DNA from: Lachnospiraceae bacterium | GTDB taxonomy: Bacteria > Bacillota > Clostridia > Lachnospirales > Lachnospiraceae | Direction of reading: 5' to 3' | NCBI GenBank assembly: GCA_016290905.1 | Contig: JAEEVO010000012.1 | Coordinates: 1 to 51,159, forward strand | Length of the DNA stretch: 51,159 nucleotides | Shown here: positions 1 through 51,159 of the stretch, piece after piece | Numbering within the stretch: position 1 is the first letter of the stretch | How the letters are laid out: each line of letters starts with the position of its first letter | Program-made: the position numbers and the translations under genes | The notes under the pieces: model-generated | Seen by the model: only the letters and a program-made list of their open reading frames with translations | Told to the model about the DNA's origin: nothing | The model's database searches: none

Positions 1-32
1 TCCTCGGTAACAAAACGATGCTCCGCATCTCA

Positions 33-123
33 TTTCAGTCGGGGCTTGAACCCCGCCTGAAACGAAGATCTCCCCCCACCTTCGCTACGCTAAGAGGTGG
101 GGGATATCTTCTGTTTTGTTATA
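33..123. repeat. structured intergenic repeat (copy A)
   Basis: Two stacked hairpins are visible. Positions 33-62 pair TTTCAG-CGGGG with CCCCG-CTGAAA around a 6-nt loop. Positions 66-111 pair GAAGAT plus CCCCACCT with AGGTGGGG plus ATCTTC. The stretch 79-123 recurs as a perfect 45-bp inverted copy at 20343-20387. It looks like a dispersed palindromic repeat, not a gene, and no reading frame of note covers it. Confidence 0.7.
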
Positions 124-158
124 TCATCTGTCGGTGTTTTAGTCAAGAGATATTAAGA

Positions 159-192
159 AAACCTCTTTTGCCAATATAAACAAAAGAGGTTT
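159..192 (-). terminator. intrinsic terminator of tRNA-Leu
   Basis: A 12-bp perfect stem (159-170 with 181-192, arm AAACCTCTTTTG) is followed on the minus strand by a T-rich tract. It lies 9 bases after the 3' end of tRNA-Leu and should end that short transcript. Confidence 0.8.
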
Positions 193-200
193 CTTTCTGC

Positions 201-284
201 TGCGGATAACAGGACTTGAACCTGCATGAACTTGCATTCACATGGACCTGAACCATGCGCGTCTGCCAATTCCGCCATATCCGC
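201..284 (-). tRNA. tRNA-Leu (anticodon CAG)
   Basis: The minus strand folds as a class II (long variable arm) tRNA of 84 nt. The acceptor GCGGATA pairs with TATCCGC and the discriminator base is A. The anticodon stem CATGG/CCATG encloses the loop TTCAGGT, giving anticodon CAG. The T-arm is GCAGG-TTCAAGT-CCTGT. CCA is not encoded. It has its own promoter (305-334) and terminator (159-192). Confidence 0.93.
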
Positions 285-304
285 ATTCATTTTCAACAAG
301 AGGT

Positions 305-334
305 ATTGTATCACAGATCCAAGGTAAAATGCAA
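305..334 (-). promoter_or_regulatory. promoter of tRNA-Leu
   Basis: On the minus strand TTGCAT (329-334), an 18-bp spacer and TACAAT (305-310) form a sigma-A-like promoter about 13 bases before the expected transcript start of the tRNA. Confidence 0.6.
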
Positions 335-342
335 GAACTTTT

Positions 343-1596
343 TTATTTATTCTTAAAATTTCTTTTCTTTGAAACAGCCGAAGCTATTGATATACGATAA
401 TCCAGATACGGTATGTTCATGGCCTGGAAAGCATGGTACAGATCCGATTTGCCCGGCCATACCGTTCCTTTTACCTTATTGTTTTCATCAAGCTGATGAA
501 ACCATGAGCCGCAGGTATGGTCAAGGACCGTATTGTCCAGATATCTCATGAATTTGGCATAATCTTCCGCATAGCTTTCATCGCCGGTTATCCTGTATAA
601 AACAGCCGAAGAATTTATGGCCTCCGCCAGTGTCCAGTGCATCCTGTCCCTTACTACGGGCTTCCCGTCCCAGTCGGTCGTATAAACTATACCCTCTGCC
701 CCGTCTGCATCCCATGCGTCGCTTATAGCTCTTCTGTACAGTCTGCAGGCATCTTCGATATATCCTTGTCTTTTCTCTTCTGAAAGAGCCTCCTCGGATG
801 TTGCCCACTGTGAAATAAGCCTTGCCCACTCGATACCGTGACCGGGGGTGGCTCCGTAGGGCTTAAACGGATCGTCAGGCTTTTCTCTGTTCCTGTCAAG
901 ATCCGGCTTCCAGTCCTTTGTAAAATGCTCGGGGATACGGTAATCATTCTCCTTTGCCCAAAGTATTACGCGATTGATTATCCTTCCTGCCCTATCCCTG
1001 TATTTCCTGTCATTAAGAGCATCCGCCACTGCAAGAAAGGCTTCTACGGTATGCATATTTGCGTTTATGCCCCTGTAATCGTCAAGAACGGTAAATCCGG
1101 TATCCCATGTATCGCAAGAAAGACCTTCCTCCTCATCCCAGAAATACCTGTCATACGTTTTAAGCGCTTCCTCAAGCAGTTCTTTAGCACCCTTTATCTC
1201 CGCCAGATATGCGCTTGATGCCGCAAGGATCACAAATGCGTGGGCATAGCACTGCTTTGAGGGGAGTATCTCACCTTCAGCAGTCCTTCCGGCATACCAT
1301 CCGTTGTGCTCCCTGTCCTTTAATTCTCCGTTTATTCCTTTTATTGCAGCTTCCGCAAGCTCCGCACACCAGTCATACCCCATCATCCTGCCGATGCTGT
1401 ATACATGCGCCATACGGCAGGTAATCCAGGTTTCTCTGGGTCTTTCGATCCACGGAGTTCCGTCGTCTCCGAGATAATAGCTTCCGCCCTCGGGCGAAGG
1501 GAAGCTTTTCCCGAACTTAAGCAGTTCCTCTGCGTTTGATTTCAGAAACTCCTTGTTTTCGACGGTGTCGATCACGTATTTTTTATCTGTTCCCAT
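343..1596 (-). CDS. AGE-family aldose-ketose isomerase (D-mannose isomerase type)
   Basis: A cytoplasmic (alpha/alpha)6-barrel protein of 417 residues in the N-acylglucosamine 2-epimerase superfamily. It resembles the YihS/ManI branch: ITCRMAHVYS near the N-terminus, NANMHTVEAFL in the middle, GATPGHGIEWARL and KSDLYHAFQ late. The two catalytic histidines of the family correspond to H253 and H388. I chose the ATG at 1596 because AGAAGGA lies 10 bases before it. An ATG at 1635 would overlap the preceding gene and has no good ribosome site. With a beta-mannosidase and a fructokinase upstream in the same operon, mannose to fructose isomerisation is the likely reaction. Epimerisation of cellobiose or mannobiose, or sulfoquinovose isomerisation, cannot be excluded from sequence alone. 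Confidence 0.82.
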   Translation of the reverse strand: MGTDKKYVIDTVENKEFLKSNAEELLKFGKSFPSPEGGSYYLGDDGTPWIERPRETWITCRMAHVYSIGRMMGYDWCAELAEAAIKGINGELKDREHNGWYAGRTAEGEILPSKQCYAHAFVILAASSAYLAEIKGAKELLEEALKTYDRYFWDEEEGLSCDTWDTGFTVLDDYRGINANMHTVEAFLAVADALNDRKYRDRAGRIINRVILWAKENDYRIPEHFTKDWKPDLDRNREKPDDPFKPYGATPGHGIEWARLISQWATSEEALSEEKRQGYIEDACRLYRRAISDAWDADGAEGIVYTTDWDGKPVVRDRMHWTLAEAINSSAVLYRITGDESYAEDYAKFMRYLDNTVLDHTCGSWFHQLDENNKVKGTVWPGKSDLYHAFQAMNIPYLDYRISIASAVSKKRNFKNK

Positions 1597-1615
1597 AGCT
1601 TTGTTTTCCTTCTGT

Positions 1616-4108
1616 TTAACGAATATCCCAGACACTTCTGACTCTTATGTTGTCCGCAGTTCCTTTTAGTATCTTTACACGTTTTTCTCCGCCGTTCAGA
1701 TCAAAGAAATTATCCGATAGGATGAGATCGTCGTTATCGTTTCTTATCTCGATGCTCTTTGCGTAGTACTTTGAGCTGACGATTATCTCATCTCCTTCCA
1801 CCCTGGCCTTAAGCTCGGGATCAACGAACCTGAAATGCTTCGGAGGACAGAAAAGCACTGTTCCTTCCGAAACGTTTTTCCCGGCTTCCTCTAAAGAGTA
1901 GCTTACATAATCCTCGTAAAGGCTTGCATCCTTTAGATCGGTCCTGTCAAACCATACTGCGGAAAGAGCGGGAACCGTTATATCTTTTTTCTCTTCTTTC
2001 TTTATCTCGCCCTTAAAGTTCCTCAGTTGCCACTTAACCGTTACTTCCCTGTCGGTCAGTGATTCGTTTGTAACATTAAGCCTTATGGATTTCTTTACCT
2101 CAAAAGGTTCCTCGTTAACGTTCATGCTTTGGCTTAAGAGACCTTCTTCCTCACATGAGATGAGCAGCGGTGCGAAAAATCTCTTTGCATAATAATGCAG
2201 TGCCTTCCATCTTCCGTAATAATCTATGGATGCCCAGGATGCGACCGGCCAGCAGTCATTGAGCTGCCAGTAAACTGTTCCCATGCAGCGTCCGCGGTTA
2301 CGACGGAAATGCTCAACGCCGTACCTTATTGCTTCCGCCTGCAGGAGCTGTGAAGCATAGATGAGCGTATCGAGGCTGTTGGGATAAAGGAAGGTCTGCT
2401 CCATATAGTTCATGATCTTTCCGTTTGCTGCCGCATTTCTCTGATGCTTTTCCATAACATAAGAGAAAACATTTCTGTCCTCCGGAAGAGTAAAGGTTTC
2501 TACGGTCTTTATCGAAGGGAATGACTGGAAACCGAACTCGGAAAGGTATCTGAAAAAGAACTTCCTGTATTCCGTGAACGGTTTGTTTCCGTGCCATACA
2601 TCCCAGTAATGAACATCTCCCCTGTCGGGGTCGTTCGGATAATCAAATCCTCCGCCCGAAGAAGGACTTGCGGGCCAGTATACCCTGTCGGGATCCTCAG
2701 CCTCCATAAGTCTCGGGAACAGGTACTCATACATCTTGACGTAATCGCTCTTTATCTCGTTCTTTGCTCCCCAGGTGCCCTGTCCGACAAACATTTCCAT
2801 TTCGTTGTTTCCGCACCAGAGACCGAGGCTTGCGTGATGTGACAATCTTCTTATCTGGCACTTCAGCTCCTCCATGATATTGTCCTCAAATTCACGGGTC
2901 AGCCTGTAGTTTGCGCATGCGAACATGAAATCCTGCCATACGACAAGCCCGAGCTCATCGCATATATCAAAGAAATAATCATCCGGATACAATCCGCCGC
3001 CCCAGACACGGATGGAATTGAAATTAGCTGCAACACAGTCGGAAAGAAGCTTCCTTGTCCTTTCCTTATTCGTCCTTGAAAGGATATTGTCCTCGGGAAT
3101 GTAGTCTGCGCCCATGGCAAAATACTTTACGCCGTTTACCGTCTGGGCAAATTCCTCGCCGAACTCATCCTTTTTCCTGCTTACCTCAAGCTTTCTCAAA
3201 CCAATCCTTTTTGAACAGGAATCAACAACTTTGCTGCTTTCCTTTTCTACGAGTCTGATATTTACGGTATAAAGAGGCTGTTTTCCCAGACCGTTGGGCC
3301 ACCAAAGCTCGGGCTTCTCTATCGTGAAAGCCTTGGTCAGGTCAGCATTTTCCGCGATTTTTACGCCTTCGGGGGAGATTACGTCCGCCCTGAGCGCAAA
3401 ACCTTCATTTTTAACGGAATCAAGAGCCCTCTCCTTTGAAAGCACACCGTCCTCCATTGTTTCGATCATCGCTGAAACACTGATCTTAACACGGGAATAA
3501 TCCCCGTTCCACTCCTGGCTGATATACGATTTTGCAAGTCGCGCTCCTTCTACCTTAAACAATCCGACACTCTTCCATATACCTGCGTCGGGAAGCCTGG
3601 GACCCCAGTCCCATCCGAACATATAATGTCCCTTACGGATCTTGGGGAAGCCCCGCATGGCGTCCTCCGTACCAAGTATTGCGGGATCTGCTTCAAACTC
3701 TTTTGCAATGAAATTAACCGGACTGTGGAGATTTACCACGATCTCGTTATCCTTATCTTTTAAGAGGCTGCGTACAGGATACTCCCAGACGCGATGCATG
3801 TTGTTGACAGAACCAAGCTTATTTCCGTTCAGCGATATGTCTGCCAGAGTATCTATACCCGAAAATACAAGCAGTATTTCGTCGGCACCATCAGCCTCCT
3901 TGCTATCAACATCAAAGGTCCCGCGATACTCAAAGTCGTTTTTCATCAGCTCCAAAGCCTTACCTTCATTATCACGAAAATAAGGATCGTCCATCTTCCC
4001 CGCCGCGAGCAGGTCGTTATATACCGATCCGGGCACTTTTGCATCATAATATACGTCTTCTGAAGCTATCTTCATCTTCCAGCTCTGGTTTATATCTATT
4101 CTCTTCAA
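1616..4108 (-). CDS. beta-mannosidase, glycoside hydrolase family 2
   Basis: An 830-residue GH2 exo-enzyme expected to release mannose from the non-reducing end of beta-1,4-manno-oligosaccharides. The order is N-terminal sugar-binding jelly roll (about 1-190), immunoglobulin-like domain, TIM barrel (about 320-640) and C-terminal beta domains. The acid/base Glu is E436 in WCGNNEME and the nucleophile is E524 in SEFGFQSF. There is no signal peptide, so it acts inside the cell on imported oligosaccharides. The start is a TTG at 4108, seven bases after GGAGG; the ATG in that spacer is out of frame. It is the middle gene of a three-gene operon and ends 19 bases before the isomerase start. GH2 members also include galactosidases, but the sequence signature fits the mannosidase group. 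Confidence 0.88.
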   Translation of the reverse strand: MKRIDINQSWKMKIASEDVYYDAKVPGSVYNDLLAAGKMDDPYFRDNEGKALELMKNDFEYRGTFDVDSKEADGADEILLVFSGIDTLADISLNGNKLGSVNNMHRVWEYPVRSLLKDKDNEIVVNLHSPVNFIAKEFEADPAILGTEDAMRGFPKIRKGHYMFGWDWGPRLPDAGIWKSVGLFKVEGARLAKSYISQEWNGDYSRVKISVSAMIETMEDGVLSKERALDSVKNEGFALRADVISPEGVKIAENADLTKAFTIEKPELWWPNGLGKQPLYTVNIRLVEKESSKVVDSCSKRIGLRKLEVSRKKDEFGEEFAQTVNGVKYFAMGADYIPEDNILSRTNKERTRKLLSDCVAANFNSIRVWGGGLYPDDYFFDICDELGLVVWQDFMFACANYRLTREFEDNIMEELKCQIRRLSHHASLGLWCGNNEMEMFVGQGTWGAKNEIKSDYVKMYEYLFPRLMEAEDPDRVYWPASPSSGGGFDYPNDPDRGDVHYWDVWHGNKPFTEYRKFFFRYLSEFGFQSFPSIKTVETFTLPEDRNVFSYVMEKHQRNAAANGKIMNYMEQTFLYPNSLDTLIYASQLLQAEAIRYGVEHFRRNRGRCMGTVYWQLNDCWPVASWASIDYYGRWKALHYYAKRFFAPLLISCEEEGLLSQSMNVNEEPFEVKKSIRLNVTNESLTDREVTVKWQLRNFKGEIKKEEKKDITVPALSAVWFDRTDLKDASLYEDYVSYSLEEAGKNVSEGTVLFCPPKHFRFVDPELKARVEGDEIIVSSKYYAKSIEIRNDNDDLILSDNFFDLNGGEKRVKILKGTADNIRVRSVWDIR

Positions 4109-4131
4109 TTTTCATCCTCCGTTATTAAATA

Positions 4132-5142
4132 TCAGTTTTTTCCGAAAAACCTACTGCCATCGGAACAGTCTCGCTCCTTAAGCATTTCCTCTATTTCTCC
4201 GATAGACGGAAGCGCCGGGATCCCGCCCGGCTTTGCTACGCAGAGCGCTCCGGATACAGCTCCGTAATGACCCGCAAGCTCCGCTTTTTCCATGGTTATA
4301 TCGGATGTCTTTCGCACACCCTGTCTTAGCAGGCTTGAAAGGAATCCTCCCCAGTAAGCGTCTCCCGCTCCGGTTGTATCGGTAACGGTCACTTTTACGG
4401 AAGAAATATCTGTCTTTATGGGCTCAGGATCTCCGGCTTTTAAGAAAACAGTTGCGCCTTCTCCTCCCCTTGTAAGCACGATAACCGTAATACCATGTTC
4501 ATTCATATATTTCGGGATGTTTTCTTCTCCGCCTACAAAAGAAAGCTCTTCATCCGAAATCTTTAACAGATCGACATAATCTATGAGCTTTTCGACTTCC
4601 CTTGCACATTCTTCTCTTCCCCAGATCTTGTCGCGGTAGTTTATGTCAAAGCTTACGAGCTTTCCTGCCTCTTTAGCCTTTTTAAGCACCTTAAGCACTG
4701 CATCCTTTTCCGGAACACCGGACTGACTCACCGAGCCCGCATGGACCATGTCCCATTTTGAAAAATCAATCTTCTCGGTATCGTCGGGGTTCAAAAGAAG
4801 ATCTGCCCCGGGCTTTCTCACAAAAGTAAAGGACCTGTCCCCGTCCTCTGAAAGTGTTACAAAAGCAAGTGTTGTATTTGCCTCATCCGTAAGCTTTGGA
4901 ACGAGTATCTCAACATTATCCTTTTTCAGAGTATTTACAAGCAGCCTTCCGAAATCATCATTTCCCATCTTACCTAAAAAACCTGCTTTTATCCCGTTCC
5001 TTGCGGCACTGACAGCAACGTTTGCCGGCGCTCCCCCGGGATTTGCCGTATAAGTATCTGCCATACCCTTTACAGGGGTAAAATCTATGAGCATTTCTCC
5101 GCTGCAGAGCAGACTGCCGCTGTTCTCCAATCTTTCACCCAT
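4132..5142 (-). CDS. fructokinase, PfkB/ribokinase family
   Basis: A 336-residue PfkB-fold sugar kinase. The first signature (GGAPANVAVSAARNG, 36-50) and the second (TDTTGAGDAYWGGF, with catalytic D261) are intact. The overall form matches ScrK-type fructokinases that make fructose-6-phosphate from fructose and ATP. It is the first gene of the mannoside operon, starting 48 bases after a promoter -10 box, with AAGGAG before the ATG. Its job beside an aldose-ketose isomerase is most simply to trap the fructose formed from mannose. 2-keto-3-deoxygluconate kinase is the main alternative in this family. Confidence 0.82.
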   Translation of the reverse strand: MGERLENSGSLLCSGEMLIDFTPVKGMADTYTANPGGAPANVAVSAARNGIKAGFLGKMGNDDFGRLLVNTLKKDNVEILVPKLTDEANTTLAFVTLSEDGDRSFTFVRKPGADLLLNPDDTEKIDFSKWDMVHAGSVSQSGVPEKDAVLKVLKKAKEAGKLVSFDINYRDKIWGREECAREVEKLIDYVDLLKISDEELSFVGGEENIPKYMNEHGITVIVLTRGGEGATVFLKAGDPEPIKTDISSVKVTVTDTTGAGDAYWGGFLSSLLRQGVRKTSDITMEKAELAGHYGAVSGALCVAKPGGIPALPSIGEIEEMLKERDCSDGSRFFGKN

Positions 5143-5189
5143 CTTCTTTCTCCTTTTATCACTGCCGGCTAACGGCTTATCTTAATACA

Positions 5190-5218
5190 AGTATATTCTC
5201 TTATAAGCATAAAAGCAA
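5190..5218 (-). promoter_or_regulatory. promoter of the beta-mannoside operon
   Basis: On the minus strand TTGCTT (5213-5218), a 17-bp spacer and TATACT (5190-5195) give a good sigma-A match, 48 bases before the fructokinase ATG. No regulator gene is adjacent, and no obvious LacI-type palindrome overlaps the boxes. Confidence 0.6.
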
Positions 5219-5228
5219 GTTTTTTAAT

Positions 5229-5257
5229 AAAAAAAAGCGGATTACTCCGCTTTTTTT
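5229..5257 (-). terminator. terminator overlapping the end of the exporter operon
   Basis: The last codons and stop of the permease gene form one arm of a hairpin (AAGCGGA/TCCGCTT around GTAA), followed on the minus strand by eight T. The stop codon sits in the loop, so termination is built into the gene end. Confidence 0.8.
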
Positions 5258-6381
5258 ACATTATGTTTTCCAACCAGAAGGCCTATTACAAGGATCATGA
5301 TGCCGAACATAAGCTGTATAAGAAGACAGTTGACGATATCGCCAAAGCCGCTGCCGTTTTTTATCCTTTGCATAGCCTCCGAATACCAGTAGGTCGGAAG
5401 GAACTGACCTATGGCCTTAGCGGTATTTCCGATATATTCGAGAGGTACGAATATTCCGCCTAAGAAACAGAAGGACAGACTGACCAAATTTGTTATGCCG
5501 GATGCTGCCTCAGGCTTGATCCTGAAATTTGATAATGCAACTATTGTCATTGCAACGGTAACCGCAAGCACTAAGACATCGATGATTATCAGCCACCAGC
5601 GATCACTGAAGGCTTCACCCGAAAGGCTTGAAGCGATAATTATCAGAAATACCGTGAAAATACCTGTCGTGGTTGCGCTTGCAAGTGTCAGCATAGTCTG
5701 TTTTTTATATGCGGGATATGAAGAAATACCGGTCCTTTTGCTTAACAGCGAGCTGCCGAATCTGAGCAATACGGGGAATATTGCCGACAGGAGCAATGTA
5801 AGGATACCGTAAGGGAGATACTGAAATACCACGAATACCTTTTCATCTGCCACCTTATTTTCAGCTACTATCTGAACATCGTCCGTATTGGCCAGGGACT
5901 CCCTTGCAAAGCTGTCGGCTTCAGCAAAACTGTAACCGCCCTTAAGATAACCGGATGTAAGCCTGAAATAGCTTTCCATTTCGGTCTCAACACTGTAGCC
6001 CATTCTGGCGCCCGCATTCTTTGTGCTTTCTACCTTAAGGTTTGAAGTTTTGCCTTCAAGGAATGCAGCACCGAAGCCCTCGGGGATTACCAGATAATTG
6101 GATATCCTTGTATAATACAGCATATCTGTTATCTGATCCGAAGTGTAGTCACCCTCAAGGATTGTATTCACGTTTCCGAGATATGAGATAAGTCCCTTTG
6201 AAACTTCCGATCTGTCATTATCTACTATAACAAGTCCCTGAGAAATGCTTGAATATGCCGTGTTTCCTCCCGAGCCTACGCTTGAAAGTATACATATTAC
6301 CGCTATTGTTATACTGAGATACATTATCAAAGAAACTTTATATTCTTTTAATACCTTAAAAAAAGTTTTAAACACTATCAT
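5242..6381 (-). CDS. ABC-2 type exporter permease (distal)
   Basis: A 379-residue membrane subunit of an ABC exporter. It has one N-terminal transmembrane helix, a long extracytoplasmic stretch (about 40-190) and five or so C-terminal helices, the usual ABC-2 permease topology. The start at 6381 is preferred over 6405 because GGAAGG lies just before it; it overlaps the preceding permease gene by 14 bases, suggesting translational coupling. It should pair with the 6368-7522 permease and the 7524-8474 ATPase. The set resembles the linearmycin-resistance (LnrLMN) and DrrAB class of amphiphile/drug exporters. The substrate is unknown. Confidence 0.82.
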   Translation of the reverse strand: MIVFKTFFKVLKEYKVSLIMYLSITIAVICILSSVGSGGNTAYSSISQGLVIVDNDRSEVSKGLISYLGNVNTILEGDYTSDQITDMLYYTRISNYLVIPEGFGAAFLEGKTSNLKVESTKNAGARMGYSVETEMESYFRLTSGYLKGGYSFAEADSFARESLANTDDVQIVAENKVADEKVFVVFQYLPYGILTLLLSAIFPVLLRFGSSLLSKRTGISSYPAYKKQTMLTLASATTTGIFTVFLIIIASSLSGEAFSDRWWLIIIDVLVLAVTVAMTIVALSNFRIKPEAASGITNLVSLSFCFLGGIFVPLEYIGNTAKAIGQFLPTYWYSEAMQRIKNGSGFGDIVNCLLIQLMFGIMILVIGLLVGKHNVKKAE

Positions 6382-7522
6382 AGCTGACCTTCCTTCCAAG
6401 AACAAGTCCTAAGATGATAAATACCGAAGAGATTCCCAGCATGAATATAACCGTCTGCAGATATCTCTCACCCGGTCCGAACATATTTAAGCAGTAGAAC
6501 GCATCACTTATTACTGCCGCGGGATTGAGTTTATTTACGATCGGGCAATGTTCCGTGATAATCGCCTTCATGTCTCCGTACATAAGTCCGGAAAGAGAGC
6601 ATCCGACAAGAGTAACTGCAACAAGGATGCCTTCCTTTTTTTCGATACGGAAGCTTCCGATATTGCCGATGAAGAAACCGAGTGATACTCCGACTAAGGA
6701 AGCCAACGCGGCTGTTGCCAGGATCAGCGGCTTATCTCCGCCGAAATTGATCTTTAAGACAAACATCATATAGAGCAGTGCGATTTCCAGGACTACGGTC
6801 TGTACGATATAAGAGGATACAAAACCCGTTGCCTGAAACATCATTCTTCTGACCGGGGACACATTGGCTCTGGCTCCTACTGCCGACATGTTTGCCTGGC
6901 TTCTGTTACCTATCTTCAGGCTGCTGAGCGATGCGAAAAGAGCGGTCATGGAGAGCAGGCTGTAGAAATATGTGAGAAAAGGATCCTTGTTATCTCCGAC
7001 AAGACTTTTGGCTGCTATATGAGAAGTATCCTTCTGAAGCCCGGCTATTACATCCGCCAGATTTTCAGGATGATCCTTTGCAGTCCTTTCAATGAGTTCA
7101 AGGCTCTGATTATAACTTGTGACTACATTCTGCTGTATCGTCGAACGTACACCGTTACTGTATATGTCAAGCGAAAGCCTTCCGGTGTCCGCAACCTTGA
7201 TTATACCGTTTACCTTTTCATCATCCTTTAAAAGAGCTTCGGCCTCGCTGTATTCAAGATACGAGATATCAAGCAGCTTCGTGCTTCCGTCATTTAGCGA
7301 AAGCCCTTCCAGGAAACTTTTTGTATTTGAGATCACTTCCGGATTATCGGTTTCAAATACAACCGCCGTTTTTACGGGTTCCTGAAGGAAGGTGTCATAA
7401 ATGCTTCCGAATGCTATATAAAACAGCGTACCGAGCAATACAGGAAACATCAGCGTCCAGAAAATGTTCGACTTGTCCCTAAACCCAAGCTTAAGCTGTT
7501 TTCCCAATAAATTCATAAACAT
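6368..7522 (-). CDS. ABC-2 type exporter permease (proximal)
   Basis: A 384-residue ABC-2 permease. A first transmembrane helix lies at about 20-40, then an external domain (about 45-180), then five hydrophobic segments to the C-terminus. GGAGG lies six bases before the ATG at 7522, and the preceding ATPase gene stops one base earlier at 7524, so the pair is tightly coupled. It is similar in build to its neighbour and probably forms a heterodimer with it in the membrane. Confidence 0.82.
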   Translation of the reverse strand: MFMNLLGKQLKLGFRDKSNIFWTLMFPVLLGTLFYIAFGSIYDTFLQEPVKTAVVFETDNPEVISNTKSFLEGLSLNDGSTKLLDISYLEYSEAEALLKDDEKVNGIIKVADTGRLSLDIYSNGVRSTIQQNVVTSYNQSLELIERTAKDHPENLADVIAGLQKDTSHIAAKSLVGDNKDPFLTYFYSLLSMTALFASLSSLKIGNRSQANMSAVGARANVSPVRRMMFQATGFVSSYIVQTVVLEIALLYMMFVLKINFGGDKPLILATAALASLVGVSLGFFIGNIGSFRIEKKEGILVAVTLVGCSLSGLMYGDMKAIITEHCPIVNKLNPAAVISDAFYCLNMFGPGERYLQTVIFMLGISSVFIILGLVLGRKVSYDSV

Positions 7523-7523
7523 G

Positions 7524-8474
7524 TCATGCCTCCTGATCTCTGAGAGAAGTTCCCGTTATTTCAAGGAACACATCATTTAATGTAGGAAGTTCCGAATAAA
7601 TCCTGTCGTAATCAATACTGTTCTGTGCGAAATAATCGATAACGTGTGAGATATTGTGCCTTCCGCCGGCACATTTTATCATGAGCCTGTCGGACATATA
7701 TTTTACATCATATACATGATTGAGCTTTCCGATGGCTTCTACGTGCCTGTCATCAAGTTTCTTTATGTCAACGATAACATTTTCTGTATTCTTGATGCTT
7801 CTCTTTAATTCATCCGAAGTGCCTTCGGCTACATTCTTACCCTTGTCCATTATAAGGATGTGGGTGCATATCTGTTCAACCTCTTCCATGTAATGGCTTG
7901 TGTATATAATGGTAGCTCCGTTTTTGTTCAGCTCGGTGATACCTTCGAGGATCTTGTTCCTGCTCTGGGGATCTACCGCTACAGTCGGCTCGTCCATGAT
8001 GATCAGCTCGGGCTTATGGGCTATGCCGCAGGCTATGTTAAGCCTTCTGAGCAGGCCGCCCGAAAGCTTTTTGGGCTTGAATTTAGTAAAATTCTCAAGA
8101 CCTACAAACTTAATTGCATCCTCAACATACTGTTTTCTTGTCTGTTTGTCCTGGATATACAGTCCGCAGAAATAATCAATGTTTTCATATACATTAAGCT
8201 CATCAAATACAGCTACGTTCTGCATGACTATGCCGATCTTCTTCTTTATATCGTAACGGTCATTTTTCATTTTTTCTCCGAATACCTTGATCTCTCCGTT
8301 ATTATAATTTAGTAAAGAAAGAATGCAGTTGATAGTCGTGGTCTTTCCCGATCCGTTCGGGCCTAAAAGTCCGAACACCTCGCCCTTTTCTATCTCCATG
8401 TTGAAATTGTCAAGAGCTATGAGTTCTTTGTACCTTTTTACCAGATTTTTTACTTCTACGATTTTCTCTGCCAT
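7524..8474 (-). CDS. ABC exporter ATPase
   Basis: A 316-residue nucleotide-binding subunit. It has Walker A GPNGSGKTT (38-46), signature LSGG (137-140), Walker B with DEP at 161-163 and switch-histidine region TSHYMEEVE. After the core (about 1-235) it carries the C-terminal regulatory extension typical of DrrA/Lnr-type drug exporter ATPases (about 235-316). It is first in the operon, with GGAGG six bases from the ATG. Its promoter has a TGAC-N4-GTCA dyad upstream, so control by the neighbouring two-component system is likely. Confidence 0.9.
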   Translation of the reverse strand: MAEKIVEVKNLVKRYKELIALDNFNMEIEKGEVFGLLGPNGSGKTTTINCILSLLNYNNGEIKVFGEKMKNDRYDIKKKIGIVMQNVAVFDELNVYENIDYFCGLYIQDKQTRKQYVEDAIKFVGLENFTKFKPKKLSGGLLRRLNIACGIAHKPELIIMDEPTVAVDPQSRNKILEGITELNKNGATIIYTSHYMEEVEQICTHILIMDKGKNVAEGTSDELKRSIKNTENVIVDIKKLDDRHVEAIGKLNHVYDVKYMSDRLMIKCAGGRHNISHVIDYFAQNSIDYDRIYSELPTLNDVFLEITGTSLRDQEA

Positions 8475-8504
8475 TTTAAACCTCCGGGTTGTGTTTTATC
8501 TTTG

Positions 8505-8520
8505 CCGGATATGTATCCGG
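8505..8520. promoter_or_regulatory. inverted repeat in the exporter 5' leader
   Basis: CCGGATATGTATCCGG, a perfect 7+7 inverted repeat with a 2-base centre, lies 30 bases before the ATPase start and downstream of the -10 box. As RNA its 2-base centre is tight for a hairpin, so it could equally be a protein-binding dyad. No function is evident. Confidence 0.4.
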
Positions 8521-8546
8521 TTTTGCATCCTTTTTATGTTTGCAGC

Positions 8547-8552
8547 ATTATA
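8547..8552 (-). promoter_or_regulatory. -10 box of the exporter operon
   Basis: A perfect TATAAT on the minus strand. The -35 position (8570-8575) reads CATTCA and is poor, as expected for an activator-dependent promoter. The TGAC-N4-GTCA dyad lies 48 bases further upstream. Confidence 0.6.
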
Positions 8553-8600
8553 ATACATTTTTTAAAACGTGAATGTAAGTGTTAAATGTAAAAAGGTAAT

Positions 8601-8614
8601 GTGACATTTGTCAC
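8601..8614. promoter_or_regulatory. candidate response-regulator operator (site 1)
   Basis: GTGACATTTGTCAC is an inverted repeat with 6-base arms. It matches the site at 22463-22476 in the core TGAC-WAAW-GTCA when read in the direction of transcription. It sits 48 bases upstream of the exporter -10 box. A NarL/LuxR-type regulator gene ends 61 bases away, on the far side of a terminator. I infer that this regulator binds here. Confidence 0.55.
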
Positions 8615-8644
8615 AAAAAAAGCCCTGCAGTTATCTGCAGGGCT
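8615..8644 (-). terminator. terminator of the two-component operon
   Basis: The stem AGCCCTGCAG/CTGCAGGGCT with a 4-base loop is followed on the minus strand by a run of T. It separates the regulator operon (10815 to 8676) from the exporter operon, so the two are independent transcripts. Confidence 0.88.
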
Positions 8645-8675
8645 GACCGGAGGCTTCTAAAGCACCGGATTCCGG

Positions 8676-9296
8676 TTACTTATTCTGATAATAAAAGATT
8701 GCAAGATTTGTTCTGTCCCGCAGATCGAGCTTTCTTAAGATATTGCTTAAGTAGTTTCTGACGGTTCCTTCGGAAAGGCAGAGAGTATCGGCTATCTCCT
8801 TGTTTGAAAGTCCTTTTGCCACTTCCTCTATAATCTCTTTCTCCTGATCGGTTATGCCGTATTTCTCATAATCAAATGCTTTTTTTCTGTTTATCATATC
8901 GGGAAGCTTTTCGGTTATGTCGTTCCCAAAAACGCTCTGTCCCTTATTTACTGTCTTTACCGCAGGAATTATGCTTTCGAAATCCTGTTTGATGATATAT
9001 CCTTTTGCACCTATTGAAATAGCTTTTATTATATACTCATCATCATTAAACGTGGTCAGGAACAGTATCTTTGCATCGGGATGCCTTTTCAGGATCTCGG
9101 CTCCCGCTTCCAGACCCGTCATTCCGTTCATCCTGATATCCATAAGAAGGACATCGGGTACCTTCTTATCATAAAGCTCTATCGCTTCATTCCCGGAACT
9201 GCCCGTACCCGCAACCTCTATTTCGGGATCGGACGAGAGAATCGTTTTAAGGCTCATTGCCACCAGATTATCATCATCAACTATCAAAACCCGCAT
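8676..9296 (-). CDS. NarL/LuxR-family response regulator
   Basis: A 206-residue two-component regulator. The receiver domain (1-120) has acidic pocket DDD at 7-9, phospho-acceptor D53 and the conserved lysine in GAKGYI. The C-terminal LuxR-type helix-turn-helix (about 145-205) has the motif GLSNKEIADTLCLSEGTVRNYL. It lies 16 bases downstream of its kinase gene, with GGAG eight bases before the ATG. It is expected to activate the exporter operon that follows it, through the dyad at 8601-8614. Confidence 0.93.
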   Translation of the reverse strand: MRVLIVDDDNLVAMSLKTILSSDPEIEVAGTGSSGNEAIELYDKKVPDVLLMDIRMNGMTGLEAGAEILKRHPDAKILFLTTFNDDEYIIKAISIGAKGYIIKQDFESIIPAVKTVNKGQSVFGNDITEKLPDMINRKKAFDYEKYGITDQEKEIIEEVAKGLSNKEIADTLCLSEGTVRNYLSNILRKLDLRDRTNLAIFYYQNK

Positions 9297-9312
9297 ATCT
9301 TATACTCCGTAC

Positions 9313-10416
9313 TCATTTTACTTTTTTAGGTATCCTTACGAATATCCTGAAACCGTTATCCATAGAAAAGTTTGCCTGTCCGCCCAACTGTTCGGCTCTT
9401 GTCCGTATGTTTTCAAGACCCATGCCGTTGCTTAACGGGATATCCGAAAGCTTTTGTTCCGTGTCGCTTCCGAAATCGTGTATTATCAGCTGATACATGG
9501 ACGGATGTTCATCAAACCTGATGGTCACGAATTCGTTTTTGCTGTATTTTATGATATTCGAAACGGCTTCCTTTACTATGTTGATCACCGCATATTTAAT
9601 GTTTTTGTCTACATTTTCCTTCTCTGCGTCAAACTCGAACGTAATCTTATACTTCTTATTTAACGGTTCGGCCATTTCCTTTATGGCTGCTTCCAGATCT
9701 ATGGCTTCATCCCTTATATCGTGAACACTCTCCCGGATGTTGTTCATGGCGGTATCGAGAGTGTTTCTTAAGCTTTTAAGCTCTCCCGCGACAGCTTCAT
9801 TTTTGTTTATGACCATTATCGCACCGACCTGCAGTATGGAACGGCTGAGCATGTGTCCGACATTATCATGTATCTCGCGGGCGATGCGGTTTCTTTCGGC
9901 AAGCTGGGCGGTATAAATGCTTTTATTCTGCTCTTCAAGAAGATTCCTGTTCTGTTTTTGAAGAAGCTCTTTTTTTATCTCACCGTCATCACGTATATTT
10001 ATATTCTCCTTTTCCAGCTTTTCCGTTCGCATTGTCTTATAGGAAAGATAAACGGAAAGTCCGGTTAAAAGCAGGAAAAAGATCATGATATCAAGCTCTG
10101 TTACCATAAAAGCATTTATCATTCCCATAATCAAAACCAGACCGGCAGCAATCTGCCGGTCTAAGAAAACTTCATATGCAACAATCGGAAGCATTATGAC
10201 CAACTGCGGTATAAGAAACATCAGTGGTCCGAATGCATATTGTAAACCAATATTTATTATTTTCCCTGTTTTCCCGAGCATTCTGAGATAAGACATGAAA
10301 GCTGCAACAGAAATCATGATAAACAGGATCATTGTAATCTGTCCGCCCTCAAAAAGCCTTGATATCATTATGCACGAAAAAGCGATAAGGACGCTCTTGT
10401 CGATAAAGTTTTTCAT
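9313..10416 (-). CDS. membrane sensor histidine kinase (HisKA_3)
   Basis: A 367-residue kinase. Five or six N-terminal membrane segments (about 7-125) leave no large external domain, as in sensors that detect membrane stress or amphiphiles. A coiled coil (about 130-170) leads to the phospho-acceptor H183 in REIHDNVGHML. The ATPase domain follows with N-box KEAVSNIIKYSKN and G-box GMGLENIRTRAEQLGG. It starts six bases after the PPOX gene; the ribosome site is weak (GGAG 12 bases away), suggesting coupling. It is the partner of the 8676-9296 regulator. Confidence 0.9.
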   Translation of the reverse strand: MKNFIDKSVLIAFSCIMISRLFEGGQITMILFIMISVAAFMSYLRMLGKTGKIINIGLQYAFGPLMFLIPQLVIMLPIVAYEVFLDRQIAAGLVLIMGMINAFMVTELDIMIFFLLLTGLSVYLSYKTMRTEKLEKENINIRDDGEIKKELLQKQNRNLLEEQNKSIYTAQLAERNRIAREIHDNVGHMLSRSILQVGAIMVINKNEAVAGELKSLRNTLDTAMNNIRESVHDIRDEAIDLEAAIKEMAEPLNKKYKITFEFDAEKENVDKNIKYAVINIVKEAVSNIIKYSKNEFVTIRFDEHPSMYQLIIHDFGSDTEQKLSDIPLSNGMGLENIRTRAEQLGGQANFSMDNGFRIFVRIPKKVK

Positions 10417-10422
10417 TAACGA

Positions 10423-10815
10423 CTAAATCTCCACGGTTCTGGGTGCTCCGCCGAAGGAACTGAAGGTAGCAACTGCGTTTTTGAAATAGAAAACTTCGGT
10501 ATTTCCATCGTCTGCGTTATACATACCCTGAAGAGAAGGATATGCGTCGAGCATGGCCACTTTTGCCTCACGCCTTTCGTCCTCTATGAGCTCCCCGGCA
10601 ACCCTTATCCATTCTCCGCCTTTAAATGCGCAGATCTCTGCCTTGGGATTGATATGGAGCTGCTTTGACACATTCTTTATCTTTCCGGTCTGGATATAGA
10701 GCTTACCCTCGAAAACATTTACCGTTCCGAAAGGACGTACTCTCGGCTGATCGCCTTCAACCGTTGCAAGATAATAAGTTCCTGCTTCTTTTAAGAATTT
10801 TACAACCTCTTCCAT
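10423..10815 (-). CDS. pyridoxamine 5'-phosphate oxidase-family protein
   Basis: A 130-residue split-barrel flavin-binding protein. The N-terminal signature TYYLATVEGDQPRVRPFGTV and YIQTGKIKNVSKQL are typical of small stand-alone PPOX-like proteins, which bind FMN or F420 and mostly have unknown substrates. It is not PdxH (too short and lacking its C-terminal part). It is the first gene of the operon with the kinase and regulator. GGGAGG precedes the ATG. The link between a flavoprotein and exporter signalling is unexplained; it may be co-transcribed for other reasons. Confidence 0.8.
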   Translation of the reverse strand: MEEVVKFLKEAGTYYLATVEGDQPRVRPFGTVNVFEGKLYIQTGKIKNVSKQLHINPKAEICAFKGGEWIRVAGELIEDERREAKVAMLDAYPSLQGMYNADDGNTEVFYFKNAVATFSSFGGAPRTVEI

Positions 10816-10874
10816 TTGATACCTCCCAACAAAAAATTTACAAAAGACATATGTTTTAAAAACATTAAACTTTC

Positions 10875-12311
10875 TTATTTAACTGTTGCTTTCTTGCTCA
10901 GTCCCTTCGCCTGAAGTATCTTCTTGTAAGATGAAGCCTTTCCCGAAGGAACCGTAACCTTAACCGTATCGGGAGTATTTGCAAAAGCGTCAGCTTTTAC
11001 GGTTGAAGATTTAAGCTTCTTTGTTTTGATTATAACCTCTTCAAGAGTCTCTATTTCCGCAAAAGCTCCCTTTCCGATAGTCTTTACATTTGCCCCGATG
11101 GTTACCTTCTTCATCCCGTAACTGAAAGTAAACGCATATTCTTCAATCGCCGTAACCTTATAGGTAATACCGTCCACCTTTATGGTCTTGGGTATATCAA
11201 CTGTTTCGGAAACCTGACCCCAGCTGCCGAAACCGACAACAGCAACGGTTCCTGCCTTTTTCTTTGTTCCGACAGTAAGGACTCCGTAACAGAGCTTTCC
11301 TTTCTCCAGAACGGTATCTTTTTCTATTTTGGTGTCAACCTTTGCGGAAATGGTACATTCCTTGCCGCAGATAACATAATCTTTAACGGTATAATTTTTT
11401 ATTTCATACCCGTCATCAAACATTTCATCAATGGTTACATATGACTTTACAAGACTCTTGTCAGATTTTTTAAGGACGTCATAGGATGAAGTAAACTCTC
11501 CGGTATCCATATTATAATCATAATTCGAGATATAATAATATTCTTTCCCGTTTTTAGTACAAATATAGAGATATGCTCCGTCAGAATCTCTGTCGTAATC
11601 TTCCATCTCCGTGTCGGATTTTGAAATATAACTGCCCTTAAGCTTAACCCCGTCAAGAACAATACCGTTCTTTGTTTCGTTTGAACCGTAAACTGCGATA
11701 AGCGGGTATGTAAAAGTACCGTCGCCTTCAACATGAAGCGTAACATCCTTACCAATGGTGAGCTTTGTCTCATCTGTCCGTGATTCACAGAACAGCCTCA
11801 GCCCCGAATCGCCGTATAATGCATTCTCTTCATTATTGAAGTAATCTCCGCCGCAGATATTGAGAGTTCCGTTTCCCGTCAAAGTAAGGCTTCCGCCGTA
11901 AAAATCAGAGAATACATAAAGCTTTTCAAGGGTATTCTCCCCAACAAGCTCAACCTTGAAATCATCACCCATCATATTTACGGTGATCTCTTCACCGGTA
12001 TAATTGGTTAACGTCAGAGTATTGGTCTTCTTATTGTACTTGATGTTCTTGTTTTCGATCATCTCGTACTCGCCGTAATCTTTGCTTGCATCTTTTTCGG
12101 CTTTCATATTGTCAGACAGATAAACATAATGTTCGCAATACTTATCGCCCCATTCCGTCTGTCCGATCACTTCCTGCCCGATATTGATATAAGCATATGA
12201 ATCCTTACCCTCATAAGGTCCGTTTGCAGCCTTTACTCCGATAAACCCGCACAATGACAGGCAAAAAGCAAACCCCAAAATAAGCGTTGCAGCCTTTATA
12301 ATCTTCTTCAT
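10875..12311 (-). CDS. secreted protein with BspA-type leucine-rich repeat
   Basis: A 478-residue protein with a clear signal peptide (KK, then a hydrophobic core, cleavage near residue 28; no lipobox). The middle (about 60-320) is rich in beta-forming Thr/Asn/Asp repeats that I do not recognise. The C-terminal part contains a leucine-rich repeat of the BspA/LRR_5 type (AIEEYAF, KTIGKGAFAEIETLEEVII, VKADAF). Such domains occur in surface adhesins and binding proteins of gut bacteria. No LPXTG anchor or transmembrane tail is visible, so it is probably released or held non-covalently. AAGGAGG lies six bases before the ATG. Confidence 0.75.
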   Translation of the reverse strand: MKKIIKAATLILGFAFCLSLCGFIGVKAANGPYEGKDSYAYINIGQEVIGQTEWGDKYCEHYVYLSDNMKAEKDASKDYGEYEMIENKNIKYNKKTNTLTLTNYTGEEITVNMMGDDFKVELVGENTLEKLYVFSDFYGGSLTLTGNGTLNICGGDYFNNEENALYGDSGLRLFCESRTDETKLTIGKDVTLHVEGDGTFTYPLIAVYGSNETKNGIVLDGVKLKGSYISKSDTEMEDYDRDSDGAYLYICTKNGKEYYYISNYDYNMDTGEFTSSYDVLKKSDKSLVKSYVTIDEMFDDGYEIKNYTVKDYVICGKECTISAKVDTKIEKDTVLEKGKLCYGVLTVGTKKKAGTVAVVGFGSWGQVSETVDIPKTIKVDGITYKVTAIEEYAFTFSYGMKKVTIGANVKTIGKGAFAEIETLEEVIIKTKKLKSSTVKADAFANTPDTVKVTVPSGKASSYKKILQAKGLSKKATVK

Positions 12312-12374
12312 ACCTTGCCTCCTTACAAAATTCTTTACAGTCTTTTAACTTTAATGCTATTAATATAAATTCTG

Positions 12375-13628
12375 TTACAATATGATCTCTTTTACCGTAT
12401 CACTGTCCTCAGCAAGCGAAACCGCAGCTGTCCTGCCGTCTGCGCTTATTTCATACTCTCCCTTGAAACCGGTTATCTCAACCACGCCGTTTTCATCGGT
12501 CGTAAATTCAGCATGAGTCTCCCAGTCTCCGTGGATAAGCTTCATAAGAGCCTTATAGGAAAGCTTTTCCTGATTATCAACCGTCAGAACGCCCGAAGGA
12601 GCTCCGAGCCATTTCCCGTCCGTCAGATCCCATGTAGTTATCGCTTCAACCAGCGGATGAGCAAAAAGCTCTGTATACATCTCACACATCTGATTGGCCT
12701 GTCTTTCGAGCCCCTCAGGTGTAGAAGGCCAGGTTTCAACCTTAAAATCATTAAGATCCTCGATATCGGCCGGCATAAGGTCTCCGGAGATCAATGTATT
12801 CTCTGTAAAATGGATCGGTATCCCGAAATGAGAAAATCTGTCAAGCACCGCATGCAGCTTTTCCAATCCCCAGTATCCCTGATGCTGATGGCTCTGGATA
12901 CCTATCGCAGAAATGGGAACCCCCATCTCAAGAAGTCCTTCAACAAGTATCTCATATGACTGTGAAGTATTGAAATCATTTATAAGGAGAGTGGCCGAAG
13001 GATTCTCGGCCTTAGCTGCCTCAAACACTTCCTTTACAAGCTTAAACCTGCCGTACTGCTTGCAGATCCTGGTTATGGCATTGTCATATTTGTCAAATAC
13101 AGGCATAATAACAACTTCGTTAATGACATCCCACTTGTCAACCAAACCTTTGAAGATGCTTACTTCCCTGTGGATACGTTTCAGCTGCTTGTCAAGGATC
13201 TCTTCATTGGAGTAATCCATAAGCCAGTTGGCGCACGCCGTATGCCAGCAGAGGGGATGACCTTTAACGGTGATCCCGTTATCTTTAAGCCATTTTGCGG
13301 AGGCAAGTGTCATCTCCTGATTGGGCTTGCCTTCTATGTGTTCATAACCGCCCCAGTAAAAAGGGATCGTTCCGTAATTGAAAAGCTTCTTAAACTTTTC
13401 CATCCTCTCAATTGAGCTTTTCTTCATCATCTTCATCTTTTCCGGATCTGCTCCGGGGAAAGTGAAGTCATCGGGCATAACAACTCCGGCAACATCAAAG
13501 GCTCCGCATCCGAACAGAAACTTATGTGTTTTCTGATCGGCTTTTATCCCGGTGTTTTTCAGGGGATTTCCCGAAGCATCTTTAAGTAATAATTTAACGG
13601 TTGCTTTTCTGTGATTAAATTTATCCAT
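12375..13628 (-). CDS. endo-1,4-beta-xylanase, glycoside hydrolase family 10 (intracellular)
   Basis: A 417-residue GH10 enzyme. Motifs are GHPLCWHT (123-130), the acid/base Glu E171 in WDVINEV, SHQHQG (246-251) and the nucleophile E276 in HFTENT. A short beta domain (1-35) precedes the barrel, and a beta tail (about 375-417) follows. There is no signal peptide or carbohydrate-binding module, so it likely trims imported xylo-oligosaccharides or related beta-glycans. AGGAG lies six bases before the ATG. Genes on each side (BspA-like, chemoreceptor) are not obvious xylan partners. Confidence 0.87.
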   Translation of the reverse strand: MDKFNHRKATVKLLLKDASGNPLKNTGIKADQKTHKFLFGCGAFDVAGVVMPDDFTFPGADPEKMKMMKKSSIERMEKFKKLFNYGTIPFYWGGYEHIEGKPNQEMTLASAKWLKDNGITVKGHPLCWHTACANWLMDYSNEEILDKQLKRIHREVSIFKGLVDKWDVINEVVIMPVFDKYDNAITRICKQYGRFKLVKEVFEAAKAENPSATLLINDFNTSQSYEILVEGLLEMGVPISAIGIQSHQHQGYWGLEKLHAVLDRFSHFGIPIHFTENTLISGDLMPADIEDLNDFKVETWPSTPEGLERQANQMCEMYTELFAHPLVEAITTWDLTDGKWLGAPSGVLTVDNQEKLSYKALMKLIHGDWETHAEFTTDENGVVEITGFKGEYEISADGRTAAVSLAEDSDTVKEIIL

Positions 13629-13656
13629 ACTCTTCTCCTAAATATATCAAAATTGA

Positions 13657-13684
13657 GATGTGAAGCATCACCCGGGTACCCGGG
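13657..13684. promoter_or_regulatory. paired dyads upstream of GH10
   Basis: GATG-N5-CATC (13657-13669) is followed directly by CCCGGGTACCCGGG (13671-13684), a perfect 14-base GC-only-armed palindrome in an AT-rich spacer. They lie 29-56 bases before the GH10 start and may be an operator. No regulator is adjacent. Confidence 0.35.
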
Positions 13685-13789
13685 GAACGCTGAAGGCATT
13701 TTCAAGGTGGCATTGACTTTCTACCGGACTTCCGGGATGCTTATGAATACATACCTTCTCCGTTCAATATCCGGCTTACAAACTGTCTT

Positions 13790-15808
13790 TTATTTCAGCG
13801 TATAATTCTTCAGATCCGAAGAAATGGTATTTGCATACTGATTCAAGTTTTCCGAAACACTTGCAATATTATTTGTTTCACTTGATATCTTACCGCTCTC
13901 AGATACAATCTGATCACTTAAGGTAAGTATCTTCGAAATGTTTGCGGCCTGCTCCTTGGTGGTCGATGCGTTATTTGTCGCTACATTGCTTATGCGGCCT
14001 ATGCCATCGACAATCTGGGTGATGCCGTCGGTTGCTTTGCTGATATCGGCGAAAATCTTGGCAAAGGACTCATTTACCTTGCTCACGCCTGAAATACAGG
14101 TTTCCATATCCTTAAAGCAGTCATCTGCCCTGCTGTTGATGTTTTCCATGTTCTTTGTAATGTTATTTACAAGACGGCGTATATTATCAGTTGCTTCTGA
14201 AGACTGCCCGGCAAGTGTACCGACTTCATCGGCAACAACCGCAAAGCCTCTGCCGGCCTCTCCGGCCCTTGCGGCCTCGATGGAAGCGTTAAGAGAGAGA
14301 AGGTTGGTCTGTGCGGAAATGGCATTGATGGTATCTGTAATACCCGTAACTTCCTTGACGGTCTCTGCTGTTTTATGGATGATATCCGTCAGTTCGCTCA
14401 TTGTATCGTTCAGGATTTCGATATTTCTTGTCATATTCTCCATCTCAACTTTGCCGCTTTCCGAAGAATTAACGGTTTCCATACAAAGAGTCCTTACACC
14501 TGAAGCATTTTCCGCAAGCGAATTGGATGTTGCGGCAAGATCCGATGCGGAACCGGCAATGTTTTCGATGGAACGGTTCATGCTGTTCAATACATCACTA
14601 AGGTTTTCAAGCGACTTCCCCTGTGCTTTATTTGAATCCGTAAGTATATTCGAAATATCATAGCACTTTCCGGCGTTCCTGTTCATCTCGCCCGAAATAT
14701 CGGTCATACCGAGCAGGGTCTTTCTCATGCTAGTAATGTATGCATTAAGCTGCTCTACGAGAGTAGTTATCTCGTTGTTTCCTTCCGGTTCAAGAGATAC
14801 CATGAAGTTTCCGCGGCTGATCTCGTTGATCTTTTCCGTTACCATTGTAACGGGATTAAGATATTTACTCATAACAAAGTAAAGGAATACGCTTAAGATC
14901 AGCAACAATATAAGTCCTATTACCATAGTGATAATGTTGGAGGAAAGGATTGAACTGCTGACAAAGCTGTAAGGAACGGCAGTAACAACTATCCAGGATG
15001 TATCCTGAATACCGGTTGCCACATACATCATCTTTCCTTCCGAGGTTTTTGTGGTAATAACCCTTTCACTGTCTGCATCTCTGCTGACCTTTAAAGATGA
15101 GAAGATCTCGCTTAAACCTTTAATTATGTAATTACTGCCGGAGGATACGTTCTGGCCCACAACACCCTTGTCGTTACTTACAAGTATGTCTTTCGTATCT
15201 TTATTTATTATGTAGAATTTAGCATCTTCGGCACTGGATTTAAAGAAATCCATCTTTTCGGCAACTTTATCAAAATTAATATCGCTGCTTAAGACTACAT
15301 TTTCTCCAAGCTGTATTGCACAGGCAAGACAAGTCTTTCCGGTAGATGCATCCACATAAGGGTCAGAGGTGTATATCGCGCCTCTGTTACTTAAAGCACC
15401 CGTAAACCATACTCTGTCGGTGAACACAAAGGATTCATCCGGAACCCAGCCTGAACCGTCAAGGAAGGTCATATCGTTGCCATATCCGATATAGATGTCC
15501 TGTGAATCAGGGTCCTGCTTTGTAAGCTCTAACAGCATTTTTAAAGCATCTTCGTGAGACATATCGGGAATGCTCTTCATTACGTTTGCTATCTGTTCTA
15601 CCCTGCTTTCGATATTACTCCACCAGTTATAAATCTCATTGGAATATGAAAGTGACTCTTCGCTTAAAAGTGTCTCCGTAAGTTGCACAATCCTGTCTGT
15701 CTGGATCTTACTGTTAACCGCGGTAATAATGACTATTACAATAAGCGCAGCCACAATGATCTCTGTCAGCAAAATGCTTTTCAACGATCTTCTTTTTTTC
15801 GTTTCCAT
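13790..15808 (-). CDS. methyl-accepting chemotaxis protein (dCache sensor)
   Basis: A 672-residue transmembrane chemoreceptor. One membrane helix lies at about 9-30 and a periplasm-side ligand domain at about 35-280. The latter has the dCache/PAS-like pattern ...[16 protein letters not shown]...[13 protein letters not shown] second helix spans about 283-308, then come HAMP (about 310-365) and the long cytoplasmic signalling coiled coil. The highly conserved tip is [20 protein letters not shown]. This family senses small molecules such as amino acids and passes the signal to CheA/CheW, none of which are in this window. TAGGAGG precedes the ATG. Confidence 0.93.
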
Positions 15809-16089
15809 ATAAATGCCTCCTAAAAACGATATATTGTTTAAAAAATGTTACTTTGGTCTACTAAGACCTCCCATATTGAATCCTTAAGCGTAGCAAAAAA
15901 TCTTTCGGAATTTATTTCGGATAAGATCCTTTTGGCTATAACCCAAAGAATGTCTATAAAAATATCAAAAGTTATTACGATGAGAGAAGTCTTAATTATT
16001 ATAGAATAAAATTCGTCAAAATTCAAGAGATATATATACAAAAAGCAAAAAAACACATGTTTGGAACAACAATTTGTGAATCATTCTTA

Positions 16090-16118
16090 TTGAAGTTATA
16101 CCCATTAAATGCTATAAT
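16090..16118 (+). promoter_or_regulatory. promoter of the GH3-family gene
   Basis: TTGAAG (16090-16095), a 17-bp spacer and a perfect TATAAT (16113-16118). The leader of about 113 bases that follows includes a dispersed repeat copy. Confidence 0.75.
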
Positions 16119-16152
16119 CGAGGTGACACTGTAAGAACCAAAACTTCCCATA

Positions 16153-16180
16153 TGTCATTCTGAGCGAAGCGAAGAATCTT
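16153..16180 (+). repeat. dispersed repeat, GTCATTCTGAGC type (copy 1)
   Basis: GTCATTCTGAGCGAAGCGAAGAATCTT. The same unit occurs at 43007-43034 and, more diverged, at 38792-38820. It lies in the 5' leader of the GH3-family gene. It has no coding capacity. Confidence 0.7.
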
Positions 16181-16238
16181 TCAGACTTCACAGTGAAATG
16201 AATAAACCGGGAAATATTAAGAATTTTCAGGAGGAGCT

Positions 16239-17930
16239 ATGTCATTTTATAATTCAATGATGAAACTGATGTCCCGCATAGGGCGTACAGCCATTAAATC
16301 CCTTGATAAGATGTCTCTTGACCCGAGAGGCACGCAGGAAGAATTGCTTATGACGCTTCTTCAGGAAAACAGCAATACGGAATACGGAAAGGAATTCGGA
16401 TTTTCGGAAATCCGTTCAATAGAAGAATACCAGAAAAAAGTGCCCGTCAGGGAATATGACGAGTTTGCCCCATATATTGAAAGGATGGTAAAGGGTGAGG
16501 AAGGTATACTTACCGCTTCGCATATAAGTCATTTTAACAAGACCTCCGGTACTTTGGGATGCGCAAAATACATCCCGCTTTCACAGAAGCAGGTCTCCGT
16601 TACGGGAAAATATCATGCGCTCCACACCAACGCTGTCATTTCCTCTCAGATAGGATATGGCTGGAACAACGGGAAAGGCATTAACCTGATGGAAGGTACG
16701 GCAGTCGTACTTGAAAGCGGTGCGACCTACGGAAGCGCATCCTCCGTGGCAGTCAAGAACGGACCGTTTAAAAATCTGTCCTCAAAAATATACACATCCC
16801 CCATTGAAGCCAAGCAGCCTGCAAAAGGAGTCATCACCAGATACATACATGCAAGATTCGCCCTGCAGGAACGTAAGGTAACCTATGTTGCCGCAACATT
16901 TTCAAGTATAATCCTTGAGATGTTCAGATATATAGAGGATCATCACGAGCTGCTCATAAAAGATATCGAAACGGGAACGATAGACGAAAGCATAGACTTC
17001 CCCTCCGAAGTAAGGGAGTCGCTTCTGAAAAAGATAAAACCGGATCCGAAGCGTGCGGCAGAGATAAGAAAGGTTTTCGAAAACTGGACAAACGAACCCT
17101 GGGCACTGAAGCTTTGGCCGAAACTTCAATATATCTACAGTGCCGCAGGTGCAAACTTTTCGCCATATACCGAAAAACTTAAGAAAAACATATTAGGCGA
17201 TCAGGTTCATATTTTCTATCAGGGCGTTTCCGCATCGGAAGGAATGTTTTCCGCAGTCTATCAGATGGACAGGGAAGATTCGATCCTTGTTCCGGACGGA
17301 TGTTTCATGGAATTTAAGGATACAGATGATGAAAATGCGCCATTTCTCACCATGGACCGGCTTGAAAAGGACAAATCCTACGAGCTGATCATAACAAACT
17401 ATTCCGGTCTCTACCGTTACAGGATGCATGACATCCTTCGTGTAACGGGCTTTTATAACAAGACACCGCTTGTTGTATTTGAAAACCGGACAGGATATGC
17501 TGCAAATATACGCGGAGAAAAGACCTCCGAAGCAGCTGTCAGATACAGCATCGAAGAAACCGAGAAGGCTTTGGGACTTGATGTTTGGGACTATTCCATA
17601 TATTCCGATGTGGATGCGGAGCCGCCGGCTTATGTCATGCTTACGGAGCTCAGTTCGCGCCCCGATGGCGTAACAAACGAGGACATCAGAAAATGCTTAA
17701 AGGAAAAGCTGATGCTCGCCAATAAAAACATAGTACATCATTTTGAGGACGGATATCTGGGCGACCTGAAGCTTATTGTCCTGCAGCCCGAAACCTATCT
17801 GCTCTACAGGGACGTAATGATCATGAAGGGTACATCAGCTTCCCAGCTTAAACCTGTCCATGTTATAAGAAACGAGTTCCAGCGTAAGTTTTTCTTTGCG
17901 CTCGAGGAAAAATACGGAGAAAACAGATAA
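16239..17930 (+). CDS. GH3 auxin-responsive-promoter family protein (acyl-adenylating enzyme)
   Basis: A 563-residue member of the GH3 superfamily, named after plant enzymes that adenylate plant hormones (auxin, jasmonate) and join them to amino acids. The ATP-binding signature is visible as NKTSGTLGCAKYIPLS (about 100-115). Later motifs FYQGVSASEG, YELIITNYSGLYRYRMHDILRV and NRTGYAANIRGEK match the family layout. AGGAGG lies four bases before the ATG. Bacterial members are widespread, but their substrates are mostly unknown; ligation of a carboxylic acid to an amine is an inference. It is monocistronic and convergent with the hydrate-repair gene, with 14 bases between the stops. Confidence 0.85.
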   Translation: MSFYNSMMKLMSRIGRTAIKSLDKMSLDPRGTQEELLMTLLQENSNTEYGKEFGFSEIRSIEEYQKKVPVREYDEFAPYIERMVKGEEGILTASHISHFNKTSGTLGCAKYIPLSQKQVSVTGKYHALHTNAVISSQIGYGWNNGKGINLMEGTAVVLESGATYGSASSVAVKNGPFKNLSSKIYTSPIEAKQPAKGVITRYIHARFALQERKVTYVAATFSSIILEMFRYIEDHHELLIKDIETGTIDESIDFPSEVRESLLKKIKPDPKRAAEIRKVFENWTNEPWALKLWPKLQYIYSAAGANFSPYTEKLKKNILGDQVHIFYQGVSASEGMFSAVYQMDREDSILVPDGCFMEFKDTDDENAPFLTMDRLEKDKSYELIITNYSGLYRYRMHDILRVTGFYNKTPLVVFENRTGYAANIRGEKTSEAAVRYSIEETEKALGLDVWDYSIYSDVDAEPPAYVMLTELSSRPDGVTNEDIRKCLKEKLMLANKNIVHHFEDGYLGDLKLIVLQPETYLLYRDVMIMKGTSASQLKPVHVIRNEFQRKFFFALEEKYGENR

Positions 17931-17944
17931 GCTGCAGGACGCTC

Positions 17945-19447
17945 TCATTCTGTATGATACAGCTTACTGATAACCTCGGTTATACAGGCTGCGGTATCGC
18001 CCGCTGTCATGCTTATGGGATTTGACTTCTGTTCAGCCAGTTCGCCGGCCTTTCCGTTGATATAGGCGCCTGTCGTTACAGCCATGACGGTATCGTCGAT
18101 ATAAGCACATACTGCAGACAATATGCCCGAAAGCACATCCCCGCTGCCGGCGGATGCCATGCCCGGACACCCCGTATCCGTAATATAGGTACGTTCACCG
18201 TCGGTTATTATCGTTGCACAGCCCTTAAGGAGAAGTATAACTCCGGTTTCACGGGCATATTCTTCGGCAGTAAGTATCGGGGCAGCCTGTATTTCTTCTA
18301 TTGTCTTACCACATAGTCTTGAAAATTCTTTAAGGTGCGGAGTCAAAACTACCGTACCTTTTGCATTTTTTATTGATTTACGTTCAAGACCGGCAAGCGC
18401 TGTGAGCCCGTCGGCATCTATGATAAGCTTGCCCGAAAACTCACGAAGAAGATACTCTGCAGCCTTCCCGGTTTCTTCCGATATCCCTATCCCCATACCA
18501 AAAGCAACGCTCTTTACATTTCCGGTCAGTTCCTTAAACTCATCTTCCTTAAACACCATTTTCCCTGCTGCATCGGAAAGCGGGAATACGGTACTTTCAA
18601 GTATGTGGCTGCTTACATCATGTATAAGCGACGCCGGAAGAGCTGCCTTAACCACACCCGCACCGCTCCTCATCGCTGCATTCGCAAGATAGGCGAGCCT
18701 TATGGCTCCGCTGTAACGCTCCGAGCCTCCTATAAGAGCTGTATATCCGTAGGTTCCTTTATGGGAATAGTTATCCCTTTTCGGAAGGGCCGCTGCTATG
18801 TCATTTTCTTCCGGAGATAGGTAAATCCTGCCCGTAGGAGCTATCCCGATATCACAGTTTACCTTCTGTTTCATGACATCCTTTGCCATGTTAAGAAAAT
18901 GTCCCGGTTTAAAACTGCCTATGGATACGGTTATATCAGATCTTACGCAGCCGTCCTTTTCTTCGGAAAGCCCGGTGTCTCCGTTTAAGCCGCTGTTAAT
19001 ATCTACCGAAACAACATATGCGCCGCTTCCGTTGATGTTATCGATTATTGTTTTTGCAGGTTCCTTTACCTTGCCTTTAAAACCCGTACCGAAGATACAG
19101 TCGACTACCGTTCCGAATCCTTTAAATTCTTCTCCGTTCCATTTCTGCGCTTCGATGCCTTTTTTGCGGCAGATATCGTAGAAATATGCTCCGTCCTCGG
19201 AAAATCTCTCGTCTGTTAGGAAAATGCGGCATTCTATCCCGGCATCAAAAAGAAGCCCGGCTATAACATATCCGTCACCGGCATTGTTACCGGTCCCGCA
19301 GACTACGGCAACGGGAGGTTTCCATTCCGGTACGGCGTCAAACACAGCTTTCCCGGCCTTCTTCATCAGCTCTTTCCCGGGAATACCCGATGCTATGGTC
19401 TGAGCATCACTTCTTCTCATATTTTCAACAGACAGGACTTCTTTCAT
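17945..19447 (-). CDS. nnr: bifunctional NAD(P)H-hydrate epimerase / ADP-dependent dehydratase
   Basis: A 500-residue fusion that repairs damaged (hydrated) NADH and NADPH. The N-terminal YjeF domain (about 1-210) has GNNAGDGYVIAG, VVDCIFGTGFKG and DINSGLNGD. The C-terminal ribokinase-like dehydratase (about 220-495) has HKGTYGYTALIGGS, LTPHLKEFSRL and the late signature GMASAGSGDVLSGIL. Length and domain order match the usual bacterial fusion. It is monocistronic with its own promoter at 19494-19522. GAAGGAAG precedes the ATG. Confidence 0.94.
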   Translation of the reverse strand: MKEVLSVENMRRSDAQTIASGIPGKELMKKAGKAVFDAVPEWKPPVAVVCGTGNNAGDGYVIAGLLFDAGIECRIFLTDERFSEDGAYFYDICRKKGIEAQKWNGEEFKGFGTVVDCIFGTGFKGKVKEPAKTIIDNINGSGAYVVSVDINSGLNGDTGLSEEKDGCVRSDITVSIGSFKPGHFLNMAKDVMKQKVNCDIGIAPTGRIYLSPEENDIAAALPKRDNYSHKGTYGYTALIGGSERYSGAIRLAYLANAAMRSGAGVVKAALPASLIHDVSSHILESTVFPLSDAAGKMVFKEDEFKELTGNVKSVAFGMGIGISEETGKAAEYLLREFSGKLIIDADGLTALAGLERKSIKNAKGTVVLTPHLKEFSRLCGKTIEEIQAAPILTAEEYARETGVILLLKGCATIITDGERTYITDTGCPGMASAGSGDVLSGILSAVCAYIDDTVMAVTTGAYINGKAGELAEQKSNPISMTAGDTAACITEVISKLYHTE

Positions 19448-19493
19448 TTTCTACTTCCTTCATAATAAAAATATATAACGTTTTTATGGGATC

Positions 19494-19522
19494 ATTATAA
19501 TATACTCTCCCGGATAATTCAA
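19494..19522 (-). promoter_or_regulatory. promoter of the NAD(P)H-hydrate repair gene
   Basis: On the minus strand TTGAAT (19517-19522), a 17-bp spacer and TATAAT (19494-19499), 46 bases from the ATG. Confidence 0.75.
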
Positions 19523-19591
19523 GTAATCCTTCGCCAGCTCTTAGTATTACAAAAAGAGCTTAACTTAAATGACGCCGGAAATAAAAATAAA

Positions 19592-19620
19592 TTGAAAAGA
19601 ACCTAAAATTATGTTACATT
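19592..19620 (+). promoter_or_regulatory. promoter of the LUD gene
   Basis: TTGAAA (19592-19597), a 17-bp spacer and TACATT (19615-19620), about 90 bases before the ATG. It diverges from the hydrate-repair promoter, with 69 bases between the -35 boxes. Confidence 0.65.
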
Positions 19621-19708
19621 TAATGATATATATAAATATCTGCCGGAATATATTCAGACGAAGCCGGGATAGTATAGTCCCTCAAACACAAAAAAGGAGG
19701 ATGTTCTT

Positions 19709-20338
19709 ATGAACGAAATCATTTCAAAAAGAAACCGTCTGCTTGCAGAAAAGGTGATCCATGGTCTCGAATCCAGAAATATGGAAGGCTTCTATGCCGA
19801 ATCCAAAGAAGAAGCTCTTAAAAAAGCTCTCGAGCTTATTCCCGAAGGCTCTTCCATCGGTATGGGAGGCTGCATGAGCGCCATGGAGATAGGCCTGGTC
19901 GACGCTCTCAAAACAGACAAGTATAAATTCATAGACCGTGACCGTATGGAAGACAAAAGGAAAGCCATGATGGACAGCTATGATGCCGACTTTTTCATCT
20001 CCAGCGCAAACGCCATGACAGAAGACGGTATACTCATAAACGTAGACGGGAATTCAAACCGTGTCTCAGCTATCTGCCAGGGTCCCCGTCAGGTAATCTT
20101 TATTATAGGTATGAACAAGATCTGCTCCGACGTTGACAGTGCGATGAAGCGTGCCCGTAATGTGGCCGCTCCCATTAACGCACAGCGTTTCGGTCTCGCT
20201 ACTCCCTGCTCGAAAACAGGCTCCTGCATGGATTGCAAGTCTCCCGACACAATCTGCTGCCAGATCCTTATTACCAGGTTCTCCCGTCACAAGGGACGTA
20301 TCAAGGTAATCCTCGTAAACGACAGCCTGGGATTCTGA
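19709..20338 (+). CDS. LUD-domain protein (LutC/YkgG-like)
   Basis: A 209-residue stand-alone LUD domain. It carries GMGGCMSAMEIG (about 50-62), DGILINVDGNSNRVSAICQGP (middle) and a Cys-rich tail C-x5-C-x2-C-x6-CC (about 170-187) typical of this subgroup. LutC takes part in lactate oxidation with LutA and LutB, but those partners are absent here, so a role in lactate use is only a family label. AAGGAGG eight bases from the ATG and a strong promoter suggest good expression. It is a single-gene unit. Confidence 0.82.
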   Translation: MNEIISKRNRLLAEKVIHGLESRNMEGFYAESKEEALKKALELIPEGSSIGMGGCMSAMEIGLVDALKTDKYKFIDRDRMEDKRKAMMDSYDADFFISSANAMTEDGILINVDGNSNRVSAICQGPRQVIFIIGMNKICSDVDSAMKRARNVAAPINAQRFGLATPCSKTGSCMDCKSPDTICCQILITRFSRHKGRIKVILVNDSLGF

Positions 20339-20342
20339 TCAT

Positions 20343-20387
20343 TATAACAAAACAGAAGATATCCCCCACCTCTTAGCGTAGCGAAGG
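20343..20387. repeat. 45-bp inverted copy of the 79-123 repeat (copy B)
   Basis: Every base of 79-123 is matched on the opposite strand here, 20.2 kb away. The flanks differ: copy A continues into the other arm of its hairpin, while copy B runs into GGATGACAC, resembling the dispersed GTCATTCTG-type units in reverse. A 6-bp stem using its CCCCCA and a TGGGGG at 20409-20415 before a T-run may end the LUD transcript. Confidence 0.7.
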
Positions 20388-20426
20388 ATGACACTAACTC
20401 AACAGTATTGGGGGTAATTTTTTTAT

Positions 20427-21428
20427 TCAATTTTTTTCATACTCTGCATAAACATATTTCTCGTAATACTCTTCCAAACAGATACCTTCGGAATAACAGG
20501 TCAGGGCAACTGCCTTTCCTACATAAGTAAAGTGATAAGGTTCGTCCATAACTCCCGTATATTCGGTTTTGTTACCGTAGTAACGCTTAATGAAACCGTA
20601 TTTATAGGAGTTTTTTTCAAGCCAGTCGAAACCCTGTTCTGATGCATCAAAATCTATGGCATATCCCGTACGATGCTCACTGCTTACTCCCGGAACACAT
20701 ATAACTCCTCCCGAATGGTAAGGATCATCTCCGTAAGATGGGTTCTCGCCCATGCGGCGCTGCCAGTATCTGTTCTGTGTCTCAAAGGAACGGTATCCGC
20801 CTCCCGATATAATACTGTATTTATGTTTTCCCTCGTTATAAGCAGCATCTATCATTTCGGACAAAGGTCTGATCACTTCTTTCTGAAGCCTGCAGGTATC
20901 ATAATCCCTCCATACCAGCTTTCTTGTGATCTCAGAATCTTTAAGATATACCAGACCCTTTGGCGTACCTGATTTCCTGATTATATTCGTAAAGTTTACA
21001 AGCATGCCCGGTTTTACGGAATATGCCTCATACGGAACCTCCTCGGGAGTAAGATGTGCCGTTATCTTACAGTCGGAAATCTTCTCCGATATCTGTTCTG
21101 AGGCTCTTTTTGTATCATATACATTTATCCTACAGGTATAATCCTTTCCGTTTTTGCCTGTTATCACAAGCTTTGTCTTCCCGGCTCTCTTTGTTTTTAC
21201 CTTCCCCTTAGTATTTACCGACGCAACGGTTTCGTCTGCGATATTGTATGCCGCTGCTTTTGAACCTTTAAGCTTTACATAAAACATATCCCCTATCTCA
21301 CAGTTTTTTTCCTTAACCGTGATATAGGCCTTTTTTGGGGTTTTGGCTTCAACCGTGGTATCCTTTACCGGAACGATCGTAAACAATAAACAGCACAGGA
21401 GTAAATAAATGATCGCTTTCTTTTTCAC
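20427..21428 (-). CDS. VanY-type D-alanyl-D-alanine carboxypeptidase, peptidase family M15
   Basis: A 333-residue secreted or membrane-held zinc peptidase acting on peptidoglycan stem peptides. An N-terminal hydrophobic segment (about 5-22, signal or anchor) is followed by a bacterial Ig-like (Big_2) stretch with VASVNTKGKVKTKRAGKTKLV. The M15 domain follows: SGGGYRSFETQNRYW, zinc ligands in SEHRTGYAIDFD and the late EPYHFTYVG. The start is a GTG at 21428, six bases after AAGGAGG. The longer frame to 21488 would overlap the S1 gene and precede the signal segment with 20 odd residues. It is 28 bases downstream of the S1 gene and probably co-transcribed with it. Confidence 0.85.
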   Translation of the reverse strand: MKKKAIIYLLLCCLLFTIVPVKDTTVEAKTPKKAYITVKEKNCEIGDMFYVKLKGSKAAAYNIADETVASVNTKGKVKTKRAGKTKLVITGKNGKDYTCRINVYDTKRASEQISEKISDCKITAHLTPEEVPYEAYSVKPGMLVNFTNIIRKSGTPKGLVYLKDSEITRKLVWRDYDTCRLQKEVIRPLSEMIDAAYNEGKHKYSIISGGGYRSFETQNRYWQRRMGENPSYGDDPYHSGGVICVPGVSSEHRTGYAIDFDASEQGFDWLEKNSYKYGFIKRYYGNKTEYTGVMDEPYHFTYVGKAVALTCYSEGICLEEYYEKYVYAEYEKN

Positions 21429-21456
21429 TGCTCTCCTCCTTGATTGGATACGTAAT

Positions 21457-22374
21457 TTACAGACCCATTTTTGAAAAGAGTGCCGCAAAAGGAGTATTGG
21501 TCATTTCCTCGCTGTAGGAAGAAGGCTCTTCCGTTCCATCTGCGAAAAGGGTATCCTCCTTATCATAAGAAGGGGTATCAAGCTCTTTCATGGTTAAGGA
21601 AATCTTTCCGTCCTCAACCTTTAATACCTTTACCTTAACTTCCTGTCCCATCTTTAAAACTTCCGAGGGCTTAGAAATCCTCTTTTCGCATATCTGGGAT
21701 ATATGGAGAAGTCCGGTAAGACCGTTTTCAAGAAGTATGAATGCCCCGTAGGATTCCATTCTGTCTACTTTCCCCTCAAATATCGTTCCGGGAACAACCG
21801 CCGAGATCCTGTTTTTCCTGCCTGCTTCCTCTTTTTCCCTTAAAACCTGCTTAACTGAAAGAACCAGCTTTTTATTTTTGGAATCAGCTGTAATAACTCT
21901 TGCATTCAGTGTTTTTCCGACATATGAAGCCGTATCCTCAACATACTCCATAGAAAGCTGCGAAGAAGGAATAAATGCTTTTATGCCTTCAAGATAGGTA
22001 ATAACACCTGACGGTACCTGTGCCTTAATGTGGACACTTACAGTTTCCTGTTTCTCAAATATCTGTTCTATCTTCTCCCAGGCTTCAAGCTCGCGCGCCT
22101 CCTTCATGGAAAGAAGAACATTTCCCTTACCGTCATCCAGCTCAACGACGATCACCTTTGTGTTATCCCCGATCTTTAAATCCCGTAAGGGAGAGAAATC
22201 GGGATCGTCGGATATCGCATCATTGGGAACGATTCCCTGGGTATAATATCCTATATCACAGGTTACCCCGTCATCATCAATATCAACGATCATTCCGTCA
22301 AGTACTTCTCCTATTTTAAGTACCCTGAATGAATTGCTGAGTTCATTTTCAAAATCTTTCATTGTTTCCGACAT
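21457..22374 (-). CDS. S1-domain RNA-binding protein
   Basis: A 305-residue protein with three consecutive S1 (OB-fold) RNA-binding domains at about 17-92, 100-178 and 190-268. The third is closest to the consensus (GKVDRMESYGAFILLENGLTGLLHIS). It is a short relative of ribosomal protein S1, as found in many Bacillota, and probably acts in translation or mRNA handling. The tail (about 270-305) is acidic and unstructured. GGAGG lies eight bases from the ATG. It is transcribed divergently from the second exporter operon. Confidence 0.85.
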   Translation of the reverse strand: MSETMKDFENELSNSFRVLKIGEVLDGMIVDIDDDGVTCDIGYYTQGIVPNDAISDDPDFSPLRDLKIGDNTKVIVVELDDGKGNVLLSMKEARELEAWEKIEQIFEKQETVSVHIKAQVPSGVITYLEGIKAFIPSSQLSMEYVEDTASYVGKTLNARVITADSKNKKLVLSVKQVLREKEEAGRKNRISAVVPGTIFEGKVDRMESYGAFILLENGLTGLLHISQICEKRISKPSEVLKMGQEVKVKVLKVEDGKISLTMKELDTPSYDKEDTLFADGTEEPSSYSEEMTNTPFAALFSKMGL

Positions 22375-22405
22375 TTTCTTGTCCTCCGGTCTTCATAATG
22401 ATTCC

Positions 22406-22433
22406 ATTATACCGCATTTTTTTCAAATTACAA
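22406..22433 (-). promoter_or_regulatory. promoter of the S1-domain gene
   Basis: On the minus strand TTGTAA (22428-22433), a 16-bp spacer and TATAAT (22406-22411). Confidence 0.65.
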
Positions 22434-22462
22434 GATGCTGCATAGTTCTTAAATGTTCAAAT

Positions 22463-22476
22463 ATGACTAAAGTCAT
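22463..22476. promoter_or_regulatory. candidate response-regulator operator (site 2)
   Basis: ATGACTAAAGTCAT, an inverted repeat with 6-base arms, shares TGAC-WAAW-GTCA with 8601-8614. It lies 46 bases upstream of the -10 box of the second exporter operon, against 48 for site 1. Confidence 0.55.
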
Positions 22477-22519
22477 GCACATAATGTATCTTTTTTCACT
22501 ACAAAATCTTTTTTCCCCG

Positions 22520-22528
22520 TGATATTAT
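22520..22528 (+). promoter_or_regulatory. extended -10 of the second exporter operon
   Basis: TG-A-TATTAT forms an extended -10 element. The -35 position (22500-22505, TACAAA) is weak, consistent with activation from the dyad at 22463-22476. Confidence 0.5.
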
Positions 22529-22537
22529 GACATCAAG

Positions 22538-22592
22538 GTTGAAAGTCCAAAAGCCGTTCAAGCCGCCTTGAAAAGGCTTCGTGGCTTTCAAC
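22538..22592 (+). promoter_or_regulatory. leader hairpin of the second exporter operon
   Basis: GTTGAAAG (22538-22545) pairs with CTTTCAAC (22585-22592). Inside, AAGCC pairs with GGCTT and TTCAAG with CTTGAA around a 4-base loop. This gives an imperfect stem of about 19 pairs in the first 60 nt of the mRNA. There is no T-run after it, so it is not a simple terminator; it may stabilise the mRNA or be a regulatory leader. Confidence 0.5.
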
Positions 22593-22639
22593 CGTCCAAA
22601 CAACCGAGAAGCAGCGAAAACCACGAAAGGAAACAAACC

Positions 22640-23392
22640 ATGGAAACCATATTAAGAACAATCGACCTGACAAAGAAGTACGGCAGTAAGGTAGTAGTTG
22701 ACAATTTGAATATCGAGATAAAAAAAGGCGAAGTCTTCGGACTCTTAGGACCTAACGGAGCCGGAAAAAGCACGACCATGAACATGATTTGCGATATAGT
22801 CCGTCCGACACTCGGAAGCATAGAGTTCATGGGAATGGATTTCAGAAAGAACAAAAGCGAGCTCTTAAGGAAACTCGGATATATCCCCCAGGATCTGGCA
22901 ATTCACGGGAACCTGAAAGCATGGGAAAATGTAGAACTCTTTACTTCCCTCTACGGAATAAAGGGTGAAGAGTTAAAGAAAGCCATAAACGAATCTCTCG
23001 ATTACGTAGGTCTTCTTGAAAGAAAGAATGATTACGCAAAGAATTTCTCGGGCGGTATGAAGAGACGGTTAAACATTGCCTGCGCCATCGGACATCATCC
23101 CGATCTTCTGATATTTGACGAACCGACGGTCGGCATCGATCCCCAGTCAAGAAGCTTCATCCTCGATAAGATCAAGGAATCCAACAAGAAAGGAACCACC
23201 GTTATCTACACCAGCCATTATATGGAAGAAGTCGAAGCGATATGCACAAGGATTGCCATCATGGATAACGGAAAGATAATAGCGATCGGAACCAGTGAGG
23301 AATTGAAAAAGCTTGTTGTAGACAATACCGAGTCGATAACCCTTGAGGAAGTATTCCTGACACTAACCGGAAAGAAGCTGAGGGATTATTAA
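22640..23392 (+). CDS. ABC exporter ATPase (second system)
   Basis: A 250-residue nucleotide-binding subunit. It has Walker A GPNGAGKST (37-45), signature FSGGMKRR, Walker B LLIFDEPTVGID and TSHYMEEVEAICTR. The start is the ATG at 22640 (AAAGGA upstream); the open frame extends 24 codons further back but through the leader hairpin. Compared with the 316-residue ATPase of the first system it lacks the middle of the C-terminal regulatory extension yet keeps the last helix (LEEVFLTLTGKKLRD). It is the first gene of a five-gene operon ending in its own two-component system. Confidence 0.9.
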   Translation: METILRTIDLTKKYGSKVVVDNLNIEIKKGEVFGLLGPNGAGKSTTMNMICDIVRPTLGSIEFMGMDFRKNKSELLRKLGYIPQDLAIHGNLKAWENVELFTSLYGIKGEELKKAINESLDYVGLLERKNDYAKNFSGGMKRRLNIACAIGHHPDLLIFDEPTVGIDPQSRSFILDKIKESNKKGTTVIYTSHYMEEVEAICTRIAIMDNGKIIAIGTSEELKKLVVDNTESITLEEVFLTLTGKKLRDY

Positions 23393-23424
23393 GCAGTCAT
23401 ATATTACGGAAGGAAAACGGTAAC

Positions 23425-24498
23425 ATGATAAGATATCTGATAAAAAACAATATAAAGATAATGAGCAGAAGCATGGTAAACGTTCTCTGTTTTATCCTCT
23501 GCCCCATGATAGTTTCTGCGGTTCTCATAAGTGCCTTTTCATCACTTCTGAATAAATACGAAGGAAGTACGGAAAGCTTTATCGTCGGATACAGCATCAA
23601 AAGTAAAGACGGAAGTGAATCGATCAGGCAGCTCTTAAACGGTCTCGGTTCAAACAGTGATATAACGTTCGCGGAATATCAAAACGAGGATCCCGAAACG
23701 ATACTGTCAAACAGTGAAGTGGCAAGTTTTGTGGAATTCGGAGAAAATGATTATAAAATATACGTAAAAGATGATTTTGAAATACAGGGCAAGATCATTG
23801 AGGGCATGCTTTCGGTATCCTTTAATTCCATGATAGCAAACGGAACGGAGCCACAAACGGCAGAGATCACTGTTAACAAAGCTGATTTTATCCCCCCTGT
23901 TGATTCGACGGATTACTATGGGATCATTTATATCGTTTACTTCGCATGGTGCGCGATAGTATGTGCCTCCGGTCTTCTTTCGAGCGAAAAGAAATACCGT
24001 ATAGATAACAGATTCCGGATTTCGGGAATCTGTGAATTTAAGCTGTACCTGGCCAAATTCCTGTCGGTAAGTATTGTTGTTCTTTCCGGGATAACCGTTT
24101 CGGCACTTTTCTCAGCACTGTTTCTGGGTGTTCACTGGGGTAATATCCTGCTATCCGCTTTAATAGTGTTCATCCTTGTCATGGCCAGCACAGCTTTGGG
24201 CTTAATGTTCTATTCAATAACAAACAGTCTGGTACTTACGGTGATAATCGTATTCGCTATAGTATGGATACTTGGATTCATCGGAGGAAGCTTTGAAGTC
24301 TATATGTTTTCATCGACTCCAGAGAGCGTACGTGTTATTTCTCCGATATATCACGAAAACAGGGCGCTGATAGAGCTTCTGGTACAAGGGAAAAGTGACT
24401 ATCTGCTTTCCGCTATACTTTATCCTTTAGCTCTTGTAATTGGCTGTTCAGGTATTTCCGTCGCAGCAAATCAACTCAGAAGGAGAGGAAGAAAATGA
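23425..24498 (+). CDS. ABC-2 type exporter permease (second system, first)
   Basis: A 357-residue ABC-2 permease: one N-terminal helix (about 14-38), an external domain to about 165, then five or six hydrophobic segments. It overlaps the next permease gene by four bases (ATGA), the sign of a coupled heterodimer. The ribosome site is AAGGA, ten bases from the ATG. The substrate is unknown. Confidence 0.8.
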   Translation: MIRYLIKNNIKIMSRSMVNVLCFILCPMIVSAVLISAFSSLLNKYEGSTESFIVGYSIKSKDGSESIRQLLNGLGSNSDITFAEYQNEDPETILSNSEVASFVEFGENDYKIYVKDDFEIQGKIIEGMLSVSFNSMIANGTEPQTAEITVNKADFIPPVDSTDYYGIIYIVYFAWCAIVCASGLLSSEKKYRIDNRFRISGICEFKLYLAKFLSVSIVVLSGITVSALFSALFLGVHWGNILLSALIVFILVMASTALGLMFYSITNSLVLTVIIVFAIVWILGFIGGSFEVYMFSSTPESVRVISPIYHENRALIELLVQGKSDYLLSAILYPLALVIGCSGISVAANQLRRRGRK

Positions 24499-25781
24499 TA
24501 ATACTTTTTAAAACTACACTTAAGCTTTTGTTCAGGAATAAGGGTTTCTGGTTCTTCATGCTGCTCGCTCCTACACTTTCCATACTGATGCTTAGCCTAA
24601 AAGTTGCAGATAATACCTTATATACTGCCGATACCTATAAAACAGAAGTGACAACGCTTGAAGATGTGACCGACAAGGTTGCATATTACAATAACGGAAT
24701 CGGAATGCTCGTTATAAAAGTATATGATGCTTCGGGAAGCGATCTGGCAGGATATTTTCTGGATTCCCTGTCAAAAAACGGTATGTTCAAGCTCTTAAGA
24801 GCTGATGCAAAGGGAATGGATGATGAAGCCTTCAGAGAAAGACTCAAAACGGACGGATATGACGACAGAATGAACGCCGCCGTATTTATTAAGGAAAACT
24901 TCGATGAAGAAATGAGAAACAAACACAGTGAAAACGCCTTCGAAATAGATTTACTGAGCGATGACGGAAGAAACGCCCTGTTTGAGACAGAAGCCAAAAA
25001 CATCTCAAAAAAGATACTGTCGGCATACGATACCGTCAGGATAACGTCTGACACCAGCCTTTCCGCAGACACCGATGCGGTACTCACCGTTTTGAACCGG
25101 ATGGACGGGAATCTCCCCGCAAAAGAAATCGTTTCCGTTTCAGATACTACCAAAAGAAAACTGACACAGAAACAGTCAAAACAAAAAACACTGATCGGTT
25201 ATGTATTCGCATTTCTGACGCTGGGCTTTGTATTATGCGGAACCATGGTTTCACATACTGTTATCTCGGAACAAAAGGAGCAGGTGCTGGTAAGGGTCAA
25301 GCTTGCAAATGTGGGAAATGTTACTTATTTCCTTGCAAAATATCTGGCCGGAGTAGTAATATCTTTTATGATGACTTTTATCCTTGCGGCCGGAACCCTG
25401 TTCATTTCGGAAGAAAAGATAGGAATGAGTCATTTACAGCTTATACTCCTGACCTTCCTTTTGGGACTTATCTTCTGCTCGATCAGCCTTCTTTTCGGAG
25501 TGATCTTCAAAGATATAATGAGCGCAAACGTTACGGCGTTTACGGTATGGAGCCTGTCTTCAATGCTTTCGGGTCTTTTCTTCCCGTTGGATTCCGCTAC
25601 GAGCATGATAAAGATCATTTCCTCTGTTCTGCCGCAAAAATATTTCCTTGACGGCGCAGAAATGATTTTTGTAGGTGACAACATGGTGTATATTATGCTA
25701 TTATGTATAACAGCAGCATATATAGCCTTGGTTGCAAGCCTCGGCGGATTAGGGATCAAACTTAAGAAAGCGGAAGCATGA
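24495..25781 (+). CDS. ABC-2 type exporter permease (second system, second)
   Basis: A 428-residue ABC-2 permease with a first helix at about 15-35, a long external domain (about 40-235) and C-terminal membrane segments. AAGGAG precedes the ATG. It overlaps the histidine-kinase gene by four bases, so exporter and sensor are made together, as in exporter systems that also take part in sensing. Confidence 0.8.
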   Translation: MIILFKTTLKLLFRNKGFWFFMLLAPTLSILMLSLKVADNTLYTADTYKTEVTTLEDVTDKVAYYNNGIGMLVIKVYDASGSDLAGYFLDSLSKNGMFKLLRADAKGMDDEAFRERLKTDGYDDRMNAAVFIKENFDEEMRNKHSENAFEIDLLSDDGRNALFETEAKNISKKILSAYDTVRITSDTSLSADTDAVLTVLNRMDGNLPAKEIVSVSDTTKRKLTQKQSKQKTLIGYVFAFLTLGFVLCGTMVSHTVISEQKEQVLVRVKLANVGNVTYFLAKYLAGVVISFMMTFILAAGTLFISEEKIGMSHLQLILLTFLLGLIFCSISLLFGVIFKDIMSANVTAFTVWSLSSMLSGLFFPLDSATSMIKIISSVLPQKYFLDGAEMIFVGDNMVYIMLLCITAAYIALVASLGGLGIKLKKAEA

Positions 25782-26902
25782 CTAAAAGGATTGAAGAAAA
25801 TTACTTTCTGGTGATACGTATCGTTTTTCTGTTCGTATTTACCATATTCGGAATAATAAACAGCGATATGGCAGGGGCATCCTTCGGGATACTCCTGCTT
25901 AATATGTCTTTTGTTACTTCCATGGTCATAAAAGAACTTCTTAACGGAAAATGGAAGCTCATACCTTACGGATTCGCAATTGTTCTCTTTTGCATCCTGA
26001 TTTCCTTTGTCGGCAAGGGCTATATACTTTTGGGCTTTCTGCTTGTCTTTGATATACTCTCCGATGCCGGTGCGGGAATCTGGGGATATGTTCTTGCTGC
26101 GGTGGGGGGAATAGTTCCCTCTCCGATAGGTCAGGTCGTTCAGCTGACAATCGTAGCACTCCTTGCAATATGTTATATCCAGCACTATTTCGTGGTTCTC
26201 TCATATAAAAAACAGATGCAGGAAGATACGATCATAGAGCAGAATCTTAAAAGGGATATCTATAAGAAGGATGCCGAAAACAAAGCGGAAATGCGCAGAA
26301 ACATGCTTTTGGCCGAAAACAGGCTCTTAGAGGAGCGGTCCAAGCTTTCCCAGACACTGCACGATAAGCTTGGGCACAGCATAAACGGATCGATATATCA
26401 GCTGGAGGCTATAAAGGTCCTTATGGAAAAAGACCCCGAAAAGTCCCGCGTCATGCTTCAGGGCGTAATAGACCAGATGCGCACGGGTATGGACGAGATA
26501 CGCGCGATACTCAGAAAGGAACGTCCGGAGAAAAAAGATATTTCCATGCTCCAGCTTTACAGGCTCACCGAGGAATGTAGAGAAAAGGGTATAGAAATGA
26601 ATCTTTCCACCTCAGGCGATACTGCTCAGATACCCGAGAATATCTGGGAGGTCATCCTGGACAATACTTTTGAAGCTGTAACAAATTCTATGAAATATGC
26701 ACAGTGTACCAGGATCGATGTGAATATCGTCGTAATGAACAAAATGATAAGATGCAGCATATCCGATAACGGGCTTGGATGCAAGGACTTTACTGACGGA
26801 ATGGGAATCTCCGGAATGCGGAGCAGGGTACGTAACATCGGCGGAACATTAAGCTTTGAAACAGAAAAGGGGTTCGCCGTTAATATGCTTCTGCCGTTAT
26901 GA
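25778..26902 (+). CDS. membrane sensor histidine kinase (second system)
   Basis: A 374-residue HisKA_3 kinase. Four or five membrane segments fill about 10-140, without a large external domain. A long coiled coil (about 145-190) leads to the phospho-acceptor H195 in SQTLHDKLGHSING. The ATPase domain has EAVTNSMKYAQ and GMGISGMRSRVRNIGG. It overlaps the upstream permease gene by four bases. It is paired with the regulator at 26955-27620. Confidence 0.9.
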   Translation: MTKRIEENYFLVIRIVFLFVFTIFGIINSDMAGASFGILLLNMSFVTSMVIKELLNGKWKLIPYGFAIVLFCILISFVGKGYILLGFLLVFDILSDAGAGIWGYVLAAVGGIVPSPIGQVVQLTIVALLAICYIQHYFVVLSYKKQMQEDTIIEQNLKRDIYKKDAENKAEMRRNMLLAENRLLEERSKLSQTLHDKLGHSINGSIYQLEAIKVLMEKDPEKSRVMLQGVIDQMRTGMDEIRAILRKERPEKKDISMLQLYRLTEECREKGIEMNLSTSGDTAQIPENIWEVILDNTFEAVTNSMKYAQCTRIDVNIVVMNKMIRCSISDNGLGCKDFTDGMGISGMRSRVRNIGGTLSFETEKGFAVNMLLPL

Positions 26903-26954
26903 ATTTAATATTACATTATACGGGAACAGCAGATAAAGATTGGAGAAATTTGTT

Positions 26955-27620
26955 ATGGAAAAAATAAAAGTTATAATAGCGGATGACAGCGATTTTGTCA
27001 GGGACGGCATGAAGATAATACTCGATGTGGATGATGAGTTTGAAGTCATAGGCTGCGCAGCCAACGGGAAGGAAGCAATAGAGATAGCTGAAAAAGAGGC
27101 TCCTGACGTCTTCCTGATGGATATCCAGATGCCGGTAATGGACGGTATTGAGGCCACAAAATACATAGTCGAAAAGAATCTCGGAAAAGTACTCATCCTT
27201 ACAACCTTTGATGATGACGAGCTTGTTAAACAGGCCCTTAAAAACGGCGCTAAGGGATATCTTATAAAAAATCATACCCCGGAACGTTTAAAACAGATGA
27301 TAAAATCCGTATACAGCGGGATCAGCGTGGTTGAGGAAAAGATGCTCGGAACGCTTACGGGTATCGGCGAAGACGCTTCCCTGTCCGGTTCAAAAAAGAC
27401 TACCGGCAATACAGCAGACGGGTTCGACCCATCCGGGTACACCGAAAGGGAACTTGATATCATCCGGGCGGTAGCGGACGGCCTGTCAAACCGGGAAATT
27501 GCCGAAAAGCTGTTCATTTCCGAGGGAACCGTAAAAAATTACATAACCAACATCCTCTCGAAAGAAAACCTCTCCCACCGAACCGCGCTTGCAGTCTACT
27601 ATCTCACCGGTAAAAAATAA
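26955..27620 (+). CDS. NarL/LuxR-family response regulator (second system)
   Basis: A 221-residue regulator: receiver domain with acidic pair DD (10-11) and phospho-acceptor D56, a linker (about 130-155), and a LuxR-type helix-turn-helix with GLSNREIAEKLFISEGTVKNYI. That helix is almost the same as in the first system (GLSNKEIADTLCLSEGTVRNYL), so the two regulators may see the same DNA site. The ATG at 26955 is chosen over a TTG at 26940 because GGAG lies between them. It is the last gene of the operon. Confidence 0.92.
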   Translation: MEKIKVIIADDSDFVRDGMKIILDVDDEFEVIGCAANGKEAIEIAEKEAPDVFLMDIQMPVMDGIEATKYIVEKNLGKVLILTTFDDDELVKQALKNGAKGYLIKNHTPERLKQMIKSVYSGISVVEEKMLGTLTGIGEDASLSGSKKTTGNTADGFDPSGYTERELDIIRAVADGLSNREIAEKLFISEGTVKNYITNILSKENLSHRTALAVYYLTGKK

Positions 27621-27642
27621 AACAACACTAACCTAACTCTTC

Positions 27643-27671
27643 TTTACAAATCTGAAAATATATAGTATAAT
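27643..27671 (+). promoter_or_regulatory. promoter of metG
   Basis: TTTACA (27643-27648), a 17-bp spacer and a perfect TATAAT (27666-27671), leaving a leader of about 90 nt. Confidence 0.78.
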
Positions 27672-27690
27672 ACAAAGATGTTTAAACTTT

Positions 27691-27726
27691 GACCGGGCAA
27701 AAACCGGAGATTGTTCCGGCACGGTC
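27691..27726 (+). promoter_or_regulatory. two-step hairpin in the metG leader
   Basis: An outer stem GACCG/CGGTC (27691-27695 with 27722-27726) encloses an inner stem CCGGA/TCCGG (27704-27708 with 27715-27719). No T-box sequence (AGGGTGG) and no S-box pattern is present, and no terminator follows. A role in metG control is possible but unproven. Confidence 0.4.
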
Positions 27727-27766
27727 AGAAAAGAACACTATACTATCAGTATCAGGAGGAAACTTT

Positions 27767-29710
27767 ATGTCAAACTTTTACATCACAACCCCGATCTATT
27801 ACCCGTCAGGGAATCCTCACATCGGGCACTGCTACACGACCGTTGCGTGCGATTCCATTGCCCGCTACCGCCGAATGCAGGGACATAACGTAATGTTCCT
27901 TACCGGTACCGATGAGCACGGACTTAAAATCGAGCAGAAAGCAAAAGAGGCCGGTGTAACACCTCAGAAATATGTTGACGACATAGTCGAGATTTTCAAA
28001 AAGCTCTGGAGCTATATGAACATCAGCTATGACCGCTATATCCGTACAACGGACGATTATCATATCGAGTCGGTACAGAAGATCTTTAAGACATTGTATG
28101 ACAAGGGTTACATCTATAAGGGCAAATACGTCGGAAAATACTGTACTCCCTGCGAAAGCTTCTGGACGCCTTCTCAGCTTAAAAACGGAAAATGTCCCGA
28201 CTGCGGCAGAGATGTGGTTGACGCCGAAGAAGAAGCTTATTTCCTCAAAATGTCTCTTTTCGCAGACAGACTCGAGGATCTTCTGCTTAACACCGATTAC
28301 CTTCAGCCGAAGACCAGAGCTATCGAGCTTGTAAACAACTTCATCAAGCCCGGTCTCGAAGACCTATGCGTTTCCCGTACCTCATTCACATGGGGAATAC
28401 CGGTAACCTTTGATCCAAAGCATGTTGTCTATGTCTGGATAGACGCTCTCTCCAACTACATCACGGCTCTTGGCTATGAAAACGGAAAATATAATGATTT
28501 TGAAACCTTCTGGCCTGCGGATGTACATATGGTCGCAAAGGATATCATGAGATTCCACGCACTTATCTGGCCCGCAATGCTTATGGCACTTGAACTGCCG
28601 CTTCCCAAGCATCTTGCCGTACACGGCTGGATAACCTTTAACGGAGACAAAATGTCAAAATCAAAAGGCAATGTGGTAGATCCTTTCATTCTCGGAAACC
28701 GTTACGGCTGTGATGCCATACGTTACCACATCCTCCGTGAAATGGCACTGGGTGCAGATTCCGATTTTTCAAACGAGATCCTTATCAACCGTATAAACTC
28801 GGATCTTGCCAACGGCTTCGGAAACCTTGTATCAAGAACCGTTGCAATGGCTGACAAGTATTTCGGCGGAACCCTTCCGTCCGAGCGAGAGGACGCTCCC
28901 ATTGATGAGGAACTTAGGTCCCTGGCAGTATCAATCTGCGGCAAGGTCGACGAATTTATCGATAACACTCAGATCAAACAGGCGCTTGAAACCATCTTCA
29001 CACTTGTTGACAGGGCAAACAAATACATAGACGAGACCGCTCCTTGGGTTCTCGGAAAGGACGAAAGCAAAAAGGCACGTCTTGCTACCGTTCTTTACAA
29101 CCTGCTGGAGTCGATCCGTATAATATCCACTCTCCTTTCTTCGTTCATGCCTTCAACCATGCCTAAGGTATGGGAACAGATAGGTGCAGCGAAGGAAGAT
29201 GTTACCTATTTAAACGCATCGAAGTTCGGAGTACTTCCCGCAAACGTGACTGTTCACAAGGGAGAGATCCTCTTCCCTCGTATAGACGTAGATAAGGAAA
29301 TTGACGAGCTTAACGCGATCCTTCTCGCAAACGCACCCAAACAGGAACCCGAAGACCCCGGTTTCACACCCGAGCCCCAGGCCGAGCAGATAGAGTTTGA
29401 CAGCTTTGCGGCTGTGGATTTAAGAGTTGCAAAGGTAATCGAATGCGAAAAGGTCAAAAAATCAAAGAAACTGCTCAAGCTTCAGCTGGACGACGGTATG
29501 GGCGGAAGACAGGTTGTTTCAGGCATTGCACAATGGTATGAACCTCAAGACCTGATCGGAAAAAAGGTAATAATAGTCGCAAATCTTAAGCCTGTTGTCC
29601 TCTGCGGAGAGGAGTCAAAGGGCATGATCTGTGCGGCAGACCTTCCCGACGGAAGCTGTGCTGTCCAGTTTGCGGACGACAAAATGCCCTGCGGAGCAAA
29701 ATTAAGGTAA
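27767..29710 (+). CDS. metG: methionyl-tRNA synthetase
   Basis: A 647-residue class I synthetase that charges tRNA-Met. The HIGH motif is GNPHIGHCYTT near the start, the zinc-knob cysteines are in YCTPCESFW and CPDCGRD, and KMSKS is in GDKMSKSKGN. An anticodon-binding helical domain follows. The C-terminal tRNA-binding OB domain (about 535-645; DLRVAKVIECEKVKKSKKLL) is present, as in the homodimeric type. The start is the ATG at 27767, seven bases after AGGAGG; the frame extends 26 codons upstream, through the leader hairpin, and is not used. Confidence 0.96.
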   Translation: MSNFYITTPIYYPSGNPHIGHCYTTVACDSIARYRRMQGHNVMFLTGTDEHGLKIEQKAKEAGVTPQKYVDDIVEIFKKLWSYMNISYDRYIRTTDDYHIESVQKIFKTLYDKGYIYKGKYVGKYCTPCESFWTPSQLKNGKCPDCGRDVVDAEEEAYFLKMSLFADRLEDLLLNTDYLQPKTRAIELVNNFIKPGLEDLCVSRTSFTWGIPVTFDPKHVVYVWIDALSNYITALGYENGKYNDFETFWPADVHMVAKDIMRFHALIWPAMLMALELPLPKHLAVHGWITFNGDKMSKSKGNVVDPFILGNRYGCDAIRYHILREMALGADSDFSNEILINRINSDLANGFGNLVSRTVAMADKYFGGTLPSEREDAPIDEELRSLAVSICGKVDEFIDNTQIKQALETIFTLVDRANKYIDETAPWVLGKDESKKARLATVLYNLLESIRIISTLLSSFMPSTMPKVWEQIGAAKEDVTYLNASKFGVLPANVTVHKGEILFPRIDVDKEIDELNAILLANAPKQEPEDPGFTPEPQAEQIEFDSFAAVDLRVAKVIECEKVKKSKKLLKLQLDDGMGGRQVVSGIAQWYEPQDLIGKKVIIVANLKPVVLCGEESKGMICAADLPDGSCAVQFADDKMPCGAKLR

Positions 29711-29764
29711 CTACGGTTCTTTATCAGAGTTTTTCAACAGATAAATAAAAACAGGAGGTAAGAT

Positions 29765-31561
29765 ATGAGGGTAACTAACGAAATTATTTATGTAGGGGTT
29801 AACGATCATAAGATCGATCTGTTCGAAGGTCAGTACGTAGTACCTGAGGGCATGGCTTATAATTCATACGTGATCGTGGATTCAAAAATCGCAGTCATGG
29901 ATACGGTAGACAGGAATTTTACACACGAATGGCTTGATAATCTGGCAAATGCCTTAGGCGACAGGAAACCCGATTATCTTGTGGTCCAGCACATGGAACC
30001 CGATCATTCGGCAAACATCTGCAACTTCATGAATACCTATCCCGAAGCAAAGATCGTTTCTTCTTCAAAGGCATTCGCAATGATGAAGAACTTCTTCGGA
30101 AAGGAATTTGAAGACAGAAGGATTGTTGTTGCTGAAGGGGATACCCTTGAACTCGGTACCCATACCCTATCCTTCATAGGCGCTCCCATGGTTCACTGGC
30201 CCGAGGTCATCATGACCTACGACGCCAAGGATAAGGTCCTGTTTTCTGCCGACGGCTTCGGTAAATTCGGAGCTTTGGATGCAGAAGATGACGACTGGGC
30301 ATGTGAGGCAAGAAGATACTATTTCGGTATCGTCGGAAAATACGGCGTACAGGTACAGGCTGTTTTAAAGAAGGCCGCCGCACTTGATATTGAAAAGATA
30401 TGTCCGCTTCACGGTCCCGTACTTACAGAAAATCTCGGATACTATATCGATCTTTACAATACATGGTCAAGCTACGGCATCGAATCCGACGGCATCATGA
30501 TCGCCTATACCTCCGTTTACGGAAATACAAAGAAGGCTGTCGAACTCCTTGCCGACAGGCTTAAGGCAAAGGGCTGCCCGAAGGTTGTCGTAAACGATCT
30601 CGCGCGTTCCGATATGGCGGAAGTTGTTGAGGATGCCTTCAGATACGGCAGAATCGTCCTTGCAACCACTACCTATAATGCTGATATCTTCCCGTTCATG
30701 AGAGAATTCATAAATCACCTGACCGAACGCGGGTTCAAGAATAAGACAGTCGGTATGATAGAGAACGGCTCGTGGGCTCCCATGGCCGTAAAGGTTATGA
30801 AGGAAATGCTTTCGGGCTGCAAGAACATCACTTATACCGACACAAACGTAAAGATTACCTCTGCCCTTAACGATGTAAGCAAGGAACAGATAGAAAAGCT
30901 TGCCGACGAGCTCTGCATGGACTATATGGCAGCAGCTCCCGATACTGCAAACAAGAACGATCTTACGGCACTTTTCAAGATCGGATACGGTCTTTATGTT
31001 GTTACGTCAAACGACGGAAAGAAGGATAACGGCCTTATCGTAAATACCGTATCACAGGTTACCAGTACCCCCAACAGGGTTGCGGTATGCATCAACAAAC
31101 AGAATTATTCACACCACGTGATAAAACAGACCGGCATCATGAACGTAAACTGCCTGTCAGTGGACGCTCCTTTCTCCGTATTTGAAAACTATGGTTTCAG
31201 GAGCGGCAGGAATACCGATAAATTCGAAGGCGTAGATGTTCTCCGTTCCGATAACGGACTCATCTTCCTTCCGAGATACATCAATGCTTTTATGTCACTT
31301 AAGGTTGAACAGTATGTGGATCTCGACACCCACGGAATGTTCATCTGTTCGGTTACCGAAGCAAGAGTCATGTCCGACAGGGAAACCATGACCTACACCT
31401 ATTATCAGGACAATGTTAAGCCGAAGCCCCAGACCGAAGGCAAGAAGGGCTGGGTATGCAAGATCTGCGGTTATATCTACGAAGGTGAGGATTTACCCGA
31501 AGACTTCATCTGTCCTCTTTGTAAACACGGTGCAGCAGACTTCGAACCGATCAAGAGCTGA
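29765..31561 (+). CDS. flavodiiron protein fused to flavin reductase and rubredoxin domains
   Basis: A 598-residue four-module protein that should reduce O2 to water (or NO to N2O) in the cytoplasm of an anaerobe. The beta-lactamase-like diiron domain (1-250) has ligands H76, E78, D80, H81, H144, D163 and H216, all present. The flavodoxin domain (about 253-395) has FMN loop TSVYGNTKK. A flavin-reductase-like split barrel (about 405-545) and a rubredoxin (about 550-598) with CKICG and CPLC complete it. Having both the electron-entry flavin module and rubredoxin in one chain is less common than the plain FprA core. ACAGGAGG precedes the ATG. Confidence 0.92.
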   Translation: MRVTNEIIYVGVNDHKIDLFEGQYVVPEGMAYNSYVIVDSKIAVMDTVDRNFTHEWLDNLANALGDRKPDYLVVQHMEPDHSANICNFMNTYPEAKIVSSSKAFAMMKNFFGKEFEDRRIVVAEGDTLELGTHTLSFIGAPMVHWPEVIMTYDAKDKVLFSADGFGKFGALDAEDDDWACEARRYYFGIVGKYGVQVQAVLKKAAALDIEKICPLHGPVLTENLGYYIDLYNTWSSYGIESDGIMIAYTSVYGNTKKAVELLADRLKAKGCPKVVVNDLARSDMAEVVEDAFRYGRIVLATTTYNADIFPFMREFINHLTERGFKNKTVGMIENGSWAPMAVKVMKEMLSGCKNITYTDTNVKITSALNDVSKEQIEKLADELCMDYMAAAPDTANKNDLTALFKIGYGLYVVTSNDGKKDNGLIVNTVSQVTSTPNRVAVCINKQNYSHHVIKQTGIMNVNCLSVDAPFSVFENYGFRSGRNTDKFEGVDVLRSDNGLIFLPRYINAFMSLKVEQYVDLDTHGMFICSVTEARVMSDRETMTYTYYQDNVKPKPQTEGKKGWVCKICGYIYEGEDLPEDFICPLCKHGAADFEPIKS

Positions 31562-31577
31562 AAACAGGAGAAACAAA

Positions 31578-31817
31578 TTGAGACTCGATAAATATCTAAA
31601 GGTATCACGGCTTATTAAACGCAGAACCGTTGCGAACGAAGCGGCGGACTCCGGAAGGGTGCTTCTTAACGGAAAGGAAGCCAAACCGTCCGCAAACGTT
31701 AAAGTCGGAGATATCATTGAAATCGGCTTTGGAAACAAAACCGTCAAGGTAGAGGTGCTCGCAATAGCGGATACCAGCCGCAAGGAAGAAGCAAAGGAAC
31801 TTTTCAGATATCTGTAG
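31578..31817 (+). CDS. rqcP: S4-domain RNA-binding protein RqcP
   Basis: A 79-residue single S4 domain (RLDKYLKVSRLIKRR...GRVLLNGKEAKPSANVKVGD). It fits RqcP/YabO, which helps RqcH add alanine tails to peptides stuck on split 50S subunits; Hsp15 is the other name for this type. The start is a TTG at 31578 with AGGAG seven bases upstream; the longer upstream frame runs inside the flavodiiron gene and is not used. Position just before divIC matches yabO in Bacillus subtilis. Confidence 0.85.
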   Translation: MRLDKYLKVSRLIKRRTVANEAADSGRVLLNGKEAKPSANVKVGDIIEIGFGNKTVKVEVLAIADTSRKEEAKELFRYL

Positions 31818-31859
31818 CATAAGCTTTTTCGACCTGAGTTTAAGAAAGGGGGCTCGTCC

Positions 31860-32168
31860 ATGGCAAAAAGACAAGTGAAGACAAAAAGCCGTCTGGGACT
31901 GATATGCGTTATGTTTGTTGTCCTTTTGATATGCGGTTTCATTTATTTCAAAACCATGGAATTAAAGAACGAACTCATGGTCTTAAACTCCACGCTTGAT
32001 TCCATACAGGAAGATATAAGTCTCGCAAGGAAAAAACAGGAAGATCTGAAAAACGAAGAAAAATACCGCCAGACCGATGACTACAAAAAGGATGAGGCAA
32101 AGGATATCTACGGTTTGAGAGATCCTGACGAGACCATATTCCTGCCCAATGAACCCGAAGGAAATTGA
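31860..32168 (+). CDS. divIC: septum formation initiator DivIC/FtsB-like
   Basis: A 102-residue bitopic membrane protein: short basic N-terminus, one transmembrane helix (about 12-32), then a coiled coil (about 34-70) and the family end motif YGLRDPDETIF (as in Y-G-x-R-x-P-x-E-x-x-F). DivIC joins DivIB and FtsL at the division site. It lies between rqcP and tilS, the usual place in Bacillota. Confidence 0.88.
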   Translation: MAKRQVKTKSRLGLICVMFVVLLICGFIYFKTMELKNELMVLNSTLDSIQEDISLARKKQEDLKNEEKYRQTDDYKKDEAKDIYGLRDPDETIFLPNEPEGN

Positions 32169-32171
32169 CAG

Positions 32172-33599
32172 ATGGATGAAGTCGAGAAGAAAGCACTTGC
32201 TTTTATAAAGGAAAACTGTTTTTTGGAAAAAGGTGAAACCGTGATCGCCGGTGTTTCAGGAGGGGCTGATTCCATGTGCATGCTTCTGCTTTTGATGAAG
32301 CTGAAAAACGATATGGATCTGAAGATCGTCGTAGCGCATGTTAATCACGGTATCCGCGGCATTGAAGCGGATGCCGATGAAGAGTTCGTCGGTGCTTTCT
32401 GCAGGACTCACGGATTGGCTTTCGAACCGGTTTTTGCGGATATCCCACGTCTGGCTGTAGAAACGGGGAAAACCTGTGAAGAGGCCGGCCGGGATTTTCG
32501 TTACGATTTCTTTAAACAGCTGGCGATAAAATACCGATCAAAGAAGATCGCCGTGGCTCATAACTGTGGCGATAATGCCGAAACGGTACTCTTTAACATT
32601 TTCCGTGGAACGGGTATCAAAGGTCTTACCGGTATAGTTCCCAAAAGGAACATTAAGGATGCGGACGGAAACGAGCTCTGTCTTATCCGTCCGGTTCTCT
32701 GTCTGACAAGATCCGAGATAGAAAAGTTTCTAAGTTCAATTAATCAGGAATATCGCATAGATCATACCAACAGCGATAATCACTATTCGAGAAACCGAAT
32801 ACGTAACGAGATCCTTCCTCAGGCAGAAAAATACATAAACTCAAATGTCTTAGGCCATATAGCCGCCTTAAGCCGTCAGGCTTCGGAGGTTGAAGATTAT
32901 ATTTCCCTTAAGACGGACGAAGCAATGAAATATGCAAAGCTGACTGTCCTGGAAGACGGATATATCGTCGACGGTTCTCTCGGTATCGAAGGCTTGTCCG
33001 GGCTTCATCCCGTTATAAGGACCAATCTTATCCGCCGGGTTTTCGGAAGTGTTGCCGGAAGGCTAAAGGACGTGGAAGATGTTCATATAAGGGCTATAGA
33101 CGGATTACGGCTGGCTCAGAGCGGCAGATCGCTTTCGCTGCCCTACGGGATAACCGCCGTCAGGGAATATGATAATATCGTCCTGAAAAAAAGCCCCTGC
33201 CCAAAGGAGCTCCCGGAAAATCCCGATATAAAAGTACCGGATGTGAAAAAGCCGGCCGGTACGGGACCGGAAGTAAGCTTAAAAATTTGTGACAGGGCTC
33301 AGCTCGGAGAAATCCCCCGCGAAAAGAACATCAAATGGTTCGATTACGACCGGATAGGCTCCATGCCTGTTTTACGGAACATGAAAGACGGCGATTATCT
33401 TCTTATAGGAAAGGACCTGAACAAAAAGAGCCTGCGCCGGTTCATGATAGATAACAAAATCCCGCTGTCAGAAAGATGCGGTATCACTCTCCTGGCAGAC
33501 GGAAGCCATGTTCTCTGGGTAGTCGGCTACAGACAGGATGAAAGCTGTCTTGTAACCTCCGATACTAAGAAGGTGCTCATAGCGGAAATAACTGCCTGA
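32172..33599 (+). CDS. tilS: tRNA(Ile)-lysidine synthase
   Basis: A 475-residue PP-loop ATPase that converts C34 of tRNA-Ile(CAU) to lysidine. The ATP-binding motif SGGADS is at 29-34. HVNHGIRG and [24 protein letters not shown] follow, and the C-terminal TilS domain (about 395-470) closes with the [14 protein letters not shown] motif. The gene starts three bases after divIC stops, so it is coupled. Usually hpt sits between tilS and ftsH; it is missing here. Confidence 0.93.
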
Positions 33600-33660
33600 C
33601 CGGAAATCTCGGATTCCCGATGCGTGCAGTATATATAAAGTAAGAAAAGGTGAATTAGAA

Positions 33661-35466
33661 ATGGGAAAGTCTAAAGGATTTGGATTGTATCTTGCGTTTA
33701 TTGTAGTTCTGATACTCATAGTGTATTTTACTAAAAATATCAGCGAGTCTAAATACGACAACTACACGTTCAAGGATTTTTCTGAAGCTTTGAACAATAA
33801 GCAGATACAGGCAGTAACCATTGTCCCATCGGAAGATGTCCCGATGGGCGTGGTAAAATTCTCCCTTTCATCGGGACAGAGGGCTAAGGTCACCTGTTCG
33901 GATGTAAAGGAAATGGAAAAGATCTTAAGAGAAGCAAACATCCCGTATTCCTTAGAGGAAATAGAAAAGCCGGGCTGGTTCTTTACAACTGTTCTACCCT
34001 ATCTGTTGATAGCCGTTGTACTTATCGTCTTTATGATGATAATTACCGGACAGAGCGGATCAAACAGCGGAACAAAGGTAATGAACTTCGGAAAATCACG
34101 GGCAAGGGTTACCATAGGCAAGGACAATACGTTCTCATTCAAGGATGTAGCCGGTCTTAAAGAAGAAAAGGAGGATCTTGAGGAAATAGTCGATTTCCTG
34201 AGGAATCCCGCAAAATATACCGCTGTAGGCGCAAGAATCCCGAAGGGCATACTCCTTGAGGGTTCACCCGGAACAGGAAAGACGCTTCTCGCGAAAGCAG
34301 TTGCGGGCGAAGCAGGCGTTCCGTTCTTCTCCATATCGGGTTCCGATTTTGTCGAGATGTTCGTCGGCGTCGGCGCATCCAGAGTAAGAGAGCTCTTTGC
34401 CGATGCCAAGAAAAACGCTCCCTGCATTATCTTCATTGACGAGATAGACGCAGTTGCCAGACGTCGTGGTACAGGTATGGGCGGCGGCCACGATGAAAGA
34501 GAGCAGACCTTAAACCAGATGCTCGTAGAGATGGACGGTTTTGGTGTCAACGAGGGCATAATCGTTCTTGCCGCCACCAACCGTGTGGATATACTTGATC
34601 CCGCCATCCTCCGTCCCGGACGTTTTGACCGAAAGATAGTCGTAGGACGTCCCGATGTCAAGGGCCGTGAAGATATCCTTAAGGTTCATGTTAAAAACAA
34701 GCCGCTTTCGGATGATGTCGATCTTTCACAGATTGCCCGTACAACAGCGGGCTTTACCGGTGCAGACCTTGAAAACCTGATGAACGAGGCTGCTATCGTT
34801 GCAGCAAAGGAAAACAGGAAGTTCATCAACGAAGAAGATATTAAAAAGTCCTTCATCAAAGTCGGGATCGGTACCGAACGCAAGAGCAAGGTTGTTTCGG
34901 ATAAGGAAAAGAAGATAACAGCTTACCACGAATCCGGTCATGCCATCCTTTTCCATGTACTTCCCGATGTAGGTCCTGTTTATACGGTATCCATAATCCC
35001 TACCGGATTAGGCGCAGCCGGCTACACCATGCCGCTTCCCGACAGGGACGAGATGTTCTATACCAGAAGCCATATGCTTCAGGATATCATGGTATCCTTA
35101 GGTGGAAGAATTGCCGAAGAGCTTATCTTTGAGGATATCACGACCGGTGCATCCCAGGATATTAAGAACGCTACTGCCACCGCAAGAAAAATGGTTACCC
35201 GTTACGGATTTTCCGAGAGCATCGGTATGGTTAACTATGATAATGATGACGACGAGGTCTTCATCGGTAGGGATCTTGCACATACAAGAAGCTACAGCGA
35301 GAATGTTGCAAACCGTATAGACGAAGAAGTTCACTCCATCATCGACAAATGTTACGAAGAAGCTAAGCGTATCATCAACGAGCACATCGAAGTGCTCCAT
35401 AAGAGTGCCGCACTTCTTATAGAGAAGGAACGTATTACCAGAGATGAATTTGAGGCTCTTTTTTAA
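33661..35466 (+). CDS. ftsH: ATP-dependent zinc metalloprotease FtsH
   Basis: A 601-residue membrane AAA+ protease that degrades membrane and regulatory proteins. Two membrane helices (about 8-24 and 108-128) flank a small external domain. Walker A is GSPGTGKT (201-208), Walker B is IIFIDEID, the second region of homology is [20 protein letters not shown] and the zinc site is HESGH (423-427). The second Walker A residue is Ser where Pro (GPPGTGKT) is nearly universal; the catalytic Lys and Thr are kept. AAAAGGTG precedes the ATG. Confidence 0.95.
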
Positions 35467-35526
35467 AAATGTTACATATTTTTGTAAAAATTGCTCAAAA
35501 ATTAGTTAAAGAAAAGTAAATGTTTG

Positions 35527-35556
35527 TGCACACTTTTTTAAAAAAGATGCTATAAT
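35527..35556 (+). promoter_or_regulatory. promoter of the left small RNA
   Basis: TGCACA (35527-35532), an 18-bp spacer and TATAAT (35551-35556). In the other copy both boxes and the spacer length are kept, while three of the 18 spacer bases differ. Confidence 0.65.
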
Positions 35557-35562
35557 ACATAA

Positions 35563-35678
35563 TTGTAAACCCCAATACATTTATAGTTTTTGCTACACCC
35601 CAAACTAAGCGCATTTGGCGCTTATAGCAAAAATACCTTCTCCGAAAAAAGGATGACCCCCCCAGGTTGTCCTTTTTT
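35563..35678 (+). ncRNA. candidate small RNA, left copy
   Basis: A predicted transcript of about 116 nt with no start codon followed by an open frame. TTTTTGCTA (35587-35595) pairs with TAGCAAAAA (35625-35633). Inside, AAGCGC pairs with GCGCTT around loop ATTTG. A terminator stem GGATGACC/GGTTGTCC with flanking A6/T6 ends it (35645-35678). Three C-rich single-stranded patches (AACCCCAA, CACCCCAA and the terminator loop) could pair with Shine-Dalgarno sequences, as C-rich small RNAs of Bacillota do. It belongs to no RNA family I recognise; the start is inferred from the -10 box. Confidence 0.6.
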
Positions 35679-35708
35679 ATTTCGTTCCCCTAAATGCAAG
35701 AAAGTACA

Positions 35709-35737
35709 TTGTTTTTAAAGTAATGTAATGATAAACT
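35709..35737 (+). promoter_or_regulatory. possible promoter of the MATE gene
   Basis: TTGTTT (35709-35714), a 17-bp spacer and TAAACT (35732-35737), between the small RNA terminator and the MATE start. Confidence 0.4.
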
Positions 35738-35792
35738 TAACATTATATTGAAAACGGTTCTGTCCGTAACATATTCGAAAGCGGTGAAGGAA

Positions 35793-37172
35793 ATGTTTAA
35801 AAATCTGTTTAAAGGATACAGCAGGGATAATTTTAAAACAGCTCTGGCTATGGCATGGCCTGCCATAATAGAGTCTTTCTTTGTCGCATTTGCAGGTCTC
35901 GTTGACTCTCTCATGGTCAGCAGGCTCGGTTCTTATGCAGTAGCGGCAGTCGGGCTCACCACTCAGCCCAAATTTATGGGACTGGCAATGTTCTTTGCGA
36001 TAAACGTATCCATCTCCGCTCTTGTCGCCCGCAGGTTCGGCGAAAAGCAGAGGGAGGATGCAAATACGGTATTCCTTACAGCTTTAATATTTGTCGTTTC
36101 CGCCGCCGTCATCTTAAGTCTGATCTTTGTTTTTGCAGCCGATCCGATCATCCGTTTGTGCGGATCTTCCGAGGAAACTGCAGAGGAACTGCAGACTCAC
36201 GAAGCCGCAGTTGCATATTTCAGGATAATCATGGGCGGCATGATCTTTAACTGTGTACAAATGGCTATCAACTCCGCACAGCGCGGCGCGGGGAACACCA
36301 AGATAACCATGCGTACAAACGTTACCTCAAATCTTGTAAACATCATCCTTAATTACTGCCTGATCGAAGGACACTTCTTTTTCCCCGCTCTCGGCATCCA
36401 CGGTGCAGCTCTCGCTACCGTCCTCGGAACGGTTGTATCCTGTATAATGAGCATTCTCTCCATAACGAAAAAGGACACCTTCATAAGCATCCCCTATATC
36501 GTTTCAAATAAAATAAGAGCATCAGTCGCTTCCTTTAAAAGCCTTGTCAGGATAGGCTACGGAATATTCTTCGAACAGATTCTCATGCGTATCGGTTTCA
36601 TGGCAACAGCCGTAATGGCGGCAAAGAAAGGCATGGATGCCATGGCCGCCCATCAGGTCGGGATGAATCTTATGGGACTTACCTTCAGCTTTGGCGACGG
36701 TCTCCAGGCCGCTGCTGTAGCTCTTATCGGAAGATCCTTAGGAGAGGGCAAGCCCGAGCTCGCAAAAAATTACGGAAAAACGTGCAAAGCCCTCGGTATG
36801 ATGATTGCCAGCGTACTCATGCTCGTATACTTCTTCGGAGCACGCGGGCTCATGTCAATGTTTTTCGAAGAGCCTCACATCGTAGATATCGGCGTATCGA
36901 TAATGAGAGTCATTCTCTTTGTTGTACTCTTCCAGATAATCCAGGTTATATATATGGGCTGTCTCAGAGGTGCCGGGGATACTCTCTATACTGCCTTTGC
37001 AGCTACTATGTCGGTAACTGTCATAAGAACGCTTGTCTCATGGCTCGGCGGTTTTGTCTTTGATTTCGGTATAATCGGGATATGGTTCGGAGTCCTTGCG
37101 GATCAGATGTCAAGATTTGCATTTGCCAGCATCAGATACCGCATGGGAAAATGGGTAAAGATAAAAATCTGA
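35793..37172 (+). CDS. MATE-family efflux transporter
   Basis: A 459-residue, twelve-helix cation-coupled multidrug exporter of the NorM/DinF superfamily. AMAWPAIIESFFVAFAGLVDSLMVSRLG at the first helix and the repeated half (GIFFEQILMRIGFMATAVMAAKKGMDAMAAHQVG) are typical. The start is unclear: the ATG at 35793 has a poor GGTGA site, while the TTG at 35748 (474 residues) has none. I prefer 35793 because the protein then begins just before the first helix. The gene sits alone between two inverted small RNA genes that both read towards it. Substrate unknown. Confidence 0.88.
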   Translation: MFKNLFKGYSRDNFKTALAMAWPAIIESFFVAFAGLVDSLMVSRLGSYAVAAVGLTTQPKFMGLAMFFAINVSISALVARRFGEKQREDANTVFLTALIFVVSAAVILSLIFVFAADPIIRLCGSSEETAEELQTHEAAVAYFRIIMGGMIFNCVQMAINSAQRGAGNTKITMRTNVTSNLVNIILNYCLIEGHFFFPALGIHGAALATVLGTVVSCIMSILSITKKDTFISIPYIVSNKIRASVASFKSLVRIGYGIFFEQILMRIGFMATAVMAAKKGMDAMAAHQVGMNLMGLTFSFGDGLQAAAVALIGRSLGEGKPELAKNYGKTCKALGMMIASVLMLVYFFGARGLMSMFFEEPHIVDIGVSIMRVILFVVLFQIIQVIYMGCLRGAGDTLYTAFAATMSVTVIRTLVSWLGGFVFDFGIIGIWFGVLADQMSRFAFASIRYRMGKWVKIKI

Positions 37173-37182
37173 TATAAAATGT

Positions 37183-37216
37183 AAAAAAGGACAACCTGGG
37201 GTGGTTATCCTTTTTT
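37183..37216. terminator. bidirectional terminator shared by MATE gene and right small RNA
   Basis: A6-GGACAACC and GGTTATCC-T6 form a stem with poly-A on one side and poly-T on the other, so it works in either direction. It begins 10 bases after the MATE stop. Confidence 0.8.
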
Positions 37217-37298
37217 CGGAGAAGGTATTTTTGCTATAAGCGCCGATTGCGCTTATTTTGGGGTGTAGCAAAAACTATAAGTGTATTGGGGTTTACAA
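37183..37298 (-). ncRNA. candidate small RNA, right copy
   Basis: This is the same design as the left copy on the opposite strand, with TGCACA-N18-TATAAT at 37305-37334. Changes respect the fold. The inner loop is AATCG instead of ATTTG while its AAGCGC/GCGCTT stem is unchanged. In the terminator stem a G-U pair has become A-U (GGATAACC/GGTTGTCC). The terminator (37183-37216) is symmetrical enough to end the MATE transcript as well. It is transcribed towards the MATE gene, so read-through would make antisense RNA. Confidence 0.6.
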
Positions 37299-37397
37299 TT
37301 ATGTATTATAGCATCATTTTAAAATAAGTGTGCACAAACATTAAAAAAATTATTATTCTTTTTTGCCAAAATTGCACAAAACGGAACAAGAAATGAT

Positions 37398-37425
37398 TTG
37401 CATTCACTCAGGAAAAAAGTATAAT
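37398..37425 (+). promoter_or_regulatory. promoter of the alpha-galactosidase gene
   Basis: TTGCAT (37398-37403), a 16-bp spacer and TATAAT (37420-37425), 51 bases before the ATG. The rest of the 304-base gap before the gene is the right small RNA copy and AT-rich sequence with nothing else visible. Confidence 0.6.
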
Positions 37426-37476
37426 GATGGTATAAACCATAAAACCGGCGGAACAATGTCGTGAAAGGAAATTATC

Positions 37477-38724
37477 ATGAAAGATTTTTTAAAAACTCCC
37501 CCTATGGGCTGGAACAGCTTCGATTACTATAACACTTCGGTTACTGAAACAGACGTCAGGGCAAATGCCGACTATATGGCAAAGCACCTGAAGAAGTTCG
37601 GATGGGAATATGTTGTGGTGGATATTGCCTGGTATTATGATGAGGAGGGAGAAACTCGTGATAATTTTGCGTATATCCCCTTCGCCAAAGTTGAGATAGA
37701 CGAGTACTCCAGACTCTATCCGGATCCTAAGAAATTCCCTTCATCAAAAGATGGAAAAGGATTTGGTCCATTAGCGGAATATGTACACAGTCTTGGCCTT
37801 AAATTTGGTATCCATATCATGAGAGGCATCGTCAGAAGAGCAGCATATATGAGAACAAAGATAAAAGGAACCGATATAACTGCAGATAAAATCGCCGATG
37901 CTCATTCAACATGTTTCTGGAATCCGGATATGTATGGCGTAAACCCTAAAGCAAAAGGAGCACAGGAATACTATGATTCTCTCATGGAGCTTTATGCTTC
38001 CTGGGGTGTGGACTTCATAAAGTGTGATGATATATGCCGTATGGACGCAGCTTCATCAAAGGATGAGATCAGGATGCTTCATAATGCTATAGAAAAATGC
38101 GGAAGGGACATAGTACTCAGCCTGTCTCCCGGACCCGCAATCCTCGACGAACAGGAGTTCTATCACGAAAATGCGAATATGTGGCGTATAACCGACGATT
38201 TCTGGGACAGATGGGATCTTCTCCTTGATATGTTTGACCGCTGCAGAAAATGGCAGCCTTTCGTTAAGGAAGGCGGATATCCCGACTGCGACATGCTTCC
38301 TCTCGGAAAGCTCGGAAAGGGCTTCGGTTCGGAACGTACCACGAACTTCACCTATGATGAACAAAAAACGATGATGACGCTCTGGTGCATCTTCCGCTCT
38401 CCGCTCATGCTCGGAGCCGAAATGACAAAGCTTGACGAGCCCACGCTTGAGCTTCTTACCAAGGAGCCCCTGTACAAAATGATGAACAGTATCACAAGCT
38501 CTTCGGAAACCTTCTGCAACGATAACTTCATCATTTGGGAAGCAGTAACTCCCGAAGGAAACTATGCTGCTGTCTTTAACATTTCCGACAAGGCCGCGGA
38601 CGCACCTTTTGAGAAGCTTGACAAAAAATATGACGGCGCTGTAGAGATCTGGTCCGGAAAAACGATTAATTTTGCTGACGTCTGCACGATACCTTCACAC
38701 GGAGCAATCCTGCTTTCAATCTGA
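37477..38724 (+). CDS. alpha-galactosidase, glycoside hydrolase family 27
   Basis: A 415-residue GH27 enzyme. It begins with the family opening TPPMGWNSFDYYNT (7-20), has the nucleophile D184 in DFIKCDD and the acid/base D241 in WRITDDFWD, and ends in a short beta-sandwich. There is no signal peptide, so it likely cleaves imported alpha-galactosides such as melibiose, raffinose or galactomannan fragments. The last would fit the beta-mannoside operon elsewhere in the window. It is monocistronic. AAAGGA lies seven bases from the ATG. Alpha-N-acetylgalactosaminidase and beta-L-arabinopyranosidase are GH27 alternatives. Confidence 0.87.
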   Translation: MKDFLKTPPMGWNSFDYYNTSVTETDVRANADYMAKHLKKFGWEYVVVDIAWYYDEEGETRDNFAYIPFAKVEIDEYSRLYPDPKKFPSSKDGKGFGPLAEYVHSLGLKFGIHIMRGIVRRAAYMRTKIKGTDITADKIADAHSTCFWNPDMYGVNPKAKGAQEYYDSLMELYASWGVDFIKCDDICRMDAASSKDEIRMLHNAIEKCGRDIVLSLSPGPAILDEQEFYHENANMWRITDDFWDRWDLLLDMFDRCRKWQPFVKEGGYPDCDMLPLGKLGKGFGSERTTNFTYDEQKTMMTLWCIFRSPLMLGAEMTKLDEPTLELLTKEPLYKMMNSITSSSETFCNDNFIIWEAVTPEGNYAAVFNISDKAADAPFEKLDKKYDGAVEIWSGKTINFADVCTIPSHGAILLSI

Positions 38725-38762
38725 GAAACCGGTGAATCAACTATCAGTTGAAAGACATGAGT

Positions 38763-38820
38763 GTTCTAAAGTCATTAAGTTAACTTCTGTTTGTCATCCT
38801 GAACATCAGCGAAGGATCCT
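38763..38820 (+). repeat. dispersed repeat, GTCATTCTGAGC type (copy 2, long form)
   Basis: TTCTAAAGTCATTAAGT followed by GTCATCCTGAAC and AGCGAAGGATCC. It matches 42987-43034 over its whole length with small gaps. Its AAGGAT is the only Shine-Dalgarno-like sequence before the methyltransferase gene at 38830. Confidence 0.6.
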
Positions 38821-38829
38821 ATTACAACT

Positions 38830-40350
38830 ATGAAAAAGAATGACGAATTTGAGATAGATATAACCGATATCGGGAATGATGGCGAAGGAATCGGTAAATA
38901 TGAAGGGATGACCTTCTTTATAAAAGGAGGCCTTCCCGGTGACCGGGTCCTGGCCGGAGCCACAAAACTAAAGAAAACCTACGGATACGCACGACTGGTG
39001 AAGGTGCTGAAGCCTTCGCCTTTTCGTGTTACTCCGCTCTGCCCCATAGCCGAAAAATGCGGAGGCTGCCAGCTCCAGAGCCTTGACTATAAAAAGCAGC
39101 TGGAACTCAAAGAGCGAAAGATAACCGAAAACCTCATCCGTATCGGAGGCATATCTCCTGAGTTTATCAGTGAAAAGATGGACCCCATAATCGGCATGGA
39201 CAATCCTTTCCGATACAGAAATAAGGCTCAATACCCGGTCGGTACCGATAAAAACGGAAATGTTATCGCAGGCTTTTATGCGGGAAGAACCCACAGCATC
39301 ATTCCAAACACAAAATGTTATCTCGGTGCCGAAGAAAACGAAGCCATATTGGGAACCATCCTTTCATACATGAAAGACAACTATGTTCCGGCATATGACG
39401 AAACGACAGGTAAGGGACTTATACGGCATGTTCTCATCAGGAAGGGTTTTACCACAGGGGAACTCATGGTATGCCTTATAATCAATTCCGACAAAAAGGA
39501 AGAGCTGCCCAATCAGCAGCAATTAATAAATAAACTGACGGAAATTCCCGGGATGAAGAGCGTTTCCGTAAACATAAATACCGAAAACACAAATGTCATC
39601 ATGGGTACGGAGGTACATACCGTCTGGGGTGATCCGACCATTTCGGATGTTATCCATGTACGGGACATGCAAAAGGACGGATATCCTTTTACTGGATATT
39701 CCCTTATCTTTAAGATATCTCCTCTCTCCTTTTATCAGGTAAATCCCGTTCAGACCGAGAAGCTCTACAGCCTTGCCCTCGAATATGCCGGACTTACGGG
39801 AAAGGAAAGTGTGTGGGACCTTTACTGCGGCATAGGCACCATTTCACTCTTCATGGCACGCAGGGCAAAACAGGTTTACGGAGTTGAAATAGTTCCCCAA
39901 GCAATAGCGGACGCAAAAGAAAACGCCAAAAGAAACGGCATCGCAAATGCAGAGTTTTTTGTAGGAAAAGCGGAAGAGGTACTCCCTGCATTCTATAACG
40001 AACTGCAGGATAACAATCTTTCCGCCAAAGAAAGCTCGCCTGCAAAAACACCGAAGATGAACGGAATGGACAGAGAGAAAAGTCCGGAACGCTCAAAAGC
40101 GCAGATGCTCCACCCGGATGTCATAGTTGTGGATCCGCCCCGAAAGGGCTGTGACGAAGCCTGCCTTTCGACAATGTTAAAGATGCGGCCCGACCGCATT
40201 GTATATGTCAGCTGTGACAGCGCCACCCTTGCCCGTGACCTGAAAATACTTTGTGACGGCGGTTACGAGATCAAAAAGATACGCGGCGTAGATCAATTCG
40301 GACATACGGTTCATGTGGAAACGGTTGTTTTACTGACGATAACACCATGA
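38830..40350 (+). CDS. rlmD: 23S rRNA (uracil-5-)-methyltransferase, RlmD/RlmCD type
   Basis: A 506-residue SAM-dependent enzyme making 5-methyluridine in 23S rRNA (U1939 and/or U747 by family knowledge). The N-terminal TRAM domain (about 1-60) is followed by iron-sulfur cysteines in CPIAEKCGGCQ and the SAM motif VWDLYCGIGTISLFMARRA. The catalytic region is VVDPPRKGCDEACL with YVSCDSATLARDL. An insertion of about 35 charged residues (about 395-430, rich in Lys/Ser/Pro) sits between the SAM motif and the DPPRKG motif and is not usual. The ribosome site is poor and lies within a dispersed repeat. Confidence 0.9.
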   Translation: MKKNDEFEIDITDIGNDGEGIGKYEGMTFFIKGGLPGDRVLAGATKLKKTYGYARLVKVLKPSPFRVTPLCPIAEKCGGCQLQSLDYKKQLELKERKITENLIRIGGISPEFISEKMDPIIGMDNPFRYRNKAQYPVGTDKNGNVIAGFYAGRTHSIIPNTKCYLGAEENEAILGTILSYMKDNYVPAYDETTGKGLIRHVLIRKGFTTGELMVCLIINSDKKEELPNQQQLINKLTEIPGMKSVSVNINTENTNVIMGTEVHTVWGDPTISDVIHVRDMQKDGYPFTGYSLIFKISPLSFYQVNPVQTEKLYSLALEYAGLTGKESVWDLYCGIGTISLFMARRAKQVYGVEIVPQAIADAKENAKRNGIANAEFFVGKAEEVLPAFYNELQDNNLSAKESSPAKTPKMNGMDREKSPERSKAQMLHPDVIVVDPPRKGCDEACLSTMLKMRPDRIVYVSCDSATLARDLKILCDGGYEIKKIRGVDQFGHTVHVETVVLLTITP

Positions 40351-40400
40351 TTTAAATGTAAGCAGACAGATAAACAGCAGCGGCTATCAAGGAGGCAATT

Positions 40401-41627
40401 ATGCTAAATACGAACACGCTCATCCGGAAATTCGCAGCTTCCGGGATTGGATGCCTTATCATTACAGACCCTGAACGGAATATCGTCTATCAGAACGGAA
40501 AACCGTATGTAGATCAAGCTCATTGGACTAAATGGAGCACAGGTACCCCGGCCGAAATGACAGAAGATCAGGTTGTGGAATGGGAAATCGCCGAAAAAGA
40601 TACAGGTATATATTATAGAATTCATTCCGCAAAGATTACGGACGAAGGTAAACTCTGGCTTGTTCATCATATCTATGACATAAGCGATTTTGCCAAATTA
40701 TCCCAGGATCTGTCCAGGTATTCACGAGACTGGAAAAACCTTTCAGCCTGTCAGCAGGAAATGATAAGTGCGCTCTCCGATGACTGCAGGGCAATTTTAC
40801 CGATAGCCGTAAAATACCTGAAAACAGACCTTGCAAAATTGTTCATTAAACGCCGGGATGCACTTGAAACATATACCTTAAAAAAGAATGAAACCTGTAT
40901 AAACGCAACCAAATCTTTTTCTGTACACACAGATTGTCACTATAAAGCAGGTGAAATATATCCGCTTCCGGATACAGACGGAGAGTTTCTTTGTTGTGCC
41001 GGGGGAGATACCGTATCGGGTGAAACATACGCCGTACTGGTAAAAACCGGCGACAACATGCTGGATAATATGCAGTATCCGCTTTATTTCAACGTATTCA
41101 AACTGTTCATAGAAAACACCCTTTTGCGAGAGAAGGTCACCTTTGAAAGTGAACATGACCACCTAACAGGACTCTATAATAAAGGCAAATACCTCGAAAT
41201 GTTAAAAAACGATTTCCCGTTTTATGACAGTATCGCCATCTTTAATATGGATGTGAATTATCTGAAGCGTACAAACGACACTTTAGGTCATGAAGCCGGA
41301 AACCGTCTGTTGACAAAAGCCGCCGATTCTTTAAAAGCCATTTCAAACGAAAATATCTTTCCTTTCCGGCTCGGAGGAGACGAATTTATGCTCGTTGCTT
41401 CCAACGTTGACGAAGACCGGGTTCAGAAAATCAAATCCGATTGGGAAAAGAAGCTTAACGAGCTGAACACAACCGATCCGGAAATAGAATGTGTGATAGC
41501 CTGTGGTCTCGTATTCGGGAAAAAGCCTTACGACCTGGGCGACATACTCGGAAGAGCCGACATTCTTATGTATCAAAATAAACGCGCGATCAAGATCTCA
41601 CGCGGTGAGGATCCCAATTCCAGATAA
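40401..41627 (+). CDS. diguanylate cyclase (GGDEF) with N-terminal PAS-like domain
   Basis: A 408-residue cytoplasmic protein. The N-terminal part (about 10-105) is PAS-like (GIGCLIITDPERNIVYQNG). A middle region (about 110-235) resembles the regulatory domain of sugar-diacid/CdaR-like sensors only loosely. The GGDEF domain (about 250-400) has DHLTGLYNKGKY and an intact RLGGDEF active site, so cyclic-di-GMP synthesis is expected. No RxxD inhibition site is seen five residues before GGDEF. There is no transmembrane helix. AAGGAGG lies five bases from the ATG; a strong terminator follows. Confidence 0.87.
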   Translation: MLNTNTLIRKFAASGIGCLIITDPERNIVYQNGKPYVDQAHWTKWSTGTPAEMTEDQVVEWEIAEKDTGIYYRIHSAKITDEGKLWLVHHIYDISDFAKLSQDLSRYSRDWKNLSACQQEMISALSDDCRAILPIAVKYLKTDLAKLFIKRRDALETYTLKKNETCINATKSFSVHTDCHYKAGEIYPLPDTDGEFLCCAGGDTVSGETYAVLVKTGDNMLDNMQYPLYFNVFKLFIENTLLREKVTFESEHDHLTGLYNKGKYLEMLKNDFPFYDSIAIFNMDVNYLKRTNDTLGHEAGNRLLTKAADSLKAISNENIFPFRLGGDEFMLVASNVDEDRVQKIKSDWEKKLNELNTTDPEIECVIACGLVFGKKPYDLGDILGRADILMYQNKRAIKISRGEDPNSR

Positions 41628-41669
41628 CAGATTTTGGTAATTTTTTAAAAAGTATTTCTTTAAAAAACT

Positions 41670-41699
41670 GAGCCCCCTTAACAGCTGTTAAAGGGGCTC
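41670..41699. terminator. bidirectional terminator between convergent genes
   Basis: GAGCCCC-TTAACAG pairs with CTGTTAA-GGGGCTC with one mismatch. A T-run follows on each strand, so it serves both the GGDEF gene (plus) and the aldo/keto reductase gene (minus). Confidence 0.9.
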
Positions 41700-41719
41700 T
41701 AAAATCATATTTTTCTATA

Positions 41720-42856
41720 TTATACGGCGGCCGCTGCTGCCTCCATATCCTTCTGTACCTTCTTGAGGTCTTCCCTGATACTTAAGTGCTGAGGACATGC
41801 CTTCTCACATTTACCGCATTCCTTACAATTTATAGCTTTCTTTCCGTCTTTCTCCATACCTTCCCACTGCCATTTGACAACATTGTAATTCTGATACATA
41901 TGATAGCGGTTCCAGACACTGAAGTTGCCGGGTATATCTACACCGAAAGGACAAGGCATACAGTATCTGCAGCCGGTACAGCCGTTCTGTATCCTGCTGT
42001 TCATGATCTCCCTGATCCTGTCAATTGCTTTATACTCATTTTCATTCATGGGAATAAAATCATTAAAGGTTGCCAGATTATCGTCAACCTGATCCATAGT
42101 TGACATTCCACTCAGCACGGTCAGGATGTTCGGCAGAGTTGCAACATATCTTAATGCAAATGACGCTGCGCTCTTACCGGGACGGACACTCTCAAAAACA
42201 TCCATGATATCCTGTGAAAACGAAGCCAGCGAACCTCCCTTGATCGGCTCCATGATAGTAAGCGGGATACCCTTTTCCTCTGCAAGCTTATATCCTTTAA
42301 GACCTGCCTGCTCCTCTGTATCCATATAGTTCAGCTGTATCTGGCAGAAATCCCAGTCTCTGTAATTTATTATCTCTTCAAAGGCCTCATAGCTGTCATG
42401 GAAGGAAAATCCCAAAAACCTTATCTTTCCTTCTGCCTTTAACTCCTCAAGCCTCTTAACACAACCTACCTGAAGCATCTTCTCCCAGCTGCCCTTGTTC
42501 ATGGCATGCATAAGATAAAAATCAAAGTGATCGACCTGAAGTTTAGATAACTGTTCGTTGAAATACTTATCCACATCCTCTATCGTATTTACAAACCAAA
42601 CCGGGAGCTTTGTCGCAAGATAGAAAGAATCCCTCGGATACTTCTTCAATACCTCTCCCACAAACAGTTCGCTCTCACCGCCATGATAAGGATAAGCGGT
42701 ATCGATATAGTTTACGCCCGAAGCTATAGCCTTATCGATCATTTTCTCAGCCAGCGGCCTGTTTATCTTTCCATCCTCTCCCACAGGGAATCTCATACAG
42801 CCGAATCCCAACAGCGATACATCAATACCTAATTTTTCAAACCTTCTCTTTTCCAT
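41720..42856 (-). CDS. aldo/keto reductase with C-terminal 4Fe-4S domain
   Basis: A 378-residue protein. The aldo/keto reductase barrel (about 1-290) has the tetrad region YIDTAYPYHGGESE, the lysine in LATKLP and FDFYLMHAMNK. The C-terminal part (about 300-360) has two cysteine clusters, CTGCRYCMPC and CKECGKCEKACP, for iron-sulfur binding. This type is common in anaerobes; substrate and electron partner are unknown. It is monocistronic, with AAAGGGG before the ATG. Confidence 0.9.
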   Translation of the reverse strand: MEKRRFEKLGIDVSLLGFGCMRFPVGEDGKINRPLAEKMIDKAIASGVNYIDTAYPYHGGESELFVGEVLKKYPRDSFYLATKLPVWFVNTIEDVDKYFNEQLSKLQVDHFDFYLMHAMNKGSWEKMLQVGCVKRLEELKAEGKIRFLGFSFHDSYEAFEEIINYRDWDFCQIQLNYMDTEEQAGLKGYKLAEEKGIPLTIMEPIKGGSLASFSQDIMDVFESVRPGKSAASFALRYVATLPNILTVLSGMSTMDQVDDNLATFNDFIPMNENEYKAIDRIREIMNSRIQNGCTGCRYCMPCPFGVDIPGNFSVWNRYHMYQNYNVVKWQWEGMEKDGKKAINCKECGKCEKACPQHLSIREDLKKVQKDMEAAAAAV

Positions 42857-42986
42857 GATAAACCCCTTTCATTATACGAAACCAATATCACTTCAAATTC
42901 AGTTTACAATAATCCGGCATTTTTTTCAATGTTTTTTCTTGCGTTCGCCTGTTATAATCTTGCCAGCCCGTCAAACATCCGGAGTA

Positions 42987-43034
42987 TTCTAAGTCCATTA
43001 AGTCAGTGTCATTCTGAGCAAAGCGAAGAATCTT
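42987..43034 (+). repeat. dispersed repeat, GTCATTCTGAGC type (copy 3, long form)
   Basis: TTCTAAGTCCATTAAGT, then TGTCATTCTGAGCAAAGCG and AAGAATCTT. It lies just upstream of the tRNA-Ser promoter. Confidence 0.65.
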
Positions 43035-43045
43035 TAAAAATCTTC

Positions 43046-43074
43046 TTGACATATACCACAATTTTTGATAGAAT
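43046..43074 (+). promoter_or_regulatory. promoter of tRNA-Ser
   Basis: A perfect TTGACA (43046-43051), a 17-bp spacer and TAGAAT (43069-43074), 55 bases before the tRNA. Confidence 0.8.
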
Positions 43075-43129
43075 AACATTTGCGTTGAAAAACGTAACAA
43101 GTGAATATCGAGCTTATAAGTTCGGACCT

Positions 43130-43217
43130 GGAGAAGTACTCAAGAGGCCGAAGAGGCGCCCCTGCTAAGGGTGTAGGTCGTTTGCGCGGCGCGAGGGTTC
43201 AAATCCCTCCTTCTCCG
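43130..43217 (+). tRNA. tRNA-Ser (anticodon GCT)
   Basis: A class II tRNA of 88 nt. The acceptor GGAGAAG pairs with CTTCTCC and the discriminator base is G. The anticodon stem CGCCC/GGGTG encloses loop CTGCTAA, giving GCT. A long variable arm follows (TAGGTCG...CGGCGC region), and the T-arm is GAGGG-TTCAAAT-CCCTC. CCA is not encoded. Accessory DNA begins downstream, but I see no second copy of its 3' end to mark an integration. Confidence 0.93.
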
Positions 43218-43226
43218 TTGAAGAAG

Positions 43227-43271
43227 AAATGCTGAAAAGTCTTGTAAAATCAAGGGTTTCAGCATTTTTTC
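43227..43271 (+). terminator. terminator of tRNA-Ser
   Basis: AAATGCTGAAA (43227-43237) pairs with TTTCAGCATTT (43257-43267), with an inner CTTG/CAAG pair, followed by a T-run. Confidence 0.82.
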
Positions 43272-43278
43272 TTTTTTA

Positions 43279-43307
43279 TTGACACTAAATAAGATATATG
43301 ATAATAT
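43279..43307 (+). promoter_or_regulatory. promoter of the AbiEi-type antitoxin gene
   Basis: A perfect TTGACA (43279-43284), a 17-bp spacer and TAATAT (43302-43307), 53 bases before the ATG. Confidence 0.65.
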
Positions 43308-43360
43308 ACTATATAGAAAAAGTAGATTTCTGTATAGTTTTTTGGAAAGAAGGTGAACCT

Positions 43361-44026
43361 ATGTCAGCATCAGAAGCAGTAATTAATAATAATGGTGAGA
43401 CTCTTTATGGATATCTTGTTAGAAATTATGTAAAAAAAGGTGAGCCGATATTTGTTTCTGAAGTAAATGAAAAGTTAAGAGCAGATTTAAAGCAGAGTTT
43501 CAAGAAACTTTCTGATATTGGTAAGTTAAAGAGATTCCAGAAAGGTATCTATTATCTTCCTTATAAAAATATATTAGGTCTTGAAGGCAATCTTGACCGT
43601 GAGGAATATCTAAAGAAGAAATATCTTGACAATGGTGATATACAAGGCTACATTACAGGATTTACGCTTGTTAACAGGGCAGGGTTAACCACTCAGGTTC
43701 CGGCAGTGTTGGAAATAAGATCTAATGCGGCTACGACGGAACAGAGAAAAGTAGAGATAAACAAAAGGAACATCATAGTATATAAGCCTTATGTACATAT
43801 TACGAAGGAGAACAAAGATATACTGCAATTCCTTGACTTGATGTGCTATATTGGTGACTATAATGAATTTTATGACGAGGATAAAGATTATTATATCAAT
43901 CGTCTGAACAGATATATAGAAGATAAGCACATTGACCTGAAGCAATTGGATAAATATATACCTTATTATCCGGATAAGGTACTTCGTAACCTATATTTAG
44001 GGGGATTATATGGCATATTGGTATAA
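43361..44026 (+). CDS. AbiEi-type antitoxin (DUF6088-like)
   Basis: A 221-residue protein resembling type IV antitoxins of the AbiEi family. An N-terminal winged helix (about 10-75; VSEVNEKLRADLKQSFKKLSDIGKLKRFQKGIYYLP) is followed by the family C-terminal domain with GYITGFTLVNRAGLTTQVP. Such proteins repress their own operon and neutralise an AbiEii nucleotidyltransferase toxin. The ATG at 43361 has AAGGTG six bases before it; 21 further codons upstream are not used. Its end overlaps the start of the toxin remnant by 17 bases, the usual coupling. Confidence 0.78.
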   Translation: MSASEAVINNNGETLYGYLVRNYVKKGEPIFVSEVNEKLRADLKQSFKKLSDIGKLKRFQKGIYYLPYKNILGLEGNLDREEYLKKKYLDNGDIQGYITGFTLVNRAGLTTQVPAVLEIRSNAATTEQRKVEINKRNIIVYKPYVHITKENKDILQFLDLMCYIGDYNEFYDEDKDYYINRLNRYIEDKHIDLKQLDKYIPYYPDKVLRNLYLGGLYGILV

Positions 44027-44114
44027 GGATAAAAAAGAAGAATGGCGGGAGTTTATCTCTCTTATCTCTCAGGAAACCGGACAGGATAATCTTATGATAG
44101 AAATCAAAAAATAA
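44010..44114 (+). pseudogene. truncated AbiEii-type toxin (first 34 codons)
   Basis: AGGGGG lies five bases before an ATG that opens MAYWYKDKKEEWREFISLIS, then a stop after residue 34 (MIEIKK). This start resembles the N-terminus of AbiEii/AbiGii nucleotidyltransferase toxins, where the protein would run on for about 250 residues beginning with a similar M-x-E-K motif. The rest is missing; the next 600 bases hold no toxin sequence in any frame. The antitoxin is therefore an orphan. The family match of such a short piece is by memory of the N-terminal pattern. Confidence 0.6.
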
Positions 44115-44405
44115 TAACTGAACCAAAGGCACAGTTTAAATTTTTTCAAGGAAAAACGCCCGGACGCATCCGAGCGAATTCCCTCTTTGCGTATCGGGGA
44201 TACGCGAATCCCTTCAATGCTCCGGCGAAACGCCGTATATCTCGAGCACTGAAAATCTTTATTCATTACCATTAAACATTTTTAATAGAAAACCTGTTTA
44301 TTATCAATTATTTTGTTTTCAATGTACATTAATTTTTGAATTTATACATTTATCATCTTAACATATTCAAAATTTTTATTCAATAATAAAATTACCATCT
44401 GACCT

Positions 44406-44638
44406 GTTATTTTACAGGGGGTCAACTGCAAGACTCCGGACGAGATCTCAATATTTACGTTTCCATTGTTTCCGTTGTTTCCATATATTTTCTATATAAT
44501 AGATATGTACACACTCCCAATAACTCTGCACAAGTCATCAGCAACATCAGCAACATCGGCAACATCGACAACCGTTGCAATGATTCTTGCATTTAAAATC
44601 TCGGACGGGGGATTGCAGTTGACCCCCTGTAAAATAAC
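44406..44638. repeat. inverted repeat with 26-bp perfect arms
   Basis: Arms 44406-44431 and 44613-44638 are exact reverse complements, starting GTTATTTTACAGGGGG. Similarity continues outside (ACCATCT..CC) and, more weakly, inside (CGAGAT). It spans 233 bases and encloses a TATAAT box (44495-44500). It may be a MITE-like relic or a large RNA hairpin. Confidence 0.65.
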
Positions 44639-44695
44639 GGGGAAGATGGTACAGAGAAATCTCTGTTGTAAGAGGAAAGATAACGACACCAGACC

Positions 44696-44725
44696 AGGCA
44701 AGCCTCTCTGACTTGCCCGTTTTTT
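44696..44725 (+). terminator. plus-strand terminator
   Basis: GGCAAG/CTTGCC with a 9-base loop is followed by TTTTTT on the plus strand. It has no plus-strand gene before it, which suggests that a short transcript from the inverted-repeat region ends here. Confidence 0.6.
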
Positions 44726-44738
44726 ACTTTCAAAAACT

Positions 44739-46259
44739 CTATTTTAGAGTTGTATGAATCGTCGTAGTAACTTCCCAATACCCACCACGTGTTCTACTAC
44801 CGTGCCGAATAATTTGTCCGTCTTCACGAAGTTGTTTAATATGCCTTTCTACGGTACGTTGCGATACAGACAATTGCTTTGCTATTTCTGATGATAGAAC
44901 TTTACTATCGGCACTGATTAAATTCATTATGGATGCTTTCAGATCTGAATCTTCCACCGATTTTTCACTGAACTGTTCTCCGACATTCCCGACATCATTT
45001 CCGACATTTCCGACATCATTTCCGACTTTTGCCGACGCATTACCGACAGATGTCATTGGCTTACGATATAAATTTACCCTGAACATTTCCGGCATTTCAA
45101 TAAATTCCGGATCAGGTAATCCATATTCCTTTGCAGCATTTCGTATACGCTTAAATCCTGTTCCCCATGCTTCAATCAGTCCTATCTGGCTAAAAACATT
45201 GGCGATTGCACGATTTCTCAACTTAGAGTGACCCTGCATTGCTTCTTCAAATGTAAGTCCATTATAAAAACCACCTGGTGATGTTATTTCCAGCCGATCA
45301 TCAAAAACAGCCACTTGTACACAGGATTCGTCGGTCATGTTGCGATGACAGTGGGCATTCACAATCATCTCCCTGATGGCCTCTATTGGCAGTTCATAAT
45401 CTTCTTTCCTTATCAAGCCTTCTATCTTTGCTCCCAGTCTTATGTTCCTTAGAACAAAATCTATTGAATCTTCAATCTGAGAATAAAGAGGTCCTTTAAA
45501 CTCTCGCTTATCCAAAAAAACTACTCTATCATTTCCCTTAAACACTGCACACTGCGTTTTTGAAAATTGATAATAATCGGATGTCAACAAAACAAATGCA
45601 TTTGATGCCAGGTACCCTTCATTTGTCTTTTTAATGATTTTCCAATCTTCAAGATTTGTTCTTGTTACTGCAGGCAGTGCCTTTGTAAGTACTTTTCGTT
45701 CCTGCATATCTTTACGATATCTGTTCATGTCCCGGCACAGTTTCTTAATAGCAGTCTCTTTAACTTCATAGCCTACACAGATCAGTTCATCCCAAGAAAT
45801 TTTTGCTCCTTCCATCTCCAGTTCTTTTATTTTGTCCAAAGATGCAAGTCGTGTAGTACCGGCAACACGTATATATGTACCTTGCTCCATGCCTTTTAAT
45901 TTCAGATAGTAAGGTCTCTTTGGTTCCGGAGGCACAGTCACCACTATAATATTTTTCCCTTCAACCGTACAAGGTTCAATTTCCGGAACAATCTGCGGTT
46001 CGATAGAATCAGATATGGTATTAGCAATTCTATCCATAATCTGAAACAAAATTGACTCGTCTATTCCTACTATCTCCCTGGTTTCATCAACTATCCCAAA
46101 GAAGATTTTCCCGCCCTGAGAATTGGCAAAAGCTACTATCGTCTTTGCATATTTCTCTGAATTCTTGGGGAGCATCTCTTTGAATTCAACATTTTTCGAT
46201 TCACCACGGATAATTTCTTCAACCATGGTCTCAACATCTGATTTTACAACTCCTCTCAA
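44739..46259 (-). CDS. AlbA-type/HATPase ATP-binding protein with C-terminal winged helix
   Basis: A 506-residue protein of the transcription-regulator group often called ATP-binding or Schlafen-like AlbA_2 proteins. The N-terminal AlbA_2 domain (about 12-130) has ESKNVEFKE and ANSQGGKIFFGI. The HATPase_c_4-like region (about 290-400) has AIREMIVNAHCHRN and EAWGTGFKRI. A C-terminal helix-turn-helix (about 445-500; LSVSQRTVERHIKQLREDG) follows. Between them is a VGN-rich tandem repeat (about 405-425). It is the third gene of the minus-strand operon beginning with the XRE regulator. Roles in phage defence or gene control have been proposed for relatives. Confidence 0.8.
   Translation of the reverse strand: MRGVVKSDVETMVEEIIRGESKNVEFKEMLPKNSEKYAKTIVAFANSQGGKIFFGIVDETREIVGIDESILFQIMDRIANTISDSIEPQIVPEIEPCTVEGKNIIVVTVPPEPKRPYYLKLKGMEQGTYIRVAGTTRLASLDKIKELEMEGAKISWDELICVGYEVKETAIKKLCRDMNRYRKDMQERKVLTKALPAVTRTNLEDWKIIKKTNEGYLASNAFVLLTSDYYQFSKTQCAVFKGNDRVVFLDKREFKGPLYSQIEDSIDFVLRNIRLGAKIEGLIRKEDYELPIEAIREMIVNAHCHRNMTDESCVQVAVFDDRLEITSPGGFYNGLTFEEAMQGHSKLRNRAIANVFSQIGLIEAWGTGFKRIRNAAKEYGLPDPEFIEMPEMFRVNLYRKPMTSVGNASAKVGNDVGNVGNDVGNVGEQFSEKSVEDSDLKASIMNLISADSKVLSSEIAKQLSVSQRTVERHIKQLREDGQIIRHGSRTRGGYWEVTTTIHTTLK
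44980..45048 (-). repeat. in-gene minisatellite (VGN repeats)
   Basis: Short direct units of the type GTCGGAAAT(GAT) encode VGN and VGND repeated four or five times in the linker before the winged helix. Length change by slippage would stay in frame. Confidence 0.65.
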
Positions 46260-46317
46260 TGTTCACGTCCCCCTTAAAATATTCTAATCCCCTATTATAA
46301 CTTTCAGGATATCTTGA

Positions 46318-46509
46318 TTAATGTTCGTTTTTCTTTAATTCTTCATTAAGCTCTCTTAAACGCTTTTCCAAAGCTTCTTTCTCCTTCTTTTTATCATCAA
46401 CAGAAGGTTTCCATATCAAAGCATCCGGAAATGTCCACTCCCAATCAAGGTACTCTATCAGTAGAGCTGCCCTTTCTTCTTTCGAAGCATTCTCCATTCT
46501 GTTACGCAC
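46318..46509 (-). CDS. small protein of unknown function
   Basis: A 63-residue charged protein: short N-terminus, aromatic centre (EYLDWEWTFPDALIW) and a C-terminal coiled coil (KKEKEALEKRLRELNEELKK). I do not recognise the family. The start is a GTG at 46509 just after GCAGGAAA; an ATG four codons on (46497) is an alternative. It lies 36 bases after the XRE regulator gene and 58 bases before the AlbA-type gene, apparently in one operon. A partner or antitoxin-like role is possible but there is no proof. Confidence 0.55.
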   Translation of the reverse strand: MRNRMENASKEERAALLIEYLDWEWTFPDALIWKPSVDDKKKEKEALEKRLRELNEELKKNEH

Positions 46510-46545
46510 ACTTTCCTGCTTCTCATACCACTTTTTAATATAATA

Positions 46546-46950
46546 CTACATCGTACTACGGGTGCGTTCCTCCTTGAACATCATATAAATTTCACCATCT
46601 TTCTCAACTAATGACAAGCCGTGCTTCTCCTCAAGCTCAAAAAGAGCATACATAGAGCCGTCATAAGTCGTAAGCACAGGATCCGTCAATGCTAAAGTAG
46701 ATACCCCTAATACACCGGCAATCTCTTTCAGTCGGGATGTTTTTGGCTTACGCTGTCCGTTCTCGTATTTTTGAAGCATATCTTGAGAAATCCCAACACT
46801 CTTAGCAAGGTCTACAAGCTTAATTTTCTTGCTTTCTCTTATCTTGCGGATACGATGACCTATCCTTTCAGCAGAATCTTCGTCATTAAAGTCCGCCATA
46901 TCACTTCCAAAAGTATTATCCATTATTATTATATCATCATTCATGAGCAT
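46546..46950 (-). CDS. XRE-family transcriptional repressor
   Basis: A 134-residue phage-type regulator. An acidic N-terminal tail is followed by a Cro/CI helix-turn-helix (about 30-85; IRESKKIKLVDLAKSVGISQDMLQKYENGQRKPKTSRL) and a short C-terminal part (GLSLVEKDGEIYMMF). AGGA lies six bases before the ATG. It is transcribed away from the excisionase/integrase genes, and operators fill the gap between them. It probably represses the integration genes and itself. Confidence 0.85.
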   Translation of the reverse strand: MLMNDDIIIMDNTFGSDMADFNDEDSAERIGHRIRKIRESKKIKLVDLAKSVGISQDMLQKYENGQRKPKTSRLKEIAGVLGVSTLALTDPVLTTYDGSMYALFELEEKHGLSLVEKDGEIYMMFKEERTRSTM

Positions 46951-46979
46951 TTATTTTCCTTTTTTGATTGATTTATTGT

Positions 46980-47007
46980 GTTTACAGCAGTATCTACTGC
47001 TGTAAAC
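46980..47007. promoter_or_regulatory. 28-bp dyad at the repressor transcription start
   Basis: Arms GTTTACAGCAGTA (46980-46992) and TACTGCTGTAAAC (46995-47007) are perfect, with a 2-base centre. The dyad begins three bases downstream of the repressor -10 box and covers the expected transcript start, an ideal autorepression site. Confidence 0.7.
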
Positions 47008-47009
47008 AT

Positions 47010-47038
47010 ATTATAACACACTTTTTCATCTATGAGAA
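47010..47038 (-). promoter_or_regulatory. promoter of the XRE repressor operon
   Basis: On the minus strand TTCTCA (47033-47038), a 17-bp spacer and TATAAT (47010-47015). Confidence 0.6.
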
Positions 47039-47086
47039 CTAAAAAGATAAAAAAAGAACAAATTATTTTTAAAAAAGACTATTTTT

Positions 47087-47158
47087 GTTCTTGACAGAAC
47101 TTTAAAGATGTGATATAACCTTTTTAGAGTTTCAGAACATTATTGTTCTTTGTAGAAC
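47087..47158 (+). promoter_or_regulatory. excisionase/integrase promoter with paired operators
   Basis: A perfect TTGACA (47091-47096), 17-bp spacer and TATAAC (47114-47119). GTTCT-N4-AGAAC occurs twice, overlapping the -35 box (47087-47100) and downstream (47145-47158), with centres 58 bp apart. Another AGAAC (47134-47138) lies between. Paired operators that far apart suggest a looped or cooperative repressor. Confidence 0.65.
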
Positions 47159-47171
47159 TGAAAGGAGTATT

Positions 47172-47354
47172 ATGAACGATTTACTGAAAGATTATCCCGA
47201 AATTCTTGATGTAGCCATGGTGGCAAAGTTATTAAGGGTTACATCTAAAACTGTACGAAAGCATATTGACAAGGATGAGATTCCAGCTATCAAAGTAGGA
47301 AAGATTTACCGAATCCCCAAAAACTGGTTAAAAGACTATTTTAAAGACGAATAA
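47172..47354 (+). CDS. small helix-turn-helix (excisionase-like) protein
   Basis: A 60-residue HTH_17/MerR-like DNA-binding protein. LDVAMVAKLLRVTSKTVRKHIDKDEIPAIKVGKIYRIPKNWLKDYF is the classic fold of excisionases and of plasmid or phage control proteins. AAAGGAG precedes the ATG. It is the first gene after the operator-rich promoter and likely controls integrase activity or expression. Confidence 0.8.
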   Translation: MNDLLKDYPEILDVAMVAKLLRVTSKTVRKHIDKDEIPAIKVGKIYRIPKNWLKDYFKDE

Positions 47355-47376
47355 CGCATTAAGGAGTAAACACACT

Positions 47377-47676
47377 ATGAATACTGAAAATACCATTATT
47401 CCATCTAAACTCACATTACATAATGATCTTTGCAATATCAAGGCATTAGACGCGAATCTTAACAAAAATATTAGAAGGAATGTTGTAGCCGGTACACCTG
47501 TAATATATCAAGTTCCGGATTTAACACAAATTATGCACATAGGTCGCGACAAGGCTTACGCCCTTATGCGTTCAAAGGCTTTTCCTTCTATCAAAATTGG
47601 CAGTACCTATATCGTAACCAAGGACAAGCTTGAAGAATGGCTTAATTCCGTTAGCGGAAAGGATTTTAAGCTATAG
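47377..47676 (+). CDS. excisionase-like helix-turn-helix protein
   Basis: A 99-residue protein with a C-terminal HTH_17 domain (about 45-95; YQVPDLTQIMHIGRDKAYALMRSKAFPSIKIGSTYIVTKDKLEEWL), as in ICE and phage excisionases encoded just before integrase. The N-terminal 40 residues are unassigned. It starts 22 bases after the previous gene and ends 34 bases before the integrase, in one operon. Confidence 0.8.
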   Translation: MNTENTIIPSKLTLHNDLCNIKALDANLNKNIRRNVVAGTPVIYQVPDLTQIMHIGRDKAYALMRSKAFPSIKIGSTYIVTKDKLEEWLNSVSGKDFKL

Positions 47677-47710
47677 AAAATATAATGTAAAAAAACAAAG
47701 GAGGTTAACC

Positions 47711-49018
47711 TTGAGTAACAACGAAGCTATCGATAACGTTTTAAAAAACAAATCAAAACGTACAAAGGCAAAAAACGGTGATGGTTGTTGGATGAAAGTA
47801 AAAAATGGGTATAAATACAAAAAACAGTATGGTTTTAAAGCTGATGGTAAACCCTTAATTCTTGTCACAACCGGGAAGACCGAAAAAGAATGCCGGACTA
47901 AAATGGAAAAACGCATAGCGGATATAAAACAGAACACTATGACTTCGGATACCTGTGCTAAATTCACTTTAGCAGAACTCTGTTATAAACATCTTGATGT
48001 TCATCTGTCTGAAATCGAAAGGCTTAAACCTAATTCAGCAGATCGACGAGAAGGTACTATCCGTAATCAGGTGGAAAACTACCCGATTGGCTCACTCCAA
48101 GTTTCGTCAATATCATCCTGGGACATTGACAAACATATAGAAGGGCTAATATCCGTTAAGAAGTTGTCCATATCCAGCATTGAAAAAGCATACAATGTTA
48201 TAAATTCCGCCTTCAAGTGGGCCATTTCGCAGCAAATGCTCTCTTATAACCCCTGCGTCGCTGTTCACGATAAGCTGACAAATCGTTTCAGCAAACTAAG
48301 ATTAAAAAAATCAGTAAACAAAGAAATCATAGTTTTGTCAGATGACGAAATCTGCTTATTCAAGTCTGAGTCTAAAAAACTGTGTAATAACGGCAAGCCT
48401 AAATATAGAGTTGGTGCAGCCAGCAGGCTATTGTTAGAAACTGGAATTCGTGTCGGAGAGCTTTGTGCTCTTATATGGTCAGATTGGGATAGAGATTCAC
48501 ATACACTTTCTATCACCAAAACACGTTTTACCGCTATAGACCGTAATGCCACCGATGGACGCAAATACAAGACACGGGAAGGCGAAGTAAAGAATTGTCA
48601 CTGGCGTGAAATAGGACTCAGCAAGGAGGCTGAAGAGATTCTTAATGAATTATATCGATCTTCTCCTGATCCCTCTCCTACTGGTCATATAATATTAAAC
48701 CGTGCGTATAAACCAACCAACCCTTCAAAATTCATCGAATGCCTAAATAGAATTTTCAAGGGTGCTAACATTTTGGACGATTATGGAAATCCTATTTACC
48801 TTCTATCTGAGGAGGATATATCCGGAGCTCATATTTTCCGTCGAACATGTGCTACCAATATGCATAATAACGGAATATCAACCCTGGATATAGCTGCATA
48901 TCTTGGAGATACGGAAGAAACTATAATAAAGCACTATATTTCAACCAAAGAAAAAATCAGAGTAGGAAACAGGACCAAAAACATTGTCCCTTTTCCTACT
49001 CCCAAAATAAAAGATTGA
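47711..49018 (+). CDS. tyrosine recombinase / integrase
   Basis: A 435-residue phage-type integrase. The N-terminal arm-binding region (about 25-75; GYKYKKQYGFKADGKP) is followed by a SAM-like core-binding domain (about 105-195) and the catalytic domain. The first Arg is in ETGIRVGELCALIW, the HxxR box is HIFRR, and the nucleophile Tyr is in IIKHYISTKEK. The start is a TTG at 47711, six bases after AAAGGAGG; the frame upstream overlaps the excisionase gene. It reads towards a tRNA-Gln fragment 89 bases away, its likely attachment site. Confidence 0.93.
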   Translation: MSNNEAIDNVLKNKSKRTKAKNGDGCWMKVKNGYKYKKQYGFKADGKPLILVTTGKTEKECRTKMEKRIADIKQNTMTSDTCAKFTLAELCYKHLDVHLSEIERLKPNSADRREGTIRNQVENYPIGSLQVSSISSWDIDKHIEGLISVKKLSISSIEKAYNVINSAFKWAISQQMLSYNPCVAVHDKLTNRFSKLRLKKSVNKEIIVLSDDEICLFKSESKKLCNNGKPKYRVGAASRLLLETGIRVGELCALIWSDWDRDSHTLSITKTRFTAIDRNATDGRKYKTREGEVKNCHWREIGLSKEAEEILNELYRSSPDPSPTGHIILNRAYKPTNPSKFIECLNRIFKGANILDDYGNPIYLLSEEDISGAHIFRRTCATNMHNNGISTLDIAAYLGDTEETIIKHYISTKEKIRVGNRTKNIVPFPTPKIKD

Positions 49019-49024
49019 ATTAAT

Positions 49025-49045
49025 TGTACCTGTTATTGTACCTAA
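49025..49045. repeat. direct repeats after integrase
   Basis: ATTGTACCT occurs twice with a 3-base gap. Such short direct repeats next to an att site are often arm-type binding sites for integrase or excisionase. Confidence 0.4.
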
Positions 49046-49106
49046 TCAAAACTGATAAGCGCTAGATGCCGATAATAACTGAATTCTTACGTAAAGGGTA
49101 TAAGCA

Positions 49107-49148
49107 CTCTGACTCCGTCATCTGTAGGTTCGAATCCTGCTATCCCTG
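49107..49148 (+). other. candidate att site: 3' half of tRNA-Gln(CTG)
   Basis: The sequence reads as a tRNA from the anticodon loop onward: loop CTCTGAC (anticodon CTG), 3' stem TCCGT, variable CATCT, T-arm GTAGG-TTCGAAT-CCTGC, acceptor TATCCCT and G. The bases before it (AAGCA) do not pair with TCCGT, so the 5' half is absent and it is not a working tRNA. A partial tRNA beginning exactly in the anticodon loop beside a tyrosine integrase is the usual look of an attachment core. Confidence 0.7.
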
Positions 49149-49160
49149 TTCTTGCATGGA

Positions 49161-49189
49161 GACTTCGGTATTAATACTGGAGTCTTTTC
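49161..49189 (+). terminator. terminator after the tRNA fragment
   Basis: GACTTCGGTAT pairs with ATACTGGAGTC (11 pairs, two G-U) and is followed by a T-rich tract. It probably once ended the tRNA-Gln transcript. Confidence 0.75.
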
Positions 49190-49343
49190 TTTATGCCCAG
49201 AAGTGTCTATTTTGCTTGATTTTTCGGCTTTTGCTATCAGTCTACTATTACAATATGAACTCTAAAAACAACAATATTCTGTTTTTACCCTCAAATCTGT
49301 AATCTCTGCTTTTTGCGATAGTATTCGATTTTTAGCGGATGTA

Positions 49344-49405
49344 ATTGTAACAAAATCTCAATTTTGTTACAATAGCATTTTTGTTCCATCCGATACAATT
49401 GTAAC
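49344..49405. promoter_or_regulatory. ATTGTAAC repeats upstream of the initiator gene
   Basis: ATTGTAACAAAAT (49344-49356) and its exact inverse (49361-49373) form a 13-bp-armed dyad with a 4-base centre. A third ATTGTAAC lies at 49398-49405. The cluster is 88-149 bases before the initiator gene and is a likely operator or part of the replication control region. The rest of the 49190-49492 gap is AT-rich with nothing else seen. Confidence 0.6.
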
Positions 49406-49492
49406 CATATACATATTATAAGTCAAGAACTATTCTATACTAATAACGTCATATCTTGGTTAAACAAGTTCTATTATTAACGGAGGCATTTC

Positions 49493-50479
49493 ATGGCAAT
49501 CTTAAAAAATAAAACCCAGGGAAATTTTACTCAGATAAGCAATAAGATATTTAACGATCCTACTATTTCCATGAAAGACAAGGGAATATATTGTACCTTA
49601 TGCAGTCGTCAGGACGGATGGGAATTTTCCGTAGAAGGCCTTGCAACTTTATGTTCTGATGGCAAGGACAGCATCCGTAATTCGATTTACAACTTAGAGA
49701 AGCATGGCTACATAACCCGTACAAAAAAACGAGATGGAAACGGGAAATTTACTTCTATTATTGAAATCCATATAGAAGCTGTCACCGCAAAGGATGTACC
49801 GTCACGGGAAACCCGCCACGGTGAATCCGTCACGGATAGTCCGTCACGAGATGACCGTAGCGGATCTGCCGTGACAGATAAGCCGTCGCAAAATAATAAT
49901 ATAAATAATAATAAAAACACCAATAATGAATATGCTATATCTATCAACCAATCTGAGATGTATCCTGCAGACGGAGAGATTGATGCCTATAGAAGAATCA
50001 TAGCCCAAAACATTGAATTGGACAGCCTTAAAGAACTGGTCAAGAATGAACCTGGGAATAAAACTGAAACAGTGCAAAACATATATGATACCTTATGTGA
50101 CGTAGTATGTTTTCCAAGGGAAACCGTTCGCATACGTAACATAGAGTATCCCTGGGACTTAGTTAGAAGCCGCCTACTTAAGCTAAAAAAGGATAGCATA
50201 GTATCGGTATTAAGCCGTCTGTCCAATCGGTATTATGCAAAATCGAACAAATATGGTTTCCTAATATCAACATTATTTACGGAAAGCCTGACAAGTTCGA
50301 TAAATTCACAACCCGAAACATCATCTGACAACCCAGAGGAGCTTAAGTCTATAGATGAATGTTCTACTAAGACCGGTACTCCCATACCACCTAAGAAAAA
50401 CAAATTTGATTATTCACAGCGTTGCTATAGTGACGAAGAAATGAAAGCCTTTGAAATGAAAAAACTAGGGATCGGCTAA
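49493..50479 (+). CDS. replication initiator-like winged-helix protein
   Basis: A 328-residue protein whose N-terminal 95 residues form a phage/plasmid replisome-organiser type winged helix (FNDPTISMKDKGIYCTLCSRQDGWEFSVEGLATLC...SIRNSIYNLEKHGYITRTKKR). A low-complexity linker (about 100-145, Ser/Arg/Asp then poly-Asn) is encoded by seven 14-bp DNA repeats and an AT-rich tract. The C-terminal part is unassigned, ending in CYSDEEMKAFEMKKLGIG, like the tails of DnaD-type loaders. GGAGG lies six bases before the ATG. A gene for replication of an integrative element or phage is the best reading. Confidence 0.75.
   Translation: MAILKNKTQGNFTQISNKIFNDPTISMKDKGIYCTLCSRQDGWEFSVEGLATLCSDGKDSIRNSIYNLEKHGYITRTKKRDGNGKFTSIIEIHIEAVTAKDVPSRETRHGESVTDSPSRDDRSGSAVTDKPSQNNNINNNKNTNNEYAISINQSEMYPADGEIDAYRRIIAQNIELDSLKELVKNEPGNKTETVQNIYDTLCDVVCFPRETVRIRNIEYPWDLVRSRLLKLKKDSIVSVLSRLSNRYYAKSNKYGFLISTLFTESLTSSINSQPETSSDNPEELKSIDECSTKTGTPIPPKKNKFDYSQRCYSDEEMKAFEMKKLGIG
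49799..49935 (+). other. candidate replication origin: seven 14-bp iterons plus AT-rich tract
   Basis: Units begin with CCG at 49799, 49813, 49827, 49841, 49855, 49869 and 49883, exactly 14 bp apart; the fullest form is CCGTCACGGATA. Because 14 is not a multiple of three, the protein is not repetitive, so the DNA itself is what is kept. From 49887 about 30 bases are nearly pure A/T. Iterons followed by an AT-rich unwinding tract inside the initiator gene is the layout of lambda-like origins. Confidence 0.75.
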
Positions 50480-50536
50480 TTTCATACAAACAATATTTAC
50501 CTAATACATAATTTTGTATACAGGAAGGATAACGAT

Positions 50537-51159
50537 ATGATATATAAAAAACTAATTACTCATGTTGAAAAAAGGCTAAATTATCTTATCAATGAAGCAT
50601 TGAGCCTGCATGTTAGAGGAGCCTCACGAGTCCTTTCCGTCATCGCTGATGAATTTTCGATCAGGACAGGCACTATCATAAAGGCTTGGATAAATGACAA
50701 TAATTATCTGACATACCCTTCCGACGATGATAGTCTCTCGAACTATATTAAAATAAAAAATATCCTGAATGATGAAAAAGTAACCGACAACAGTTGGTTT
50801 GGACCAGCCGATAATATATTTTATAAGACCTTTGGATCATCACCATATGGCAGTTTTTCCATCGTGATACAATGTCCTGAACAGGATACAAAAGAGAAAA
50901 AAGCAGCTATAGCTTCGTTGGCTGTAAGAATATTCAAGAAAATCGATATCTGGTTTTGCCTCCGTGAAACTGCAAATTACTATAACGCGCTGGATCTACC
51001 AGAACCATTATATTATTATAATGAAAGTTTCCAATTTTACCCATACAGAGGCGCTGCCTATTTAAGATGGTATAATGATAAGTTTTATAATTCGTATGAC
51101 TTTGCCTCTCTTTCGGCAGTTAATTACTATCCGTCATGGTTAGATATATTTATAGATGA
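50537..51159 (+). CDS. unknown protein, 3' end outside the window
   Basis: An open frame of 207 codons without a stop runs off the window end. GGAAGG lies eight bases before the ATG at 50537. The product starts MIYKKLITHVEKRLNYLINE and includes a possible helix-turn-helix (about 27-50; ASRVLSVIADEFSIRTGTIIKAWIN). It then becomes rich in aromatic residues (for example LYYYNESFQFYPYRGAAYLRWY). I do not recognise the family. It follows the initiator gene by 57 bases and is probably in the same operon. Confidence 0.7.
   Translation, partial: MIYKKLITHVEKRLNYLINEALSLHVRGASRVLSVIADEFSIRTGTIIKAWINDNNYLTYPSDDDSLSNYIKIKNILNDEKVTDNSWFGPADNIFYKTFGSSPYGSFSIVIQCPEQDTKEKKAAIASLAVRIFKKIDIWFCLRETANYYNALDLPEPLYYYNESFQFYPYRGAAYLRWYNDKFYNSYDFASLSAVNYYPSWLDIFID

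Follow-up and report, generated by a model that had tools for sequence, protein, structure and literature searches.

The window analysed here is a stretch of 51,159 nucleotides from a Lachnospiraceae bacterium (contig JAEEVO010000012.1). Its ftsH gene (33661..35466, plus strand; TIGR01241 FtsH_fam, 819 bits, cut-off 600), a conserved upstream neighbour, is followed by two inverted copies of a putative small RNA gene, each extending from promoter to terminator. According to sequence reading and a repeat search, copy 1 occupies positions 35519..35679 on the plus strand and copy 2 positions 37182..37342 on the minus strand. Both units are 161 nt long, are 94% complementary, and leave 1502 nt between the arms, where the gene of a MATE exporter (35793..37172, plus strand; Pfam MatE, 9.4e-56; TIGR00797, 238 bits, cut-off 147) is the sole long frame. 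An earlier note on this DNA had described two inverted 161-bp copies of about 94% identity around a MATE gene; the repeat search confirmed this arrangement and gave nine differences over the 161 nt. Three of these are located in the promoter spacer, two in the inner hairpin loop, and one each in the core, the outer loop, the terminator stem and the terminator loop. The difference in the terminator stem is a G-U to A-U exchange, and all sites named previously (spacer, hairpin loop, and this exchange) were seen again.

Either copy contains the promoter element TTTGTGCACACTT, an extended -10 box (TGCTATAAT), a hairpin of two levels and a terminator. The layout of a complete unit, as proposed in the earlier note, was thereby recovered; in contrast, the outer stem has 10 bp with a closing G-U pair and not 9 bp, and the suggested -35 box TGCACA has only four of six letters in common with TTGACA. 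On the plus strand, TTTGTGCACACTT of copy 1 lies at 35523..35535 (upstream consensus, word search) and the extended -10 box at 35548..35556 (upstream consensus, comparison of the copies). The RNA core (35564..35643) scored 63.6 bits (E 1.8e-9) with the covariance model R1 described below, copy 1 itself being one of the 51 rows behind this model. A first C-rich patch (AAACCCCAA, 35570..35573) lies in the 5' tail and is unpaired in the predicted fold. It is followed by the hairpin (35586..35634), whose outer stem joins 35586-35595 to 35625-35634; inside it, the predicted fold places a second C-rich patch (35598-35601) and, together with the alignment, a clade-specific inner stem (35606-35612/35618-35624). 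The third patch, ACCTTCTCC (35635..35643), was assigned by means of alignment A2 as an anti-Shine-Dalgarno linker, and the intrinsic terminator (35645..35678) was located by repeat search and folding. The corresponding elements of copy 2, all on the minus strand, are TTTGTGCACACTT at 37326..37338 (word search), the core at 37218..37297 (model R1, E 3.9e-9) and the terminator at 37183..37216 (sequence reading, repeat search).

Compared with dinucleotide shuffles, the two transcripts have fold z-values of -7.4 and -7.9, and 0 of 200 shuffles were as good. A third copy was not found in the window's own genome, which is 81% complete. Each repeat is very probably a transcribed RNA gene: its product would be an independent RNA of roughly 115 nt, and genes of this family usually lie immediately 3' of ftsH. 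RNA polymerase with sigma-A would start about 7 nt after TATAAT, and the predicted transcript of 95-120 nt would begin near CGUAAACCC.

Distribution of the RNA and its position next to ftsH

In a DNA search, 84 of 145 genomes matched, the window's own included; some of the weakest matches are short and possibly due to chance. The matched loci that were read contain one common core, CGUAAACCCCAAUACAUUAUAUAGUUUUUGCUACACCCCAUAAGUAACAAAAAUACCUUCUCC, followed by a terminator. From 109 distinct cores, 51 were picked by eye for variety (alignment A2) and served to build model R1. A covariance-model search of the Lachnospiraceae, which the earlier note had suggested, revealed a family-wide RNA: 147 of 200 genomes and 146 of 199 genera of the window's own family were matched. 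At the level of the order, 198 of 393 genomes matched; 25 of these are outside the family, among them 17 in one family (f22) and three that are marginal (E 5e-4 to 9.5e-4). At the level of the class, 13 of 293 genomes matched, all 13 within the own family. For these searches genomes were chosen independently of the exact-pattern scan described next, and Infernal's stricter filters were on, so that matches may have been missed.

The exact-pattern scan of named genomes gave at least 120 stretches. Among the 80 matches listed, the titles read Lachnospiraceae, a genus or Candidatus name, or Clostridia, Clostridiales, Eubacteriales or bacterium, and in one case Oscillospiraceae; most of the genus and Candidatus names are presumably Lachnospiraceae. 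Roseburia hominis, Blautia schinkii, Hominisplanchenecus faecis and Enterocloster alcoholdehydrogenati are among the matches listed. We inspected 18 genomes that had given no match, 15 from the family search and three from the order search. An FtsH of 60-66% identity is present in 16 of them, and at the ftsH loci of 15 of these, model R1 detected no trace of the RNA. In the 16th genome (G397), the promoter element and the RNA's 5' part are all that remain downstream of ftsH. Beyond this 5' part, the locus (L332) contains other hairpins and a terminator instead, as in a decayed or remodelled copy. In the other two genomes (G307, G758), no FtsH match exceeded 50%. Judged by the distribution of its matches, the putative RNA is an order-specific family and not a local repeat.

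Among 199 distinct places whose flanks are long enough, 153 have an ftsH gene directly upstream that is on the same strand and ends within 900 nt, a count that favours typical forms because many loci came from the exact-pattern scan with its at least 120 stretches. A previous count had placed ftsH upstream in 159 of 195 units, at a median distance of 151 nt. For this analysis, 12 of 210 nhmmer hits were dropped, which lacked a clear start or end and several of which had a shorter 5' tail; the 198 RNA units included some places present in two loci, and duplicates were removed for the count of 199 places. In Agathobacter rectalis the gene order is tilS-hpt-ftsH-RNA, and no annotated gene lies over the RNA in a table that is devoid of RNA genes. 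The RNA is more conserved than the adjoining ftsH DNA in the places compared: 23 ftsH-linked places have one identical 63-nt core, whereas the last 450 nt of ftsH at the same places have a median identity of 66.2% (minimum 58.6%). As far as these alignments indicate, all of the 63 nt are conserved, beyond the needs of an sRNA that pairs by a seed.

Constraints on promoter, core and terminator

Among 173 distinct upstream regions, TTTGTGCACACTT is matched in at least 12 of 13 letters in 144 and lies 15-16 nt before the -10 box in 155, while the TG of the extended -10 box is present in 134; best-match positions were sought within a range, which raises these scores somewhat. In a set of 41 genomes the exact 13-mer was encountered 30 times, of which 29 are at the RNA gene and one is inside a coding frame; its reversed form, used as a control, occurs once. 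By reading, a good -35 box is lacking. The consensus of the 173 regions also contains an upstream half-site, TGCTCAAAAA in the window (35492..35501, plus strand; family consensus TGCACAAAAA), which is in inverted orientation 31 bp before TTTGTGCA and constitutes a weaker block than TTTGTGCACACTT. Of the 173 upstream regions, 41 contain the exact inverted pair TGCACAAA-N23-TTTGTG and 79 a looser form; the half-site is therefore a tendency and not a rule, and may be regarded as a candidate functional element. We infer that a dedicated activator or repressor may act around TTTGTGCACACTT, which would help or hold back transcription.

The 63-nt consensus core contains 18 C and 4 G. It has three C-rich patches, the third of which is the anti-Shine-Dalgarno one, and the length of the C-runs varies among cores. 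The motif CTTCTC[CT] lies between hairpin and terminator in 51 of 51 rows of alignment A2, where CTTCTC was required for row selection at the cost of two hits, both cut by contig ends. Folds were predicted for 107 of the 109 distinct cores, two having been dropped. The second C-run is unpaired in 106 and the first in 89 of them; the hairpin encloses the C-run in 75, and the linker CCUUCUCC is free in 77. The strongest constraint is on sequence, namely on the C-runs of 5' tail and loop and on the linker.

According to the predicted folds, the outer hairpin is weak across the order. An arm-swap test of the family hairpin (-5.2 against -4.8 kcal/mol) gave little support, and therefore no covariation is claimed for the outer stem, 9 of whose 10 pairs are invariant in alignment A3. 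The inner stem was gained in the window's sub-clade. When it was tested, 96.8% of the cells were paired, compared with 42-56% when it was slid. Two of five measures of the stem test were within shuffles; both-sided pair changes amounted to 2, a value reached by 181 of 500 shuffles, and further pair types to 3, reached by 500 of 500. The terminators were judged by individual folding and not by pair counts, because MAFFT shifts their arms by a column in A3. In a set preselected for stretches ending in a run of at least four T, 146 of 147 distinct terminators fold, and their arms differ from each other. Selection on structure, as suggested in the earlier note, thus has some sign in its favour: besides the terminators, one C-G pair in the inner stem of the sub-clade is replaced by U-A, with both partners changed, in 7 of 16 comparable rows, and a further pair flips in two rows. 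The both-sided change is, however, perhaps one inherited event or a few, in related rows. A different inner hairpin was observed in locus L079 (787-876), where it is inserted into the core at the loop that also carries the insertion of the window's clade, but has another sequence; this is, by reading, perhaps an independent gain.

Mode of action and comparison with known RNAs

With the curated thresholds of Rfam 15, cmscan gave no match at the RNA gene in the window and in eight family loci. A permissive Rfam scan of the region returned sub-threshold matches only; the best of these, to lactis-plasmid RNA (27.2 bits versus a cut-off of 70, E 0.12), overlaps copy 2 on the opposite strand. The comparison with Rfam, proposed along with the claim that no named RNA family has this form, bore the claim out. 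The literature search found no paper on this RNA, a 2017 list of 224 candidate RNAs and a 2011 survey of Clostridium sRNAs being outside its scope, and little on small RNAs of Lachnospiraceae. In the main text of a paper on C. phytofermentans start sites (PMC5171806), ftsH is not mentioned. The RNA family is apparently undescribed and new to Rfam, and belongs to a known general kind, the small RNAs; the general traits of an sRNA, an own promoter and an intrinsic terminator, are present as judged from sequence alone.

In our best reading, the RNA is a new, order-specific, Hfq-independent, C-rich trans-acting sRNA, which would work in an LhrC-like manner and be unrelated to LhrC. We give C-rich base pairing as its mode of action a probability of about two in three. 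It would expose CCCC in the 5' tail and in the loop of the hairpin, and CCUUCUCC in the linker to the terminator; these patches would pair with G-rich Shine-Dalgarno regions of several mRNAs and block their translation without Hfq. Pairing sRNAs of low-GC Firmicutes are typically C-rich, G-poor and weakly structured. The C-rich, G-poor core with its mostly unpaired C-runs fits the sRNAs that cover Shine-Dalgarno sequences in low-GC Gram-positives, and the C-rich patches are suited to ribosome-binding sites, as envisaged in the earlier note. Hfq (PF17209) was detected in 0 of 200 family genomes, the window's own included, while the control search was positive in 5 of 14 genomes (E. coli, B. subtilis, Caulobacter, Thermotoga, Methanocaldococcus); therefore the RNA is taken to be Hfq-independent. 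The family may be without Hfq altogether.

The search for targets gave the following picture. The pattern GGAGAAGGTAT-N-ATG had 28 matches, at least four of them the RNA gene's own antisense, versus 36 for the reversed control; TGGGGTGTA-N-ATG had 53 versus 31; and TTGGGGTTTA-N-ATG had 39, of which 16 were the RNA gene's own antisense, versus 15. In the 30 TGGGGTGTA loci that were read, the ATG belongs to an ORF of at least 60 aa in 10, and no gene is common to two genomes; those sites read that recur between genomes are deep inside long frames. The one other recurring site read for TTGGGGTTTA is also inside a frame. Duplex energies of 548 start regions, whose start codons were picked by a simple rule, were no better than those of shuffled sequences (medians -14.6 and -14.4), and the best row was the RNA's own antisense. 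Altogether, no start region recurred as a target in the three pattern searches and the duplex-energy scan.

The closest working model is LhrC of Listeria monocytogenes, which the model search does not identify as a relative. As described in the accessible part of one report (PMC4132741), LhrC has redundant CU-rich motifs in a loop, a single strand and the terminator, is expressed in dependence on LisRK and envelope stress, and binds Hfq, yet dispenses with it for lapB. As far as this account of LhrC goes, the RNA resembles it in being short and G-poor, in having redundant C-rich motifs in a predicted loop and single strand (and in the window's clade only, also in the terminator loop), in occurring in several copies in some genomes, and in having a conserved upstream promoter element. 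It differs in that no Rfam model matches, in its order, in its mostly single copy, and in its usual neighbour ftsH; in addition, LhrC is described there as an Hfq binder, whereas Hfq was not found in the 200 family genomes searched. The csRNAs of streptococci (CiaRH regulon), in the portion of a second report that was available (PMC3091779), have an unpaired anti-Shine-Dalgarno stretch and several copies. To this extent the RNA is similar, with an anti-Shine-Dalgarno stretch in a region predicted to be unpaired and several copies in some genomes; in contrast to the csRNAs, it has no Rfam match, and the CiaR repeat NTTAAG-N5-TTTAAG occurs in 0 of 173 upstream regions. A csRNA-type layout combining anti-AUG with anti-Shine-Dalgarno pairing was considered and dropped: by reading, there is no CAU where the same pairing needs one. 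The RsaE/RoxS and FsrA type are C-rich sRNAs. The C-rich motif of RsaE and FsrA is aimed at Shine-Dalgarno sequences (PMC4132741, from the accessible discussion). A C-rich motif suited to these sequences is likewise present here, whereas core and order are different and no Rfam match exists.

The main alternative is that the RNA does not regulate by base pairing but serves a dedicated protein as ligand or decoy, or is a housekeeping RNA whose entire length is recognised. The identity of all 63 positions in 23 places, which extends beyond the C-patches next to ftsH DNA that is about 66% identical, argues for it, as does the failure of pattern and energy searches to find a conserved target. However, the C-rich and G-poor composition and the weak structure are taken as typical of pairing sRNAs, and a variable C-run length suits pairing better than a defined protein site, so that we consider this alternative unlikely. 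Somewhat less doubtful, though still speculative, is a broader proposal: a core Lachnospirales RNA, kept near letter for letter over its whole length, that would be read entire by a dedicated partner, be it a protein, the ribosome or many mRNAs at once. If this is true, the RNA would be the central regulatory RNA in a family of dominant gut bacteria that lacks Hfq, with a promoter element nearly exclusive to it in the genome and a tie to the FtsH membrane protease. The human and ruminant gut harbours Lachnospiraceae among its most abundant bacteria. An RNA that is present in 146 of 199 genera, absent from Rfam and found in hosts without detected Hfq offers a single, well-defined entry point, and is open to probing in cultured Agathobacter, Roseburia or Blautia.

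The MATE gene and the duplicated copies

The MATE gene looks like a passenger between the two copies, and its link to them seems incidental. A MATE homologue is present at 22 of 237 RNA-bearing loci, the flanks of many of which are short, and 21 of these 22 are from five genomes of the window's genus; the remaining one is distant (24% identity) and 2.6 kb away from the RNA. Copies of the RNA without MATE, a check recommended in the earlier note, do occur elsewhere. Within the genus, MATE lies between inverted copies in two genomes (G000, G016) and between direct copies in two others (G001, G006), while G007 and G022 have direct copies around a 160-aa gene in place of MATE. G009 contains three copies, with a ribosomal-protein-like and an aminoacyl-tRNA-synthetase-like frame between two of them (names read from the translations). 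Other members have a single copy, or copies around other genes. In the family, 17 of 147 matched genomes have two to five matches to model R1, and most have one. A tree of 17 copies had no well-supported branch. Judged by these arrangements, the window's pair is a local duplication within one sub-clade, and the MATE-flanking duplicate might raise dosage or add a separately evolving copy. One locus with two RNA copies (L037, from a genome with five, G074) contains a Clostridiales-1 RNA between them (3659-3821; RF01699, 115.6 bits). Clostridiales-1 RNA is likewise an orphan gut-clostridial RNA; its model matched only at this site between copies, and not at the RNA studied here.

Could the pair be a cis-regulatory device for MATE, for example with terminators and an antisense RNA tuning its mRNA? 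On the plus strand, the terminator of copy 2 begins 10 nt beyond the stop codon of MATE and might do double duty by ending the MATE mRNA as well; read-through would be antisense to MATE, and the gene lies between the copies in four genomes. The varying orientation of copy 2, the 160-aa gene found instead of MATE in two genomes, and the restriction of close MATE homologues to five genomes of one genus make such a device improbable. Even less credible is an import of MATE by a mobile element whose ends are the 161-nt repeats. A cargo gene enclosed by inverted repeats, and different genes between the copies in relatives, are what such an element would leave. However, no phage record matched the RNA, and the sole plasmid record is the ftsH locus on a 252-kb replicon of Agathobacter rectalis. 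The repeat consists of promoter, RNA and terminator, no long frame other than MATE lies between the copies, and the ftsH position is fixed in most places. The sole viral contig (IMG/VR; L255, 1-208) starts, as judged by eye, in an apparent ftsH 3' end, which the RNA follows directly; a prophage integrated nearby would give this picture. Ends of a transposable element were rejected on the same grounds, namely 153 of 199 places adjoining ftsH, and one plasmid record and one viral contig as the only mobile DNA.

Both ideas of the earlier note, a paired locus devoted to the exporter and a mobile unit carrying it in, are unsupported. The RNA is spread across the family and linked to ftsH; at the 237 loci, MATE homologues other than the distant one come from one genus. 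The exporter-flanking pair should be reinterpreted as members of an order-wide, ftsH-linked, ultraconserved small RNA family. That the conserved stretch acts as DNA, as a regulator or recombination site with an incidental transcript, is suggested by the strongly conserved promoter element that is nearly unique to the RNA gene, but is very improbable given that -10 box and terminator are kept in place, terminator arms change yet still pair, and the inner stem changes on both sides.

Elsewhere in the window, positions 29765-31561 encode a protein of 598 aa. Its N-terminal part resembles flavorubredoxin (NF008887), a further region flavin reductase and the C-terminus rubredoxin, the three domain matches being below their curated cut-offs; by reading, it is a fusion of the anaerobic oxygen or NO defence type.
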